Assembly: GCF_900636765.1 (NCBI RefSeq) | Contig: NZ_LR134313.1 | Span: 2,505,390 to 2,569,389 of the forward strand | Reading direction: 5' to 3' | Length of the DNA stretch: 64,000 bases | Source of the DNA: Neisseria canis | GTDB taxonomy: Bacteria; Pseudomonadota; Gammaproteobacteria; Burkholderiales; Neisseriaceae | In this document: positions 1 to 64,000 of the stretch, piece after piece | How the letters are laid out: every line of letters begins with the position of its first letter | How positions within the stretch are numbered: the stretch's first letter is position 1 | Notes under the pieces: generated by a model | Seen by the model: only the letters and a program-made list of their open reading frames with translations | Databases searched by the model: none | Told to the model about the DNA's origin: nothing | Translations under genes and position numbers: made by a program

Positions 1-297
1 CCAAAACTGATTGGCGTACTGCATCAAATAAATCGCCGGCACACAGGCAACCATTAACAAAAACAACACGATTCTGCCGCCGTAGCGGTCGGTCCAGATA
101 CCCAAAGGCACCCGTACCAGCGAGCCGGAAAGCACCGGCGTGGCCGCCAAAATACCGAATTCGGCTTCAGACAGGCCCAATTCATTTTTAATCGGAATGC
201 CCACCACGGCCAACATCATCCAAATCATGAAGCAGACCGTAAACGAGAGCGTACTGGATATCAAAACGGAATATCGTTTGTATTGTAAGGAAGCCAT
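1..297 (-). CDS. narK: Nitrate/nitrite transporter NarK (5' part only)
   Basis: The reverse strand reads open from ATG at 297 to the window edge (99 codons, no stop), so only the N-terminus is present. It starts MASLQYKRYSVLISSTLSF and continues into a hydrophobic helix with FMIWMMLAVVGIPIK, then LSGSLVRVPLGIWTDRYGG. That last stretch is the major-facilitator loop 2-3 signature (G-x-x-x-D-R-x-G-G) in the form typical of NarK proteins. NarK-type carriers sit in the inner membrane and move nitrate in and/or nitrite out for anaerobic respiration. The gene reads away from the window. The 265 bases upstream, to the next gene, carry a DUS hairpin. I saw no convincing FNR box. The NarK assignment rests on recalled family sequence and could be another NNP-family member. 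Confidence 0.85.
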   Translation of the reverse strand, partial: MASLQYKRYSVLISSTLSFTVCFMIWMMLAVVGIPIKNELGLSEAEFGILAATPVLSGSLVRVPLGIWTDRYGGRIVLFLLMVACVPAIYLMQYANQFW

Positions 298-512
298 GCT
301 ATTTACCTTTTAGGCATCTGGTTTAAGTTCCCGAACAAGCGCCGCCACACGACATCTTATTCATCTGAACATAACCTTACGCCAAGCGCACTTCCATTTA
401 CATTATTACAAAGCACGGCTCAGGCAGCATGTAGAACTAGAGCACCGATACGCCACATGAATGCCGGGCTAATGAAAAAGAACTAGAGCATGTTGTCAGT
501 ATGTAAAAACAA

Positions 513-546
513 CAATGCCTGTCTGAAAACTTTCAGACAGGCATTG
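513..546. terminator. DUS-pair hairpin
   Basis: A 16-bp inverted repeat (CAATGCCTGTCTGAAA and its complement) lies just past the stop of the small Ala/Pro-rich gene, so it can act as that gene's terminator and as an uptake signal. Confidence 0.75.
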
Positions 547-562
547 TCGGGCACTATAAAGA

Positions 563-943
563 TTATTGTGCAGCCGGAGCCACATTGATGCCGCCCTCGG
601 CAGGCGCGGCCGGAACCATCGCACCTTCGGCCGGCAACGCAGGCGGCGCATCTACCTGCACGGGCGTGGTGTCAACCGGAGCAATCGGCGCATCCGAGCC
701 GGCAGGCGCAGCTTCCACGGCAGCACCCGCAGCCGGAGCAGCAGCAGGAATACCGGCGGCATTCGGATCAAACTGGAATTTCACGCTGTCGTCATTTTTA
801 GAGCTGCGGGTGATGCTATCGTTTTCCACAGCCTGCAAACCCGGAATGTCGCTCGGCACGCCTTCGGCAGGTGTTTGCGCATTAGCCAATGCGCTGCCCA
901 AAGCAGCTACTGCGGCCAAAGACATTACGATACTTTTTTTCAT
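563..943 (-). CDS. Secreted Ala/Pro-rich hypothetical protein
   Basis: This is a 126-residue protein with a clear Sec signal peptide: MKKS, a hydrophobic alanine-rich core, and a probable cleavage after ANA near residue 22. The first half of the mature part is mixed (…SDIPGLQAVENDSITRSSK…). The second half is almost entirely Ala, Pro, Gly, Val and Asp (PAAAPAAGAAVEAAPAG and similar runs), so it is likely unstructured. I recognise no domain and no cysteine lipobox, so it is predicted periplasmic or secreted. It is monocistronic, with a DUS hairpin directly behind its stop. A GAAAGGAATCTTC-like stretch upstream of ATG gives a usable ribosome binding site. No function can be assigned from sequence. 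Confidence 0.6.
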   Translation of the reverse strand: MKKSIVMSLAAVAALGSALANAQTPAEGVPSDIPGLQAVENDSITRSSKNDDSVKFQFDPNAAGIPAAAPAAGAAVEAAPAGSDAPIAPVDTTPVQVDAPPALPAEGAMVPAAPAEGGINVAPAAQ

Positions 944-1433
944 GAAGATTCCTTTCTTATCTACTTCAAAGGACAGCAGCCGCTCCGCTCTATCCGGAAA
1001 TGCGGCGCTTATCCCGATTCTCTCTGTTTAGTTTAAATATTCTGTTTTGCGGTTAGGGCATTCTTGGAAAAAACCGAATCCCCCAATCCTTTACGGCACA
1101 TAAACTTTCTTTACTTGATACAAAGCGGCAAAGCGCAGCAGAAATAAAGCTATTTGCCGTAAACACTCATCCGAACATTTTCAGACAGGCTCCGTTTTGG
1201 AGCATTCAAGCTGATTTAAGTTTTTCAAGAATCATTAAACAAACTCAAGTTTGCGGCAAGATTTCGTTAACCGCTTTCTTTTTAAAAGAATAAATCTGCT
1301 GCAAATGCCTGCCTGAAAAAAGTTTCAGACAGGCATTCGTCCCAAACTATCACCAAAGAAAACAAAAACGATTTGCATTTAAAAAAAGAAAGCGCGATAA
1401 TTTACATATCTTAAAAATCCGCATGCATTAAAT
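944..1433. other. Intergenic region, 490 bases
   Basis: No gene is supported here. It holds the divergent upstream regions of the Ala/Pro-rich gene and efeU, a partial DUS near 1183, and the DUS hairpin at 1303-1336. The last 100 bases before efeU are AT-rich and probably contain its promoter. I could not pick a confident Fur box. Confidence 0.6.
1303..1336. terminator. DUS-pair hairpin, one arm variant
   Basis: The left arm reads ATGCCTGCCTGAAA (a C replaces T in the core) and the right arm is canonical, giving one mismatch in the stem. It stands alone about 100 bases upstream of efeU, not directly behind a gene. Confidence 0.6.
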
Positions 1434-2252
1434 ATGTTGATCGCATTACTCATCATGCTGCGCGAAGGCATAGAGGCAGCATTGATTGTCGGCATCGTGG
1501 CCGGCTTCCTCAAGCAATCGGGATACAGCCATCTGATGCCCAAAGTTTGGTTGGGTGTCGCACTGGCCTCCCTCATCTGCATCGTTACGGGATTGGCCAT
1601 TTACAAAACCACAGGCGAAATTCCGCAGAAGCAGCAAGAATTTGTGGTGGGCGTTATCGGTTTGGTTGCCGTAGGCATGCTGACCTATATGATTCTCTGG
1701 ATGCAGAAAGCATCCCGCTCCATCAAACAGCAATTGCAAAGCTCAGTTCAGGCCGCGCTCAACCGGGGCAGCAGGCAAGGCTGGGCTTTGGTGTTGATGG
1801 CTTTTCTCGCCGTTATCCGCGAAGGTTTGGAAAGCGTGTTTTTCCTGATTGCCGTGTTCCAGCAAAGCCCCACGCCTTGGATGCCTGCCGGCGCCGTGCT
1901 CGGCCTGCTGATTGCCGTTGTGATAGGCTGGCTGATTTATCAAGGCGGCGTGCGGATTAATCTGGCCAAATTCTTCCGTTGGACGGGCGTGTTCCTGATT
2001 TTTGTGGCGGCCGGTTTGTTTGCGGGTGCCTTCCGCGCTTTGCACGAAGCCGGCGTTTGGAATATCGGCCAAACCGTTATCGCCGACTTCTCATCCGTGC
2101 TGCATGAAGACAGCCCGTTGGGCGTGCTGCTCGGCGGCTTTTTCGGCTACACCGATCATCCCGTTACCAGCGATGCAGTGCTCTACTTCGCTTATCTTAT
2201 TCCCGTTTTATTCTTGTTTTTTAAAAGCAGCCGACCCGCTGCGAAACCATAA
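1434..2252 (+). CDS. efeU: Ferrous iron permease EfeU (FTR1 family)
   Basis: This 272-residue integral membrane protein has about seven hydrophobic segments. It carries the two R-E-G-x-E motifs that mark FTR1/EfeU iron permeases: REGIEA at residues 10-15 in the first helix and REGLES near residue 125. In the Efe system EfeU is the inner-membrane channel that takes iron delivered by EfeO and EfeB. It is the first gene of an efeU-efeO-(insert)-efeB arrangement on the plus strand, and its stop lies 13 bases before the efeO start, so the two are probably co-transcribed. The ATG at 1434 places the first REGIE motif in the usual position for the family. Confidence 0.93.
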
Positions 2253-2265
2253 TGGAGAGAGAAAA

Positions 2266-3441
2266 ATGAAGAAATCCAATCTAACCGCTTTATCTGTGTT
2301 AATCGCTCTGGGCCTGTCTGCCTGCCAACCGCCCGAAGCGGAAAAAACCGCCGCGCCCGCTTCCGGCGCATCTGGTGCGGCACAAGCCAAAAATGCCGAT
2401 GGTTCGTTCAACATTGCCGTTAACGACAGCGCCTGCGACCCGATGGAGCTTACCGTTCCCAGCGGCGAAACCGTGTTCAACATCAAAAACAACAGCGGCC
2501 GCAAGCTCGAATGGGAAATCCTCAAAGGCGTGATGGTGGTGGACGAGCGTGAAAACATCGCCCCCGGCCTGTCCGACAAAATGACCGTTACCCTCCTGCC
2601 CGGCGAATACGAAATGGCCTGCGGCCTGCTTACCAACCCGCGCGGCAAACTGACCGTAACCGACAGCGGCTTCAAACCTGCCGACAACACCGCCAACTTG
2701 GAAAAACTCGCCCAACCACTGGCCGATTACAAAACTTATGTTCAAGCCGAAGCCGCCGAACTCGTGAAGAAAACCGCCGCTTTCGTTGCCGATGTGAAAG
2801 CGGGCAAACTTGAAGATGCCAAAGCCAAATTCGCCGACACCCGTACCCATTACGAACGCATCGAACCGATTGCCGAATTGTTCAACGAGCTCGACCCCGC
2901 CATCGACGCGCGTGAAGACGATTTCAAAAAAGGCCCGAAAGACCCGGAATTTACCGGTTTCCACCGCATCGAATACGCTTTATGGGTTGAAAAATCCACC
3001 GACGGCGTGAAAGAAGTGGCCGACAAGCTGGAAGCCGACGTGAAGAAACTGCAGGCCGAAATCGACTCACTTAACTTCCCGCCGAGCAAAGTTGTGGGCG
3101 GTGCTGCCGTATTGATTGAAGAAGTGGCCGGCAGCAAAATCAGCGGCGAAGAAGACCGCTACAGCCACACCGATTTGAGCGACTTCAACGCCAACGTGGA
3201 AGGTGCGCAAAAAATCGTTGAGCTTTTCCGCCCGATGATTGCCGAGAAAAACAAAGGGCTGCTGGATAAAACCGATGCCAACTTCAAGCAGGTAAACGAC
3301 ATTTTGGCCAAATACAAAACCGTCAACGGCTTTGAAACCTACGACAAACTTTCCGAAGCCGACCGCAAAACCCTGCAAGCGCCCATCAACGCATTGGCCG
3401 AAGACTTGGCTCAATTGCGCGGCACACTGGGCTTGAATTGA
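2266..3441 (+). CDS. efeO: Periplasmic iron-binding lipoprotein EfeO
   Basis: The 391-residue product begins with a lipoprotein signal ([20 protein letters not shown], Cys20 as the lipidated residue). A cupredoxin-like domain follows at about residues 45-130, containing SACDPMEL and the YEMACGL segment with a conserved Cys. From about 150 to the end comes an imelysin/M75-type helical domain with the HxxE metal motif in [10 protein letters not shown]. This cupredoxin plus M75 layout is that of EfeO, which binds iron in the periplasm and hands it to EfeU. The open frame extends upstream into efeU, but the ATG at 2266 is preceded by a good GGAGAGA site and starts the signal peptide. A lipid anchor is a departure from the soluble E. 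coli protein. Confidence 0.92.
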
Positions 3442-3495
3442 TGCCTGTCTGAAGCTAAAGTTTGAACTTTTTTAAAACTATACCTTCCTAATTTA

Positions 3496-3513
3496 AGTAT
3501 GTTCATACATACT
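3496..3513. promoter_or_regulatory. Short palindrome upstream of the bacteriocin-like gene
   Basis: The arms AGTATGT and ACATACT flank a TCAT loop inside a very AT-rich leader, about 50 bases before the bacteriocin-like start. It may be an operator or a weak hairpin. No other copy was noticed. Confidence 0.35.
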
Positions 3514-3564
3514 AACTTAATTTACTTTTAATTTTAACTTTAAATAAGGAGTATAAAATAAAAA

Positions 3565-3834
3565 ATGAAAACTTTAACCATTCAAGAATTACAATATGTT
3601 AATGGTGCTTTTGGACCGATTGGAGCTGCAATAGGCGGAATTGGAGGTGCTGCTGGATACTTGTTAAACCAACAGCTGAGTGGAAGTAAATTTTCCCCTA
3701 CCTCATTAGCATGGGCTACAGGAGCTGGTGCAACAGCAGGAGCAACAACAGGCCCCGTAGGCGTTGTATGGGGTTTCAATGGCGCTTTAGCTGGAGGCAT
3801 GGTTACAGGAGTTGCCTCAAGGTATGGTAAATAA
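3565..3834 (+). CDS. Bacteriocin-like peptide with double-glycine-type leader
   Basis: This is an 89-residue peptide. The first 15 residues (MKTLTIQELQYVNGA) fit the double-glycine-type leader of class II bacteriocins and microcins: Glu at -8, Leu at -7, Val at -4, Gly at -2, with Ala replacing Gly at -1. The predicted mature part (about 74 residues, from FGPIG) is rich in Gly and Ala with repeated GxxxG spacing and is hydrophobic, as in pore-forming bacteriocins. A strong AAGGAG site precedes ATG. The gene is AT-rich unlike its neighbours, and its end overlaps a small membrane protein gene, the usual toxin-immunity layout. No peptidase-containing exporter is in the window. The family call is by motif only. 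A non-toxic small Gly-rich peptide remains possible. Confidence 0.65.
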   Translation: MKTLTIQELQYVNGAFGPIGAAIGGIGGAAGYLLNQQLSGSKFSPTSLAWATGAGATAGATTGPVGVVWGFNGALAGGMVTGVASRYGK

Positions 3835-4060
3835 GCCATTAGCAATCAAGATTTTTCTCTCTTTTATATTTATAACAATCGCTTTTTTTATTAGAAACCT
3901 ATATGTTTCTGCTGGCGTAGCAGACAGCTCTTTTTTGATAGCTATATTTGCAATCATTTTTACATGGTCTGTGTCTCTTAAAGAGAGAAAAAAATTATTT
4001 GCATTTGGAATAGTTTTATTTTTAATAGCTTACTTAAGTCTTTATTTAGAAATAAAATAA
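3824..4060 (+). CDS. Small membrane protein, candidate bacteriocin immunity protein
   Basis: This 78-residue protein starts at ATG 3824, overlapping the last 11 bases of the bacteriocin-like gene in another frame, which suggests coupled translation. Three hydrophobic segments are visible: about 8-26, 35-54 and 60-75, separated by RN and KERKK charged turns. The ATG four codons upstream in the same frame is less attractive, because 3824 sits next to the upstream stop. I recognise no family. Size, topology, AT-rich composition and coupling to the preceding gene fit bacteriocin immunity proteins. Function is inferred from context alone. Confidence 0.6.
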   Translation: MVNKPLAIKIFLSFIFITIAFFIRNLYVSAGVADSSFLIAIFAIIFTWSVSLKERKKLFAFGIVLFLIAYLSLYLEIK

Positions 4061-4067
4061 TAATGAT

Positions 4068-4099
4068 GCCTGTCTGAATTTATCTTCAGTCAGGTATTA
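4068..4099. terminator. Degenerate DUS hairpin between immunity gene and efeB
   Basis: An intact left arm ATGCCTGTCTGAA is followed by a decayed right arm (TTCAGTCAGGTAT). The stem has two mismatches, so it is weaker than the others and may allow read-through into efeB. Confidence 0.5.
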
Positions 4100-4116
4100 T
4101 TTAAAGGATACACATT

Positions 4117-5388
4117 ATGTCAGATGCTGGAAGTCCTCTCCAACCTAAAAAACGCACTCTATTGAAAACCGCTTTAGCAGCGGGCGCCACAGGAATAGCA
4201 GCCGCAGGAGGTTTTATTTGGGGCGAACAAAAGAGTAAAAACAAAACCGAAACCTTATATCGCCAGCATTCTAGTGAACGCTACGACTGCTACGGCACCC
4301 ATCAGGCAGGCATTACCACGCCGCACCAACCTTTCGCCATCATGTGCGCCTTCGACATCACAGCCAACGGCGCATCTCAGCTTATCAACTTCTTCCGCGT
4401 ACTTACCACCCGCATCGAGTTCCTCACGCAAGGCGGAGAATTGCAGGACGGCGATGCCAAGCTGCCGCCTTCAGGCAGCGGTATCTTAGGCAAAAAAGTG
4501 CCGAGCGACGGCCTCACCGTTACCGTATCCGTCGGCGACAGTCTGTTTGACAAGCGGTTCGGCCTGGAAGCCAAAAAGCCCAAGCGCCTGCAAGAAATGA
4601 AACGCTTCCCCAACGACAAACTGGCCGCCGAATGGTGCGACGGCGACATCAGCCTTCAAATCTGCGCCCTCAGCCCCGAAACCTGCCAAAACGCCCTGCG
4701 CGACATCATCAAAAACACCGCCCAATTTGCCGTAGTCCGCTGGAGCATTGACGGCTTCCTGCCCAAAACCACGCCCGGTTCCGCTCCCCGCAACCTGCTC
4801 GGCTTTCACGACGGTTCGGCCAACCCCGACGTTTCCAACCTCAAAACCGCCGATGCTGTGTTATGGACAGGCGTTGCCCCCAACAGCCTCGACGAACCGG
4901 CATGGGCCAAAAACGGCACCTATCAGGCCGTGCGCATTATCCGCCACTTCGTAGAATTCTGGGACAGAACGCCCCTGCAGGAACAGGAAGCCATATTCGG
5001 GCGCGAAAAATACAGCGGCGCGCCATTAGGCATGAAAAAAGAACAGGATACGCCCGACTATGCCAAAGACCCCGAAGGCAAAACCATCCCCCAAGACAGC
5101 CATATGCGCCTAGCTAATCCCCGCGATCCCGAGTTTATGAAAAAACACCAACTTTTCCGCCGTCCGTTTAACTATTCGCGCGGCCTGGCCAAATCGGGTC
5201 AACTGGACGTGGGTTTGGTGTTTATCTGCTATCAGGCGAACCTTGACGACGGGTTTATCTTCGTGCAGAAACTGCTCGACCTCGAGCCGCTGGAAGAATA
5301 CATCAGCCCTTTCGGCGGCGGCTATTTCTTTACCCTGCCCGGCGTGAAGAAAGGCGAATTTATCGGTCAGAGTCTGATGTTGGGCTAA
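4117..5388 (+). CDS. efeB: Deferrochelatase/peroxidase EfeB (Dyp-type)
   Basis: The 423-residue product has an N-terminal export signal with a lysine-arginine variant of the twin-arginine motif (KKRTLLK at residues 11-17) before a hydrophobic Ala/Gly stretch, so Tat export with the folded haem is likely. The Dyp-peroxidase signature is present as LLGFHDGSANPD at about residues 228-239 (GxxDG, distal Asp). HFVEFWDRTPLQEQEAIFGR follows near 280, with the probable proximal haem-ligand His. EfeB is the periplasmic haem peroxidase of the EfeUOB system, and the family is reported to oxidise ferrous iron or release iron from haem. It is separated from efeO by the ~600 bp bacteriocin-like insert. A DUS hairpin follows the stop. 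Confidence 0.92.
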   Translation: MSDAGSPLQPKKRTLLKTALAAGATGIAAAGGFIWGEQKSKNKTETLYRQHSSERYDCYGTHQAGITTPHQPFAIMCAFDITANGASQLINFFRVLTTRIEFLTQGGELQDGDAKLPPSGSGILGKKVPSDGLTVTVSVGDSLFDKRFGLEAKKPKRLQEMKRFPNDKLAAEWCDGDISLQICALSPETCQNALRDIIKNTAQFAVVRWSIDGFLPKTTPGSAPRNLLGFHDGSANPDVSNLKTADAVLWTGVAPNSLDEPAWAKNGTYQAVRIIRHFVEFWDRTPLQEQEAIFGREKYSGAPLGMKKEQDTPDYAKDPEGKTIPQDSHMRLANPRDPEFMKKHQLFRRPFNYSRGLAKSGQLDVGLVFICYQANLDDGFIFVQKLLDLEPLEEYISPFGGGYFFTLPGVKKGEFIGQSLMLG

Positions 5389-5401
5389 TTCCGCCGCAAT
5401 T

Positions 5402-5437
5402 AAAATGCCTGTCTGAAAGTTTTCAGACAGGCATTTT
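5402..5437. terminator. DUS-pair hairpin after efeB
   Basis: A 17-bp perfect stem (AAAATGCCTGTCTGAAA) with a T-rich 3' end lies 14 bases past the efeB stop and is a plausible intrinsic terminator. Confidence 0.8.
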
Positions 5438-5465
5438 TATGGTCTCAGGCAGCTAATCAACCCGC

Positions 5466-5606
5466 TATAGTGGATCAACGTAAAAATAGTACGTTCGTCA
5501 TACTCGGGCTTGACCCGAGTATCTCCTAAAGTTAGCGGAACTCAAGATACTCGGGTCAAGCCCGAGTATGACGGAAATGCTACTAAAATTAAGTGTTTTA
5601 GCTATA
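5466..5606. repeat. Correia-like element with dRS3-like core, copy A
   Basis: This 141-bp element is bounded by TATAG (5466) and CTATA (5606). The left end reads TATAGTGGATCAAC, close to the TATAGTGGATTAAC end of Neisseria Correia elements. The inside is a large inverted repeat whose arms contain CATACTCGGGCTTGACCCGA, separated by about 20 bases. A second copy of nearly the same length lies at 43724-43862 in opposite orientation, and a decayed one near 18091. The right end overlaps the last codons and stop of radA, so the element appears to supply the radA terminus. Confidence 0.75.
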
Positions 5607-6983
5607 TTCTTCACTATTCCGGCACACCTCCACCGCCTCCTGCAAACTGCTCACGCCGAAAATCTGCAAGCTGGGGAATTCTTTCGGGTTGCGCGGCAGA
5701 TTGGCTTTAGGCACGACGGCGCGTTTGAAGCCGAGTTTTTCCGCTTCTTTCAAACGCTCCTGCCCGCGTGCCACGGGGCGGACTTCGCCGCTTAAGCCGA
5801 TTTCGCCGAAGGCCACCATTTTTTCGGGCAGCGGGCGGTTGCGGAAGCTGGAGAGCATGGCAAGGATAATGGCAAGGTCGGCGGCGGGTTCGTTGATTTT
5901 TACGCCGCCTACGGCGTTCAGGAATACGTCTTGGTCAAAGCAGGCGATGCCGGCATGGCGGTTTAACACGGCCAGCAGCATGGCGAGGCGGTTTTGTTCG
6001 AGACCGACGGTGAGGCGTTTGGGCGTAAAGCCGTGTGCGTCGTCCACCAATGCCTGAATTTCCACCAACAGCGGGCGGCTGCCTTCTTGAGTGACCAATA
6101 CGCACGAGCCGGGCACGTCGTCGCGGTAACTGGCGAGGAAAATCGCCGAAGGGTTGGACACGCCTTTCAAGCCGTGTTCTGTCATGGCGAACACGCCCAG
6201 CTCGTTGGCCGCGCCGAAGCGGTTTTTGATGGCGCGGATCATGCGGTAGTTGGAGTGCTGGTCGCCCTCGAAATAAAGCACGGTATCCACCATATGTTCG
6301 AGCACGCGCGGGCCGGCGATGGCGCCGTCTTTGGTAACGTGGCCGACCAAGATCATGGCCATGCCCATCTGCTTGGCCATGCGGGTAAGCTGGGCGGCAC
6401 ACTCGCGCACTTGCGATACGGAGCCGGGCGCGGAAGTGATTTGGTCGGAATACATGGTTTGGATGGAGTCGATTACCACCACGGCCGGTTCGTGCTGTTT
6501 CAAGGCTACCTGAATCGCTTCCATGCGGATTTCCGCCAACAGGTTGACGCCTTCGCTGTGCAGGCCCAAGCGTTGCGCGCGCAGGGCGACTTGTTGGGCG
6601 GACTCCTCGCCGGAAACATACAGCACTTGGCGGCTTTTCGCCATCATGGCCACGGTTTGCAAGAGCAGCGTCGATTTGCCGATGCCGGGGTCGCCGCCGA
6701 GCAGAATCACCGCGCCGTTTACCAAACCGCCGCCCAATACGCGGTCGAGTTCGCCCATGCCGGTGGGTTCGCGCGGTACTTCGGTGGCGGTTACTTGGGA
6801 AAGCTCCTGCACCTGTGCCGTGTCGGCCGCCCACGATTGGAAGCGCACATTTTTCGGCTCGGGCGCGGCAAGGCTTTCCTGCAAGGTGTTCCACTCGCCG
6901 CAATGCGGGCATTTGCCCTGCCATTTCGGGGTAGTGCCGCCGCATTCGCTGCATTGGTAAACGGTTTTCGGTGCTTTTGCCAT
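5598..6983 (-). CDS. radA: DNA repair protein RadA
   Basis: This 461-residue protein has the usual RadA order. An N-terminal four-cysteine zinc finger (CSECGGTTPKWQGKCPHCGEW, split as CxxC and CxxC) is followed by a RecA-like ATPase with Walker A GGDPGIGKS near residue 100. Then come the RadA KNRFG motif and a C-terminal Lon-protease-like domain. RadA acts in recombination as a branch-migration helicase. The last residues, EEYS, and the stop are encoded by the end of a Correia-like element, so the native C-terminus may have been altered slightly by insertion. A widely spaced DUS pair lies just upstream of the start. Confidence 0.96.
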   Translation of the reverse strand: MAKAPKTVYQCSECGGTTPKWQGKCPHCGEWNTLQESLAAPEPKNVRFQSWAADTAQVQELSQVTATEVPREPTGMGELDRVLGGGLVNGAVILLGGDPGIGKSTLLLQTVAMMAKSRQVLYVSGEESAQQVALRAQRLGLHSEGVNLLAEIRMEAIQVALKQHEPAVVVIDSIQTMYSDQITSAPGSVSQVRECAAQLTRMAKQMGMAMILVGHVTKDGAIAGPRVLEHMVDTVLYFEGDQHSNYRMIRAIKNRFGAANELGVFAMTEHGLKGVSNPSAIFLASYRDDVPGSCVLVTQEGSRPLLVEIQALVDDAHGFTPKRLTVGLEQNRLAMLLAVLNRHAGIACFDQDVFLNAVGGVKINEPAADLAIILAMLSSFRNRPLPEKMVAFGEIGLSGEVRPVARGQERLKEAEKLGFKRAVVPKANLPRNPKEFPSLQIFGVSSLQEAVEVCRNSEEYS

Positions 6984-6992
6984 AAATTCATA

Positions 6993-7035
6993 ATGCCTGT
7001 CTGAAAACGCGATTGTAACATTTTCAGACAGGCAT
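6993..7035. repeat. Inverted DUS pair with 13-base loop upstream of radA
   Basis: Two canonical DUS copies face each other across the sequence upstream of radA. Because they lie 5' of radA and about 200 bases before the RTX gene, a terminator role is doubtful, and an uptake-only role is more likely. Confidence 0.6.
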
Positions 7036-7235
7036 CCATTTCTTAATCTCTCATGTTATCCGTTTAAAAACAACCCTCAGAAGCGATTTATGCATAACGC
7101 CTATTTAAAGATTATTAAAGATAATTAAATTTACAATAGTAACTATGAAAGCAATATCTAAAGAAACCACTTTAATCTATAATTAAATTACATTAATTTT
7201 AACTATCCAATTAACATAATTAAAGAATCATTACT

Positions 7236-10200
7236 ATGACACATTACAAACTCAATATTACTCATAACGGCCAAACCGAATCTATTACGCTTCCCTCAGA
7301 CCAACCCCTTTCCCTTCCCGCCCAACCGGATACCGTTTACCAAATTTTCGACGAACAAGGCAACCTGATCGCCCAGCCCGAAGTGCAGCTGGTTAACGAA
7401 GATTTATGGGTACACCTCGGTTCAAACGCCGAGGGCACACCCGATCTGATTCTGCAAAATTACCAAAATATCTACCCGACACCGAATGCCGGCCAGTTGG
7501 GCGCCATCGGCGTCGTATCGGTTGAAGCAGCCGCACCCGTGGCAGAACAAGTGGCCATCGGCGGCACACTCACCAGTTTTCAGACAGGCCTGATCGGCTT
7601 AGGCGTTGCCACAACAGCAATCGCAGGCATTGCTATTGCCAACAGCGGCAAAGACTCCAACCCTAAAAAACAGCCTGAAGTTAAACAGCCTGAAGTTAAA
7701 CAGCCTGAAGTTAAACAACCCGAGGTTCAACAACCCGAGGTTAAACAACCCGAGGTTAAACAACCCGAGGTTAAACAACCCGAGGTTAAACAACCTGAAG
7801 TTAAACAACCCGAGGTTCAACAACCTGAAGTTAAACAACCTGAAGTTAAACAACCTGAAGTTAAACAACCTGAAGTTAAACAGCCTGAAGTTAAACAGCC
7901 TGAAGTTAAACAACCTGAGGTTAAACAACCTGAGGTTCAACAACCTGAGGTTCAACAACCTGAGGTTCAACAACCTGAGGTTCAACAACCTGAGGTTCAA
8001 CAACCTGAGGTTCAACAACCTGAAGTTAAACAACCTGAAGTTAAACAACCTGAAGTTAAACAGCCTGAAGTTAAACAGCCTGAAGTTAAACAGCCTGAAG
8101 TTAAACAGCCTGAAGTTAAACAGCCTGAAGTTAAACAGCCTGAAGTTAAACAGCCTGAAGTTAAACAGCCTGAAGTTAAACAGCCTGAAGTTAAACAGCC
8201 TGAAGTTAAACAGCCTGAAGTTAAACAGCCTGAGGTTCAACAACCTGAGGTTCGACAACCTGAGGTTCAACAACCTGAGGTTCAACAACCTGAGGTTCAA
8301 CAACCTGAGGTTCAACAACCTAGTTCTGCAACAGTTACAATCAACCCTATTTCGCATCAAGATGTGGTCAATGCCCAATCTGCCCAAGGAACTGTTTTAA
8401 TTTCCGGCATAATCAACAGCGACCAAGACATTAGCGATGCCGATGTTATAGTTTACTTAAACGGCAAAGCCTACCCCGCCGTCGTTAATGCTGCTACTTT
8501 CAGCGTGGAAATAAACGGCAGTGAATTTGCTAATGCAAATACCGTCAGCGCAATCGCCACAATTCGGAACCAATCGGGCAAAAGCATCGAAGTCCTGTCT
8601 GAGCGCGCATACAGTTATGATACTGAAGCACCCGAAGCGTTCATTAGAATGAACAGAATGTCAGACAACAGCACCATCAATATTGCCGCCAAAAAAGATA
8701 CATTCACTCTTTCAGGCCCCCTTAAAATTGGTGAAGACAGTATTAGAGAAAGCGTTACCGTCAAAATCAACGGAAAATCTTATCCTGCAGAAATTCATGG
8801 CCAAACTTGGTCTTTCAAAACTACCGGTAAAACACTTGCTTATGCCGAAGGCGCCCAAACCCTACAAGTTATTCTGCAAACGGAAGATTTGGCAGGCAAT
8901 ACCAATACTGCCTCAATGGAATACGTTTATTTGGTAGATACCGTAATTGAGCAGCCTGTTGTTACGCTCAACCCTATTACAAAAGACAACATCATCAACG
9001 CAGAAGAAACCCAATCCAATATTCTGGTTTCCGGCCAAGCTGAGCATGTGAATGAAGGCGATACGGTTACACTGACAGCCGGCACATATGAGACCACAAC
9101 CACGGTTAAAAACGGTCGATTCAGCCTCGAAATCGCAGGCTCCGTATTGGCGTCGGCCGAAAGCATCAGCGCGCGTGTCGACACCGAGGACGAAGCCGGC
9201 AATACCGCCTCGGCCGTAACCACGCAAAACTACACGTCGGACACCGAAATCGACACGCCTGTCATCACGTTTAACGCCATCGCCGAAGACGACATCATCA
9301 ATCTGGCCGAATCCCAAACCGAAAACACCATTCTTTCCGGCACAGTCGAACACGCAAAAGAAAATGACGAAATCATTATCACGGTCGGCGAAGCCGTTTA
9401 TAAAGGTGTGGTTTCAGACAGGCAATTTGCCGTTGCCGTCAGCACCAAAGCCCTGCTTAACCACGGCAAAGTGACCGCCAGCGTTACCACTACCGATGAA
9501 GCGCTCAACAGCGCGACCGGTCATGCGGAACGCGCCTACTCAATCGATACGGAATACACGCCTACCATCAGCCTGAACGCAATCGCAGGCGATAATGTGC
9601 TCAACCTTGCGGAATCCGAAAAAACCGTTACCGTTACCGGCACCGTTACCGATGTTGCCGACGATGAAGACATCATTGTTTCGTGCGGCTGCGAAAGCTG
9701 CGGCAGCGTGAAATGGATCGACATTCTTACCAAGGTGAAAAACGGCGGTTTCTCCGTTGATTTCGAAGGCACCCAATTATCAAAAAGCGGCTACACCCTG
9801 GTGAAAGCCAGCGTTACCTCCCAAGATGCTGCCGGCAATACGGCCACCGCCGAAACCTCGCAAAGTTTCACCAAAGATTTAACTGCGCCTGAAGTGGCCG
9901 TAAACATTAACGAAATCGCCGGCGACGATGTACTTACCAAAGCCAAACAAGAGCAAACCCACCATTCCGTCAGCGGTGCCATCAACGGCCTGCAAAACGG
10001 TGAAACGGTTAATCAGGTTCTCGTTCAGGTAGGCAATCAAAAATACAAGGCGGTCGTTACCGATAATACCTACGCTGCCGACATTCCTTCTTCGGAATTG
10101 GCCGCAGCAAACCGCGTTGATGTAAGCGCAACCGTAACCGATGCCGCAGGCAACAGCAGCACGGCGGAAAACAGCCGCGCCTATAAAGTGGGCAAGCCAT

Positions 10201-13200
10201 TACCCGTGCTGACGCTCGATATGGTTGCCGAAGACAATTTCATCAACAAAACCGAATCCGATAAAGGCAGCTTTATTTTGTCCGGTTCGGTAGAAAACGT
10301 AGAAAACGGCACGGAAGTTACGCTCCAATCCGGCTCTAATGAACTGACCGCGCAAATAGACAACGGCAAATTCAGCATTACTGCCGACCGTGCATTCTTA
10401 GGACTGGCCAACAATATAAACAATGCCGTGAAAACACTTGTCGCGCGTATTACCGTGCCGGATGATTACGGCATAAACCAAACCTACACGGCCAGTCAAG
10501 ACTATATTATCGACTTAAATAACAATACAGCCATTACTATTTCCCCCCTTACTGATGACAACATCCTAAACGCTGCCGAGATGGAGCGCCCCTATGTTAC
10601 TGTTAGCGGTAAAGTGACCGACGGAGCCGCAGGCAACCTGGTTACAATCAAAATCGGTAAAACAACCTACCAAGCCGAAATCCAGGCCGACGGTTCATAC
10701 AGCGTAGATGCGGAAGTTGCACAGATCATACCCAACGGAAGAGAAGGCAAATACGGTATTTCTGCCAGCGTCGAACGTGTGGATGCAGCGGGTAACCGGG
10801 GCAATGGCGAAGCAACCTTTACCCGGACCTTCTCTGTCGACAAATCCGCACCCAAAGGACGGGTGGTGTTTGACCCCATTACCGGCGACAATATAATTAA
10901 CCAAAACGAAGCCGCCCGACCGACTTTGCGTATTACAGGCAAAGTAAACGGCTTACAGGAAGGAGATGACGTTACCTCAGTAACCATCAATGTCGGCAAC
11001 AATCAATACACGGCCCAAACAGCCGGCTCTTCTTTCAATGTCGATATTCCTGCCGACGTATTGTCTGCCAACAACCAAGTCAGAGGCACAGCAGAATTGA
11101 AAGATGCCGGCGGTTCCACATCTTCTGCAGCAGAAGGCACACAAAGCTACGCCTATCAAACCAATCCGCCAACGGCCGATATTACCGTAACAGGCATCAA
11201 CGGAGGCAAGCCTTTAAACATCCGAAGCCTGTCTGAAAACATTTTGCTGACCGGTTCGCTGGTGTTGGGCGATACCGTTGCCCGAGGCACGGAAAAAGTA
11301 AATATCCACATTAACGGCGCAGATTATGCGGCGCAAGTTTCCAACGATACTTGGACGTTAACCCTGCCTGCCGTAACTTTGGCAAAAACCGACGGCATCC
11401 ATAACATCACTGCTTCCGTAACCGTAGCCGACGAATATGGCAACACAGGCGGCGACAGCACAGTTCACTCTTACCAAGTGGATACGGCCGCCCCCGCTCC
11501 TTCCATCACGCTGGACGCTTTAAACAATAACAACGTGCTCGAACAAGACGCCCAAGGCCAAATCGTGCTCGCAGGCCGTGTGGGCGGCAATTTCAAAGAA
11601 AACGACACCATCGTGCTAACTGTAAACGGCGTCAAGGAACAAACCACTGTCGACAGCACCGGCGCATTCAGCATCACGGTTGACGCAGCCCGGTTAACCG
11701 GCGCAGAAAAACCTGTGATTACCGCCGCCGTTACAACCGCCGATGACGCAGGCAACAGCGCTTCCGCACAAACCGCCTTGGCATACAGCGTGAAAAAAGG
11801 CGACATCAATATCCGATTGGATGTGATTACCGGAGATGATTTGATCAACGTTACCGAAGCCAAGCAAGAAATTACCATTTCCGGCTCGGTTTCCGGCAGC
11901 GCCGCTAGAGAAAATCAAACGGTTGAATTGTTGATTAATGGGAAAACCATTCAAGCACAGGTACAGAAAAATTTAAGCTTCAGCACCACCGTTTCCGCAA
12001 AAGAGCTGATTGCCGACTCCGGTTATGTCATTAAAGCAAGCGTTTCAGACGGACAGGAGGTCAACGCTGTAACTTCGCGCAGCTACGAAGTGGCGCCTGA
12101 AGCCGCCGCGTCAATCAACATCACCGGCATCGACACAGATTTCAATGTCGATGTGGCCCAAGCTTTCTCCAACACCCGGATTGAAGGCGTGATCGAGCTT
12201 AACGGTGCATTTGCCAAAGGCATGAACAGCGAACGCATGCGCCAGATTACCGTGAATATCGGTGAGAAAACTTACACGGCCGGTGTCAAAGCAGACCGCA
12301 GTTTCTTCTTGGATATCCCCACCAAAGAGCTTGCCAAGCTCAACGGAAAAACACTCAGCTTCAAAGTGGAAGCCGACCCGCAATTGTTTGATGTGGAGCA
12401 AACCGGCAACAATACCTACCGCATCCACAATTTGGCACGCTTCGAGGAAGTTCAGGTCAAAGAAATCGTGTTTAAGAGTCCTTACATCACCAAAGATCCG
12501 ACAAATAATGACTACATCGTGTCCAATGTAAAAGAGCCGGCTGTAACCGTCAGCGGTTCCGTAGGCGGCACAGCCAAAGCCGGTGACACGATTATGCTGG
12601 AAACAGGCGGCAAAATTTATCAAACCACCGTAGACTCCAGCGGCACCCGTTTTTCGGTTGACATATCGGCCACGGATTTGGCTGCCGATGAAAACCGTAC
12701 CATCAAAGCCGTTTTACATACAACCGACTCATCCGGCCAAGCTATCAGCATCAGTAACAGCGGGCGCTATGCCGTATTGAATCAAGTGGACGGAAAATTT
12801 TCAGACAGGCATGCCAAACCTGTCTCGGTAAACAGCGACCACACTTTACCTGATTACAATTTCCCTTATTTCATACAAAAAACAGGCAATATCAATGGAA
12901 AAAGCTATAACATCCCTTTAGGCGGCACTCCTGACGGCCCTACTGTATTGAAATATCATTTCCTCACACTGGACGAAATCAGCACTCTGCCCGAAAACCA
13001 TAACCGGTATATCGACAGAGCAACCATGACCAGCTACTCAGCAGAACTTCAAGACATCGTACGCAACGCCTATAAAGAAATCAGTGCGGTTACCAATATC
13101 GAATTCGTCGAAGTCGGCAGCATGCTCGAAGCCAACACAAAATATTACATGGGCAATCTTATGTCAGGTTTTGAAGACGCTTCTGCCGTTGCGGCCAGCG

Positions 13201-14498
13201 GCGGTTTGATTGCTTGGAACAGCCGCCACAATTATATGTCATGGGGAAAAGAATTCCTGCACTATACCGTGTTACACGAAGTTACCCATACCTTGGGTAT
13301 GACACACACATCAAGAGGTTTTACCGGCGATTATGCGAATGAAGAAAATATTGAATTTTCAAATATGTCGTATAAAGCCTATATAAACAACGATTTATTT
13401 CTAAACAAAGGCCAATTGCGCACCTACGATTTAGCTTACCTCCACTACACGGTAGGCATGAACAAGACCGTTCGTACGGGCAACGACATCTATACATTCA
13501 AAAACTACAATATGTACAGCCAAGATTCCGACCGCTATATCTGGGATGCCGGCGGGGTGGATACTTTCGATGCCTCGCAGGAGAAAGCCGGGGTACACGT
13601 CAACCTCACGCCGGGTTCATGGATTTACGTTGGCGACAACCTATCCAAAACGTTCAGCGTGCAAAACGCCGCCACACACGATATGCGCAGCTACTTCAAG
13701 CTTCCCGAAGATGCCTCAATCATCGGCAATTCCAGTGCGAAAGTCACGCTAAACACCTACACCGAAGGACAGGCATTTATCGGATACGGCACGCAAATCG
13801 AAAACCTAATCGGCTCAGCGCATGATGATATATTGACCGGTAACAGTGCCGACAACAATATCTACGGCGGTTCAGGCAACGATACTATCCGGGGCGGTAC
13901 AGGCAACGACTACCTCGACGGCGGCGAAGGTGAAGACACCTTAATCGGCGGCGAAGGCAACGACAGCTACATTATCGACAGTGCGTCAGACACCATTCAA
14001 GAAGCTCAGGATCAAGGGGAAGACCATGTATACAGCAGCATCAGCCATACCTTGGGCGGACATCTGGAAAACCTGACCTTGATCGGCAGCAACAGCATCA
14101 ACGGCACAGGTAACGCACAAGCCAACGTTTTACGCGGCAACGGAGCGGACAATGAGCTCAAAGGCATGGAAGGCGACGACCGCATCATCGGCGGAGGCGG
14201 TAACGACACCCTAACCGGCGGCGACGGTAACGACACATTCGTGTTCGACACCGTTTTAGACGGCAGCGTAACCACCATCAAGGACTTCCTGCAAGGCAAT
14301 GACACCATCGAATTGTCGTCTGCCGTTTTCGGCAACCCCAAAACCACCGTTTCGGAGTTTGGCGATTACATCAGCTACCAGTCCCAAACCGGTTACCTGT
14401 ATTACGACAGCGACGGTAAAGGCAAGGCCGACGGCATCCACTTTGCAACGCTCAGTCCGAACTTGACCATCAACGAAAGCCACTTTGATATTGTGTAA
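7236..14498 (+). CDS. Giant RTX adhesin with PEVKQ repeats, Ig-like stalk and serralysin-type protease
   Basis: The product is 2420 residues with no Sec signal. Residues 1-145 resemble the N-terminal module of BapA-like RTX adhesins. Residues 147-361 are 43 tandem pentapeptides PEV(K/Q/R)Q. Residues ~367-1850 hold about 14 Ig-like domains, each opening with a pattern like DN-x-I-N-x-A-E and a xxSG/xxTG strand; one carries a CGCESC motif at 817-822. Residues ~1860-2190 form a metzincin protease domain with [11 protein letters not shown] (His2014, Glu2015, His2018, His2024) and a Met-turn NMSY (Met2044), as in serralysins. GGxGNDxL calcium-binding repeats lie near 2195-2250 and 2305-2340. An uncleaved C-terminal type I secretion signal is expected. 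No type I exporter is in the window. Preceded by 200 AT-rich bases. Confidence 0.85.
7674..8318 (+). repeat. 15-bp tandem repeat, 43 units, encoding PEVKQ
   Basis: Exactly 645 bases make 43 units of 15 bp in frame inside the RTX gene. Units fall into synonymous or near-synonymous blocks (CCTGAAGTTAAACAG, CCTGAGGTTCAACAA, CCCGAGGTTAAACAA types). From 8061 to 8225 eleven consecutive units are identical, which suggests recent expansion. Gain or loss of units keeps the frame, so it changes length, not expression. Confidence 0.95.
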
Positions 14499-14520
14499 GT
14501 AGGCCGCATCAAAAATGCCT

Positions 14521-14700
14521 GAGACTTTTGCAAAAATAGTCTATTAACGAAATTTGACGCATAAAAATGTGCTAAAAATTTTCAATTGACTAAAACCTTT
14601 CTGATTTCGAGTAAAAAATAGGCAAAATCAGAAAGGTTTTTCATTTTGAGGATTTTATTGAGCATAAAATTTTAGTAACTTATGTTATTGCAAAGGTCTC
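14521..14700. mobile_element. MITE-like element flanked by ATGCCT direct repeats
   Basis: This 180-bp AT-rich non-coding element has inverted ends GAGACTTTTGCAA and TTGCAAAGGTCTC, resembling ends I recall from IS5-family elements of Neisseria. It contains a 16-bp perfect inner inverted repeat (14592-14607 with 14625-14640, AAAACCTTTCTGATTT). ATGCCT occurs directly on both sides (14515-14520 and 14701-14706), as expected of a target duplication made when it entered a DUS hairpin. Confidence 0.65.
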
Positions 14701-14731
14701 ATGCCTGTCTGAAAACTTTCAGACAGGCATT
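14701..14731. terminator. DUS-pair hairpin between the RTX gene and the ABC permease
   Basis: A compact canonical pair sits between two convergent genes and could terminate both. It is separated from the RTX stop by the inserted MITE-like element. Confidence 0.7.
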
Positions 14732-14764
14732 GTTTTATGGTGCATCAATCTTTGACACACCCGA

Positions 14765-16015
14765 TCAAAACCGCACTTGCGTTCTCAACTGGCGGCGGTA
14801 AAGCAGCAGCGATACCGCTATGCACACCAGCGAAAAACCCGCCAGCAATTGCAGATAAAGGCTGATACCGCCTATGCCGCTTTGCTTCAGCAACAACTCC
14901 TGAAATGCTTTCAGCCCCCATGCCATCGGCGAAATCCAAGTAAGCCGCTGCATGGTTTCCGGCATCACATAATCGGGCACCATAATACCGCCCAGCCCGG
15001 CCATCAAAATAATGCCGCCGCCGCCCAACACCACCGCATGCTCGGTACTTTTCGCAGAAACACTAATCAAAAGTGCATAGCCCAAAGCCGCGCCGCTCAC
15101 CGCTACCGACAACACCGCATAAGGCCACCATGTATTACTCAGCACCAATGCCGGCGCACCCAACACCGGCAATAGATAACGCCCGAGCAGCAGCATTCCG
15201 ACAAACTGCAATTGGTTAATCAGAAAATACGGCAGCAGCTTGGCCGCCACCAACACCCCGGCCGGCGCCTGCGCCAGCCGAAGCCGCGTGATGGTGTTGG
15301 TCTGCCGCTCCAATGCCATCACGTTAGACAAAGGAATCATGATAAAAAACATGCCGAAAATCAGCCATGCAGGCACACTGTGCTGAACCGCATTCGGCTT
15401 TTCCACCGCGCCGCTTTCAGTCAGATAAGTTTCGCTAAACAGGGTTTTCTTCAAATAAGCGGCCACCGTATCGAATTGTTTGCCGTTTTCCTCGTTTACC
15501 GATTTCTGGATTTTTTTCTTTATGGATTTGGGCAGGTTTTTCGCCTCGATTTTCAAATCGTCCAGCACGTCAAAATAGCTGTTGAGGCGGACTTCTGTGT
15601 AATGCTGCTGCAACACGCCTTTCACCGCCGAAAGCCAAGAAGGGTCGATATCCGGCGGCACAATCAGCTGCAGCACCTGTTCTTCATCCAGCTTGCCGCC
15701 CGCTTGATTCGGATTCACCACCAGCAATTGGTAGCGCCCCTGATAAAGCCCGCTTTTCGCCTCGTCCAACCGGTTTTCAGACAGGCTTACCAAATCCACC
15801 TGCTCTTTACGCAGCGCGGCAGCGAAGTCTTTGTTTACCGGATTATCCGCCGCGCCCACCAGCGCAATCCGGCTGTCGATATGAGGATCTTCATCGCGGC
15901 TCAAAGCGAGCGACATAATCAACATAAATGCTATCGGCATCACAAATAACACGGCCAAACCATGCAAATCATGCCGCAACAATTTCAATTCTTTAATTAA
16001 CGATGAACCAATCAT
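14765..16015 (-). CDS. ABC-2 type transporter permease
   Basis: The 416-residue product has one N-terminal membrane segment (about residues 20-38), a long extracytoplasmic region of roughly 190 residues, and five or six C-terminal membrane segments. This is the YhhJ/YbhR-like layout of ABC-2 exporter permeases. The start codon overlaps the stop of the ATPase gene by four bases (ATGA), so the two form one transcription unit and almost certainly one transporter. The substrate cannot be read from sequence. Drug, lipid or peptide export are all possible. Although it is next to the RTX gene, it is not a type I secretion exporter. Confidence 0.85.
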   Translation of the reverse strand: MIGSSLIKELKLLRHDLHGLAVLFVMPIAFMLIMSLALSRDEDPHIDSRIALVGAADNPVNKDFAAALRKEQVDLVSLSENRLDEAKSGLYQGRYQLLVVNPNQAGGKLDEEQVLQLIVPPDIDPSWLSAVKGVLQQHYTEVRLNSYFDVLDDLKIEAKNLPKSIKKKIQKSVNEENGKQFDTVAAYLKKTLFSETYLTESGAVEKPNAVQHSVPAWLIFGMFFIMIPLSNVMALERQTNTITRLRLAQAPAGVLVAAKLLPYFLINQLQFVGMLLLGRYLLPVLGAPALVLSNTWWPYAVLSVAVSGAALGYALLISVSAKSTEHAVVLGGGGIILMAGLGGIMVPDYVMPETMQRLTWISPMAWGLKAFQELLLKQSGIGGISLYLQLLAGFSLVCIAVSLLLYRRQLRTQVRF

Positions 16016-16908
16016 GCCGCTGTCCGCCTTAGAAAATCGAGATAAAAAGCCTCCAACGAGCCGTAGCCTTGTTGGAAATACCGGATTTCCACCCCTGACT
16101 GCCTAAGCTGCCCGTAAAGCGCGGCAGCCTGTTCGGCAGTGGCGGCGGCTTCCCACATATTGCGGCCGATATCTTTTGCCTGCCACTGCTGCAACACCGC
16201 ATCATCCGGTGCAGGCTCCGTCATAAAGCGCACGCCCGGCTCCTGCGCTTGCAGCAAATCGGCCAAACCGCCCTGATACACCAGCCTTCCTTTATCCAAC
16301 AAAGCAATATGGCTGCAAAGCTGCTCGATTTCCGGCAAGTAATGCGAAGTGTAAACCACGGTAATTCCGGCACGGGTCAAATCAGCCACGCTTTGCAAAA
16401 TAAAACGGCGCGACTGCGGGTCGATGCCCACGGTAATTTCGTCTAAAAAAACCAGCTTCGGCCGGTTTACCAAACCGATCGCAAAATTCAGCCGCCGTTT
16501 CAACCCGCCGGAAAGCTGCTTGGCCGCTCTGTTGCGGTAATCCGCCAGCCCGGCCTTATCCAGCAGAGACTGCAGATAGGCCTTATCTGTCACGCCATAA
16601 AGAGAAGCGAAAAACAACAAGTTATCCCACACGCTCAGCTGCGGGTAAAAAGCAAAATCCTGCGGCACCAAGCCGATTTTCTGGCGTTCGTCACGCGCGA
16701 GCCTGCCGATTTCAACGCCGTGAAACAACACCTGCCCCTGCTGCACTTCCTGCAAACCGGCCAAAAGCGACATCAGCGTGGTCTTACCCGCCCCGTTGTG
16801 GCCGAGCAAGCCCCAACACTCTCCCGGGCGGATATCTAACGATACACTTTGCAACGCCGCAATATCCGAGCCCGGATAGCAGTGTGATAAAGATTGGATT
16901 TGAATCAT
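16012..16908 (-). CDS. ABC transporter ATP-binding protein
   Basis: This 298-residue CcmA-type ATPase has Walker A GHNGAGKT near residue 38, signature LSGGLKRR near 135, Walker B KLVFLDE and the switch His in TSHYLPEIEQL. After residue ~215 it has a C-terminal extension typical of ABC-2 exporter ATPases. It is the first gene of a two-gene unit with the permease behind it. The signature has a Leu instead of the usual Gln after the second Gly (SGGLKRR), which is common in this subfamily. The transported substrate is unknown. Confidence 0.88.
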   Translation of the reverse strand: MIQIQSLSHCYPGSDIAALQSVSLDIRPGECWGLLGHNGAGKTTLMSLLAGLQEVQQGQVLFHGVEIGRLARDERQKIGLVPQDFAFYPQLSVWDNLLFFASLYGVTDKAYLQSLLDKAGLADYRNRAAKQLSGGLKRRLNFAIGLVNRPKLVFLDEITVGIDPQSRRFILQSVADLTRAGITVVYTSHYLPEIEQLCSHIALLDKGRLVYQGGLADLLQAQEPGVRFMTEPAPDDAVLQQWQAKDIGRNMWEAAATAEQAAALYGQLRQSGVEIRYFQQGYGSLEAFYLDFLRRTAA

Positions 16909-17001
16909 TTTTCTCTTTCTCTGCGGTTGGAAAGCAAAACCGGCGCGCAGAATGATGTAAACGGTTTAACTATAACCGAGAAGTATAGCCCAATCCACAA
17001 C

Positions 17002-17035
17002 AATGCCTGTCTGAAAACACTTTCAGACAGGCATT
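17002..17035. terminator. DUS-pair hairpin upstream of prmB
   Basis: A canonical pair lies in the region between the divergent ATPase and prmB genes. As neither gene ends here, it probably serves DNA uptake rather than termination. Confidence 0.6.
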
Positions 17036-17090
17036 TGCCTTAACAAGCTGTTGTATAATCCGCCCTAAATTCAATCAAGAAAGTATCGCC

Positions 17091-17993
17091 ATGTTTAAAG
17101 AAGCCACCCGCAACCTTACCACCCTGCGCGATTTGCTGCGCTTTGCCGTCAGCCGTTTCAACGAAGCCGAACTCTTTTTCGGCCACGGCAGCGACAATGC
17201 GCACGACGAAGCCGCCTACCTGATTCTGCACACACTCAACCTGCCTCTGGATACGCTGGAGCCTTATCTGGATGCCGTGATTCTGCCCAGCGAAAAAGAG
17301 CAGGTGCTACAACTTATCGAACGCCGTGTAAAAGAACGGTTGCCGGTTGCCTATCTCACCCATCAAGCCTGGCAGGGCGAATTTGACTTTTATGTAGATG
17401 AGCGCGTTATCGTGCCCCGCTCGTTTATCTACGAATTATTGGGTGAAAGCCTGCGCCCTTGGATAGAACATGACGAGCTGGTACACAGCGCGCTCGACTT
17501 GTGCACCGGCAGCGGCTGCCTTGCCATACAAATGGCACACCATTATCCCGATGCCTCAATTGACGCCGTCGACCTCAGCCTCGACGCGCTCGAAGTGGCC
17601 GCCATCAACGTAGAAGCCTACGGCCTGCAAGAACGCATCAACCTCATCCACACAGACTTATTCCACGGTTTGGACGCCACATACGACCTAATCGTGTCCA
17701 ACCCGCCCTACGTCGATACAGAATCGGTTGAAGACCTGCCGCAAGAATACCTGCACGAGCCGGAGCTTGCGCTCGGCAGCGGTCAAGACGGCTTGGACGC
17801 CACCCGCCAAATCCTGTTGCACGCCGCCAAATACCTCAACTCCAAAGGCGTTTTACTGGTTGAAATCGGCCACAATAGAGAAGTGTTAGAGCAAGCCTAT
17901 CCCGAACTACCGTTTACCTGGCTCGAGACCAGCGGCGGCGACGGCTTCGTATTCTTGTTAACACGCGAACAGCTTTTAGGCGAAGAAAAATAA
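17091..17993 (+). CDS. prmB: Ribosomal protein uL3 glutamine methyltransferase PrmB
   Basis: This 300-residue AdoMet-dependent methyltransferase has the DLCTGSGCLAIQ motif I near residue 137 and the NPPYVD catalytic motif near 204, which binds the glutamine side chain. An N-terminal helical domain recognises the substrate. PrmB methylates a glutamine of ribosomal protein uL3, while the close relative PrmC acts on release factors. The N-terminus (…LRDLLRFAVSRFNEAELFFGHGSDNAHDEA…) is of the PrmB type. A TATAAT lies at 17054-17059 as a possible -10. A DUS hairpin follows the stop. Confidence 0.92.
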   Translation: MFKEATRNLTTLRDLLRFAVSRFNEAELFFGHGSDNAHDEAAYLILHTLNLPLDTLEPYLDAVILPSEKEQVLQLIERRVKERLPVAYLTHQAWQGEFDFYVDERVIVPRSFIYELLGESLRPWIEHDELVHSALDLCTGSGCLAIQMAHHYPDASIDAVDLSLDALEVAAINVEAYGLQERINLIHTDLFHGLDATYDLIVSNPPYVDTESVEDLPQEYLHEPELALGSGQDGLDATRQILLHAAKYLNSKGVLLVEIGHNREVLEQAYPELPFTWLETSGGDGFVFLLTREQLLGEEK

Positions 17994-18012
17994 AATCATC
18001 CGCTTATACGGA

Positions 18013-18050
18013 GCAATGCCTGTCTGAAAACCTTTTCAGACAGGCATTGC
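18013..18050. terminator. DUS-pair hairpin after prmB
   Basis: An 18-bp perfect stem (GCAATGCCTGTCTGAAAA) lies about 20 bases past the prmB stop. Confidence 0.75.
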
Positions 18051-18090
18051 TATGTTGACACAGCAAACAAACTTAATTTTTATCATGGTT

Positions 18091-18162
18091 TCGTCATGCT
18101 CACGCTTAACCCGAATATTTCCTAAGATTACCAAACCCATCCCGAGTATCACGGATGCAATG
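18091..18162. repeat. Decayed copy C of the dRS3-like repeat
   Basis: The order of the intact copies can still be followed (TCGTCATGCTCACGCTTAAC, TTTCCTAAGATTA, CCCGAGTATCACGG, AATGC). It carries many substitutions and has lost most of the inner part of the second arm. No clear TATAG ends remain. Confidence 0.5.
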
Positions 18163-18244
18163 CTTTTTAAATTTATTTGCAATAGTACGCCTGCCTACTC
18201 CGGTTTACAGCGTCCAAACAGGCCAAGCGGAGTTTATTACCGTC

Positions 18245-18595
18245 TCACTTAAAGACACCTTGATACATATCAGCCGTAAACCCGCACACACAACGCCCGC
18301 TATGCACCAAAACCGGTCGCTTGATAATGCTCGGTTGCCGAACCATCAGCCCAACCGCCGCATCCCGATTTTCTGCCGCAGCCTTTTCTTCTTCGCCCAA
18401 TTTGCGCCAAGTCGTCCCCCGCTTATTCAGCAAAATATCAAGAGGAACCTCTTCCAGCCATTCTTCAAGCAAAGCCTGCGACGGAGCCGACTTTTTAAAA
18501 TCGACAAATTCATATTCAATACCGTTTTCAGCCAACCATGCGCGGGCCTTTTTAACGGTATCACAATTGGGAATCCCATATAATTTTGTTGCCAT
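18245..18595 (-). CDS. ArsC/Spx-family protein (YffB-like)
   Basis: This 116-residue protein has a thioredoxin-like fold by family. The N-terminus MATKLYGIPNCDTVKKARAW has one active-site cysteine, in NCDTVKKA, and lacks the second of a CxxC pair. RPVL near residue 95 matches the conserved R-P-x-x motif of the ArsC/YffB family. The role of YffB proteins is not well defined; glutathione-dependent reductase activity has been proposed. An in-frame ATG three codons upstream exists, but ATG 18595 is better spaced from an AAAAGATG site and begins the conserved domain. It is convergent with prmB and divergent from the lipoprotein gene. Confidence 0.85.
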   Translation of the reverse strand: MATKLYGIPNCDTVKKARAWLAENGIEYEFVDFKKSAPSQALLEEWLEEVPLDILLNKRGTTWRKLGEEEKAAAENRDAAVGLMVRQPSIIKRPVLVHSGRCVCGFTADMYQGVFK

Positions 18596-18719
18596 AAAAT
18601 ACATCTTTTTTGCGTTTGAACAAAACTATTGTAGCAAAAAACCTTGTTAAAAACCCCCAAAATAACTATTCTTATGCTTTTTAGCCCATAATCAAAAAGC
18701 CTTTTCTCCGGAGAAATTC

Positions 18720-19358
18720 ATGAAAAAAACCACTCTTCTAACCATAGCCGTACTTACTCTCGCCGCATGCTCCGACGGCAGCCAAATCAGCGAATCAGCC
18801 CTGAAAAAAGGCATTGAAGATTTCGCATCCCGCCAAAACGTGTGTATCGCCATGCCGTTAACTATTTTAGATGCAGCAGGCCAACCGCTCCGCAACACAC
18901 TCATCGGAGAGCCTAAACTGACCATCACAAACCGCAACAAGGAAGGCAAACGCATCAATAAAGAAGTTATCGAACAAATGGACATCTTGGTAAACGCCGG
19001 CATCTACCGAGAAGCGGATAAGAAATCGGTTGAACAAAACGATATGCTGGTAAAAACCGTTACCTACGAACTAACGGAAAACGGCATTGCCGCTTTAAGA
19101 CACGGCTCACAAGGGCCTTTGGTATGCGTAGGCAATCTGAAAGTATCCAAAATCAACTGGTTCACCGAACCCACACCAACCAACGGCATGACCGTTTCCA
19201 AAGTTTCTTACCAAGCCGATTTGGTACCTGAAAAATGGATGAAAAAACTATTGAAAACCGATAGCGGCGACTGGAAAAACTTATCAGAACCGCAAGAATA
19301 TACGGCCACAATGGTAAAAACCAACAAAGGCTGGCAGGATCTGCGCCAATTACACTAA
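18720..19358 (+). CDS. Hypothetical lipoprotein
   Basis: The 212-residue product begins with a lipoprotein signal (MKKTTLLTIAVLTLAACSDG, lipobox LAAC, Cys17). The mature part is soluble and has two further cysteines (near residues 41 and 139), one in QNVCIAM and one in LVCVGN, which could form a disulfide. It ends in a compact beta-rich segment (VSYQADLVPEKW… EYTATMVKTNKGWQDL) like other small envelope lipoproteins. A TCCGGAG ribosome binding site lies before the ATG. No family is recognised. It is monocistronic, with a DUS hairpin behind it. Confidence 0.75.
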   Translation: MKKTTLLTIAVLTLAACSDGSQISESALKKGIEDFASRQNVCIAMPLTILDAAGQPLRNTLIGEPKLTITNRNKEGKRINKEVIEQMDILVNAGIYREADKKSVEQNDMLVKTVTYELTENGIAALRHGSQGPLVCVGNLKVSKINWFTEPTPTNGMTVSKVSYQADLVPEKWMKKLLKTDSGDWKNLSEPQEYTATMVKTNKGWQDLRQLH

Positions 19359-19370
19359 TCCAAACACAAT

Positions 19371-19404
19371 AAATGCCTGTCTGCATATTTCAGACAGGCA
19401 TTTT
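19371..19404. terminator. DUS-pair hairpin, one arm changed
   Basis: The left arm is TGCCTGTCTGCA (A to C near its end) and the right arm is canonical. It follows the lipoprotein stop and faces the end of the pilin operon. Confidence 0.65.
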
Positions 19405-19472
19405 GATTATGGAACCAAAAACAAACAGCACTACCCTATTATTTATCAACAATAATACACTTTATTATTTGA

Positions 19473-19931
19473 CTACAAATCACCTAGTGAGGCCTTACAT
19501 TTATTATCATCAACAGGGTCACTTTTTACAGATTCAACATCCTTGCAAAATAGAGCATTACCAAATTGATCTATTCTTACTGAAAATCGATAACCCGTAT
19601 CAATCTTTGGGGTAGCAAAAATGTTTTTACCTGAAGAAGTAATATCATAACGATCACTAACACTTTTATCTACGCTGTTTTGAGCTTTACCTAACCAATT
19701 TTGAAATTCAGCATCGGTAAATTTAGGTTGTACAACCATCTCTTTTTTTATCAAACTTTGAATCTGTATTAAAGCTGCTTTGGCATTTGTAACATGCCCT
19801 CGCTCGATATAACGCACATAAGATGGTATGGCGATGGCAGCTAAGATTGCCAATATTGCTACAGCAATCAACACTTCAATCAGGGTAAAGCCTTGCGCTT
19901 GAATTTTTGAACTCATTAATTTATCCGACAT
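19473..19931 (-). CDS. pilX: Type IV minor pilin, PilX-like
   Basis: This 152-residue prepilin has a 14-residue leader ending in Gly, then the class IVa motif G/FTLIEV with Glu at +5. A hydrophobic helix follows (VLIAVAILAILAAIAIPSYVRY). Two C-terminal cysteines in FCKDVESVKSDPVDDNKC would form the short disulfide loop (D-region). It is last of five minor pilin genes behind dnaB, the place of pilX in N. meningitidis, where PilX promotes pilus-mediated aggregation. Its globular domain is short and could also be PilE-like. The assignment to PilX is by position. A weak ribosome binding site suggests coupling to pilK. Confidence 0.8.
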   Translation of the reverse strand: MSDKLMSSKIQAQGFTLIEVLIAVAILAILAAIAIPSYVRYIERGHVTNAKAALIQIQSLIKKEMVVQPKFTDAEFQNWLGKAQNSVDKSVSDRYDITSSGKNIFATPKIDTGYRFSVRIDQFGNALFCKDVESVKSDPVDDNKCKASLGDL

Positions 19932-19936
19932 AAAAT

Positions 19937-20536
19937 TTAGTTAACGTTATAAACGCCTTCAACATACGATTGCAAGGTTACCGATGTATTAGGGTTTTTA
20001 CCCCATGCGCGTGAAGTTACCCGATAAATTACTCTTATCCCTCCATCCGGCTGCTCCGAAGAGCCTGTTGCTTCTATAATGTAACGTGCCGGCTTGTTTG
20101 CCGAATCGGCCGCAACGGAGTATTGCCGCCCCTCTTCCTCCAAAAACAGTTTACCTTTATTGTCTTTACGCTCCCAAGCATTAATATTTGCACATTCTTT
20201 TGTACTACATGCCTCAAGCGTAAGAGTCCCCATTACTGTAGGAATGGTACCTGCTTGTTGTTGGCCTGCTTCGGCACATAAACCATCTTCGCAATTGGCA
20301 CTAAATTTAGCATCGGTAAAATTAGCTATATCCGTTTCACCCTGTCTTAAGGCCGCTTCTGCAATTGAAAATGCAGCTTTCCTGTCTGCATCATTACTAC
20401 TGATACGCATTTCGGTATTATAAGATTGGGTTGCAGCAATTACTAAAAAAGCAATTACCAACATCATGATCAAAACAATAAACAGCGAAAAGCCTTCTTG
20501 TTTCTGAGGTAAAGCTGTAATTAACGGTTTGCGCAT
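19937..20536 (-). CDS. pilK: Type IV pilus assembly protein PilK (PilX-N domain)
   Basis: This 199-residue protein has the prepilin-like start QKQEGFSLFIVLIMMLVIAF, in which position +5 is not glutamate (FSLFI). That is characteristic of the PilX/GspK-type component. A helical segment with NTEMRISSNDADRKAAFSIA follows, then a globular region with several cysteines (CEDGLC, CSTKEC). It overlaps pilJ by 16 bases. GspK-like minor pilins cap the pilus tip complex and help start fibre assembly. Confidence 0.85.
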   Translation of the reverse strand: MRKPLITALPQKQEGFSLFIVLIMMLVIAFLVIAATQSYNTEMRISSNDADRKAAFSIAEAALRQGETDIANFTDAKFSANCEDGLCAEAGQQQAGTIPTVMGTLTLEACSTKECANINAWERKDNKGKLFLEEEGRQYSVAADSANKPARYIIEATGSSEQPDGGIRVIYRVTSRAWGKNPNTSVTLQSYVEGVYNVN

Positions 20537-21651
20537 CGGTTCCCCCCTCGGATATTCGCATCAATATTGTGAATATATACATTTCCGGCATTTTCTCGAG
20601 AAGCCGCATTTTGCATTGTTTGACCTTCGGCTACCAAATTATTGCCATTCAATACCAATCTGATACTTGCTAGCGGCCTCACCATATCACTTGTTAATTG
20701 CTGTTTAGTAAAACGGAAAGTTTCCGGTACGCTTGCCGGCTTGGCCTCTGTATCTATATCAGGGTTCACCCCCTGACAGTTTTCAGCGTAACCATATAAT
20801 ATACTCATATCATTAATACCGGGAAGCAAGAGCTGCGGCGTTTGCCATTCATTATTTGCACCTAGCTGGATACGATACAAGCCTTGATCTCCGCCATTAG
20901 GTCGGCCTACAACATACACATTGATTATGTATCGGGTCAACGAAACTTGATGTTTAAATTTCGGATCGGTGATTGAAGAATCAAGCGAACCTTGGGTATT
21001 TGTTCTAATATTAATTATTTTCGAATTATTATCTGCTCTATCAATCAGATAAAGTCCAAGTGTATCACACGTACTTACCGCTACAGGCGAGTTATTAACC
21101 AATGTTGCCGCGGTCACATCTCCGTTTGGCTCAATTGTTACATGATTACTCGTTACCTCGGTAATAGCAGGACTACCGTCACCGTACTGAAAAACCAGTG
21201 CGTCTGATTGCGCAGTAAATCCCGAAATCTTCATAACAGAAGCAAAGTCAGCTCGAGCAATACTTTTTACCCCCTCTGAAAGCTCTATTGCATCAGCTGA
21301 ACCCTTAGTTCCAGCAAACAAAAAATTTTGCAACTTATGAATATCTTTATCATTATATTTTGTCCAATCCGGAGAAATTTTAATGTTTTTATTATCCAAA
21401 TTACTTAAATTAAAACAGCCGAAACTTCCGGCCATCCTGGCATCATAAACAATCATATTCGATACATTGCGGATATCCTGTTGAGCATTCAAGCGTGCAA
21501 TAGCCACATCATTTACTTTTCGGGCAGCAAAATAGCCTGAGCCTACTGCAATCATCACAATCATACTCAATAAACTGGCGACCATAAACTCAATTATGGA
21601 AAAACCTTTAGGTTTCGCCGCATATCGACTGGTGTATATCTTTTTTTTCAT
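20521..21651 (-). CDS. pilJ: Type IV minor pilin PilJ (PilW family)
   Basis: The 376-residue product has a 16-residue leader followed by GFSIIEFMVASLLSMIVMIA, with Glu at +5 and a hydrophobic helix. Its long globular part and RNVSNMIVYDARMAGSFGCF region are typical of PilW-type minor pilins (PilJ in Neisseria). Cysteines near residues 98, 195, 293 and 374 may pair. It lies between pilI and pilK in the standard pilHIJK order and overlaps pilK. Confidence 0.88.
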   Translation of the reverse strand: MKKKIYTSRYAAKPKGFSIIEFMVASLLSMIVMIAVGSGYFAARKVNDVAIARLNAQQDIRNVSNMIVYDARMAGSFGCFNLSNLDNKNIKISPDWTKYNDKDIHKLQNFLFAGTKGSADAIELSEGVKSIARADFASVMKISGFTAQSDALVFQYGDGSPAITEVTSNHVTIEPNGDVTAATLVNNSPVAVSTCDTLGLYLIDRADNNSKIINIRTNTQGSLDSSITDPKFKHQVSLTRYIINVYVVGRPNGGDQGLYRIQLGANNEWQTPQLLLPGINDMSILYGYAENCQGVNPDIDTEAKPASVPETFRFTKQQLTSDMVRPLASIRLVLNGNNLVAEGQTMQNAASRENAGNVYIHNIDANIRGGNRCANR

Positions 21652-21660
21652 ATTTATTCT

Positions 21661-22299
21661 TTATTCCGTAACGCGTGCCTGATATGTGTAAACAGCTTTA
21701 CCATCATCAATATTGATACCTCCTGAGACAGCCGCTTTATTTTCGGTATCCATTTGCCATAAAACCTTTACAACGGTATAAGCCCGCCGGTTGGCATTAA
21801 CTCGGCAATTCCAATCAACCATCCCTCTAACAACAGTAGGCTCCCTGTCTTCACTATCCAAACAGATATGTCCGCGCAGTAGAGCAACATCTGGCAAATT
21901 TTCCCCCAAAGTCAACCCAAAATCACATACTTGAGACAAAGCCAAATCTTCCTTGCTAATAACGTTTACCGTATCCAATCTATTGCAATTCGCTGCAATA
22001 CTTTGCAAATTACTCATAGCATTAGCATAATGATTGTAACTTTTCCTATGCCATGTAACGCCTTGTATACCATTATCGGCATCCTCATTAATTTGTTCCC
22101 TATGCAATTCGGGATTCATTAACATACCTTCAATCAGATTCTGGGTAGCTTGGGCAACAATAGTTTGATTTTCAGCTTCCCTCACGCCTGAGACCGTTTT
22201 AAGCTGTGTAGCAAGCAGAACCAAAACACCCAAACCAAGCATCAACATAGACACCAACACCTCAATCAATGTTGCACCTTTTTGCTTCTGAGTAAGCAT
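21661..22299 (-). CDS. pilI: Type IV minor pilin PilI (PilV family)
   Basis: This minor pilin (212 residues from the chosen start) has the prepilin site KG/ATLIEVLVSMLMLGLGVLVL with Glu at +5. The VREAENQTIVAQATQNLIEGM region is typical of PilV/PilI. I start it at ATG 22299, which gives an eight-residue leader and has an AGGCGGAA site upstream. An in-frame ATG at 22350 would give a 25-residue leader, and Neisseria PilI leaders can be long, so this is open. It sits 9 bases before pilJ. Confidence 0.82.
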   Translation of the reverse strand: MLTQKQKGATLIEVLVSMLMLGLGVLVLLATQLKTVSGVREAENQTIVAQATQNLIEGMLMNPELHREQINEDADNGIQGVTWHRKSYNHYANAMSNLQSIAANCNRLDTVNVISKEDLALSQVCDFGLTLGENLPDVALLRGHICLDSEDREPTVVRGMVDWNCRVNANRRAYTVVKVLWQMDTENKAAVSGGINIDDGKAVYTYQARVTE

Positions 22300-22362
22300 T
22301 CTTCCGCCTATTTGAATTTCTATAAGTTGGTTTTTTCTCATTATCTTCATTCTAACAACAGA

Positions 22363-23043
22363 TTAAAAAGTACATTTCTTATTATTGACATCCGTGATTT
22401 CTGATTTCTTACAAGTCTGCAACCTGCCACTTCCATCAAACAAAAGAACTTGTGCTCTGCTTTTTTGTTTATTTTCCGGTTGTTTATCCGTCAAAACAAT
22501 TTTAATGATACTGTTAGCAGGTGAGGGCGTGATAATCCCTTTTTTACCTACCGTATAATTACCCCTGATAAAAGCTCCGTTAGGCATATAACCCGCAGCA
22601 CGTGCTTGCTCTGAACCACTATTCACAGGATTATAGTTTGGTGCAGCATTTAAATTATCAAAAGAAAAAAGAGTGGTATTACGGGACTTAGTATTCAAGA
22701 CAACCGTTCTTAATGGTATATCACCTTTCTTTTCATCATATTTATGATCTTTGTCTTTATCAGCAAATGCTGCATATCCTTCCGGCTCTGAAGTAGCACA
22801 ATAATTATTGGGTTTGCCTGCTTCCGATATATCAACAGGGCAAATATAAACCGGCACACCAATCCTTACGGCTTCTCCTCGCGCAAGTCGGAACAAATTC
22901 GCCATTTGTTCCGCTTTATTCGCGATACGGTGTTCGGCAATCCATTCAGACATATTGGGATAAGCAATCAAAGACATGATGGCCAATATTGAAACCACTA
23001 CCATCAATTCGACTAAGGTAAAACCTTTTTGACTTGAATACAT
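22363..23043 (-). CDS. pilH: Type IV minor pilin PilH (FimT/GspH family)
   Basis: This 226-residue protein begins MYSSQKGFTLVELMVVVSIL, a six-residue leader followed by the canonical prepilin motif with Glu at +5. The mature part has the GspH/FimT pattern (ANLFRLARGEAVRIGVPVYICP) and a C-terminal cysteine pair. The open frame extends to a GTG three codons upstream, but ATG 23043 behind AGGTG gives the normal short leader. First gene of the pilHIJKX cluster, about 150 bases downstream of dnaB, as in N. meningitidis. Confidence 0.88.
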   Translation of the reverse strand: MYSSQKGFTLVELMVVVSILAIMSLIAYPNMSEWIAEHRIANKAEQMANLFRLARGEAVRIGVPVYICPVDISEAGKPNNYCATSEPEGYAAFADKDKDHKYDEKKGDIPLRTVVLNTKSRNTTLFSFDNLNAAPNYNPVNSGSEQARAAGYMPNGAFIRGNYTVGKKGIITPSPANSIIKIVLTDKQPENKQKSRAQVLLFDGSGRLQTCKKSEITDVNNKKCTF

Positions 23044-23198
23044 GAGTAACACCTGATTATTTATTTTCCGGTAATGTGCGTAATCTTATTAAAATTTAGC
23101 TGCTATTTTAAACGATACGTCATCTACTTACCTAATTATTTGCACCGAAATACCGCTTTTTTCTTTATTTCGCCAAAATTTGCAACAAGTGCTGCAGA

Positions 23199-24608
23199 CT
23201 AGTCTTCCATCATCGCCATATCCGGCACGAATGCTGCGTTGTCGAATTTGGTAAACTGACCGGTCCATGTAAGCACCACTTTGCCTACAGGGCCGTTACG
23301 GTTTTTACCGATAATACATTCCGCCAACCCCTTAAACTGGGATTCGGGATTGTAATATTCATCCCGATACATAAACATAATCAAATCCGCATCCTGCTCG
23401 ATCGCACCCGATTCGCGCAGGTCGGACATCATGGGGCGTTTATCGGTACGCTGCTCCACCGTACGGCTCAGTTGCGACAAGGCAATCACAGGAACATGCA
23501 ATTCTTTTGCCAATGATTTCAACGAACGTGAAATTTCCCCCAACTCGGAAGCACGGTTATCGTTGCGACCCGAGCCGGACATCAATTGCAGGTAATCAAT
23601 CACAATCAAACCCAATTTGCCGCCGAACTGCCTTGCCAAGCGCCGCGCGCGCGCGCGCAATTCCAGCGCGGTAAGCCCTGGCGTTTCATCGATAAACATC
23701 GGAGCATCGGAAAGCTTCACAACTGCATCGTTCAAACGCCCCCAATGCTCGTCTTTCAAAGCACCTGTTTTTAAAACGCTTTGATCTAGCCTGCCAATGG
23801 ATCCGAGCATACGCATCACCAATTGTGCGCCCCCCATTTCCATAGAGAACACAGCAACCGGAAGCTTGCTTTCTACGGCCACATATTCCGCAATGTTAAT
23901 TGAGAAGGCGGTTTTACCCATAGACGGTCGCCCTGCTACGATAATTAAATCGCCTCCTTGCAAACCCGAAGTTTTTTTGTCCAAATCTATAAAACCCGTT
24001 GCTACGCCGGTTACTTCATCCGGGTTGTCGCGCGAGTAAAGCAGGTCGATTCTCTCGACCACCTCTTTGAGCAAATCCGGCATATTCAAAAAACCTTGTT
24101 TCGACTTGGCAGTACTTTCGGCAATTTGGAACACTTTATTTTCGGCCTCATCCAGCAGCTGGCCTGCATCGCGGCCTTGCGGATTGTAGGCGCTGCGTGC
24201 AATTTCCGTGCCTACTTCGGCAAGCTGGCGCATTACCGAGCGTTCGCGCACAATTTCCGCATATCGACGGATATTCGCAGCGGAAGGCGTGTTTTGCGCC
24301 AAAGTAACCAAATAGTTGAACCCGCCTGCGTTCTCCAGCTCATCGTTCCGCTCCAATGCTTCCTGAACGGTAATCACATCAGCCGGTCTGCTTTCATTTA
24401 CCAAGCCGGCAATTGCACGGAAAATCAAGCGGTGTTCGTGGCGGTAAAAGTCTTCGCCAGTTACAACATCGGCAACCCTATCCCAAGCCGCATTTTCCAA
24501 CATCAATCCGCCAAGCACCGACTGCTCCGCTTCAACCGAGTGTGGTGGCAGCGATAATGCAGTTACTTCATCATCATGCGAATCAACAGCATAGCCCGGA
24601 TTGTTCAT
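23199..24608 (-). CDS. dnaB: Replicative DNA helicase DnaB
   Basis: The 469-residue protein has an N-terminal primase-interaction domain (PPHSVEAEQSVLGGLM near residue 20), a linker, and a RecA-type helicase domain with Walker A GRPSMGKTAF near 213. Walker B is LIVIDYLQLM near 330, with the downstream SRTVEQR and DLRESGAIEQDAD motifs. This is the ring helicase that unwinds at the fork after loading by DnaA/DnaC-type proteins. TTAAGGAAG precedes the ATG. It is followed by the minor pilin genes, the conserved neisserial order. Confidence 0.97.
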   Translation of the reverse strand: MNNPGYAVDSHDDEVTALSLPPHSVEAEQSVLGGLMLENAAWDRVADVVTGEDFYRHEHRLIFRAIAGLVNESRPADVITVQEALERNDELENAGGFNYLVTLAQNTPSAANIRRYAEIVRERSVMRQLAEVGTEIARSAYNPQGRDAGQLLDEAENKVFQIAESTAKSKQGFLNMPDLLKEVVERIDLLYSRDNPDEVTGVATGFIDLDKKTSGLQGGDLIIVAGRPSMGKTAFSINIAEYVAVESKLPVAVFSMEMGGAQLVMRMLGSIGRLDQSVLKTGALKDEHWGRLNDAVVKLSDAPMFIDETPGLTALELRARARRLARQFGGKLGLIVIDYLQLMSGSGRNDNRASELGEISRSLKSLAKELHVPVIALSQLSRTVEQRTDKRPMMSDLRESGAIEQDADLIMFMYRDEYYNPESQFKGLAECIIGKNRNGPVGKVVLTWTGQFTKFDNAAFVPDMAMMED

Positions 24609-24716
24609 TAAAATCTTCCTTAATTGAAAGCTGGAAACGGAAAGTTTTCATTATATCGCAAATCGCTTATTACCTGATTGGTTGTTTTAAAGCAGTATTA
24701 AAGTAGACCTCAAAGT

Positions 24717-24746
24717 TTTTCAGACAGGCATATGCCTGTCTGAAAA
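24717..24746. terminator. Loop-less DUS palindrome after pgeF
   Basis: Two DUS copies meet head-on in the opposite order to the other hairpins (TTTTCAGACAGGCAT then ATGCCTGTCTGAAAA sharing a central AT), making a 30-bp perfect palindrome with no loop. It lies directly behind the pgeF stop and about 110 bases upstream of dnaB. Confidence 0.7.
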
Positions 24747-24750
24747 CGAG

Positions 24751-25533
24751 TTAATGATCTTGTTCCAGCCAAATAATGCTGGCCATTCTGCCCGTTTGCC
24801 CATCTCTGCGGTAAGAAAAAAAGTTTTCGCGCTCCAACACCGTGCAATGTGAACCGCCGTAAATTTGGGTTACACCTTCTCTTTGTAAAATCAGGCGTGC
24901 CAAATGGTAAATATCGGCCAAATATTTTTCTCCGCCTATGCTCTCAAAGGCATCTTCAGCCTCCGATATCTGACTGCAAAATGCGTCCTTCACTTCACTG
25001 CCCACTTCAAATGCATCAGGGCCGATGGCCGGGCCGAAATATGCCATAATTTCCATCGGATCAACCCGCATAGCGGCAACCGTGTTCTGCAACACACCGC
25101 CGGCCAAACTGCGCCAACCTGCATGCGCGGCGGCAACGACTGCTCCTGCACGGTCGCACAGCAATACAGGCAAACAATCCGCCGTCATCACAACACACGC
25201 CGCACGGCCCGTATCATCTACACAAGCGTCCGCATCCATCATCTTTTGTGCCGCATCGACGGCTCGCACCACATCGGCACCATGAACCTGATTTAAAAAT
25301 ACCAACGGTGCTCCTACATGCTCTTGCACATAAGAACGGTTTTGAGCAACCGCTTCGGGGTTATCCCCCACATGTCCGCCTACGTTCAAGCTGCTAAAAC
25401 AACCGTTGCTTTTACCTCCCTTTCGTGTCGTTATTAAAACCTTTACATTGTCGGGAGCAGGCCAGTCTGCATAAAGAAAATCACCGGAGATGATTTTTTC
25501 ATCAAAAACCTGTTTTAAATTTATATTTTTCAT
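24751..25533 (-). CDS. pgeF: Peptidoglycan editing factor PgeF (laccase-domain protein)
   Basis: The 260-residue multicopper-polyphenol-oxidase-like protein contains FLNQVHGADVV near residue 97, the ADCLPVLLCD segment near 140 and AAHAGWRSLAGG near 155. These supply the conserved His and Cys metal-site residues of the YfiH family. In E. coli the family hydrolyses the amide of UDP-MurNAc-L-Ser so that L-serine is not built into peptidoglycan. Older annotations call it polyphenol oxidase. The start has only a weak ribosome binding site. It is monocistronic, divergent from the acetyltransferase gene. Confidence 0.9.
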   Translation of the reverse strand: MKNINLKQVFDEKIISGDFLYADWPAPDNVKVLITTRKGGKSNGCFSSLNVGGHVGDNPEAVAQNRSYVQEHVGAPLVFLNQVHGADVVRAVDAAQKMMDADACVDDTGRAACVVMTADCLPVLLCDRAGAVVAAAHAGWRSLAGGVLQNTVAAMRVDPMEIMAYFGPAIGPDAFEVGSEVKDAFCSQISEAEDAFESIGGEKYLADIYHLARLILQREGVTQIYGGSHCTVLERENFFSYRRDGQTGRMASIIWLEQDH

Positions 25534-25655
25534 ATTGAACTATCTAAATGAAGGTTTGTCTGGTTTACAAAACCGTAAATCTCGGAAATACAAAACACAA
25601 CGTAATTCGAATTTACAAGATTTCTAAACACTATTATTTGTGAGAGAAACTTCTT

Positions 25656-26126
25656 ATGAAAAGTTTACTTTTACCGTCTACACACTTGATGTTTGTGTAC
25701 CGTATTTCAAATGCGCTTTACCGCAGCAAATTAACGCGACCTTTAAGCTATTTTATCTATTTGATTGGACGCATGGTTTTTTCCAGCGACATCCATCCCG
25801 GAGCTAAAATCGGAAAAGGTTGCAAGTTTGCACACCATTATAATATTACTATCGGCGCCGGCGCAGAAGTGGGCAGCAATTGTAAAATTTTCAACGGTGT
25901 ATCGATTGCCAACGACGGCACTCAGGCCAAAGCCAATGTTTATCCGAAAGTAGGCGATAATGTTATGCTGGGAACAGGTGTCAAACTGATCGGCGGAATA
26001 ACGATAGGCTCGGATTCAGTAGTCGGTGCCAACGCCGTGGTAGTAAAAGATCTCCCTCCCTGTTCTTTGGCAGCAGGCGTTCCGGCAAAAGTATTGCGCA
26101 CGATAGACCGAAGCGAGTTTTACTAA
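25656..26126 (+). CDS. Hexapeptide-repeat acetyltransferase, serine acetyltransferase-like
   Basis: The 156-residue protein has an N-terminal helical part with a hydrophobic patch. From residue 48 a left-handed beta-helix of hexapeptides follows: IHPGAKIGKGCKFAHHYN, ITIGAGAEVGSNCKIFNG, VSIAND, VGDNVMLGTGVKLIGG, ITIGSDSVVGANAVV. The order matches the CysE-like subfamily (catalytic His in AHHYN), but at 156 residues it is much shorter than CysE (~270). Such short forms usually O-acetylate sugars or act in surface polysaccharide synthesis. No glycan genes are nearby. The acceptor is unknown. Confidence 0.8.
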   Translation: MKSLLLPSTHLMFVYRISNALYRSKLTRPLSYFIYLIGRMVFSSDIHPGAKIGKGCKFAHHYNITIGAGAEVGSNCKIFNGVSIANDGTQAKANVYPKVGDNVMLGTGVKLIGGITIGSDSVVGANAVVVKDLPPCSLAAGVPAKVLRTIDRSEFY

Positions 26127-26140
26127 AAAAGCAAAAATAA

Positions 26141-26164
26141 AAAGCAGTGTTTACGCACTGCTTT
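26141..26164. terminator. Bidirectional intrinsic terminator
   Basis: A nine-bp stem (AAAGCAGTG / CACTGCTTT) with T-runs on both strands lies between the convergent acetyltransferase and rluD genes. It is one of the few terminators here not made from DUS copies. Confidence 0.85.
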
Positions 26165-26184
26165 TTATTTTTCCGCGACTCATT

Positions 26185-27306
26185 TCATTCCTTTACATAA
26201 ACCACTTCAACATCATAATCATCTTCATTCCAATCATCATCGTCCTGCTCACCCACTTTTTCCAGCCATTCCTCTTCACTGCTCAAAGAAGAATCCAAGC
26301 CGCTTTCCAAGCGCAATACCGACAACAAATGATACATATCCTGAGGCAACGGCGCTTTAAACGACACGGTTTCACCAGTTTTCGGATGTTTAAAGCTCAA
26401 ACTATGGGCATGCAAAGCCTGCCGGTTCAAATCTTTTACCGCCTCCTTTACCGCAGCCGAGCATTGGTGGCGCGGATTGCCGTACACCGGATCACCTGCC
26501 AGCGGATGGTTGGCCTCACGCATATGGACACGGATCTGGTGGGTACGCCCCGTTTCCAATGCACATTCTATATAACTGTGCGCGCCATACCGCTCCAATA
26601 CTTTCACATGAGTTACCGCTTCTTTCCCGCCAAACTTCACCGCTGCCATTTTTAAGCGGTTATGCGGATCACGACCGATCAGGGTTTCGATTTTACCGTC
26701 AAAAGGCACGATGCCGTTAGCCACGGCACGGTAAATCCGTTTCACACTGCGCTCTTGAAGCTGCTTTACCAAATCGTTTTGCGCCGGTAAAGTTTTCGCC
26801 ACCACCATCAAACCGCTGGTATCTTTGTCCAACCTGTGCACAATCCCCGCACGCGGCACCTGCGTCAAGTCAGGACAATGCGCCAAAAGCCCGTTAAGCA
26901 GCGTGCCCGACCAATTTCCTGCCGCCGGATGCACCACCAAACCGGCAGGCTTATTCAACACAATGACCGTATCGTCCTCATAAACAATGTCCAAATCCAT
27001 CGGTTCCGGCATAAAGACGGCATTCTCATCGCTTTGCTGAATTTCCACCACCAGCTCTTCGCCACCGATTAATTTATCTTTCGGCTGCGTCGCTTTGCCG
27101 TTCACAGAAACTGCGCCTTCTTTGATCCAGCTGCTCAGGCGGCTGCGGGAATAATCGGGTAACAGTTTCGCCAAAGCAGCATCAAGCCGCATGCCCGCCA
27201 AATCGACCGGTATCACTAAATTTATGAAACTTTCTGCATTAGGGGCTGCCGAAAACTCCAAATCATCGCTATAATCGGCTTCGTTATCCAAGGAAATATT
27301 TTGCAT
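26185..27306 (-). CDS. rluD: 23S rRNA pseudouridine synthase RluD
   Basis: This 373-residue enzyme has an S4 RNA-binding domain (MRLDAALAKLLPDYSRSRLS from about residue 40) followed by the RluA-family catalytic domain with HRLDKDTSGLMVVAK, whose Asp is the catalytic residue. RluD makes the three pseudouridines of helix 69 of 23S rRNA. The C-terminal tail is strongly acidic (DDDWNEDDYDVEVVYV). The open frame runs on to 27411, but ATG 27306 fits family length. Its start shares bases with the divergent bamD start (CATG), the classic rluD-comL arrangement. Confidence 0.9.
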   Translation of the reverse strand: MQNISLDNEADYSDDLEFSAAPNAESFINLVIPVDLAGMRLDAALAKLLPDYSRSRLSSWIKEGAVSVNGKATQPKDKLIGGEELVVEIQQSDENAVFMPEPMDLDIVYEDDTVIVLNKPAGLVVHPAAGNWSGTLLNGLLAHCPDLTQVPRAGIVHRLDKDTSGLMVVAKTLPAQNDLVKQLQERSVKRIYRAVANGIVPFDGKIETLIGRDPHNRLKMAAVKFGGKEAVTHVKVLERYGAHSYIECALETGRTHQIRVHMREANHPLAGDPVYGNPRHQCSAAVKEAVKDLNRQALHAHSLSFKHPKTGETVSFKAPLPQDMYHLLSVLRLESGLDSSLSSEEEWLEKVGEQDDDDWNEDDYDVEVVYVKE

Positions 27307-28108
27307 GAAAAAAATTCTTTTAATTGTTTCTTTAGGCTTGGCGTTATCAGGCTGCGCAACAAAAGGTGCAGCAGATAAAGATGCCCAGATTACCCAAGAT
27401 TGGACTGTCAACCAGCTCTACACCGAAGCGCAAGATGAGCTGAACAGCAATAATTATACGCGAGCCATCAAATTATATGAACTGCTGCAATCGCGATTTC
27501 CTAACGGTGTATATGCCCAGCAAGCCTTGCTGGATACGGCTTATGCGTATTATAAAGACGACGAGCGCGAGCGCGCGCTTTCCACCATCCAGCGCTTCCA
27601 GCACCTTTATCCCAACCATCCGCGCATGGATTATGTTCTCTATCTGAAAGGCTTGGTGCTGTTTAACGAAGACCAGTCTTTCTTCAACAAATTGGCCTCC
27701 CAAGACTGGTCAGACCGGGATCCGAAAGCCAACCGTGAAGCCTATTATGCTTTCGAAGAGCTTACCAAGCGCTTTCCCGAAAGCGAATATGTAGCGGATG
27801 CCACCGAGCGCATGGCTAAACTGGTTGATGCTCTGGCCGGCAACGAAATGGCTATCGCCCGCTACTACATTAACCGGGGCGCCTACCTTGCCGCCATCAA
27901 CCGTTCGCAAAAGATCATCGCGCAATACCAAAACACCCGCTTTGTGGAAGAAGCTTTGGCGATTATGATCACTTCTTACAAGAAGCTGAACAAACCCGAA
28001 TTGGCTGAAGACACGGCCCGCGTGCTGCAAACCAACTTCCCGCAAAGTCCATATCTAACGAAAGACTGGAAGCCCGACAGTATGCCCTGGTGGCGCTATT
28101 GGAAATAA
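27305..28108 (+). CDS. bamD: Outer membrane assembly lipoprotein BamD (ComL)
   Basis: This 267-residue lipoprotein (MKKILLIVSLGLALSGCAT, lipobox LSGC, Cys17) carries tetratricopeptide-like repeats from about residue 35: LYTEAQDELNSNNYTRAIKL, LLDTAYAYYKDDERERALS and further. BamD is an essential part of the BAM complex inserting outer membrane beta-barrels. In gonococcus the same protein (ComL) was linked to transformation competence. An AAGGAAA site lies before the ATG, inside the rluD coding sequence. The promoter must also lie within rluD. A DUS hairpin follows. Confidence 0.95.
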   Translation: MKKILLIVSLGLALSGCATKGAADKDAQITQDWTVNQLYTEAQDELNSNNYTRAIKLYELLQSRFPNGVYAQQALLDTAYAYYKDDERERALSTIQRFQHLYPNHPRMDYVLYLKGLVLFNEDQSFFNKLASQDWSDRDPKANREAYYAFEELTKRFPESEYVADATERMAKLVDALAGNEMAIARYYINRGAYLAAINRSQKIIAQYQNTRFVEEALAIMITSYKKLNKPELAEDTARVLQTNFPQSPYLTKDWKPDSMPWWRYWK

Positions 28109-28123
28109 GGTTCCAAAACAAAT

Positions 28124-28156
28124 ATGCCTGTCTGAAAACCTGTTTCAGACAGGCAT
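28124..28156. terminator. DUS-pair hairpin between bamD and ubiB
   Basis: A canonical pair lies between convergent genes and is usable as a terminator by both. Confidence 0.78.
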
Positions 28157-28179
28157 TGCTTTAATCTGCCGCACCCCAA

Positions 28180-29691
28180 TTATTTAAACAATAAAATCAA
28201 CACCAGTGCCACGGCGATCACACACAGCCAAAGATTCTGTTTTTGCTGGGTTTTAACCAAATGTATATAGGCATCGCGCATTTCCTGCTGCCGGGTTTCA
28301 TCCACCAGCATATTGATTTTCCGCGGCAGGCTGGGCAGGATTTGCGCCCAATCGGGCGCTTCGTTTTTCAGCGTGTTCAAAAATGCTTTAGGCCCGACCT
28401 GCTCCGCCATCCAACGGGTTAGGAAAGGTTTTGCCGTTGTCCATAAATCCAAATCAGGGTCAAGTTGGCGACCCAAGCCTTCGATATTCAACAGCGTTTT
28501 TTGCAGCAAAACAAGCTGGGGCTGGATTTCCACATTAAAGCGGCGGCTGGTTTCAAACAAGCGCATCAAAACCAAGCCGAACGAAATTTGCGATATGGGT
28601 TTATTAAAAATCGGTTCGCACACCGCACGCACGGCCGCTTCCAGCTCTTCCGCCCTCGTATCGGGCGGCACCCAGCCCGACTCGATATGCGCGGTTGCCA
28701 CGCGGTGGTAATCGCGATTGAAAAACGCCAGAAAGTTGATGGCTAGATAGCGCTTGTCATAATCAGTCAAGCTGCCGACAATGCCGAAATCAAGTGCGAT
28801 ATAGCGACCGTCATCAGCAACCAGAATATTGCCCGGGTGCATATCGGCATGGAAAAAACCGTGGCGGAAAACTTGTGTGAAAAAAATTTCCACACCGTAA
28901 CGCGCCAAACGGTGCAAATCGATACCTTTGGCTTTAAGACCCGCTATATCGGCCACCGGCGTGCCGTTCATCCACTCGATGGTGAGTACATCGCGGCTGC
29001 AATAATCGTAATACACTTGCGGCACGATCAGCATGGTGCTGTCTTTAAAATTGCGTCCGAGCTGGCTGGCATTGGCCGCTTCACGCATCAAATCCAATTC
29101 ATCGTGCAGATATTTGTCAAACTCATCCACCACTTCGCGCGGGCGCAGCCTTTTGCCGTCGGCAGACAAACGCTCAATCCAGCCAGCGCCAAAACGCAAC
29201 AAAGCCAAGTCTTGCTCAATCACGGGAGCAAGATTCGGGCGCAGCACCTTTACCGCAACCTGTTCGCCGCTGTGTAAACGCGCTTTATGCACTTGCGCAA
29301 CAGACGCACTGGCCACCGGCGTGGTGTCGAATTGAGCATAAAGCGCATCAATCGGTTTGCCTAACGATTGCTCGATTTGGCGGCACGACAATTCTGCATC
29401 AAAAGGCGGCACACGGTCTTGCAACTTGGAAAGCTCAGCTGCATAGTTGTGCGGAATCAAATCAGGTCGTGTAGAGAGCACTTGCCCGAATTTTACAAAT
29501 ACCGGCCCCAGGCTTTCCAATGCCAAGCGGAGGCGCACAGGCAACGCGGTATCTGCGTATTCGGACGACTTCGGCAGCTTGCGCAATAAGCCGCATATCC
29601 ATGTTTTGCCGGCAAGCGGCATCAGCAAATCTGCCAAGCCGTAGCGGTATACGGTTTTAGCCAAAGTGGTTGTGCGTTTAAGCCATTTCAT
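28180..29691 (-). CDS. ubiB: Ubiquinone biosynthesis kinase-like protein UbiB
   Basis: The 503-residue member of the atypical ABC1/ADCK kinase family has [14 protein letters not shown] near residue 72 (the KxGQ motif), ASVAQVHKA near 128, AVKVLRPN with the ATP-site lysine, and [11 protein letters not shown] and ALDFG for the catalytic and metal-binding residues. One C-terminal membrane helix is present ([17 protein letters not shown]). UbiB is needed for ubiquinone synthesis, probably by moving or presenting lipid intermediates at the inner membrane. It is monocistronic. Confidence 0.95.
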
Positions 29692-29950
29692 AACAAATCA
29701 TCAGGCGGCATAACAAATAAGCTTATTTTTACAGCTTTAACAGCAATAAAGTTTATTTGTTATAAATCTTTAAAATCCTGCATCATCTCAATATCAAGAC
29801 GAGCACACATTCAGGCACTAGTATTAATCTGCTTTGATACACCCTAAACGGCTGACCCGCTCCAACGGGTCAGCCGCGCTATCAATCAGCAGAAAGCTTA
29901 CCGGTTCCAACCCGATGCATAAACTTCCCGCTTGGTTTTTCAGACAGGCA

Positions 29951-30679
29951 TCAGCGCTTGGCCAATCCTTTACGCTGCAAAAACGGCAATACATCCGGAC
30001 GCACTTCCTGACAAAGAGAATTGCGTACTTGCTGCGTAAAGTCCAAATCCAGATTACTGCGCTGTTTGTAATAATCTTTAACCTGCGTGTTATATGCTTC
30101 GTAAACCGCTTTATCCATGGGGCGGTAGCCGTTTTCTGTAACCACGCATTCGGCAGGCAGGCGCGGGCGCATCATGGGTTCTTGGGCAGGCCAACCCAAA
30201 GACATACCAAACAGCGGCACCACATTCTCGGGCAGATTCAATATTTCATTGGTCGCATTGATGTCGTCGCGCAAACAACCTATATACACGCCGCCCAAAC
30301 CGAGTGATTCTGCGGTAAGCATCACATTTTGCGCCATAATCCCGGCATCAATCGAACCCATCAGCGTCATCTCAGTCCAGTCTGTTTGAGCATCGGGCGC
30401 AATCTGTTTGTGTTTGGCAAAATCAATACAAAATACCAAAAATTCCGCGCAAGTTTCGATATAGTGTTGGTTGGCGCCTACTGCACGCAGCTTTTTGCGC
30501 ATTTCCATATCGGTAACGCGGATAATGTGTGCCGACTGCAAAAAGCTGGAGGTTGACGCCGCCTGCCCTGCCTTCAAAATGATTTCCAGCATTTCCGCCG
30601 GAATCGGTTCGCCCGTGTATTTGCGGATGGAGCGGTGGTTAAGCGCGGTTTGCAAGGCGGGTTTACTGGTAAATTCCAT
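29951..30679 (-). CDS. nfsA: Oxygen-insensitive NADPH nitroreductase, NfsA-like
   Basis: This 242-residue flavin reductase starts MEFTSKPALQTALNHRSIRKYT; the NHRSIRKY segment is the FMN-binding arginine motif. It also contains VMLTAESLGLGGVYIG near 125 and GMSLGWPAQEPMMRPRLP near 165, matching the NfsA/FRP subfamily. Members reduce nitro compounds, quinones or flavin with NADPH. I start at ATG 30679 behind an AGAGGAAC site. An in-frame upstream ATG at 30718 lies inside a 22-bp tandem duplication and is not needed. Confidence 0.88.
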   Translation of the reverse strand: MEFTSKPALQTALNHRSIRKYTGEPIPAEMLEIILKAGQAASTSSFLQSAHIIRVTDMEMRKKLRAVGANQHYIETCAEFLVFCIDFAKHKQIAPDAQTDWTEMTLMGSIDAGIMAQNVMLTAESLGLGGVYIGCLRDDINATNEILNLPENVVPLFGMSLGWPAQEPMMRPRLPAECVVTENGYRPMDKAVYEAYNTQVKDYYKQRSNLDLDFTQQVRNSLCQEVRPDVLPFLQRKGLAKR

Positions 30680-30693
30680 ATTTGGTTCCTCTT

Positions 30694-30737
30694 CATTAAA
30701 TGATGGTTTAAGACGCATTAAATGATGGTTTAAGACG
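30694..30737. repeat. 22-bp perfect tandem duplication upstream of nfsA
   Basis: The unit CATTAAATGATGGTTTAAGA plus CG occurs twice without a mismatch (30694-30715 and 30716-30737), 15 bases before the nfsA start codon. It extends the leader and creates a spurious in-frame ATG. Confidence 0.9.
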
Positions 30738-30807
30738 CGATCGATTATGGTTTTGCCGAATACTTTTTACTGTTTTCCAGACAGGCATTTGCTCGCTTAT
30801 CCGACCG

Positions 30808-31698
30808 CTACTTACACGTTCCACGTTGCAAATTGCCGTATTTCCCGACCACGCTTTGCACACCTTGGATATCAGCATCACTCAGGCCGCTGAAATAAAT
30901 CTGCATTTTGGCAATGCTCATGCTGCTCGATCCGCCGCTGCTCTGCTCGCGGATTTGGGCATTAAACCCCGCATTCTGCAAGCGCGACAAAGTGGCCTGC
31001 GCAGACTGCCTGTCTGAATAAATCCCAACCACAACGCCACCGCCGCCTATCGAGCCGTTGAACCCTTTCGATGTTACCTCGTCCAACACCGATTGCGCAT
31101 CGCCCTGCCCCGACACGGTAACCGTGTATTTCACGTTACGTTTGTCGCCGCCACCGTCTCTTTGCTCTACCTTGCGAGTGGCCGCATGCGGCCATTGCAC
31201 AAGTAAGCCTTTGATTCTATGGTAATCGTCTTCAGGAATGGTTACGGTAGCCGTGCGGCTGCAACGTGTATTCTGCGGCGCGGCCGGAGGCGGTGCAAAA
31301 GGGCTTTTTTCCGCTTCGCTTGTCTGATTCTGCGCCAGCTCGCGACGCGCTTTTTCCGCCGCTTCTTTTTTCAGCTTTTCGGTAAGCAGCTTTTTCTCCC
31401 GTTCCAAACGGGCTTTTTCTTCCGCTGCTTTCTGCTCGGCGGTTTTTTCTTTCGGCACATGGGTTTCATCTACGGCCGGTTCTTTTGCATCTGCTTTGTC
31501 ACCCGTTTTAATCCAAGAGGGCGGCGTCTCTTCGCGTTTTTGCACCAAAGCCGACTCGGGCACCTTCAATTCGTGCGAACCTTCCGCCACAAGTTCCTTG
31601 CCGCTATCCCCGCCCGTTTTCTTACTGATGTGGATATTGACCACGGCGCCGAAAACAATCACGTTCAATGCCACCAATACGGCAAATAACCATTTCAT
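30808..31698 (-). CDS. SPOR-domain membrane protein
   Basis: The 296-residue protein has a short cytoplasmic start and one membrane helix ([17 protein letters not shown], residues 4-20). A charged Lys/Glu/Ala-rich linker with coiled-coil character follows (about 60-130, [19 protein letters not shown]). A SPOR domain lies at about residues 215-280 ([33 protein letters not shown]). SPOR domains bind denuded septal glycan, so a role in cell division or separation is likely. Its ATG overlaps the birA-coaX stop (ATGA), making it third in the hldC-birA/coaX-SPOR unit. A canonical DUS is in the SPOR coding region (31008-31019). Confidence 0.85.
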
Positions 31699-33434
31699 TC
31701 TTGTTCTACCCAGTTTAACAAACCGTAAATCACAAGATTATCTATGATTTTAACCGTGTTGTCTAAAACAAATGCCTGCGGCATGGCCTGCGCCACCCGC
31801 GCCGCGCCACCACCCGTCAACACAACATCCACGGGCTTGCCCGCCCCTGTTTTTTCCTTCAGGCGGGCATGCATCAGCAAGATGGAGCCGCACACTGCAT
31901 CCATCATCCCGCTGGCCAGCGCGTTGGGCGTGGTTGTGGGAAAAGGATACACTTTGCCCAGCGGGCGGTTAAGGTTGGCGGTTTTCTGCGCCATCGCCTC
32001 TTTCATTAAATGGAAACCCGGCATGATGGTGCCTCCCAAATAATGATCGTCTTCACTAAGCGCATCAATGGTTACAGCCGTGCCGCAACTCACCACCACA
32101 CAAGCGTTCTGCGTGAAACGGCGGCTGCCCAAAGCGTTGAACCAACGGTCTGCCCCGTGTTCGGCGGGGTTGCGGTAATGATTGCGGATACCCAGCCCTT
32201 GCGGCATAGAAGCCAGCCATTCAATCTGATTGGGAATTTGTTCCGCTACCTGCGCTTTCTTAACCGGGCCGCACACAGCCGAACCGACCACACGCATTTT
32301 ACCGCTGCCGTACTCCGCCCATTCCCTGCCCAGTTCCGATAAATCCCGATAAGGCGCATGGTTCAAATGCATAATGCGGCCGTTTTTCACCCAAGCCCAT
32401 TTCAGCTGGCTGTTTCCGCCGTCAAGAAGCAGAAATTCGGTGTCCGGGCTTTTCATCTCAGATTTGGCTTCGCCGCTTTGCCGCAAGCTGACCTCACCGC
32501 TCACTACTTCGCGCACACCTTCTTCAGTTTGCAACCGCAGCGCCCCATGCGGCCCGACACCTACCACCTTGCCTTCGCAAACAATCTGACCGTCGCTCAG
32601 CAAACACACTTCCTTCCCTTGATCACGGTGCGCAGCCTGATAATCTTCCACAAACGCGGCGAATCCGCGCTGCTCGAAAAGCGGCAACATCCGGTCAAGC
32701 TGCTGCAACACGGCAGCCAACACGGCGGATGCGCTTATCGGCGCTTTATTGCCTGTCTGAAAAAGCGCCTGCACCGACACCGCATTTTCTACATCTTTAG
32801 GCAGCACAAAATTAATGCCGATGCCGATTACCGCATAAGTTTTTCCCCCGCGCCTCACCGTTTCTATCAAAATACCGCCCAGTTTGCGCAAGCCTGCCAC
32901 CAAATCGTTCGGCCATTTAATCTCTGCCTGCACATCCAAACCCGCCAAACCTTTCTGGCAGGCTAAAGCCGTTAACAGCGCCAACGCACCTAAATCCGCC
33001 TGCTGCCTGTCAAACACCCAACACAGGCTGAACATCAAACATTCGCCTGTTTTACCTACCCATTTCCTGCCTTGCCGCCCGCGCCCTGCGCTTTGAAAAT
33101 GGGTTACCAACAAACGGCGGTGCATCTTTTCCGACTGATTCTTAATTTCTTCCAACAAAACATCATTGCTGGAAGTGCATTCGTGCAAAATGCCTGTCTG
33201 AAAACCCGGCGCGGCCTGCCGCAAAGCCGCTTCATCAAATACCGCCAGCGGACGCACCAACCGCCATTGCCCGTCGTGCTGGCGCAGCAAACCACGGATA
33301 TGCGGCGGCATTTGCTGCCACACACCATTTAACTGGTAAGGCTTCATGCCCGTGCGTCCGCACAGCTCAAAAACATGCCGCGGCAAACCATCGACCAATG
33401 CCGCCAGTAAAGCCCAATGCTGCTCCCGCATCAT
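31695..33434 (-). CDS. birA-coaX: Bifunctional biotin-protein ligase / type III pantothenate kinase
   Basis: This 579-residue fusion has an N-terminal winged-helix-like segment, then BirA catalytic motifs: [11 protein letters not shown] near residue 110, [19 protein letters not shown] near 180, and a C-terminal SH3-like part. From about residue 335 it is Coa[15 protein letters not shown] (phosphate-binding DxGNS), [10 protein letters not shown] and [11 protein letters not shown]. It joins biotin to acetyl-CoA carboxylase and phosphorylates pantothenate for CoA synthesis. The fusion is known in Neisseria. The frame extends to 33551, but ATG 33434, one base after the hldC stop and behind AGAGGAAAG, is preferred. 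Two canonical DUS copies lie inside the gene (near 32750 and 33190). Confidence 0.92.
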
Positions 33435-33435
33435 G

Positions 33436-33942
33436 TCAAACATCTTTCCTCTCGGCAGAACGGATTTTTTCCAAAGTTTGTGTTGTAGAAGTTTGGTGTA
33501 AAAAAGGAATCGAATAAACTTTTCCGCCCCGAGCGAGCGTTTCAGGCGCACCTACTATCTTGTCCACCGGCCAGTCGCCACCCTTAATCATAATATCGGG
33601 CTTGATTGCTTCAATCAGCTCCGCGGGCGTATCGCTGTCAAACCATGTAACCAAGTCGACACAGCCCAAAGCCGCCGCCACTGCCGCGCGGTTTTCCAAG
33701 CTGTTAATCGGCCGGTCGTCTCCTTTTCCCAGCCGCTTTATCGAAGCATCCGTGTTCAGAGCCAGCACCAAAGCTTCGCCGGTTTCTCTCGCTTGGGCAA
33801 GGTAAGTTACATGCCCTCGATGCAAAATATCAAAGCAGCCGTTTGTAAACACCAGCGGGCGGGGCAATTTGGCAATACGCTCCGCCACTTGCTCCGGCGG
33901 GCAGATTTTTTGCTCAAATTCGGGTAAGGGCCAGTTATTCAT
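33436..33942 (-). CDS. hldC: D-glycero-beta-D-manno-heptose 1-phosphate adenylyltransferase
   Basis: This 168-residue nucleotidyltransferase has [16 protein letters not shown] (HxGH-type motif in HRGH) near residue 33 and a C-terminal [13 protein letters not shown] segment matching the iSTTxxxxKI motif. The stand-alone form is RfaE2/HldC, which makes ADP-heptose for lipooligosaccharide inner core. ATG 33942 behind AAGGAACC is preferred over the upstream in-frame ATG at 33993. First gene of a tight unit with birA-coaX and the SPOR gene. Confidence 0.93.
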
Positions 33943-34024
33943 AATACGGTTCCTTTTGTTTTGACACGGGATAATAATAAAATGTTGCCGCAATCATACC
34001 CAAGCAACAGGTTTTAGAAAAGGC

Positions 34025-34052
34025 AAAGCCCGCTCAACATTGAGCGGGCTTT
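34025..34052 (-). terminator. Terminator of the tRNA cluster
   Basis: A 12-bp GC-rich stem (AAAGCCCGCTCA / TGAGCGGGCTTT) with a four-base loop lies just downstream of tRNA-His on the minus strand. The following transcript sequence is T-rich. Confidence 0.8.
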
Positions 34053-34058
34053 GGAATT

Positions 34059-34135
34059 TGGGGTGGCTGATGGGGCTCGAACCCACGACAACCGGAATCA
34101 CAATCCGGGGCTCTACCAACTGAGCTACAGCCACC
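34059..34135 (-). tRNA. tRNA-His (GTG)
   Basis: The cloverleaf reads GGTGGCTGTAGCTCAGTTGG at the 5' end, with the extra G at -1 typical of tRNA-His. The anticodon loop contains GTG between a five-bp stem (CCGGA/TCCGG), the T-arm is GTGGGTTCGAGCCCCA, and CCA is encoded. It is third of three tRNAs on this strand. Confidence 0.95.
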
Positions 34136-34156
34136 ACAATTTAAACTGGTGAATTT

Positions 34157-34233
34157 TGGCACGCCCGACAGGAATCGAACCTGTAACCCCCGGCTTAGAA
34201 GGCCGGTGCTCTATCCGGTTGAGCTACGGGCGC
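34157..34233 (-). tRNA. tRNA-Arg (TCT)
   Basis: The anticodon loop CTTCTAA (anticodon TCT) sits in stem CCGGC/GCCGG, with T-arm ACAGGTTCGATTCCTGT and encoded CCA. The acceptor stem GCGCCCG/CGGGCGT ends in a G1-U72 wobble. It reads AGA and AGG codons. Confidence 0.95.
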
Positions 34234-34281
34234 TCTACCTTAATCCTATCGCGCATAAGCCTTTCAGGCTTGCTTATTTTC

Positions 34282-34359
34282 TGGTCGGGGCGGTGGGATT
34301 CGAACTCACGACCCCCTGTTCCCAAAACAGGTGCGCTAACCAGACTGCGCTACGCCCCG
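34282..34359 (-). tRNA. tRNA-Pro (TGG)
   Basis: The anticodon loop TTTGGGA (anticodon TGG) sits in stem CCTGT/ACAGG, with acceptor CGGGGCG/CGCCCCG, discriminator A and encoded CCA. The C1-G72 pair is normal for bacterial tRNA-Pro. First of the three tRNAs. Confidence 0.95.
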
Positions 34360-34570
34360 ACGAGAGGATGCAACTATACCCGAGCATCGGGACTTTAACA
34401 AGCATTTTTTGTAAAAACTTATCCTCAAACTCACATCGTTTTGTTTTTTCAAAATATCTTTTCAGACAGGCATTCATTAAAGTTAAACAAAAGATGCAAA
34501 ATTTTGCAAAAAATGCGACAATAACGCCGTTTAATTTCCACCCATTCAAATACACAGGCATTCTTCCATC

Positions 34571-35431
34571 ATGACAGCACAAATCATCGACGGCAAAAAA
34601 ATTTCGCAACAACGTTTATCCCTTGTAGAACAAAAAGTTTCCGAACGGAAAGCCCTGGGTTTACACACACCTTGTTTGGCCGTGGTTTTGGTTGGCAACG
34701 ACCCTGCCAGCGCCGTTTATGTGCGCAACAAAAAGCTGGCTTGCGAAAAAGTCGGTTTTGAATCACTTTCCTATGAATTGCCGGAAGACACTACCGAAGA
34801 AACCCTGCTCAAATTAGTGGACGATTTAAATGCCAATCCGAATGTCGACGGCATTCTGGTACAGCTTCCTCTTCCGCCTCAAATCAACAGCCAATCGGTT
34901 TTGGAACGCATCTTACCGCACAAAGACGTAGACGGTTTCCACCCTTATAACGTCGGCCGTCTCGTAGTGAAAATGCCGCTGATGCGCCCCTGCACACCCA
35001 AAGGCGTGATGACGCTGCTGGAAGCATACGGTATCGATGTGGTCGGAAAAAAAGCCGTTGTGGTGGGCGCATCCAATATTGTCGGCCGACCGCAGGCTTT
35101 AGAGCTACTGCTTGCCCGTGCCACGGTAACGGTTTGCCACAGCGCCACTCAAAATCTGGCGGAAGAAGTTGGTGCCGCCGATATTGTGGTGGCCGGCGTA
35201 GGCAAACCGAATTTCATCAAAGGCGAATGGATCAAGCCCGGCGCGGTTGTGATTGACGTGGGCATCAACCGCCAAAGCGACGGGCGTTTATGCGGCGATG
35301 TGGAATTTGAAAAAGCCAAAGAACGCGCCTCAATGATTACACCCGTTCCCGGCGGCGTCGGCCCGATGACAATCGCCACTTTGCTTGAAAACACGCTCCA
35401 TGCAGCCGAGCTGCACGACAAAACGGCATAA
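34571..35431 (+). CDS. folD: Methylenetetrahydrofolate dehydrogenase/cyclohydrolase FolD
   Basis: The 286-residue bifunctional folate enzyme has [14 protein letters not shown] near residue 54 with the catalytic Lys, [11 protein letters not shown] near 95, and the NADP-binding stretch [17 protein letters not shown] near 160. [18 protein letters not shown] lies near the C-terminus. It interconverts methylene-, methenyl- and formyl-tetrahydrofolate in the cytoplasm. Length equals the family norm. It follows the divergent tRNA cluster, so it has its own promoter in the ~200 bases between. Confidence 0.96.
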
Positions 35432-35462
35432 GCATTTCATTAACCGTAAAAATAACCGCAAC

Positions 35463-36164
35463 ATGAAATCGGAACACATTCTGCAAACCATACGCGCCCT
35501 CAATGTGATGCTTTCGCGCAAGCTGAAAGCGCCCTTCGGCGTGATGGGGGTTTATTGTGCGGATAAAACCCCGGAAGACATACCCTCTTCCGGCACTTAC
35601 TACCTGCTGGATAAAACCGGCATCACGCTGATTCAAAACAACAATGTGCGTGCGGAATACCGCCTCGGCCAGCGCTCTTTGCTCAATTTTTTTCTTGACC
35701 ATTGCCCTGAAGACAAGCGCCGCCAAGCCGCTATTCTGCTTTCTTATTCCCCGCTGTTCTGGCGCTTGAGATCCGCACTCAATATCCACGCCGGCACCAT
35801 ACCTCTCGGGCGCCTGCTGCAAAATATTGCCAGCACCGGTGCATTGGCCGCTCTGGTCATCACTTGGTTTGCCGCCCGCCAATCGCAACCAGAAGCCAAG
35901 CCTGTGGCTGTTTATATGAGCATCTGCTTTATCCTCGCCCTCAGCAGCATCGCGCGCATCGGCGATTGGTGGGACGACATCCGCGCGGGCATCAACCCGG
36001 GCATAGATTATGCCCGCCGCTTAGGCTTGGTGCTCGCGGGGCTGGTTCCTTTTTATTACTACGCCAACATTACCCACTCGTTACTGGAAAAGCCGCTGCA
36101 ATATACCTTGCTTTCAACCACCGCCGCAGCGGTGTGTATGTCTTTTTTCAGCAACCGCAATTGA
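35463..36164 (+). CDS. Hypothetical membrane protein
   Basis: The product is 233 residues from ATG 35463, about 30 bases after folD, so possibly co-transcribed. The N-terminal half is soluble (GVMGVYCADKTPEDIPSSG…YLLDKTGITLI…). The second half has about four hydrophobic segments (near residues 122-138, 150-166, 185-202 and 212-228). I recognise no family. A longer in-frame start at 35385 overlaps folD and is less likely. Inner-membrane location is predicted. Confidence 0.65.
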   Translation: MKSEHILQTIRALNVMLSRKLKAPFGVMGVYCADKTPEDIPSSGTYYLLDKTGITLIQNNNVRAEYRLGQRSLLNFFLDHCPEDKRRQAAILLSYSPLFWRLRSALNIHAGTIPLGRLLQNIASTGALAALVITWFAARQSQPEAKPVAVYMSICFILALSSIARIGDWWDDIRAGINPGIDYARRLGLVLAGLVPFYYYANITHSLLEKPLQYTLLSTTAAAVCMSFFSNRN

Positions 36165-36312
36165 GTGCATTTACTGAAAAGCGGCGCTGCCAAACACCCG
36201 TATACATTTTTGTTTTCAGACAGGCATTGCCCGCTGAATAATGAATACCGCAAACAACACCCGTTCTTTTGTTATACTAAACCTCTTTTTCCTTACCGAT
36301 AACATTCCAACC

Positions 36313-36885
36313 ATGCTGCTCAAACTCATCACCGACGCACGCAATGCCTTACTGCTGCGCTACAAACCCGCCGCAGAATACCGCTATGCACCTCCGGCAA
36401 TCATCGGCATTTTATTGCTGCTCGGTCTGCAAAACGCCGCGGCTTTCACGCCCCTCTTCGGCCGCGACGCTGCCGCCATCGTTTTTTCTCTGGTTTTTGT
36501 TACCGCAAAATGGCTGCTGCTCAGTTTGATCATGCAAACCATCTTACGCCCCGTAAACCGGGCCGGAAAAACTTCTTATTTCGGATTTATTCTGGCTACC
36601 GAAGCCTTATTGGCACCAGCACTTATCGTTTTGTATTACCCCGATTTAGCCGGAGTGGCGGTGTTTTGGCAGATTTGGTGTTTTTGGGCGCAGGCCGCCG
36701 GATTAATGTATCTGAGCCGGTCTAACGGAATAAAAGTATTGCTCGGCTACCTTTGTTATGCGATTGCCATGATTATTACGGCATCCGTTCTTATCGGCAT
36801 ATTCGTCGGCCTCGGTTTATTTGACCAAGCCGAATTGATGAAGCGCAGCCAAGAAATATTAAAAGCCGGCCAGCTCACCCCTTAA
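36313..36885 (+). CDS. Yip1-like inner membrane protein
   Basis: This 190-residue, very hydrophobic protein has about five membrane segments (near 23-42, 50-75, 88-112, 120-136 and 145-170) and a short amphipathic start, MLLKLITDARNALLLRYKP. The N-terminus and layout resemble bacterial Yip1-domain proteins, whose role is unknown. ATG 36313 is chosen over the in-frame ATG at 36241 because it starts this conserved-looking segment. Neither has a strong ribosome binding site. Confidence 0.6.
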   Translation: MLLKLITDARNALLLRYKPAAEYRYAPPAIIGILLLLGLQNAAAFTPLFGRDAAAIVFSLVFVTAKWLLLSLIMQTILRPVNRAGKTSYFGFILATEALLAPALIVLYYPDLAGVAVFWQIWCFWAQAAGLMYLSRSNGIKVLLGYLCYAIAMIITASVLIGIFVGLGLFDQAELMKRSQEILKAGQLTP

Positions 36886-36889
36886 GCAA

Positions 36890-36930
36890 ACAAATGCCTG
36901 TCTGAAAAATGTTTTCAGACAGGCATTTGT
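36890..36930. terminator. DUS-pair hairpin after the Yip1-like gene
   Basis: A 19-bp perfect stem (ACAAATGCCTGTCTGAAAA) with a three-base loop lies between convergent genes and would be a strong hairpin on either strand. Confidence 0.8.
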
Positions 36931-36944
36931 TTCACTTTAGCGCA

Positions 36945-38992
<2,048 letters not shown>

Positions 38993-39286
38993 TTATTTAA
39001 GGTCGGCAGCTGCTGCTTCAAAATTTCCGGCTTTAACCTGACTGGCTGCCGCACGCTCTTTATCCAAATCTTCCAACTTTTTTTGCCCTTCGGACACAGC
39101 CCGAAAATCTTCGCGCTCTTTTGCCATCTTGTCGGCTACCTGCTGGGCGGAAACGCCATTAGCCGAATGCTGCACTTGACTGATTCTCTGCCACTGCCCG
39201 TAAATAAAATACCCCAATGTCCCCAAAATTAAAACAATAATAACGGCCAAAACAGCACTATCAGGCAATTCCTGCTGAGTTTTCAT
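38993..39286 (-). CDS. Small single-pass membrane protein
   Basis: This 97-residue protein starts at ATG 39286 behind AGGAAA. One membrane helix (residues 10-29, SAVLAVIIVLILGTLGYFIYG) is followed by a charged, Ala/Glu/Lys-rich helical tail (about 40-97) with coiled-coil character. The orientation is probably N-in. No family is recognised. It is monocistronic, with a DUS hairpin behind it. Confidence 0.6.
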   Translation of the reverse strand: MKTQQELPDSAVLAVIIVLILGTLGYFIYGQWQRISQVQHSANGVSAQQVADKMAKEREDFRAVSEGQKKLEDLDKERAAASQVKAGNFEAAAADLK

Positions 39287-39520
39287 AAGTTGTTTTCCTG
39301 TAATATGTGTAGATAACATTATTGTTTATGTTTACTTTCTTCCTACTAAGCGCGCTATTTTATATCAAAACCATACTTATAGCGTATTAATTCCATAAAT
39401 TTTATCGAAACACTTAAAAAACCGTAGCTACTTGAAGATAAACGTGGTTATTTTAAGACAGTTATTCTACACAACTGTGTAAGTAATTGAACGGTATTTT
39501 GTATAAAAAAATAAGCATTG

Positions 39521-40336
39521 CTATTTTTTTTGTACCGCTCTTTTTAGCATAACCCACCAATCTTTCCAGCCTAAAACCGGCCGCCGGTTGAACACATCAT
39601 AGCGGTTTGCATCTAATTTATGCAGAATTTGCTGCCCGCCCAAAATAATCATCCTCAATTCAAAACCGATTCTGCCTTCAAGCTTGCGGCCCAGAGGCGA
39701 ACCCGCTTTCAGCATTTTATGCGCGCGCTCGCACTGATAGGCCATCAGCCTCTGAAATGCAAAATCGACCTTGCCTTCGGCAATCTGCGCTTCGCTCACG
39801 CCGAATTTTTCCAAATCGTCCTGAGGAATGTAAACACGCCCTTTTTGCCAATCCACCGCCACATCCTGCCAGAAATTAATCAGCTGCAAGGCTGTGCAGA
39901 TGCCGTCGCTTTGGGCAATGCTGCGGCTGTCGGTTTCTCCGTAAAGATGCAGCATCAGCCTGCCTACCGGATTGGCGGAGCGGCGGCAATAGTCCACCAG
40001 CTCGGCAAAATTTTGGTAGCGTTTTTTCTCTACGTCTTGCGCAAATGCCGAAAGCAGATCGTAAAAAGGCTGCAAAGGCAGATTGAAAGGCTCAATCGCC
40101 TGCTGCTGCAAACGTTGGACTAACGGATTTTCCGGCGTTTTTCCGGCGGCTATGGCGTCTAATTCCTGTTTAAACCCGGCCAGTTGCTGCAAGCGCGTTG
40201 CGTTTGGGGCAGCACCTTCATCGGCAATATCGTCTGCCGTGCGGGCGAAGGCGTAAATGGCGTGAACGGGCTTGCGCAAACGGCGAGGCAGCATAACCGA
40301 GCCGACGGGGAAATTTTCGTAGTGGTTGACTGACAT
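39521..40336 (-). CDS. hpnC: Squalene/phytoene synthase family protein HpnC
   Basis: The 271-residue protein has both aspartate-rich substrate motifs of trans-isoprenoid synthases: FARTADDIADEG at about 29-40 (first DxxxD) and INFWQDVAVDW near 150 (second). VGRLMLHLYGE lies between, and RVYIPQDDLEKFGV is also typical of squalene synthases. HpnC converts presqualene diphosphate to hydroxysqualene in the hopanoid route, working with HpnD and HpnE. Neither partner is here, and its role in Neisseria is unclear. ATG 40336 lies 22 bases behind the mutY stop. The open frame extends back into mutY. Confidence 0.85.
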   Translation of the reverse strand: MSVNHYENFPVGSVMLPRRLRKPVHAIYAFARTADDIADEGAAPNATRLQQLAGFKQELDAIAAGKTPENPLVQRLQQQAIEPFNLPLQPFYDLLSAFAQDVEKKRYQNFAELVDYCRRSANPVGRLMLHLYGETDSRSIAQSDGICTALQLINFWQDVAVDWQKGRVYIPQDDLEKFGVSEAQIAEGKVDFAFQRLMAYQCERAHKMLKAGSPLGRKLEGRIGFELRMIILGGQQILHKLDANRYDVFNRRPVLGWKDWWVMLKRAVQKK

Positions 40337-40358
40337 GGTTTCTTTGTGTTCTGAAGGT

Positions 40359-41441
40359 TTAAAACAAAGGCTTTTGAGCGCGGTTGAGATAGCCGTGCAA
40401 AGGTTTGGGCAAGCCGTATTGTTGCAGGTTTTGCATGCCCACCCAATGCCTGTCTGAAACGTTTTCAGACAGGCATTGGGCTTCAAACGGCATAATCTCA
40501 AGCAGACGGTGGGTAAGCCTGTGGGTAAACGCGGCCTGTTCGCTCAAACTCTCGGGCGGCAAACCCAGTTCTGCGGCAAAGTCATAAAGCGCTTGCTGGC
40601 TGTCAAAACAGGGCACGCAATAGAGCCCCGCCCAAATGCCGCTTTGCGGTCGTTTTTGCAGCAATATTCTGTTGTCCGCGTCGTGCAGCACCAGCCAATA
40701 AAACGGCTGTGTTTTCACTTTAACCGCCGCTTTTTTCAGAGGCAGCTCGTGCACCCGGTTTTGCGCTTTGGCTTGGCAAAACGCTTCCATCGGGCATTCT
40801 CCGCACAGAGGTTTGCTGCGTTTGCACACGGTTGCACCCAAATCCATCAGACCTTGCGTGTAGGCAGGCATATCGGCCGGATCGGGCGGCAACAGGCCCT
40901 CGGCCAACGCCCACAGACTGCTTTCGAATTTTTTGTCGGCCGGATTGCCTTCGCGCGCAAACACGCGGCACAGCACGCGCTTCACATTGCCGTCTAAAAT
41001 CGTTTCCCGCCGTTGGAAAGCAAACGCCGAAATCGCCGCCGCCGTGCTTCTGCCCACGCCGCAAAGCTGCTCCAACTGCCGGCGCGTGTCGGGGAAAATG
41101 CCGTCGAATTCCGCCACCACCTGTTTGGCGGCTTTATGCAGATTGCGTGCGCGGCTGTAATAACCCAGCCCGGCCCAAAGCCCGAGCACCTGATCCTGCT
41201 CCGCCGCCGCAAGCGCATGCACATCGGGAAACGCGGCAATAAAACGCGGATAGTAGTCCAACACGGTTACCACCTGGGTTTGCTGAAGCATGATTTCAGA
41301 CAGCCATACGCGGTAAGGGTCTTGTGTTTGCCAGGGCAAATGATGGCGGCCATGCTTTTTCTGCCAGTTTACCAAAGCATCGGCAAAGCCCCTTTGCGCC
41401 GCTTCGGGCATTGCATTTAACGTTTTTTCGGCAGCATCCAT
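40359..41441 (-). CDS. mutY: A/G-specific adenine DNA glycosylase MutY
   Basis: This 360-residue protein has a helix-hairpin-helix glycosylase domain with SEIMLQQTQV near residue 42 (catalytic Glu) and LCGVGRSTAAAISAFAF near 115. The four-cysteine [4Fe-4S] loop CKRSKPLCGECPMEAFC lies near 195-211. A C-terminal NUDIX-like domain recognising 8-oxoguanine follows. MutY removes adenine opposite 8-oxoG. Unusually, a complete inverted DUS pair (40442-40480) lies inside the coding region and encodes QCLSENVSDRHW in the C-terminal domain. ATG 41441 is chosen because the longer frame runs through another DUS hairpin. Confidence 0.93.
   Translation of the reverse strand: MDAAEKTLNAMPEAAQRGFADALVNWQKKHGRHHLPWQTQDPYRVWLSEIMLQQTQVVTVLDYYPRFIAAFPDVHALAAAEQDQVLGLWAGLGYYSRARNLHKAAKQVVAEFDGIFPDTRRQLEQLCGVGRSTAAAISAFAFQRRETILDGNVKRVLCRVFAREGNPADKKFESSLWALAEGLLPPDPADMPAYTQGLMDLGATVCKRSKPLCGECPMEAFCQAKAQNRVHELPLKKAAVKVKTQPFYWLVLHDADNRILLQKRPQSGIWAGLYCVPCFDSQQALYDFAAELGLPPESLSEQAAFTHRLTHRLLEIMPFEAQCLSENVSDRHWVGMQNLQQYGLPKPLHGYLNRAQKPLF
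40442..40480. repeat. DUS-pair hairpin inside mutY
   Basis: CCCAATGCCTGTCTGAAA and its complement form an 18-bp stem with a two-to-three-base loop wholly within mutY, in frame, about 35 codons before its stop. Confidence 0.85.
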
Positions 41442-41507
41442 GTTCAGACAGGCATTTAAAATAATACGAGGCCGGTATTGTAGCAAGAATACGCACCCTG
41501 TTCTCAC

Positions 41508-41540
41508 CATGCCTGTCTGAAAATCTTTCAGACAGGCATG
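41508..41540. repeat. DUS-pair hairpin upstream of mutY
   Basis: A 15-bp perfect stem (CATGCCTGTCTGAAA) lies between mutY and the rtcB2 leader region, 5' of both genes, so it is more likely an uptake site than a terminator. Confidence 0.65.
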
Positions 41541-41729
41541 ACAAACCGACAACAAAAATACAACACTACCGTCAAACACCCGCCATTGTTCGCTTTGCCG
41601 TCAAAATTGTGCATCACGGCACATTATCCGGCCACTAACACATATGCCGGATATTGCCCGCCCCCGACCAATTCATTACAATCCGAAACTCTATTATCTG
41701 TCCAACCCAAGCAAAGAAAGGAGCACATC

Positions 41730-41783
41730 ATGATTCACACCGTTTCAATCCGCTCAATCACTCTTTGCAGCCCTGCCGCATAA
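41730..41783 (+). CDS. Possible 17-residue leader peptide upstream of rtcB2
   Basis: ATG 41730 is preceded by AAAGGAG at ideal spacing, the best ribosome binding site in this part of the window. It opens a 17-codon frame (MIHTVSIRSITLCSPAA) with a TAA stop. A small hairpin (GCCCG, loop CAAC, CGGGC at 41807-41820) follows, and rtcB2 begins 114 bases after the stop. The layout resembles a translated leader or attenuator. It could also be a chance frame or the remnant of a longer gene. Confidence 0.4.
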   Translation: MIHTVSIRSITLCSPAA

Positions 41784-41806
41784 GGCACACATCCAAATTC
41801 TGTGTT

Positions 41807-41820
41807 GCCCGCAACCGGGC
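41807..41820 (+). promoter_or_regulatory. Small hairpin in the rtcB2 leader
   Basis: A five-bp GC stem with tetraloop CAAC is followed by pyrimidine-rich CTGCTTTCCC. It is weak alone, noted because it follows the leader ORF. Confidence 0.3.
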
Positions 41821-41896
41821 TGCTTTCCCAAACAGCAAAACAACGCGCATAGTATTTATGCCTGCTTTTTTGCGCCTTAAGAAAGTTTTTTTGTTT

Positions 41897-43036
41897 ATGG
41901 GCACAGAATATTCCCCAAAAACCATTATTATCGCCGATTCAAACACTTGGATAGAAGGCAACGCCATCCGGCAGCTCGAAACCACCGCCCGCCTGCCCCA
42001 TATGCGCTGCGTGGCCGGCATGCCGGACTTACACGCAGGCCGCGGTTATCCCGTGGGGGCGGCATTTTTCAGCAGCGGCCACTTTTACCCCGCCCTAATC
42101 GGTAACGACATCGGCTGCGGCATGGCCTTTTGGCAAACCGACTTACCCGTCCGCAAAGCCAAACCGGCCAAGCTGGTCAAACAGCTCGGCAACATCGACA
42201 CGCCGCTTGATGAAAGCTGGCGGCAGCACATTGCCGGTTTGCTGCCGAATCCCGCATTTCCCGAAGCCGCCGCCGGTGCGTTGGGCACCATCGGCGGAGG
42301 CAACCATTTTGCCGAGCTTCAATCCCTCGACACCGTTTACCGCCCCGAAAAGCTGCCCGCCGCATTCAGGCCAGATTGCTTGCAGCTTTTAGTTCACAGC
42401 GGTTCGCGCGGCCTAGGCCAACAGATTCTGCGCCGCCATGTGGAACGCTTCAGCCATCAAGGCCTGTCTGAAAGCAGCAGCGAAGCAGCGGCTTATCTGG
42501 CCGAACACGATGCCGCGCTTGAATTTGCCCGCGCCAACCGCCGTTTGATTGCCGCGCGCATGTTTGAACGCTGGCGCGCCGAAGGCGAATGCCTGCTGGA
42601 CGTGCACCACAATTTCCTGCAACGCGCCGAAATCAAAGGCGAAGCCGGCTGGCTCCACCGCAAAGGCACCACTCCGGCCAACAGCGGCTTGGTGATGATT
42701 CCCGGCTCCCGCGGCGATTACAGCTATTTAGTCGAACCTGCCGTAGACTGCAGCGCCTCGCTTTACTCGCTGGCACACGGCGCCGGAAGAAAATGGCAGC
42801 GCAGCGAATGCAAAGGGCGCCTGTCGCACAAATATTCCGCCGACACCTTAAGCCGAACCGAGTTCGGCAGCATCGTCGTTTGTCGGGATAAAGCCTTGAT
42901 TTACGAAGAAGCACCGCAAGCCTATAAAAACATCGACAGCATCATCCGCGCGCTGGCCGATGCCGGGCTGGTCATTCCGGTTGTCCGTTTCAAACCGGTG
43001 CTCACCTATAAAACCAGCGGCACTTGCGGAGGTTAA
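41897..43036 (+). CDS. rtcB2: RNA ligase RtcB2 (PrfH-linked)
   Basis: This 379-residue RtcB-family RNA ligase has MPDLHAGRGYPVGAAF near residue 42, GNDIGCGMAF near 70 (metal-binding Asp and Cys), GTIGGGNHFAEL near 137, VHSGSRGLG near 173, VHHNF near 237 and SLAHGAGRKWQR near 302, whose His is the guanylylated residue. At ~380 residues it is shorter than the tRNA-processing RtcB and matches the RtcB2 form paired with PrfH. The pair is known to reseal 16S rRNA cut in the decoding centre after PrfH frees the stalled ribosome. Its stop is two bases before prfH. The frame extends upstream, but ATG 41897 fits family length. Confidence 0.9.
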   Translation: MGTEYSPKTIIIADSNTWIEGNAIRQLETTARLPHMRCVAGMPDLHAGRGYPVGAAFFSSGHFYPALIGNDIGCGMAFWQTDLPVRKAKPAKLVKQLGNIDTPLDESWRQHIAGLLPNPAFPEAAAGALGTIGGGNHFAELQSLDTVYRPEKLPAAFRPDCLQLLVHSGSRGLGQQILRRHVERFSHQGLSESSSEAAAYLAEHDAALEFARANRRLIAARMFERWRAEGECLLDVHHNFLQRAEIKGEAGWLHRKGTTPANSGLVMIPGSRGDYSYLVEPAVDCSASLYSLAHGAGRKWQRSECKGRLSHKYSADTLSRTEFGSIVVCRDKALIYEEAPQAYKNIDSIIRALADAGLVIPVVRFKPVLTYKTSGTCGG

Positions 43037-43038
43037 TT

Positions 43039-43653
43039 ATGAGCATCAGCTTACACATTTCCACCGCACAAGGGCCTGCCGAATGCCGCATTTTCGCCCG
43101 CTTCGCCCTGCAAAAGCTGCTCGAAGAAGCACAGGGCTGCGGCATCACGGCAGAAATCCTTGAGCACACGGCCGACAAACACGGCATTTTATCCGCCACG
43201 GTCGGGCTGGACGGAGCAGCCGCCGAAGCCTTTTCAAAAAGCTGGCAAGGCACGCTGCAATGGATTTGCGGCAGCCCCGTCCGCCCCAAACACCCGCGCA
43301 AAAACTGGTATATCGGCATTTTCCGCCTGCCCGAACCGGTTGAAACCGCCGACGGCGGCAAAATCGTGTTCCAAACCTGCTGCTCCGGCGGCAAAGGCGG
43401 GCAACATGTCAACAAAACCGAAAGCTCCGTGCGGGCCACCCACACGGCCAGCGGCATTTCCGTGCGCGTAGAAAGTGAGCGCAGCCAACACGCCAACAAA
43501 AAACGCGCCCGGGAGCTGCTGCTGCAAAAAATCGCAAGCTTGCAGGCCGCCCAATCGGAGCAACATGCAGCCGCCAAACACAGCCAGCTTTATCAAGTTG
43601 AACGCGGCAACCCGATCCGGGTGTTTGAAGGTGTTCATTTCAAAGAACGTTAA
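43039..43653 (+). CDS. prfH: Peptide chain release factor-like protein PrfH
   Basis: This 204-residue release-factor homologue has the catalytic GGQ in SGGKGGQHVNKTESSVRATH near residue 120, followed by the usual basic C-terminal helix (ERSQHANKKRARELLLQK). The codon-recognition domain of RF1/RF2 is replaced by a short N-terminal domain, as in PrfH. It is reported to release peptides from ribosomes whose 16S rRNA is cleaved near A1493. A GGAGG site overlaps the end of rtcB2. A DUS hairpin follows the stop. Confidence 0.92.
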   Translation: MSISLHISTAQGPAECRIFARFALQKLLEEAQGCGITAEILEHTADKHGILSATVGLDGAAAEAFSKSWQGTLQWICGSPVRPKHPRKNWYIGIFRLPEPVETADGGKIVFQTCCSGGKGGQHVNKTESSVRATHTASGISVRVESERSQHANKKRARELLLQKIASLQAAQSEQHAAAKHSQLYQVERGNPIRVFEGVHFKER

Positions 43654-43670
43654 CGCTTGTGCGGCAATAT

Positions 43671-43711
43671 GAACCATGCCTGTCTGAAAGGTTTTCAGAC
43701 AGGCATGGTTC
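43671..43711. terminator. DUS-pair hairpin after prfH
   Basis: A 19-bp perfect stem (GAACCATGCCTGTCTGAAA) closes the rtcB2-prfH unit. Confidence 0.8.
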
Positions 43712-43723
43712 AATCCGCAACAA

Positions 43724-43862
43724 TATAGCCAACCCACTTACATAATAACAATACCGCCATACTCGGGCTTGACCCGAGTATCTTGAGTTCCAATAACATT
43801 AGGAGATACTCGGGTCAAGCCCGAGTATGACGAGTGTGTTATTTTTAAGTTGATTCACTATA
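43724..43862. repeat. Correia-like element with dRS3-like core, copy B
   Basis: This 139-bp element runs between TATAG (43724) and CTATA (43862), inverted relative to copy A. The reverse strand starts TATAGTGAATCAACTTAAAA, and the other end reads TATAGCCAACCCACTT, similar to the radA-side end of copy A. The inner arms contain ATACTCGGGCTTGACCCGAG. It lies free between prfH and a small secreted-protein gene. Confidence 0.75.
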
Positions 43863-43942
43863 TCAGCTTGTGAAACATTGGTTTGCACCCAACAAAACAA
43901 ATACCCTACAATGCCGCTCATCATTCACATCCCCAACCCATC

Positions 43943-44368
43943 ATGGCACATAAACTCCTCTTACCACTCATCTGCTCTTTCGCCATCGCCACAGCTTGTG
44001 CGGCAGAATCCCGGCTTTACTCCATCAATGCAAAAACCACCGGCGCCCCGTTTGACATGACCGCAACCGAAATCAAGCGCGAGCACGCAAAGTCCTACCT
44101 CTCCGCGCCCGGTTTCTCGGAGCGCACCGCCGCCCAATCCCGCTGGCTGATGTGTGTTTACACCGATTTAACACTGAAACGGGGCTTTTCCCACTTCACC
44201 GTTGTTTACCCGCCTGAAAACTCCGACGTCATCACCCTCGGCTTTGCCAACTCGGAACGCGCCAAACCCAAGCAGCTTCTGGGAAAAGACTACGCGCCCG
44301 AACGCATGCTGGGCGAAGCTGAAGAAATGATGCCGGTCGACACGTTTTCACTGCTTTGCGGCTTTTAA
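43943..44368 (+). CDS. Small exported protein of unknown function
   Basis: The 141-residue protein has an N-terminal signal (MAHKLLLPLICSFAIATACAAES). Cleavage after ACA, or lipid attachment at Cys18 of the poor lipobox ATAC, are both possible. The mature part contains one Cys in WLMCVYTDL and one near the C-terminus (LLCGF). No domain is recognised. I start at ATG 43943. The frame runs 20 codons further upstream toward the Correia-like element, without a signal-like start. A DUS hairpin follows. Confidence 0.65.
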   Translation: MAHKLLLPLICSFAIATACAAESRLYSINAKTTGAPFDMTATEIKREHAKSYLSAPGFSERTAAQSRWLMCVYTDLTLKRGFSHFTVVYPPENSDVITLGFANSERAKPKQLLGKDYAPERMLGEAEEMMPVDTFSLLCGF

Positions 44369-44390
44369 TTCGCCGGCAGCTCCCCATAAA

Positions 44391-44425
44391 AAATGCCTGT
44401 CTGAAACACTTTCAGACAGGCATTT
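44391..44425. terminator. DUS-pair hairpin between convergent genes
   Basis: A canonical pair lies between the small exported protein gene and the membrane protein gene, placed to terminate both. Confidence 0.77.
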
Positions 44426-44433
44426 CCTATTTC

Positions 44434-44868
44434 TTATTCCACCTCGGCTACCGGTTTGACCACAAACTTCGGCTCCTCAACTTTCGGTGCCACCGGCTCG
44501 CGGTTACTCTGAATAAACTGAATCTGACGGCGCACCAAAAATGCCAACACCAACAACACGGTTACTCCGCCCATAAACGCCGCGCGCATCGCATAAAGCA
44601 GATTGAAACCGATATTTTCTCCGAACTCGGGCGCAAACAGCAGCACCATCAACAAAGGCACCATCATAATCAGCAAAATATACAAACGCTTCCAGAAAGA
44701 GCCGCTTACCTCTTTAACCTCGTCACGCGGATCGTCGCACAAATATTTCAACACGCCTTGCAGCGGTTTGCCCAGCAAAGCCCAGCAGGCAAGGCTTACC
44801 AACAACGACGCAGCCGTCATCACACCAATAACACTCATCACATGGCTTACAGGATAGTCCATTTCCAT
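44434..44868 (-). CDS. Membrane protein downstream of a GbsR-type regulator
   Basis: The 144-residue protein has three hydrophobic segments (about 10-30, 63-82 and 92-112) and a Pro/Glu-rich cytoplasmic tail (EPVAPKVEEPKFVVKPVAEVE). No family is recognised. It lies 140 bases downstream of, and in the same direction as, a GbsR/MarR-type regulator. A partial copy of the palindrome found upstream of that regulator lies 10 bases before its start codon (44879-44898), so it is probably the regulator's target. Confidence 0.65.
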   Translation of the reverse strand: MEMDYPVSHVMSVIGVMTAASLLVSLACWALLGKPLQGVLKYLCDDPRDEVKEVSGSFWKRLYILLIMMVPLLMVLLFAPEFGENIGFNLLYAMRAAFMGGVTVLLVLAFLVRRQIQFIQSNREPVAPKVEEPKFVVKPVAEVE

Positions 44869-44878
44869 TCCTTTCGTT

Positions 44879-44898
44879 ATTTCTGTTAAAAAAGAAAT
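44879..44898. promoter_or_regulatory. Candidate operator 2 of the GbsR-type regulator
   Basis: ATTTCTGT, four bases, AAAGAAAT: the same spacing as the perfect palindrome at 45562-45581 with one mismatch pair in the second arm. It sits between the membrane-protein gene's ATG and the end of the regulator. Confidence 0.5.
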
Positions 44899-45009
44899 TT
44901 ACTTTTAAAAATTAAAGCAGGTGCTCTGCTTTAATCAATCGAAATACCGCTTTGTCAAACCAAACGACCGGCGTGGCAGTTTCAGACAGGCATTTTCATC
45001 GTGCCAGCA

Positions 45010-45537
45010 TCACTTGTTGCCTCCTAAAAACTTCTGCACTTTCGCCCCCAGCTTCAAAACCTGAGCCAATGTACCGGTGGAAAGCTTCAGCATTTCGCGC
45101 GTCCAATTCGTTGCCACTTCCATAAACTGCTGCGTATCGCGGATACGCTTCTGAACCTGCTCGTTTTCCTGGGCAAATTCAGGCGTGGCCATCAATTCGT
45201 TTAAAAATTGCAGCGTCGGCTCGATTTCCCTGCGTTGGCGCTCTTCCACAATCGTGCGCACCAAAGTCCACACATCGTCTGAAGTCGTAAAATAATCGCG
45301 CCTGTCACCCAGCTGGTGGGTTATCTGAACCAGCTTCAGGCTTTGCAGCTCTTTGATGCTGTTGCTCACATTCGAGCGCGCGAGGCTTAACGTTTCGGCA
45401 ATTTCTTCCGCATTCATCGGCCGCCCGATAATAAACAGCAAGGCATGGATTTGCGCAACGCTGCGGTTGACGCCCCATTGCGTGCCCATTTCGCCCCAAT
45501 GCAATACAAATTTTTGAGTGGTCGGATTCAGTTTCAT
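45010..45537 (-). CDS. GbsR/MarR-family transcriptional regulator
   Basis: The 175-residue DNA-binding protein has a winged helix-turn-helix at about residues 25-90 (QIHALLFIIGRPMNAEEIAE, SLARSNVSNSIKELQSLKLV, LGDRRDYF wing). A long helical C-terminal region for dimerisation follows. The NAEEIAETLSLARSNVSNSI recognition region is typical of GbsR-like regulators, which in Bacillus respond to choline. No choline genes are here. It is divergent from upp, with a perfect palindrome between them, and faces the membrane-protein gene downstream. Confidence 0.85.
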   Translation of the reverse strand: MKLNPTTQKFVLHWGEMGTQWGVNRSVAQIHALLFIIGRPMNAEEIAETLSLARSNVSNSIKELQSLKLVQITHQLGDRRDYFTTSDDVWTLVRTIVEERQRREIEPTLQFLNELMATPEFAQENEQVQKRIRDTQQFMEVATNWTREMLKLSTGTLAQVLKLGAKVQKFLGGNK

Positions 45538-45560
45538 GCTTCGTATTATAAGCTATTATT

Positions 45561-45582
45561 AATTTCTGTCAATACAGAAATT
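45561..45582. promoter_or_regulatory. Perfect palindrome, candidate GbsR operator 1
   Basis: Arms AATTTCTGT and ACAGAAATT flank CAAT, about 25 bases upstream of the regulator start and within the shared upstream region with upp. This fits an autoregulatory site and might also touch upp. Confidence 0.6.
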
Positions 45583-45657
45583 TTAAAAAATTAAATTGTT
45601 GGTTAGGAAGATTAGAAAGTTTTATAATAACCGGGCAAAATCCGAGAGAGATACACC

Positions 45658-46284
45658 ATGAATATCACCATCATCGACCATCCGCTGGTTAAACACAAAC
45701 TCACCTTGATGCGCGAAGCCGATTGCAGCACCTATAAATTCCGCACACTCACCACCGAGCTGGCGCGCTTGATGGCCTACGAAGCCAGCCGCGATTTCGA
45801 CACCGAAAAATACATTATCGACGGCTGGTGCGGCGAAATCGAAGGCGAACGCATCAAAGGCAAAACGCTTACCGTCGTGCCGATTCTGCGCGCCGGTTTG
45901 GGCATGCTCGACGGCGTGCTCGACCTGATTCCCACCGCCAAAATCAGCGTAGTCGGCCTGCAACGCGACGAGGAAACCCTAAAACCCGTTTCTTATTTTG
46001 AAAAATTCGTCGACAGCATGGATTCGCGCCCCGCGCTGATTATCGACCCCATGCTGGCCACCGGCGGCTCTATGGTTGCCACTATTGACCTGCTGAAGCA
46101 GAAAGGCTGCCGCAATATCAAAGCGCTGGTTTTAGTGGCCGCCCCCGAAGGCGTGAAGCTGGTAAACGAAACACATCCCGACGTAACCATCTACACCGCC
46201 GCGCTCGACAGCCATCTTGACGAACACGGCTACATCATCCCCGGTTTGGGCGATGCGGGCGATAAAATTTTCGGCACCCGCTGA
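45658..46284 (+). CDS. upp: Uracil phosphoribosyltransferase
   Basis: The 208-residue enzyme has family hallmarks: [14 protein letters not shown] near residue 76, [14 protein letters not shown] near 123-136 (PRPP loop) and the C-terminal [17 protein letters not shown] that binds uracil. It converts uracil and PRPP to UMP in pyrimidine salvage. A TTATAATAA at about 45620 may be the -10 region, and GAGAGA is the ribosome binding site. A DUS hairpin follows. Confidence 0.96.
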
Positions 46285-46314
46285 ATTTTGCTTAGAAAAT
46301 ACAGACCAATCAAA

Positions 46315-46343
46315 ATGCCTGTCTGAAAATTTCAGACAGGCAT
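46315..46343. terminator. DUS-pair hairpin after upp
   Basis: A compact pair, with the two arms nearly touching, lies 30 bases past the upp stop. Confidence 0.75.
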
Positions 46344-46373
46344 CTGTTTCACCTACCTAAGAAAGAACGTACC

Positions 46374-46691
46374 ATGAATTTTCAAGACAATCTCGCAACC
46401 CTACCCGATATCGGCCATTTAAGCGGCTTGGATGTGCAAGACACAGCCGGCAATACGCTGCACCATATCCCCGCTGCACCCGGCAAGCTCGGTTCGCTCA
46501 AAGTTTACAACGCATTGGCGCAGGAATTTAACGGCGCATTAAACGCCCAAGCAGCCGAGCGGGGCTTGACATTATTTGCTGAACACGTTGCCGATGCCCA
46601 AACCAACCCCGGCAAACATCCGAATATCGACCTGCTCTTTAAAGTTAAAAACGAAAACCTCACCTTGCAGCTCAAACCGCTCAACGCATAA
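46374..46691 (+). CDS. Conserved hypothetical protein (possibly DUF2322)
   Basis: The 105-residue, soluble, cysteine-free protein begins MNFQDNLATLPDIGHLSGLD and has LYNALAQEF-like helical content and a KVKNENLTLQLKPL end. No signal peptide or membrane segment. The start resembles what I recall of the DUF2322 family, of unknown function; this is not verified. It is monocistronic between two DUS hairpins, with an adequate ribosome binding site (AAGAAAGAACG). Confidence 0.6.
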   Translation: MNFQDNLATLPDIGHLSGLDVQDTAGNTLHHIPAAPGKLGSLKVYNALAQEFNGALNAQAAERGLTLFAEHVADAQTNPGKHPNIDLLFKVKNENLTLQLKPLNA

Positions 46692-46790
46692 TCCGCAAGC
46701 GGTAGGGTTTTGTAAATTGATCCAACTTTACCCGTTACTTAACGCTGACACACTCCAATAAAATATGTGTTTTAATCCCAATGCAAATCG

Positions 46791-46823
46791 AATGCCTGTC
46801 TGAAAACCTTTCAGACAGGCATT
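46791..46823. terminator. DUS-pair hairpin
   Basis: AATGCCTGTCTGAAA and its complement lie 100 bases after the DUF2322-like stop and just upstream of the Zur-box promoter. Confidence 0.7.
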
Positions 46824-46840
46824 TATCTTTACTTTTAAAA

Positions 46841-46855
46841 TGTTATATTATAACA
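46841..46855. promoter_or_regulatory. Zur box
   Basis: TGTTATATTATAACA is a perfect palindrome and an exact fit to TGTTATDNHATAACA, the zinc-uptake-regulator consensus I recall from N. meningitidis. It lies 47 bases before the DUF4198 gene start, where repression in high zinc would be expected. Confidence 0.75.
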
Positions 46856-46902
46856 TCAACATTTATTCATTATGATTTCCATCACCTCAAGAAAGAGATT
46901 TT

Positions 46903-47712
46903 ATGCAAAACAAAACCGCTCTATTTGCCGTTTGCGCCCTACTCCTTTCCACAGCAACACAAGCCCACCGAGTGTGGGTGGAAACCGCGCATACCCACGG
47001 CGGGGAAATCCTGAAAGCCGAATTGGGCTACGGCGAATTTCCCGATATGGAACCGATTGCCAAAGACCGCCTGCATATTTTCAGCAAACCCATGCAGCTT
47101 ATCACCGGCAAAGGTAAAGAAGATTTGGTGCAAAAAGGCCAACATAACTACCAATACCAAAGCAAAAAACCGGTAAAAGACGGCAGCTATCTGGTAACCG
47201 CGGAATACCAGCCCACTTTCTGGTCGAAAAACAAAGCCGGCTGGAAACAGGCCGATATGAAAAAAATGCCTGATGCCGAATATTGCGAACAAACCCGCAT
47301 GTACGGCAAAAATATTGTCAACGTAGGACACGAAAGCGCCGACACCGCCATCATCACCCGCCCGGTCGGCCAGGGCTTGGAAATCGTGCCTTTGGATAAC
47401 CCGGCCAATGTGCATGTGGGCGACAAATTCAAAGTAAAAGTTTTATTCAACGGCGAGCCCTTGCCCAAAGCCACAGTTACCGCCACTTTCGACGGCTTTG
47501 ACACCAGCGACCGCAGCAAATCGCATAAAGTGGAAGCGCAAGCTTTCTCAGACATAACCGGCGATGACGGCACGGTAAACATTATTCCACTGCGTCAAGG
47601 TTTCTGGAAAGCCAGCGTGGAGCATAAAACCGATTACCCCGATCAAAAAGTCTGCCAGAAACTGGCCAGCTACACCACAATGACTTTCCAAATCGGCCAC
47701 ACCCATCATTAA
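46903..47712 (+). CDS. DUF4198-type periplasmic protein, probably zinc-regulated
   Basis: This 269-residue protein has a Sec signal (MQNKTALFAVCALLLSTATQAH, cleavage after TQA). The mature N-terminus begins with HRVWVETAHTH, the metal-binding-like His cluster of DUF4198/COG5266 proteins, which are often linked to nickel or cobalt uptake. Further features are PVKDGSYLVTAEYQP, a beta-rich C-terminal half (VKVLFNGEPLPKATVTATF) and a terminal HTHH. A perfect Zur box lies upstream, suggesting expression under zinc limitation. A zinc-scavenging role is inferred, not shown. Confidence 0.82.
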   Translation: MQNKTALFAVCALLLSTATQAHRVWVETAHTHGGEILKAELGYGEFPDMEPIAKDRLHIFSKPMQLITGKGKEDLVQKGQHNYQYQSKKPVKDGSYLVTAEYQPTFWSKNKAGWKQADMKKMPDAEYCEQTRMYGKNIVNVGHESADTAIITRPVGQGLEIVPLDNPANVHVGDKFKVKVLFNGEPLPKATVTATFDGFDTSDRSKSHKVEAQAFSDITGDDGTVNIIPLRQGFWKASVEHKTDYPDQKVCQKLASYTTMTFQIGHTHH

Positions 47713-47746
47713 CCGAAAAGCAAGCATACTGCCGATAAACTTAAAA

Positions 47747-47778
47747 AATGCCTGTCTGAATATTTTCAGACAGGCATT
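47747..47778. terminator. DUS-pair hairpin after the DUF4198 gene
   Basis: A canonical pair lies between convergent genes, 35 bases past the stop. Confidence 0.77.
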
Positions 47779-47831
47779 CGTTTATTTAAGCTGTATTTTG
47801 TTTATGCGACATCCCGCAACGTAAGCAAAGC

Positions 47832-48131
47832 TTATTTGCAGGACACGCCTAAAATTTTAGGTTGGTCGTCTTTTGATAATTTGATTTTGCAGCTGGTAGA
47901 AGAAGAGCCGCTTACCACCGCATAGCGGTTGCCGCCTTCATTGCTGCTGCGTATGTTTACAGGTTCTTTCACACCCATCGAAAGCGATGTTCTGGCCAAG
48001 TTTTCAGACAACGCAGCCGGCAAGCCGGACGTATCTTCCGCAATATTAATGGATTTTTCTTTAGACACGGCCATCGGGCTCAGCACCAAAGACAGCACGG
48101 TCAAAAAAACAGTACCTGTGCGTTTGTTCAT
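47832..48131 (-). CDS. Small exported protein of unknown function
   Basis: The 99-residue protein starts at ATG 48131 behind AAGGAATAAA. It has an N-terminal Sec signal (MNKRTGTVFLTVLSLVLSPMAVS) and a mature part of about 76 residues with two cysteines (STSCKIKL and LGVSCK) that probably pair. No family is recognised. A longer in-frame start at 48158 is less likely because it lengthens the signal peptide. It is monocistronic. Confidence 0.6.
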   Translation of the reverse strand: MNKRTGTVFLTVLSLVLSPMAVSKEKSINIAEDTSGLPAALSENLARTSLSMGVKEPVNIRSSNEGGNRYAVVSGSSSTSCKIKLSKDDQPKILGVSCK

Positions 48132-48265
48132 GGTTTTATTCCTTGTTGAGTTGCGCATGACAGCGCAGACAGCTCCAATATAAGGGATAATCTTGAAAAC
48201 AACTGCTTTTTTGCAGATTTTTTACATAAGCACGCTTTAAAGTGTGTCATAAACATACACAAATG

Positions 48266-48302
48266 TATGCCTGTCTGAAACCGATATTTTCAGACAGGCA
48301 TA
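48266..48302. terminator. DUS-pair hairpin
   Basis: A canonical pair with a seven-base loop lies directly behind the 480-residue lipoprotein gene's stop. Confidence 0.77.
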
Positions 48303-48316
48303 ATTCATATCAGAGT

Positions 48317-49759
48317 CTACTTCACCACTTCCTCTTTGATTTCATTTGGATTTTCCGGCGCTTCGATGCTTTCGTCCACTTCATGGTCACCGGCTGCGTT
48401 GTAGCTGTCTGATCCGGAAGGCAATCGGAACGCTTTCATCACCTCAGGGAATTTTACTGTTTTGCTGTTGTCCGGCTTGAATGTAAACACCGGGTTGCCG
48501 AAGCGGTTTAGAGTTATAGCTATTTCAAAATTCAAAGCTTTTTCTTTACCGTTGGTTTGCAGATAACTCCGACGCGCCACAGTGCGGCCTTTGCCGTCTA
48601 AATAAATGCTTTCAACCATGGGGCTGCCGACCATTTTTTCAAAAGCCTCCATGTCATTAACAAGGTTGGAAACACCGTAGTCGTCAACCGTATCGGCAGC
48701 TTCAACCGTTTCTGCGGAAGCTTTCATAGCCGATGCCGCCTCGGTCACTTCAGCCATTTCGTTTTCCAAGGCAGAGCCTGCGTCTTCTAATTTAACACCC
48801 AAAATTTGGGCAACAACCGAACGTACGGTTTGGTAACTTTCCTCAGAAGCGCCTTCTTCCAAACCGGCTTTCTGCATGTGTGTAAACTCATGGTCGAAAT
48901 CCCGGTAAAATGCTTGGTAGAAAGCTTCCAGATTTTCTTTGTTCCAAACAATATCCACTCGGTGTTTTGCGCCTGCTCGTTTGCCGAATTCATCCATCTC
49001 TGCCGCTTTGTAAGCTTCCGGCGGTACGGCTTTATAAGCTGTATAACTGGCTTTTACAAGCGCCTTCAAAGTGGTTTTCAACGGAATATTTTTCTTTTCC
49101 ACATCGCTCCAGGCAAACTTTATCGGCTGTTCGGTTAAACGCTCAACCAATTCTTTGTCTTTAATGAAAATACTCATAATCGTCGGAACGGTTGCCGGCA
49201 TATCAATCGTAGCCGTCATATTTTTTCCGTCCAACAAAATAGGCATTTTCATACTGCTGTATTCGTTTTTATTATTGTTAATAAATTCGGGAATCAATTC
49301 GATTTTTTGTTGGCGCAAATCAACCGCACCATTCATACGCAGCTGCATATTTTGTATGTATTTGGTTATGGCCGGATATTCCTGTGCCAAGTCAGCAGCC
49401 TTGCCGCCCCAGTTACCTTCTTCAACTTTGGAATAAAGGTTATATTCTTCATATTCAGCCTGCTCGGATGATTCGGCCTTTGCCTCTCCGGCTGTATCGG
49501 CATTGCCGACCGCTTCAGCTTTCTCCCCGCTTTCCTTCTCGCGTTTCTTCTCGGCCTCGGCAGCCACTTGCGGCGCCACGCCTTTATCCTTATCACTTAG
49601 AAAAGTATAAGCTTTACTTTCAAAATTGTAACTGTAATCTTTGCTTAAACTGCGGTCGACAGAAATTCCCACCATTTCATGCGGCGCTTTACCGTCCAAC
49701 GTGCTGCATGCGCTCAAGCCGAAAGCAGCTACGGCTACCGCCAACAAAGTCTTCTTCAT
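48317..49759 (-). CDS. Large hypothetical lipoprotein
   Basis: The 480-residue product has a lipoprotein signal (MKKTLLAVAVAAFGLSACS, lipobox LSAC, Cys18). The early mature part is low-complexity and charged (EAEKKREKESGEKAEAVGNA, about residues 67-110). The rest is mixed alpha/beta with acidic C-terminal residues. There is no second cysteine after the lipobox and no recognised domain. An FDHEFTHMQ segment near residue 290 resembles a HExxH-type pattern but reads HEFTH; see the findings. It is divergent from the reductase gene. Confidence 0.75.
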   Translation of the reverse strand: MKKTLLAVAVAAFGLSACSTLDGKAPHEMVGISVDRSLSKDYSYNFESKAYTFLSDKDKGVAPQVAAEAEKKREKESGEKAEAVGNADTAGEAKAESSEQAEYEEYNLYSKVEEGNWGGKAADLAQEYPAITKYIQNMQLRMNGAVDLRQQKIELIPEFINNNKNEYSSMKMPILLDGKNMTATIDMPATVPTIMSIFIKDKELVERLTEQPIKFAWSDVEKKNIPLKTTLKALVKASYTAYKAVPPEAYKAAEMDEFGKRAGAKHRVDIVWNKENLEAFYQAFYRDFDHEFTHMQKAGLEEGASEESYQTVRSVVAQILGVKLEDAGSALENEMAEVTEAASAMKASAETVEAADTVDDYGVSNLVNDMEAFEKMVGSPMVESIYLDGKGRTVARRSYLQTNGKEKALNFEIAITLNRFGNPVFTFKPDNSKTVKFPEVMKAFRLPSGSDSYNAAGDHEVDESIEAPENPNEIKEEVVK

Positions 49760-49881
49760 AACTTTTTCACCCTTTTTTGTTAAATTAGTTTAATTTTTTC
49801 AAAATTGGATTATGCCCGAATTCTTTATTTCCTGCAAAATTTCGCTATAATCCTGCTAACCGACACACACTTTTTATAAAA

Positions 49882-50892
49882 ATGACACAAACCGTTACCC
49901 TTTCCGGAAGCTCAATCAGCTTTTCCGTTGATGAAAACGAATCCATCTTAAGCGCGGCCAAACGCCAAAGCCTCAATCTGCCCCATTCATGCCAGAACGG
50001 TATCTGCGGCCAGTGTAAAGCCGAAGTTATGAGCGGCAACGCCGTTCAGGGCGGGCACGCAGAGCAGGCTTTAACCGCAGAGGAACAGGCCGCCGGCAAA
50101 ATTCTGATGTGCTGCTCAACCGCGCAAAGCGATTTGGTGTTGAATATTCCCGGCTTCGATGCAGACACCCCGCCCGTACGCACCCTGCCGGCGCGCGTAA
50201 ATTCGGTAGACTGTATCCACGATGTCGCCATTGTCACGCTTGCTTTGCCCAAAGCGCCGCCTTTTTCATTCTACTCCGGCCAATACATTGATATTCTTCT
50301 GAAAAACAACCACATAAGAAGCTACTCCATTGCCAGCCCTGCCAGCCGGCCCGATACGTTGGAGCTGCATATCCGCCGCCGTGAAAACGGTTTGTTTTCA
50401 AATATGCTGTTTGGTGAATCCCCCGTGGTAAAAACCGGAGCCGTTATGCGGATACGCGCGCCTTTAGGCAGCTTTACCCTGCGCAAAAACAGCTCGGCGC
50501 CTTTACTCTTATTGGCTACAGGCACAGGCTTTGCGCCGATTAAAAGCATCCTGCAACACTTGGTCGAACACGATAGCAGGCGCGATGTTCATTTTTACTG
50601 GGGCGCCAGATATGAAGCAGACATCTACCAAGCCGATGTTGCCGCCGAATTGGTAAGCCGCCTGCCCAACGGCCGTTTTACACAAGTATTATCGCGCCCG
50701 CACGACGGTTGGCAGGGAAAAACCGGCTATATCCAGCACCATATTTTGGCAGACTACCCTGATTTGTCGGCTCATGAAGTGTATGCCTGCGGCTCTCCCG
50801 CTATGATTGAAGCCGTGCAACAGCAATGCGAAACCCGGCAAAACCTGCCGCGCGAATCTTTTTTCTCTGATGCTTTTTCGCCATCCCATTAA
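49882..50892 (+). CDS. Ferredoxin-NAD(P)H reductase, CDP-6-deoxyglucoseen reductase-like
   Basis: This 336-residue electron-transfer flavoprotein has an N-terminal plant-type [2Fe-2S] ferredoxin domain with CQNGICGQC near residues 37-45 and a fourth Cys in LMCCS near 75. An FAD-binding domain with IRSYSIASPA near 145 (RxYS motif) follows. Then comes a NAD(P)H domain with LLLLATGTGFAPIKSIL near 210 and a YACGSPAMIEAV segment. The layout matches AscD/E3 and phenol-hydroxylase reductases. In Neisseria such genes are annotated as CDP-6-deoxy-delta-3,4-glucoseen reductase, but no dideoxysugar genes are nearby, so the partner is unknown. Confidence 0.85.
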   Translation: MTQTVTLSGSSISFSVDENESILSAAKRQSLNLPHSCQNGICGQCKAEVMSGNAVQGGHAEQALTAEEQAAGKILMCCSTAQSDLVLNIPGFDADTPPVRTLPARVNSVDCIHDVAIVTLALPKAPPFSFYSGQYIDILLKNNHIRSYSIASPASRPDTLELHIRRRENGLFSNMLFGESPVVKTGAVMRIRAPLGSFTLRKNSSAPLLLLATGTGFAPIKSILQHLVEHDSRRDVHFYWGARYEADIYQADVAAELVSRLPNGRFTQVLSRPHDGWQGKTGYIQHHILADYPDLSAHEVYACGSPAMIEAVQQQCETRQNLPRESFFSDAFSPSH

Positions 50893-50926
50893 GGTTTTGC
50901 TGTTTAGGCAAAGCTTGAAGCCATAT

Positions 50927-50969
50927 AACCAATGCCTGTCTGAAAAAACATTTCAGACAGGCATTGGTT
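50927..50969. terminator. DUS-pair hairpin with long stem
   Basis: A 19-bp perfect stem (AACCAATGCCTGTCTGAAA) with a five-base loop lies 34 bases past the reductase stop. Confidence 0.8.
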
Positions 50970-51082
50970 ATCCAGTAGTCAAACCATATGGTTAGTAGCG
51001 AATACAAATACGCCATACTCATTCAAATCAAATATAGCAAATGAAGCTTTGTCATTTGATTCGCTACATCATCCCGTGAGCT

Positions 51083-52129
51083 TTATTCTTGCGGCTCCTC
51101 ACCATCGGTTTCATCAATCTTACCTTCCGTAATCTGCACGGTAGTGCCGGCTTTTTCACGGATTTTGCGGTCGATTTCATCGGCAACTTCCGGATTTTCT
51201 TTCAGCCAAACACGCACATTGTCTTTACCTTGGCCTATTTTTGCACCATTGTAGGCATACCAAGCGCCTGATTTCTCGACAATGTCGTATTTCACGCCCA
51301 AGTCTATCAATTCCCCTTCCCAGCTCACACCTTCGCCATACATGATATCGAACTCAGCTTGACGGAAAGGCGGCGCAACTTTGTTTTTAATCACTTTTAC
51401 TTTGGTTTCATTACCCAAAATGTCTTCGCCTTTTTTAATCTGGCCGGTGCGGCGGATATCCAAGCGCACGGAAGCATAGAATTTCAATGCATTACCGCCG
51501 GTTGTGGTTTCAGGGCTGCCGAACATCACACCGATTTTCATGCGGATTTGGTTGATGAACACCACAAGCGTATTGGTTTTTTTGATATGGCCGGTCAGTT
51601 TGCGCAAAGCCTGGCTCATCAGGCGGGCATGCAGGCCGACGTGGCTGTCGCCCATTTCGCCTTCAATTTCAGCTTTAGGAACCAGTGCTGCCACAGAATC
51701 GATAACCACCATATCTACGCCGCCGCTGCGCACCAACATATCGCAGATTTCCAATGCCTGCTCGCCCGTGTCCGGCTGTGAAACCAATAAGTCTTCCACT
51801 TTCACACCAAGCTTGCGGGCATAAATCGGATCAAACGCATTTTCGGCATCGATAAAAGCGCACACGCCGCCGTTTTTTTGACATTGTGCAATGGTTTCCA
51901 AGCAAAGTGTGGTTTTGCCTGAAGATTCGGGGCCGTAGATTTCTACGATGCGGCCGCGCGGCAGGCCGCCTACGCCCAAAGCCAAATCCAAGCCCAGCGA
52001 GCCGGTGGAGATAACTTCCAGATTTTCGTCTTGATGGCTGCCGTCCATCTTCATGATGGAGCCTTTACCGAAGTTTTTTTCAATTTGCGCGAGCGCGGCA
52101 GCAAGGGCTTTGCTTTTTTCGTCTGACAT
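51083..52129 (-). CDS. recA: Recombinase A
   Basis: The 348-residue protein shows Walker [10 protein letters not shown] near residue 66, [20 protein letters not shown] near 140, loop L2 [20 protein letters not shown] near 195, and an acidic C-terminal tail (TDGEEPQE). RecA drives homologous recombination, including transformation by DUS-marked DNA. No SOS (LexA) box is seen upstream, in line with Neisseria lacking a classical SOS system. A strong inverted repeat separates it from hemO. Confidence 0.98.
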
Positions 52130-52221
52130 AGTGTTCTCGTATGAAAATTCGTGTAGTAAAAATCCCGTAAATTATCGCATATCCTCGCTTGCTTGGCATG
52201 GGTTTTTAGCCCGGGCAATAT

Positions 52222-52283
52222 TTGAGCCGGTAAAAGTGCCTCAAGTCCCACAAGTGAGCTTTGCAGCACTTTTACCGGCTCAA
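52222..52283. repeat. 18-bp inverted repeat between hemO and recA
   Basis: Arms TTGAGCCGGTAAAAGTGC (52222-52239) and their exact complement (52266-52283) flank 26 bases that hold a smaller CTCA/TGAG stem. A third partial copy (AAAAGTGCCAAGCCGGTTAA) lies at about 52302-52321, overlapping the hemO stop. No T-run follows, so termination is uncertain. Confidence 0.8.
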
Positions 52284-52315
52284 TATCGGCAAAATTTATA
52301 AAAGTGCCAAGCCGG

Positions 52316-52924
52316 TTAAGCTTGTGCCGAAGCTTCCGCGCCTGCCGGTAAGCCAAAGATTTCGCGCAGAATCACTTTATAAAAAGCAAATGCTTCGCGG
52401 GCGCCTTCAATGGCTTCCGCTTGCGCAGTTTCGCTCAAGCCAAGATTGTTTAGATGTTGGCGGAATTCACGCCAGTGTTTGCCGCGGCCATCAGGATGCG
52501 CATCCAAGTGGCGTGCTCCTCTATTCTCGTCAAAACCCAATTGCTCTTTGGCATCTTTGAACAAGAATGCCGCACCCAAATTGGAACCTTCCGCACAATA
52601 AAGCCAACCCACGGCTTTGTTGCCTTCCGGTTTAGGCAATTCGCCTGCGTAAACATAAGCCTCACGCTCTAAATCCACCAAGTCCTGTACCACGGCATCA
52701 TAGCGCGCCATACCTGCCAAATCGGGAATGGATTTATTTAATTCTGGATCTTTGTAGATACCGTCTACGATCTTGTGGAATACCGATTGCAGATTAAGAA
52801 ATTTCACGTAGTTTTCCGTGTCTGCAAAAGGCTTTACCGACATAACCAGATTATCCACGCTGTCGTGGATGGTGCGGGTATCTTCTTTCAGCCTTTCGGC
52901 AAAAGTTTTGGCTTCGTTAGTCAT
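52316..52924 (-). CDS. hemO: Heme oxygenase HemO
   Basis: This 202-residue haem oxygenase has RTIHDSVDNLV near residue 20 (proximal His). VGWLYCAEGSNLGAAFLFKDA near 108 corresponds to the distal helix glycines, and HLDAHPDGRGKHWREF is as in the neisserial enzyme. It opens the haem ring to release iron, CO and biliverdin in the cytoplasm. ATG 52924 behind AAGGAAAC is preferred over the in-frame ATG at 52966. It follows hmbR on the same strand, the reverse of the hemO-hmbR order I recall from N. meningitidis. Confidence 0.92.
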   Translation of the reverse strand: MTNEAKTFAERLKEDTRTIHDSVDNLVMSVKPFADTENYVKFLNLQSVFHKIVDGIYKDPELNKSIPDLAGMARYDAVVQDLVDLEREAYVYAGELPKPEGNKAVGWLYCAEGSNLGAAFLFKDAKEQLGFDENRGARHLDAHPDGRGKHWREFRQHLNNLGLSETAQAEAIEGAREAFAFYKVILREIFGLPAGAEASAQA

Positions 52925-52983
52925 AGTTGTTTCCTTATTAAAATGATATTCATCTGAATTTAACATGTTTACATAAAGCGGTT

Positions 52984-53016
52984 TTCAGACAGGCATGTAA
53001 AGAATGCCTGTCTGAA
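52984..53016. repeat. Inverted DUS pair in reverse order between hmbR and hemO
   Basis: TTCAGACAGGCAT is followed after seven bases by ATGCCTGTCTGAA, so the stem is built with the ATG ends at the loop. It lies behind the hmbR stop and before hemO and could attenuate read-through. Confidence 0.7.
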
Positions 53017-53053
53017 GCTTAGCCAGAGGCTTACATATCAGCTGAATGTATCA

Positions 53054-55381
53054 TTAGAATTTGTATTCCAAAGATACCGCATAGTTCCGACCGGGAGCAT
53101 AGAAACGCTCAAGTCCTTTGCCTTTATCATCTACAGTATTGGTTGTACTCGGGCTAATTTCATTCAAACCGCGCATGGTATCCCAAGTGTTATATTTTCG
53201 ATTGAAAACATTGTAAACACCGGCCCGTAGTATCAAATTCTTGTTGGGGCGGACATAACCGTAAACATCAAATACCGCTGCCGATTTGTTCAGCCACTGA
53301 TAGATCAACAGCTCCGGATCACTATAACTTCTGGTTCGAAAATTATAACGGTGTTTCCAGTATTTGGTATCTTCTGCTTTTTTCGCCCGTGTGTAGGTTA
53401 GGCGGTTGAAAATACCCCATTTCCCATCCGGTTGTTCATAATCCAAGCCCACAATACCTTTCAAAGGCTGAATTGACAGCAAGCTGGCACCGTTGGATAG
53501 CTTACCCCTGCTGTATCCTAAACCTCCGACAAGTTTCAAACCTTTAACGGCAGGCATCCATTCGCCTAGGTTCAATTGGCCTTTCACTTCAATACCGCGC
53601 ACTTTGGCCTTATCCAAATTAACCATTTGCTGAACAGGTGTTTGTATAGTCTTTGTACAAAACCCCAAAGATTCAAAATAATCATCACAATAAGGGTTAG
53701 TATTTTCTATAATATTTTCCTGTTCAAACAAGAAATTACGGTAATTGGTTTGGTACAGGTTTACATCCAACGCACCTTTATCGTTCTTGCTCTCTAAAAA
53801 TAAAGTGTGGGTTAAGCTGCGTTCTGCTTTCAAATTTGGATTTTGACGCCAAGTACCCGCATAATTTTCAAAAGAAAAATACATTTCTGATGCAGTAGGC
53901 ACACGGTAGCCGCTGGCTAAATGGTATCCGGTACGCCAAGTTTGATTCATCTGCGCATTCAAGCCCAAAGTGCCGCTCCAACCTGTGAATGTCGTAGCAG
54001 AAAGAGGCTCTTGATTACAAGTGGTGCAAGGCAAAATAAACGGCAGAGGCTTCACACGGGTATGGTCGTAGCGTACGCCGATATGTCCGGAGAATCTGTC
54101 GTTCCAGCTAATGTCATCCAACAAAGAAAAGCCGTATTGCGTAGTTTTGCTTGGATTTTGAATACTGTATTTTTTATCCAAACCAAATTTATTTGTGTCA
54201 TGGTTGTTATTTTTAAAATCATTCCTCGCCACAAATGTTTTAAATCTTAATGTATGGCTGCCCAAAAAATCGAAGGGCTGACTATCCATCCGCAAAGAAA
54301 TACGCTTGAATTGAGTGTACATTTTGCGATTTTTATGTTCAAAAGGCTCTTCTTTGCCGATAGGATCGAAGTTGCTGTCATACAAAAACGAACCATTATG
54401 CGTTAAAGCGCCTACTTCAGTGTTTGAATAGTCTGCTTCTGTTCTCAAGAAAGCCAAACGGCCAGAATTCGGTTGGTATTCGTAATATACATTTGCATTT
54501 ACCCTTTTATGGGTATCATCCGCTTCCCGCCAACCAGAAAGCACATAAGAGCGTTCATCTACATAATTACTTCCATGCTGCCCGTTAACAGCAATACCGG
54601 CTCGGTGGTTATCATTGAATTGATAACCCAATTTGGCCAAATAACTGTTATAGCGGTGTGTGGCAGGATCAGGCACACCGCTGTCATTTCCATAAGTGGC
54701 AGGGCCGTAGCCTCTGCTTTTCAGTTCATGGCCGTACCGGTGCGAATACAACACAACCGCATCCGCTTTTTCACCCAGAAAACCGGCACCCATGGTTTTT
54801 ACCCATTCGCGGTTTTTCGTAGCATACGCACCGCGGATCATCGCCCCGAAGCTATTGTCCGGCAACACAATATCTTCCGCACTTAAAGTGCGGTAATTCA
54901 CGCCGCCACCCAAATAACCGCTACCTGAATTAAAAGAATCCGAGCCTTTTACAACATCAATGTTGTTAACCAATTCGGAATCAATGGTTAAGCGTGAAGA
55001 GTTAAAGTTTCCATAACGGGAATAAAGCGAGTTTTCTTGAAAATCAGGAACGCTCACGCCATCCACACTCACGCCTACGCGGTTGCCCTCCACTCCGCGC
55101 ATTGCAAAGCCTTTCAAGTGGCGGCCATTGTCTGCGATGCCTACATCTGTGGAGTAACGCACCAAATCGCGTGTATCCCGAATCATTTCGTTATCAATAT
55201 CTTTACGGGTTTTACGCTCAGTAGTTACCTGTCCTTGGCGCTTCCCCTTAACAGTTACTGTTTCTACTTCTGTGGTTTCGGCTTGGTTGTTATCCGCAGC
55301 TTCAACTGTGTCTGCATAAGCCGGCATATTGAATGCTATGCCCACCATGGCAGCTATTGGCAATAAGCGAGTTTTCATCAT
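53054..55381 (-). CDS. hmbR: Haemoglobin receptor HmbR (TonB-dependent)
   Basis: This 775-residue outer membrane receptor has a signal peptide (MMKTRLLPIAAMVGIAFNMPAYA) and a TonB box (VETVTVKGKR). The plug domain with DNGRHLKGFAMRGVEGNRV is nearly identical to meningococcal HmbR as I recall it. A 22-strand barrel ends in the family signature NYAVSLEYKF. The FRAP/NPNL-type region appears as NPNLKAERSLTHTL. It extracts haem from haemoglobin. ATG 55381 follows GGA at nine bases; the longer frame begins at TTG. No poly-G phase-variation tract is visible. A Fur-box-like sequence lies upstream. Confidence 0.93.
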   Translation of the reverse strand: MMKTRLLPIAAMVGIAFNMPAYADTVEAADNNQAETTEVETVTVKGKRQGQVTTERKTRKDIDNEMIRDTRDLVRYSTDVGIADNGRHLKGFAMRGVEGNRVGVSVDGVSVPDFQENSLYSRYGNFNSSRLTIDSELVNNIDVVKGSDSFNSGSGYLGGGVNYRTLSAEDIVLPDNSFGAMIRGAYATKNREWVKTMGAGFLGEKADAVVLYSHRYGHELKSRGYGPATYGNDSGVPDPATHRYNSYLAKLGYQFNDNHRAGIAVNGQHGSNYVDERSYVLSGWREADDTHKRVNANVYYEYQPNSGRLAFLRTEADYSNTEVGALTHNGSFLYDSNFDPIGKEEPFEHKNRKMYTQFKRISLRMDSQPFDFLGSHTLRFKTFVARNDFKNNNHDTNKFGLDKKYSIQNPSKTTQYGFSLLDDISWNDRFSGHIGVRYDHTRVKPLPFILPCTTCNQEPLSATTFTGWSGTLGLNAQMNQTWRTGYHLASGYRVPTASEMYFSFENYAGTWRQNPNLKAERSLTHTLFLESKNDKGALDVNLYQTNYRNFLFEQENIIENTNPYCDDYFESLGFCTKTIQTPVQQMVNLDKAKVRGIEVKGQLNLGEWMPAVKGLKLVGGLGYSRGKLSNGASLLSIQPLKGIVGLDYEQPDGKWGIFNRLTYTRAKKAEDTKYWKHRYNFRTRSYSDPELLIYQWLNKSAAVFDVYGYVRPNKNLILRAGVYNVFNRKYNTWDTMRGLNEISPSTTNTVDDKGKGLERFYAPGRNYAVSLEYKF

Positions 55382-55440
55382 TTCAAACAATCCAGATATT
55401 TATACTTCGAATTAAATGATTAATCAAATATTTTATTTAA

Positions 55441-55462
55441 TAATAATAATTCTTATTTATTA
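55441..55462. promoter_or_regulatory. Fur-box-like sequence upstream of hmbR
   Basis: TAATAATAATTCTTATTTAT resembles the NATAAT-N-ATTATN hexamer arrays bound by Fur, about 60-80 bases before the hmbR start. The AT-rich context lowers specificity. Confidence 0.5.
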
Positions 55463-55693
55463 AAATAAATAAAATAATATACATTAATTAAATTTCATGC
55501 GCAAATGTTTTTTTACATTGTTTTGCATAAAAACAACACGCATCAAGGAACTATCACAAAACCTTATAAATATTCGATTTTCCGTCTTCCCATTCGAGAC
55601 AATAAAAATCACACTTTATTTAAGAAGCATCAATTTCCGAACAACGCGTCTTATTGATAAAACCAATATTCGGCAGAAAGCCATAACCGTAAA

Positions 55694-55728
55694 AATGCCT
55701 GTCTGAAACAGGTTTTCAGACAGGCATT
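55694..55728. terminator. DUS-pair hairpin upstream of hmbR / downstream of sit operon
   Basis: A canonical pair with a five-base loop lies 156 bases past the sitD stop. Confidence 0.6.
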
Positions 55729-55884
55729 GGTTTGCTGCGGCTTACTTAGTTCTTATGCAATTAAATGTAAATATTCACTCTCTCTCAAACGGTTTTCAAA
55801 ACAGCCGGCTCTTAACTCGGATTTCCGATTTCAACAACCAGCCGCAGCAAAGCAACCATCAACCGAATTTACTGCACTCGAAGC

Positions 55885-56712
55885 TCAAAACCGCTCTTTG
55901 AGCTTGGAATATCCCAACGCGCACACAAACAACACCGCTTGTAGCAAAATAATGGTCGGGCCGGTGGCGGCATCGAGATGGTAGCTCAGTATCGTGCCGG
56001 CCAAACCGGTAATCACGGAGCACACTACCACGATAACCATCATGCGGTCGAAACGGTGGGTCAGCAGCGAAGCGGTAATGCCGGGAGAAATCAACATGGC
56101 TATCACCAGCACCACGCCCGCCACCTGTATCGCGCTGATGATGGTCAGCGCCAGCAGAATCAGCAGGCCGTAATGAAGCATTCGTGGAGACAAGCCTGCT
56201 ACCCCTGCCTGAACGGGATCAAAGCAATAAAGCATCAGGTCTTTTTTCTTCAGCATCACAACGGTAAAAACCACGCCGCAAATCAGCAGCGTACGCAGCA
56301 GCTCTTCATAACTCACGCCGAGAATGTTGCCGAACAAAATATGCGTGAGGTGTTGGTCGGTTTCCACTTTGGTAAACAACACCAAGCCGAAAGCAAACAT
56401 GCCCGAAAACACGATGCCCATCACCGTATCTTCTTTCAGACGGCTGTTGTTTTTCAGATAGCCCACACCCACGGCGCAGGCCAGCCCGGAAACGAATGCG
56501 CCCGCCACCAAAGGGATGCCGGTTACAAAAGCAACGATGATGCCGGGCAATACGGCATGGGAAATGGCATCGCCCATCAGCGACCAGCCTTTCAGCACCA
56601 GATAGCACGATAAGATGCCGCACACCACCGACACAATCAGCGCGGTCAGCAGCGCGTATTGCATAAACGGAAAACTCAGCGGTTCGACAAACCAGTTGAT
56701 GATGTCAGTCAT
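55885..56712 (-). CDS. sitD: Mn/Fe ABC transporter permease SitD
   Basis: This 275-residue ABC-3 family permease has about eight membrane helices. It includes LKGWSLMGDAISHAVLPG near residue 42 and the LAGTILSYHLDAATGPTIIL region near the end, which are conserved in Zn/Mn/Fe permeases. It overlaps sitC by eight bases and is last in the sitABCD unit. Homologues (SitD, YfeD, MntB) form a heterodimer with SitC. Confidence 0.88.
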   Translation of the reverse strand: MTDIINWFVEPLSFPFMQYALLTALIVSVVCGILSCYLVLKGWSLMGDAISHAVLPGIIVAFVTGIPLVAGAFVSGLACAVGVGYLKNNSRLKEDTVMGIVFSGMFAFGLVLFTKVETDQHLTHILFGNILGVSYEELLRTLLICGVVFTVVMLKKKDLMLYCFDPVQAGVAGLSPRMLHYGLLILLALTIISAIQVAGVVLVIAMLISPGITASLLTHRFDRMMVIVVVCSVITGLAGTILSYHLDAATGPTIILLQAVLFVCALGYSKLKERF

Positions 56713-57574
56713 GGCCGGTTTCTCCTTGCAACGCCGCAGTTTGTTTCTGTTTCAACAAGCCGTATTTGGGCGCGAAGATAAAGGCCAGCAGAAACAACAC
56801 CGTTTGCAGACAAACGATGATGCCGCCGGTGGCTCCGTCGAAAAAATAGCTGGCATACGCGCCGATTCCGCCGGTAAAAAAGCCCAACGCCACGGCAATG
56901 CCCACCAGCTTGCTGAATTTGTCGGTGAGCAGATAGGCGGTGGCTCCCGGCGTAATCACCATGGCGATTACCAACACCGCCCCCACGGTTTGCAGGGCGG
57001 CTACCACGCAGGCACTAAGCAGGGTGAAAAAGAGGATTTTATAACGCAGCGGCGACAAGCCCACGGCAACGGCCTGTGTTTGGTCGAAAAACACCAGCAG
57101 CAGGTTTTTCCAAAACAGCAATAAAAAGGCCAAGCACACCGCCATGATGATGCCGACTTGAACCACGTCTTCGTCGGCAATGCCCAAGATATTGCCCAAC
57201 ACGATTTCCTGCACGTTGACGGCGGTGGGGTTGATGGAAACGATAAACAGGCCGAGGGCGAAAAAGGTGGTGAAAATAAAGCCGATGATGGCATCTTCTT
57301 TCAATTTGCTTACCGCTTTAATCCACAAAATCGCCAATGCCGCCAAGATGCCCGAAATAAAAGCACCCACCGAATAAGGCAGCGAAAGCGAATAAGTGAT
57401 GGCCACGCCCGGCACCACCGAATGCGACAAGGCATCGCCGATCAACGACCAGCCTTTGAGCATCAGATAAGCCGACAAAAACGCACATATCCCGCCCACG
57501 GCGGCACTGATCACAACGGCTTTCACCATATATTCGTAAGCGAGCGGCTCCAGTAACACATCCAGCATAATCAA
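56705..57574 (-). CDS. sitC: Mn/Fe ABC transporter permease SitC
   Basis: This 289-residue ABC-3 permease is paralogous to the next gene, with [18 protein letters not shown] near residue 43 and [17 protein letters not shown] near 245. Two different permeases in one operon is the Sit/Yfe pattern for manganese and iron, unlike the single permease of ZnuABC. The start overlaps the sitB stop by four bases. Confidence 0.88.
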
Positions 57575-58500
57575 CGCTCCCCGCCGTTTTCCGTTTGCTC
57601 CTGCACGGTTTCTTCCTCACAGTTGCAGCCGCATTTTGCGATGGATGCGGGCGGGTCGATTTTGGTTTCGCCGTAAAACACCGCGGGCCGTTCGTCGTCG
57701 GTTAATACCGTTACGGCGCGTTTGTCTTCATCTTCATGCAAATCGCTGCCGGCAAGTTGGAAATGGCGCAACACGCCGCCGAAAGCATCTTCGAGATTGC
57801 GTTGGTTGAACGTCGATTCGGTCGCGCCCGCCGCCAGCACGGTGCGGTTGATCATCACCACGCGGTCGCAAAAGTCGGGCACAACGCCCAGATTGTGTGT
57901 GGAGACCAAAATCAGACGGCCTTCGGCACGCAACTGCCCCAGAAGATCCATAATCATGTTTTCGGTTTTCACGTCCACGCCTGTAAACGGCTCGTCGAGC
58001 AGAATCACTCTGCTTTCCTGAGCCAATGCACGGGCGAGAAACACGCGCTTTTTCTGGCCGCCGGAAAGCTCGCCGATTTGCCGTTCGGCAAGATGGGCGA
58101 TATCTACGCGTTCCATGGCCGTCTGAACTTTCTGTTTGTCGGTTTTACTCGGAATACGCAGAAAATTCATGTAGCCGTAACGGCCCTGCATCACCACATC
58201 GTAAACCGAAACGGGAAACTGCCAGTCCACTTCTTCGCTTTGCGGCACATAAGAAACCAAATTGCTTTTCAAAGCCTGCGCGATGGGCAGCCCGCACAGG
58301 CGGATATCGCCCTTGCGCGGCTTGAGCAAACCCATCAGGCTTTTAAACAATGTGGACTTGCCGCTGCCGTTCACACCGACCAGCGCACAGGTCATGCCGC
58401 CTTCCAAATCCAGCGAAAAATCATAAATGGCCGTGTGGCCGTTGTTGTAGCGCACGGTAACATCTTCGACACGAATCGAAGCAGCAGCGGGGGACATCAT
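57571..58500 (-). CDS. sitB: Mn/Fe ABC transporter ATPase SitB with Cys-rich tail
   Basis: The 309-residue ATPase has Walker [10 protein letters not shown] near residue 42, signature [15 protein letters not shown] near 146, Walker [13 protein letters not shown] and the switch His in STHNLG. The core ends near residue 245. The remaining 60 residues are an acidic extension ending with KCGCNCEEE, a CxCxC cluster that could bind metal. Its start overlaps the sitA stop as TAATG, so translation is coupled. Confidence 0.9.
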
Positions 58501-59381
58501 TATTTTCCAAATCCTTTTACAATCGTCGATACCGTTGTATTCAACAGGTCGGTATAAGTGGGCACGGGGCCGTTTTTGGCGGAAAGCGAATCCACATACA
58601 GTACGCCGCCGTATTTGGCACCGGTTTCTTTCGCCACCTGTTTCATCGGCTTGGGCGAAATGGTGCTTTCGCTGAACACCACCGGAATTTTGTTTTTGCG
58701 CACCACATCAATCACTTTGCGCACCTGTTGCGGCGTGCCTTGCTGTTCGGCATTAATCGGCCACAGGTAAACTTCTTTAAAACCGTAGTCTTTCGCCAGA
58801 TAGCTGAACGCGCCTTCGCTGCTCACCAAGAAACGCTGGTTTTGCGGCACCTGCATCAGCTTGGTGCGTAAAGGTTTGTCGAGCTGCTTGATTTTGTTGC
58901 TGTATGCCGCCGCATTTTTGGTATAAACCGCCGCGTTTTTCGGGTCGTATTTCACCAGCGCATTTTTAATGTTTTCGATATACACCAAAGCATTGCTGGT
59001 CGACATCCACGCATGGGGGTTGGGCGTGTCTTTGTAAGGCCCTTCGTGAATCGACATCGGCGTGATGCCTTTGGTAACCACCACCGCCGGTTTGTTTTTC
59101 ACATTTTGGAAGAAGCGTTCAAACCAGCGTTCGAGATTCATGCCGTTCCACAGCACCAAATCGGCCGACTGCGCTTTGGCAATATCTTGCGGGGTGGGTT
59201 GGTAATCGTGAATTTCCGCTCCCGGCTTGGTAATCGATTCCACTGTTGCCGCATCGCCGGCCACGTTTTGGGCGATGTCCTGAATCACGGTAAAAGTGGT
59301 TACAACTTTAAATTTGGCATGAACGGGCGTGGCCGCAATTGCACTAAACAGCACGCACGCAGCCATTAAAAAGCGGCGCAT
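58500..59381 (-). CDS. sitA: Periplasmic Mn/Fe-binding protein SitA
   Basis: This 293-residue cluster A-I binding protein has a Sec signal ([22 protein letters not shown]). The four metal ligands expected of SitA/YfeA/TroA are in place: His in [11 protein letters not shown] near 60, His in TPNPHAWMS near 124, Glu in FSESTISPK and Asp in YVDSLS. It delivers Mn(II) or Fe(II) to SitBCD. It lacks the His-rich loop of zinc-specific ZnuA, supporting Mn/Fe. A Fur-box-like sequence lies about 100 bases upstream. Confidence 0.9.
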
Positions 59382-59477
59382 ATGTATTCTCCTAAAATCG
59401 TATCAATCGGTATTTTGATGCCAAGCAGCAGTTTGGGCTTATCGGTCGATTCAAGTGCTTTGCGTTGCTATATTAAC

Positions 59478-59496
59478 AATAATGATAATTATTTTC
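59478..59496. promoter_or_regulatory. Fur box upstream of sitA
   Basis: AATAATGATAATTATTTTC matches the 19-bp Fur consensus GATAATGATAATCATTATC at about 15 positions, and it lies in the sitA promoter region. Confidence 0.7.
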
Positions 59497-59543
59497 AATT
59501 TTAATCTTTATTTGAATGTAAACTACTTTACCCCTTGCTGCGC

Positions 59544-59579
59544 AATGCCTGTCTGAAAACAGGTTTTCAGACAGGCATT
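59544..59579. repeat. DUS-pair hairpin between divergent sitA and ridA
   Basis: A canonical pair with a six-base loop lies 5' of both genes, so an uptake role is more likely than termination. Confidence 0.6.
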
Positions 59580-59712
59580 CACGCTCCATACCGCTTGAAT
59601 ATCCACAATGTCATCGCACTTAAATCATCATCCGCCAACCCAAACGGTTTGCGAAACAGACATGCTCTGTTAACATCTCCGGTTTCAACAACCTGCCCGC
59701 AAAGGAGATGTT

Positions 59713-60102
59713 ATGACGAAAAATGTTATCCACACAGATCTTGCCCCTGCCGCTATCGGCGCATACAGCCAAGCTGTCCGCGCCGGCAACACTGTTTACA
59801 TGAGCGGCCAAATTCCGCTGGATCCGGCAACCATGACAATTGTAGGCGACGGGGATTTTGCAGCCGAAACCCATCAAGTGTTCAAAAACCTGAAAGCCGT
59901 GGCGGAAGCGGCCGGCGGCTCGCTTGACGATATTGTCAAACTAAACGCCTATCTGACCGACCTCGGCAATTTCGCTACGTTTAACGAAATCATGTCCCAA
60001 TATTTCAGCCAGCCCTTCCCCGCACGCGCAGCAATCGGTGTGGCCGCGCTGCCCAAAGACGTGCAGGTGGAAGCAGAAGCGGTTTTGGTGCTGAACGATT
60101 AA
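59713..60102 (+). CDS. ridA: RidA family enamine/imine deaminase
   Basis: This 129-residue YjgF/RidA protein has [25 protein letters not shown] at its start (split motif with Tyr and Gly at the active site). Arg in [14 protein letters not shown] near 105 and the terminal VEAEAVLVL also match. It hydrolyses reactive 2-aminoacrylate-type enamines made by PLP enzymes. An AAAGGAG site lies 7 bases before ATG. It is monocistronic. Confidence 0.94.
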
Positions 60103-60120
60103 GCGCCCATCCCAACAACA

Positions 60121-60183
60121 ATGCCTGTCTGAAAAGAAAAAAGCGGCTTGATTTCAGTCGCTTTTTTCTTTTCAGACAGGCAT
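60121..60183. terminator. Extended 25-bp DUS hairpin after ridA
   Basis: The DUS arms continue into AAGAAAAAAGCG and its complement, giving a 25-bp perfect stem with a 13-base loop, the longest in the window. It separates convergent ridA and the MOSC gene. Confidence 0.85.
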
Positions 60184-60198
60184 CGGTATATGCGCGGC

Positions 60199-60975
60199 CT
60201 ACAACCAAGACAACACTTCAACCTCATCCCCAACCCTTAACGTACCCTCATTTAAAGCAATCAGGTTCACGCCGAAAATGGCTTTCCTGCCGACAGCCAA
60301 AGTAGAAAGCGGCTCCTGAAAAGGGTCTTTCCGGCCGGTTTGCAAGTCCACCGTAATCATCACGCAACGCACACACGGCTTGAGGTGTTCAAACTCCACT
60401 TCTCCGATGCGGATACGCTGCCAGCCTTCTTCTTCATAAGCTTCCAGCCCGTCCACCACAAAATTGGCGCGAAACCTTTCCATTTCCACCGGAGTTTCAA
60501 GATCGGCATTCAGGCTGCGCAACGATGCGGTGTTGGTCAACAAAAAAGGTGCGCCGTCGGCAAACGACAGCGGGGTTTGCGTATGCGCCAGCACCCGGTT
60601 GCTTTCCGCGCCCAACCAATAAATGCGCGCTTCCATACCCAGCTTTTCACTCAACCAGCCATCAGCGGCGGTGTTGCCGCAGTATGCACGGAAAGAATCG
60701 CGCCACACGGTTGCATCGGCCTGCTCAGTCATCTCGGCTGTGCGTACCGTGAAGCTGCTGCCGTCGGGGGCGGTCAAGGTTATCGAATCATGCGCCGCCT
60801 CTACGCGCCAAAGCAGCATGTGCGGAAATTTCCTTGCCGTAATCATATTGCCTTGCGGTGAGGCAATCAGCCACTCCCTATCATGCTGCAAGCCTTTTAC
60901 GCTTAGTTTGGATTCCGACAATGCGTTTGCACCCATTGATTTAACAGGATAGCGGTTCAGTTGGATGAGTTTCAT
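60199..60975 (-). CDS. MOSC-domain protein (YcbX/mARC-like)
   Basis: This 258-residue protein has an N-terminal beta-barrel domain (MKLIQLNRYPVKSMGANALS) and a MOSC domain with LKPCVRCVMITVDLQTG near residue 195, whose first cysteine would bind molybdenum cofactor. It matches the YcbX/mARC group, which reduces N-hydroxylated compounds, without the C-terminal ferredoxin domain of E. coli YcbX (~370 residues). An external electron donor would be needed. ATG 60975 is chosen because the longer frame runs through a DUS copy. Confidence 0.85.
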   Translation of the reverse strand: MKLIQLNRYPVKSMGANALSESKLSVKGLQHDREWLIASPQGNMITARKFPHMLLWRVEAAHDSITLTAPDGSSFTVRTAEMTEQADATVWRDSFRAYCGNTAADGWLSEKLGMEARIYWLGAESNRVLAHTQTPLSFADGAPFLLTNTASLRSLNADLETPVEMERFRANFVVDGLEAYEEEGWQRIRIGEVEFEHLKPCVRCVMITVDLQTGRKDPFQEPLSTLAVGRKAIFGVNLIALNEGTLRVGDEVEVLSWL

Positions 60976-61079
60976 ATTTTTCAGACAGGCATTGATAAAC
61001 ACGGCCAAATCATAGCATATAGTCAATCAACTTAACTTGATAATATGGTTTGGCAGCCCTGTATCAACATAAAACAAAA

Positions 61080-61111
61080 AATGCCTGTCTGAAAATTTTC
61101 AGACAGGCATT
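61080..61111. terminator. DUS-pair hairpin after yidC
   Basis: A tight canonical pair lies 24 bases past the yidC stop. Confidence 0.77.
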
Positions 61112-61134
61112 CCAACAAACAAACCGAAGTATGA

Positions 61135-62775
61135 TTATTTGTCCAATACTTCACCCTGTGCACGCTGCTGCTCAATGGATTTGTTGATATACCATTGCTG
61201 CGCGATACTCAAGATATTGTTCACTACCCAGTAAAGCACCAAGCCGGATGGGAAGAAGAAGAACATTACCGAGAAAATAATCGGCATCATCTTCATCATT
61301 TTCGCCTGCATCGGGTCGGTCGGCGGCGGGTTCAACGTGGTTTGGAACCACATGGTCGCTGCCATCAGCAACGGCAAGATGAAATAAGGGTCTGTGCGGC
61401 TAAGGTCGGTAATCCAGCCGATCCACGGAGCCTGACGCAATTCAACCGAAGCGAAAACAGCCCAATACAATCCGATAAACACAGGGATTTGCAGCAGCAT
61501 AGGCAAGCAGCCGCCCAGCGGGTTGATTTTCTCATCGCGGTACATCTGCATCATGGCCTGCTGCAAAGCCATGCGGTCATCGCCATACTTCTGTTTCAAA
61601 GCTTCCAGCTTAGGCGCAACGGCACGCATTTTCGCCATTGAACGGTAAGAAGCATTGGTCAGCGGGTATAAAGCGGCTTTAACAATCACGGTAAGCAATA
61701 CAATCGCCCAACCCCAGTTACCCACCAAGCCATGCAGTTTTTCCAGCAGCCAAAACAAGCCGGTGGCGGGGTAATAAACGCGACCGTAATCTTTTACCAA
61801 TTCAAGCTTATCGGCAATATTGCGGATGGTGGCGGTAGTTTGCGGGCCGGCGTACAGGCTCATCGGGAAGCTGTACTTCATGCCGTTCTGCATTTCGGGC
61901 AGATTAACCGCCACTCCTGCAGAATACAGATTGTCGTTACGGCGTTTCACATCAATTTGACAGCCCGCGGTACACACAGTCGCACCGTCTTTAGGCTGCA
62001 AAATCCAAGTAGCCATAAAATAATGCTGAATCATACCTACCCAACCGGTGTTGGTGCGGCGTACATATTCGGCTTTGTCGGTGCCTGAGTTGAAATCATC
62101 ATCCAAATCGCCGAAATCAACTTTTTCAAACTCGCCCTGCGGCGTGTACACGACCGGCCCGGTATAAGTATGGGTAAAGAAACCGGAACCTTCCGGCGCT
62201 TTGTTGTCACGCACCACTTTATACACCGCATGGGCTTTTAAAGGCTTGCCGCTCAAATTGGTTACGTCAAAGCGCACGTCAACCAAGTAACTGTCTTTTT
62301 TAAACGTATAAACTTTATCGATCTGCAAACCGTCGCGTGCAGGAGCGCTCAAACGAACTTCTGCTTTATCGCCGTTTAGTGTGTACTGTTTCTGCGCGGC
62401 AGTGAAAGCCAACCCCTTCAATAGGCTTTGCCCGCTTTCATCTTGCAGATCAGATTGCGCAATGTAAGTGTTTTCTTTATTGTCGCTAAACAATACGAAA
62501 TCTTGTTTTTCATTACCGGCAGCGTTGTACTTCAAAAGAGTAAGACCGCGCAAATCGCCGCTTTTCTCATCAATCACAGCCTTAACCGTGTCTGTGGTTA
62601 CGGTTATCGGTTGTGCGGGAGCAAGCGTGAGCTCGGTCGACGGCGCTTTTTGCTGTTGCTGCTGTTGTTGCTGCACCACAGCCTGAGGCTGTTTGGGCGT
62701 AGGAAAAAGCTGTTCCCACCCGAGCAAAATCAGCAAGGCAATCGCAAAAAACATGGTTAGTCTTTTAGCGTCCAT
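61135..62775 (-). CDS. yidC: Membrane protein insertase YidC
   Basis: The 546-residue protein has an N-terminal membrane helix (MFFAIALLILLGWEQLF region) and a poly-glutamine stretch near residues 37-44. A large periplasmic P1 domain follows (about 55-330). The conserved Oxa1 core comes after it (GNWGWAIVLLTVIVKAALYP, YPLTNASYRSMAKMRAV, PLGGCLPMLLQIPVFIGLYW), ending with a short basic tail. It inserts membrane proteins with or without SecYEG. It lies in the conserved rpmH-rnpA-yidD-yidC order, 143 bases after yidD. Confidence 0.97.
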   Translation of the reverse strand: MDAKRLTMFFAIALLILLGWEQLFPTPKQPQAVVQQQQQQQQKAPSTELTLAPAQPITVTTDTVKAVIDEKSGDLRGLTLLKYNAAGNEKQDFVLFSDNKENTYIAQSDLQDESGQSLLKGLAFTAAQKQYTLNGDKAEVRLSAPARDGLQIDKVYTFKKDSYLVDVRFDVTNLSGKPLKAHAVYKVVRDNKAPEGSGFFTHTYTGPVVYTPQGEFEKVDFGDLDDDFNSGTDKAEYVRRTNTGWVGMIQHYFMATWILQPKDGATVCTAGCQIDVKRRNDNLYSAGVAVNLPEMQNGMKYSFPMSLYAGPQTTATIRNIADKLELVKDYGRVYYPATGLFWLLEKLHGLVGNWGWAIVLLTVIVKAALYPLTNASYRSMAKMRAVAPKLEALKQKYGDDRMALQQAMMQMYRDEKINPLGGCLPMLLQIPVFIGLYWAVFASVELRQAPWIGWITDLSRTDPYFILPLLMAATMWFQTTLNPPPTDPMQAKMMKMMPIIFSVMFFFFPSGLVLYWVVNNILSIAQQWYINKSIEQQRAQGEVLDK

Positions 62776-62918
62776 CGTGTGTTAAGTCCTAAAATTATTA
62801 AGGTTATGATTCATTCAAACTTGAAAGGATAGCAGATAAATAAAGTTTGCGCGTGATTGTTTAACAAAATGCTGCAAAATGTTAACGCAAAAGATTACAA
62901 AACATCCGAAAAGAAAAA

Positions 62919-63131
62919 TCAAGGAACAGGATCGTGCCCATGCCCGCCCCACGGGTGGCAACGTGCTATGCGTTTCAATGCCAGCCATCCGCCTTTTAAT
63001 GCCCCATATTTGCGTATCGCTTCCACAGCGTATTGCGAACATGTCGGTGTGTAGCGGCAGCGTGGCGGGATCAGAGGGCTGATGCAATACCGGTAAAACT
63101 TAATCAAGCCTAAAAACAGTTTGGCCAACAT
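62919..63131 (-). CDS. yidD: Membrane protein insertion efficiency factor YidD
   Basis: The 70-residue protein shows the family pattern: an amphipathic start [28 protein letters not shown], then [28 protein letters not shown] and a terminal GGHGHDPVP. Conserved cysteines (residues 16, 25, 31 and 58) are all present. It lies five bases after rnpA and is probably co-transcribed. Confidence 0.95.
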
Positions 63132-63136
63132 AATGT

Positions 63137-63481
63137 TTACGATTTTTGGGACAACATCAACTGTGCCAACTCTCTGCGCGCTTCGGTAAAGCTGCTGCGG
63201 TCAAACCGCTGTTTAACCCTCACGACAAAATCACGGGGCGGCAATTCGTTTTTATGGCAGCGGAACCATTCTCTGATCACACGCTTCATATAATTGCGCT
63301 CATTGGCACGCTTGGCGGCTTTTTTACCCACAACCAAACCCAAACGCGCATGACCGTACGGATTGATATCCGACTGCAAAACTTGCAAAAACAGCCTGCT
63401 TCGTTGTTTCCTTAAAGCAAAAACGGAAGAAAATTCTTCCGTTTTCAATAGGCGGTATCGCTTTCCAAAGTGCTGCTCCAC
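63137..63481 (-). CDS. rnpA: Ribonuclease P protein component
   Basis: The 114-residue basic protein has [20 protein letters not shown] at the start and the RNR motif region [19 protein letters not shown] near residue 55, which binds the RNase P RNA. It helps the catalytic RNA trim tRNA 5' ends. It lies 12 bases behind rpmH, as in most bacteria. Confidence 0.96.
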
Positions 63482-63493
63482 AGCGGCACCAGA

Positions 63494-63628
63494 TTAAACA
63501 GCCAAGCGTTTGCGGCCTTTGGCACGGCGCGCAGCCAATACGGCGCGGCCGCCGCGGGTTTTAGAACGAACCAAAAAACCGTGGGTGCGTTTACGCTTGG
63601 TAACTGAAGGTTGATAAGTACGTTTCAT
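63494..63628 (-). CDS. rpmH: 50S ribosomal protein L34 (bL34)
   Basis: A 44-codon frame on the reverse strand begins [20 protein letters not shown] and ends GRKRLAV, the invariant bL34 sequence and length. It is first in the rpmH-rnpA-yidD-yidC unit and divergent from dnaA. Confidence 0.97.
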
Positions 63629-63718
63629 GTCGATTCCTAAAATTAATCTGAAATATTAAACGCGAGATTACACACCAAATCGGAATTTTTGTCAATCTAT
63701 ATCGGCATATACCTTGCA

Positions 63719-63733
63719 ATGCCTGTCTGAAAA
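63719..63733 (+). repeat. Single DUS upstream of dnaA
   Basis: One canonical copy (ATGCCTGTCTGAAAA) has no partner nearby, in the rpmH-dnaA interval. Confidence 0.8.
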
Positions 63734-63777
63734 CCCAGTACATGCCCTCACCTCAGCCAAGCATGCGCCGATAGCAG

Positions 63778-63800
63778 TTATCCACAAAATTCGGTATAAT
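63778..63800 (+). promoter_or_regulatory. DnaA box and possible dnaA promoter
   Basis: TTATCCACA (63778-63786) is a perfect consensus DnaA box, and TATAAT at 63795-63800 is a perfect -10 hexamer about 50 bases before the dnaA start. The close overlap suggests DnaA autoregulation. Only one perfect box is seen, so this interval alone is not clearly the origin. Confidence 0.7.
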
Positions 63801-63850
63801 CCTGCAAATCTTTACAAACCGCCCTGCATATCGATTTCTTGGATTAGCCG

Positions 63851-64000
63851 ATGACTCTTGCCGAATTCTGGCCCATGTGCCTTGACCGCCTGCACACTAC
63901 CCTAACGCCGCAACAATTCGACACTTGGATTGCGCCGTTAACTGTGGGCGAAGAAAACGGCCAATGGGTCGTATACGGCAAAAACCAGTTTTCGGTAAAC
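63851..64000 (+). CDS. dnaA: Chromosomal replication initiator DnaA (5' part)
   Basis: The first 50 codons are present before the window edge: MTLAEFWPMCLDRLHTTLTP, QQFDTWIAPL and onward. This is DnaA domain I, with the conserved Phe/Trp residues (W in EFWPMCL and W of TWI) that contact DnaB and form dimers. The gene continues outside the window. It is divergent from rpmH, the common arrangement near bacterial origins. Confidence 0.95.
   Translation, partial: MTLAEFWPMCLDRLHTTLTPQQFDTWIAPLTVGEENGQWVVYGKNQFSVN

Follow-up and report, generated by a model that had tools for sequence, protein, structure and literature searches.

The efeUOB operon of Neisseria canis raises the question of what two small genes are doing between efeO and efeB, and how they came to lie there. 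We analyzed a 64,000-nt stretch of the genome (contig NZ_LR134313.1, positions 2,505,390 to 2,569,389; hereafter the window), in which a preliminary description had placed a bacteriocin-like peptide gene and an overlapping gene for a small membrane protein of putative immunity type between these two genes. Both open reading frames were found at this site. They encode 89 and 78 aa and overlap by 11 nt, with the ATG of the membrane protein gene lying inside the end of the peptide gene. The pair probably represents an exporter-less microcin-immunity cassette with a product that would be exported in trans, acquired by homologous recombination and most likely through natural transformation. The features of the locus are listed in Table 1. 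In total, efeB extends over 4117-5388 and scores above the cut-off of its NCBIfam equivalog model.

Table 1. Features of the efeUOB locus in the window, with the observation on which each assignment is based.
Feature	Position	Strand	Basis or remark
efeU	1434-2252	+	NCBIfam equivalog model above cut-off
efeO, upstream neighbor	2266..3441 (start about 2266, codon chosen by hand)	+	NCBIfam EfeO equivalog above cut-off
DNA uptake sequence 1 (TGCCTGTCTGAA)	3442..3453	+	Adjoins efeO stop codon; last bases identical to relatives
Foreign tract	3454..4276	.	No blastn match to G040 or G025 efe loci; both edges sharp
Precursor peptide, 89 aa	3565..3834	+	Leader 3565-3609; mature part from 3610
Membrane protein, 78 aa, three-helix, probable immunity protein	3824..4060	+	Homologues, model, dN/dS
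Hairpin on DNA uptake sequence 2 (4067-4078)	4062..4101	+	-19.4 kcal/mol, z -4.8; possible partial terminator
efeB 5' end, signal peptide region, foreign type	4117..4276	+	N-terminus 23/50 identical to G040
efeB remainder, native type	4277..5388	+	94.5% identity to G040 over 1112 bp

The precursor peptide starts with MKTLTIQELQYVNGA, a double-glycine-type leader that ends in Gly-Ala. The leader residues named in the preliminary description (E at -8, L at -7, V at -4 and G-A at -2/-1) are all in place, and the strict leader pattern is matched. This pattern is found in a single ORF of the window and in none of 20 first-order Markov simulations of the window, while a looser pattern adds one window ORF at 50509 that is distant and unconvincing. 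An NCBIfam search returned TIGR03949 (lactobin A/cerein 7B) with 21.6 bits against a cut-off of 21.5, a likeness limited to residues 2-31, i.e., the leader and the first mature residues. The class IIb (two-peptide) label was rejected because the cassette encodes no second double-glycine peptide as a partner. The mature part of 74 aa, which begins with FGPIG, has a pI of 10.0, a net charge of +3, no cysteine, a Gly+Ala content of 43% and eight GxxxG motifs. It is modeled by AlphaFold2 as two helices with low confidence (pLDDT 61.5).

The protein search gave eight matches including the peptide itself, with the other seven being 63-88% identical and the named sources being N. dentiae (a homologue at 80%), N. 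weixii and N. yangbaofengii. Close relatives occur in four out of 83 Neisseriaceae genomes (the window genome G000, G039, G042, and G043), and a pattern scan of species genomes revealed remoter ones (40-53% identical) in Burkholderia guangdongensis, Thiopseudomonas denitrificans and a Pseudomonas. In the homologue alignment, 42 of the 74 mature columns are invariant versus four of the 15 leader columns. The dN/dS between homologues ranges from 0.13 to 0.28, with dS near saturation in the two most distant pairs and only two changes in one pair. Given these homologues and ratios, the pair does not consist of chance ORFs, and both members are, as judged from their substitutions, genes under selection. 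The peptide has no match at E ≤ 0.01 in phage and plasmid collections and none in PHROGs, and a phage or plasmid origin was dropped on the former result. Inspection by eye of 14 stretches upstream of peptide genes (the one of L022 being cut inside the gene) gave no convincing common regulatory motif.

The 78-aa protein is probably the immunity protein, as suggested by its architecture and linkage. AlphaFold2 predicts three helices (residues 4-30, 36-49 and 56-77) with a pLDDT of 93.5, based on four sequences and with the five models ranging from 67 to 93.5. The sequence search returned two proteins only (its own and one with 64% identity), and three out of 46 genus genomes gave a match, namely the window genome itself and two others at 44%. 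None of the Pfam, NCBIfam or PADLOC models scored above its cut-off, no solved structure matched the fold with an E-value below 0.001, and there was no match to known anti-phage defence.

A small membrane protein gene is located at the 3' end of the peptide gene in all six close loci, specifically the window, L018 and L020 (both from G042, N. weixii), L023 and L024 (both from G043) and L022 (from G039); the contexts of homologues P0002-P0006 and P0010 fall outside this count. The neighboring membrane proteins share 23-64% identity with that of the window and are more divergent than the peptides; the one in L022 has only two clear hydrophobic stretches. Frameshifts or a stop interrupt the peptide gene in three of the six loci (L018, L020, L024), whereas the frame of the adjoining membrane protein remains open in all three, as expected if immunity outlasts the toxin. 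Of these, L020 and L024 correspond to the same orthologous site, sampled in two species. In L018 the break consists of one frameshift, which may be a sequencing error, because an intact near-identical protein (P0007) exists and the assembly is rated 85% complete. Between L018 and L023 the membrane protein gene has a dN/dS of 0.13 (12 synonymous and six non-synonymous changes), and the peptide gene, up to the break, one of 0.19.

The preliminary description called efeO and efeB normally adjacent, which holds, though the length of their spacer varies. Among 30 loci sampled from the 42 matches listed, efeO was located by its C-terminal motif in 27 (all but L049, L050, and L060), and the spacer of these 27 loci, window included, measures between 88 and 1294 bp. 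An ORF scan of the spacers longer than 200 bp indicated that at least two of the 27 loci besides the window seem to hold another gene. In L042 (G010) this is a methyltransferase gene at 2819-3469, assigned by a family test, and in L047 (G020) a lipoprotein-like ORF, judged by eye. The efeO-efeB spacer is thus a tolerant site. Further downstream in the window, positions 7236-14498 encode a protein of 2420 aa, probably type I secreted and adhesin-like, that carries RTX calcium-binding repeats as well as long QPEVKQPEV repeats.

Comparison with an empty site delimits what has entered. The nearest relatives by EfeB, G040 (92%) and G025 (91%), have an efeO-efeB spacer of 261 bp that starts with the same 12-mer but lacks the pair. 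This 12-mer, TGCCTGTCTGAA, is in our reading the N. wadsworthii dialect of the DNA uptake sequence (DUS); it occurs 63 times in the window and 2095 times in the genome, versus no copy of a reversed control. By blastn, identity to G040 is 96.0% over 2901-3453, disappears, and resumes at 4277; the edges are the same against G025, with 93.3% on the left and 92.1% on the right. The left edge coincides with the end of DUS 1 and the right edge lies inside efeB. As a consequence EfeB is mosaic: its first 55 residues share 23 of 50 aligned positions with G040, and the remainder 364 of 368. The EfeB proteins of G040 and the more distant G029, taken as a comparison pair, share 32 of 52 N-terminal positions and 316 of 368 in the remainder. 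Among the 25 of 29 other loci with a usable EfeB N-terminus, the foreign start is closest to those of other clades (58-64% in L042, L041, L043, and L038), and no close donor was found in the genome set examined.

The mosaic is best read as a single homologous-recombination exchange, presumably from an unsampled relative, that also replaced the signal peptide region of efeB. Natural transformation is the likely vehicle given the DUS at the tract edge. The horizontal entry suspected from the outset is thereby upheld and refined, the incoming tract spanning 3454 to about 4276 and taking in the first part of efeB. The compositional argument originally made for it, that both genes are AT-rich and far below the flanking efe genes, stands for the membrane protein gene (26.2% GC, the lowest 0.4% of window intervals) but not for the peptide gene (45.9%, the 30th percentile), in which GC is low mainly at third positions (GC3 of 24% versus 65% in efeB). 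No recombinase-like ORF was seen by eye among the ORFs of the window. We rejected the idea that the two direct DUS repeats are insertion-site duplications, because the relatives with an empty site have DUS 1 as well and the window has 63 copies of this sequence.

The cassette itself encodes no exporter. The preliminary description made its proposal depend on a C39-peptidase ABC exporter elsewhere in the genome, and a single C39-peptidase protein was indeed found, a 697-aa ABC exporter at C1:102101-104191. It adjoins an HlyD-type protein, with an outer membrane efflux protein (OEP, TolC-like) nearby, and nine ORFs with strict double-glycine leaders lie in a 19-kb stretch around it. The leader of the window peptide shares between six and eight of 15 residues with each of eight distinct exporter-linked leaders. 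Assuming that the 2.57-Mb contig is circular, some 160 kb separate the exporter from the pair; as the genes are unlinked, we infer their partnership. Matches to the exporter at E ≤ 1e-60 (25 candidates scored per genome) occur in 15 out of 46 genus genomes, full-length and stop-free in 11 of the 15, while the remaining genomes have fragments, distant matches or a copy interrupted by a stop. Among the peptide-bearing genomes, the window genome has only the ABC exporter, G039 and G042 have only a C39 peptidase of the NapP type, and G043 has both. Both ABC-type peptide genes of G042, which lacks the ABC exporter, are broken in the assembly, with the reservations made above.

Several observations touch on the exporter and its surroundings. 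G040 carries the exporter at 99% identity without the pair (L079, L080), and the almost equally near G025 has no exporter match. A recent transfer of the exporter between the window genome and G040 was considered and dropped, because the native part of EfeB is equally close. In L027 (G028:C54) the end of a double-glycine-peptide and C39-exporter cluster is about 4 kb away from efeU, upstream of it and in the same orientation, and an exporter lies on the same contig as efeB at a distance of ~17 kb in G043 (C1) and ~31 kb in G011 (C16). Two tandem short ORFs with double-glycine leaders at L066 1501-1841 (G000:C1, about 1587377), far from the exporter, form a second orphan peptide locus in the window genome.

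The core of the peptide also occurs with a different leader. In L022 (8758-9150), a peptide with a core 65% identical to that of the window lies in a nap-like island, between a gene for a C39 peptidase (Pfam, 84 bits) and a napF-like gene, the latter so labeled from its position and from a beta-barrel match just over the cut-off (29.2 bits against 28.7). A gene read by eye as hisS is located nearby, and the nap island of the gonococcus is reported to be flanked by a histidyl-tRNA synthetase gene (PMC11798529). In the L022 peptide, what looks like a Sec signal precedes a Gly-Ala site, a build found in two of ten napP loci scanned over 1.5 kb on each side (L022 and L073 of G043, from 561 onward). 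NapP-type C39 peptidases matching that of L022 are present in ten out of 46 genomes, with some copies broken. As ABC-type and Sec-like leaders precede a shared core, two export routes may be open to the same core.

This shared core is one reason to consider the peptide as a self-acting autolysis peptide like the Naps, or as a signaling peptide, with an action tuned by the membrane protein. The gonococcal Naps, the nearest Neisseria double-glycine peptides to have been studied, are reported to promote autolysis and to have no antibacterial activity against competitors (PMC11798529), and a pheromone role has been proposed for meningococcal double-glycine peptides (PMC2784325). We consider such a role unlikely for the window peptide. 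The window genome has no match to the NapP of L022 at E ≤ 1e-5, the mature core of 74 residues is longer than the 16-36 residues given for mature Naps (PMC11798529), and an overlapping, polymorphic membrane protein gene that survives beside broken peptide genes fits immunity better. That the peptide is a phage holin-like protein or an intracellular toxin-antitoxin component is highly improbable: the match to Phage_holin_3_3 (E 0.012, 16.2 bits) falls below the cut-off of 28.4, for which a holin identity was rejected, a profile match to hemolysin E is weak (E 0.14), the phage collections returned nothing, and the export leader is conserved.

The position of the pair raises the question of whether it acts as a bacteriocin under iron control, with transcription from the efe promoter linking killing to iron limitation, much as the preliminary description had considered. 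The pair lies on the same strand as efeUOB, and efeUOB of the meningococcus is reported to be Fur-regulated (PMC13431127). In the interval 3442-3565 ahead of the peptide gene, the promoter scan gave no consensus match on the + strand, which makes read-through from efe possible, and the hairpin preceding this gene is not clearly beyond chance (z -1.5). On the other hand, Fur-box scores do not exceed chance upstream of efeU, the pair and efeB (a crude test with a consensus). A strong hairpin separates the pair from efeB; absent from the output of the terminator scan, it may lower read-through into efeB. All five other close loci lie outside efe operons. Moreover, the place of the cassette need not be functional, because it entered by exchange. 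Nothing thus ties the pair to iron beyond its genomic place, and we regard this explanation as rather unlikely.

Under the microcin-immunity reading that we favor, the C39 domain of the unlinked ABC exporter would probably cleave the 89-aa precursor behind Gly-Ala, and the product would be released by this exporter together with the HlyD and TolC-like proteins that accompany it. The mature cationic, Gly/Ala-rich peptide would probably damage the membranes of relatives that lack the 78-aa protein, while the latter would protect the producer; this antibacterial activity we infer from sequence. The cassette would have come from another Neisseria by homologous recombination, in a tract from the DUS after efeO into efeB. 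In this way a single exchange could bring a weapon together with its protector into a core iron locus, the price being a rewritten signal peptide in the neighboring gene. It is possible, and we propose it tentatively, that Neisseria bacteriocins are exporter-less toxin-immunity cassettes that move on DUS into core-operon spacers, use a shared exporter in trans, leave immunity-only remnants and carry a leader-swapped core. If true, the nap autolysis system and microcins would be one modular family, and the scarcity of Neisseria bacteriocin structural genes near exporters would be explained. Peptide genes distant from the exporter, as here, would escape exporter-centered searches. The core shared with a nap-like-island peptide allows a direct test of whether Naps and microcins are one family.

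According to a 2022 review, no Neisseria bacteriocin has been characterized both genetically and biochemically, and for a proposed meningococcal bacteriocin the genes are unidentified with two secretion genes implicated (PMC9263626). Our literature search, which covered titles and the beginnings of abstracts with subscription journals mostly outside it, found neither a bacteriocin in an efe locus nor this peptide family, and it did not return efeO-efeB as a minimal-mobile-element site. Among the closest known systems is McbC of Moraxella catarrhalis with its overlapping, tested immunity gene mcbI (PMC2761928). Both systems come from Gram-negative bacteria, and both combine a double-glycine leader gene, overlapped by a small immunity-type gene without known relatives, with an ABC transporter and a membrane-fusion partner. 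The mcb genes, however, form one operon with mcbA and mcbB, whereas here the exporter is far off and iron genes flank the pair. Of the two systems, only Mcb has reported activity and immunity (PMC2761928), those of the window pair being predicted.

Within the genus, meningococcal C39 secretion units come with glycine-rich peptides that have GG or GA leaders, and the secretion genes are located in genomic islands, many of the minimal-mobile-element type (PMC2784325). The window peptide resembles them in its GG/GA leader and small, Gly-rich product, but the portion of that report drawn on here mentions neither an immunity partner nor the efe site. Neisseria minimal mobile elements are non-core genes swapped between conserved flanks by homologous recombination (PMC2784325). 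The window tract behaves alike in our comparison between species, with differing spacer contents, the same conserved flanks and homologous edges. The gonococcal nap island is likewise horizontally acquired and AT-rich and encodes double-glycine-type peptides with a C39 peptidase (PMC11798529), whereas the window peptide has an ABC-type leader, no Sec signal and no NapP match in its genome. The parts of the system are therefore of known kinds, recalling Mcb, the meningococcal GG/GA peptides, the nap island and minimal mobile elements; apparently new are the stand-alone cassette, its site, the use of an exporter predicted to act in trans, and the presence of the same core behind a different leader elsewhere.
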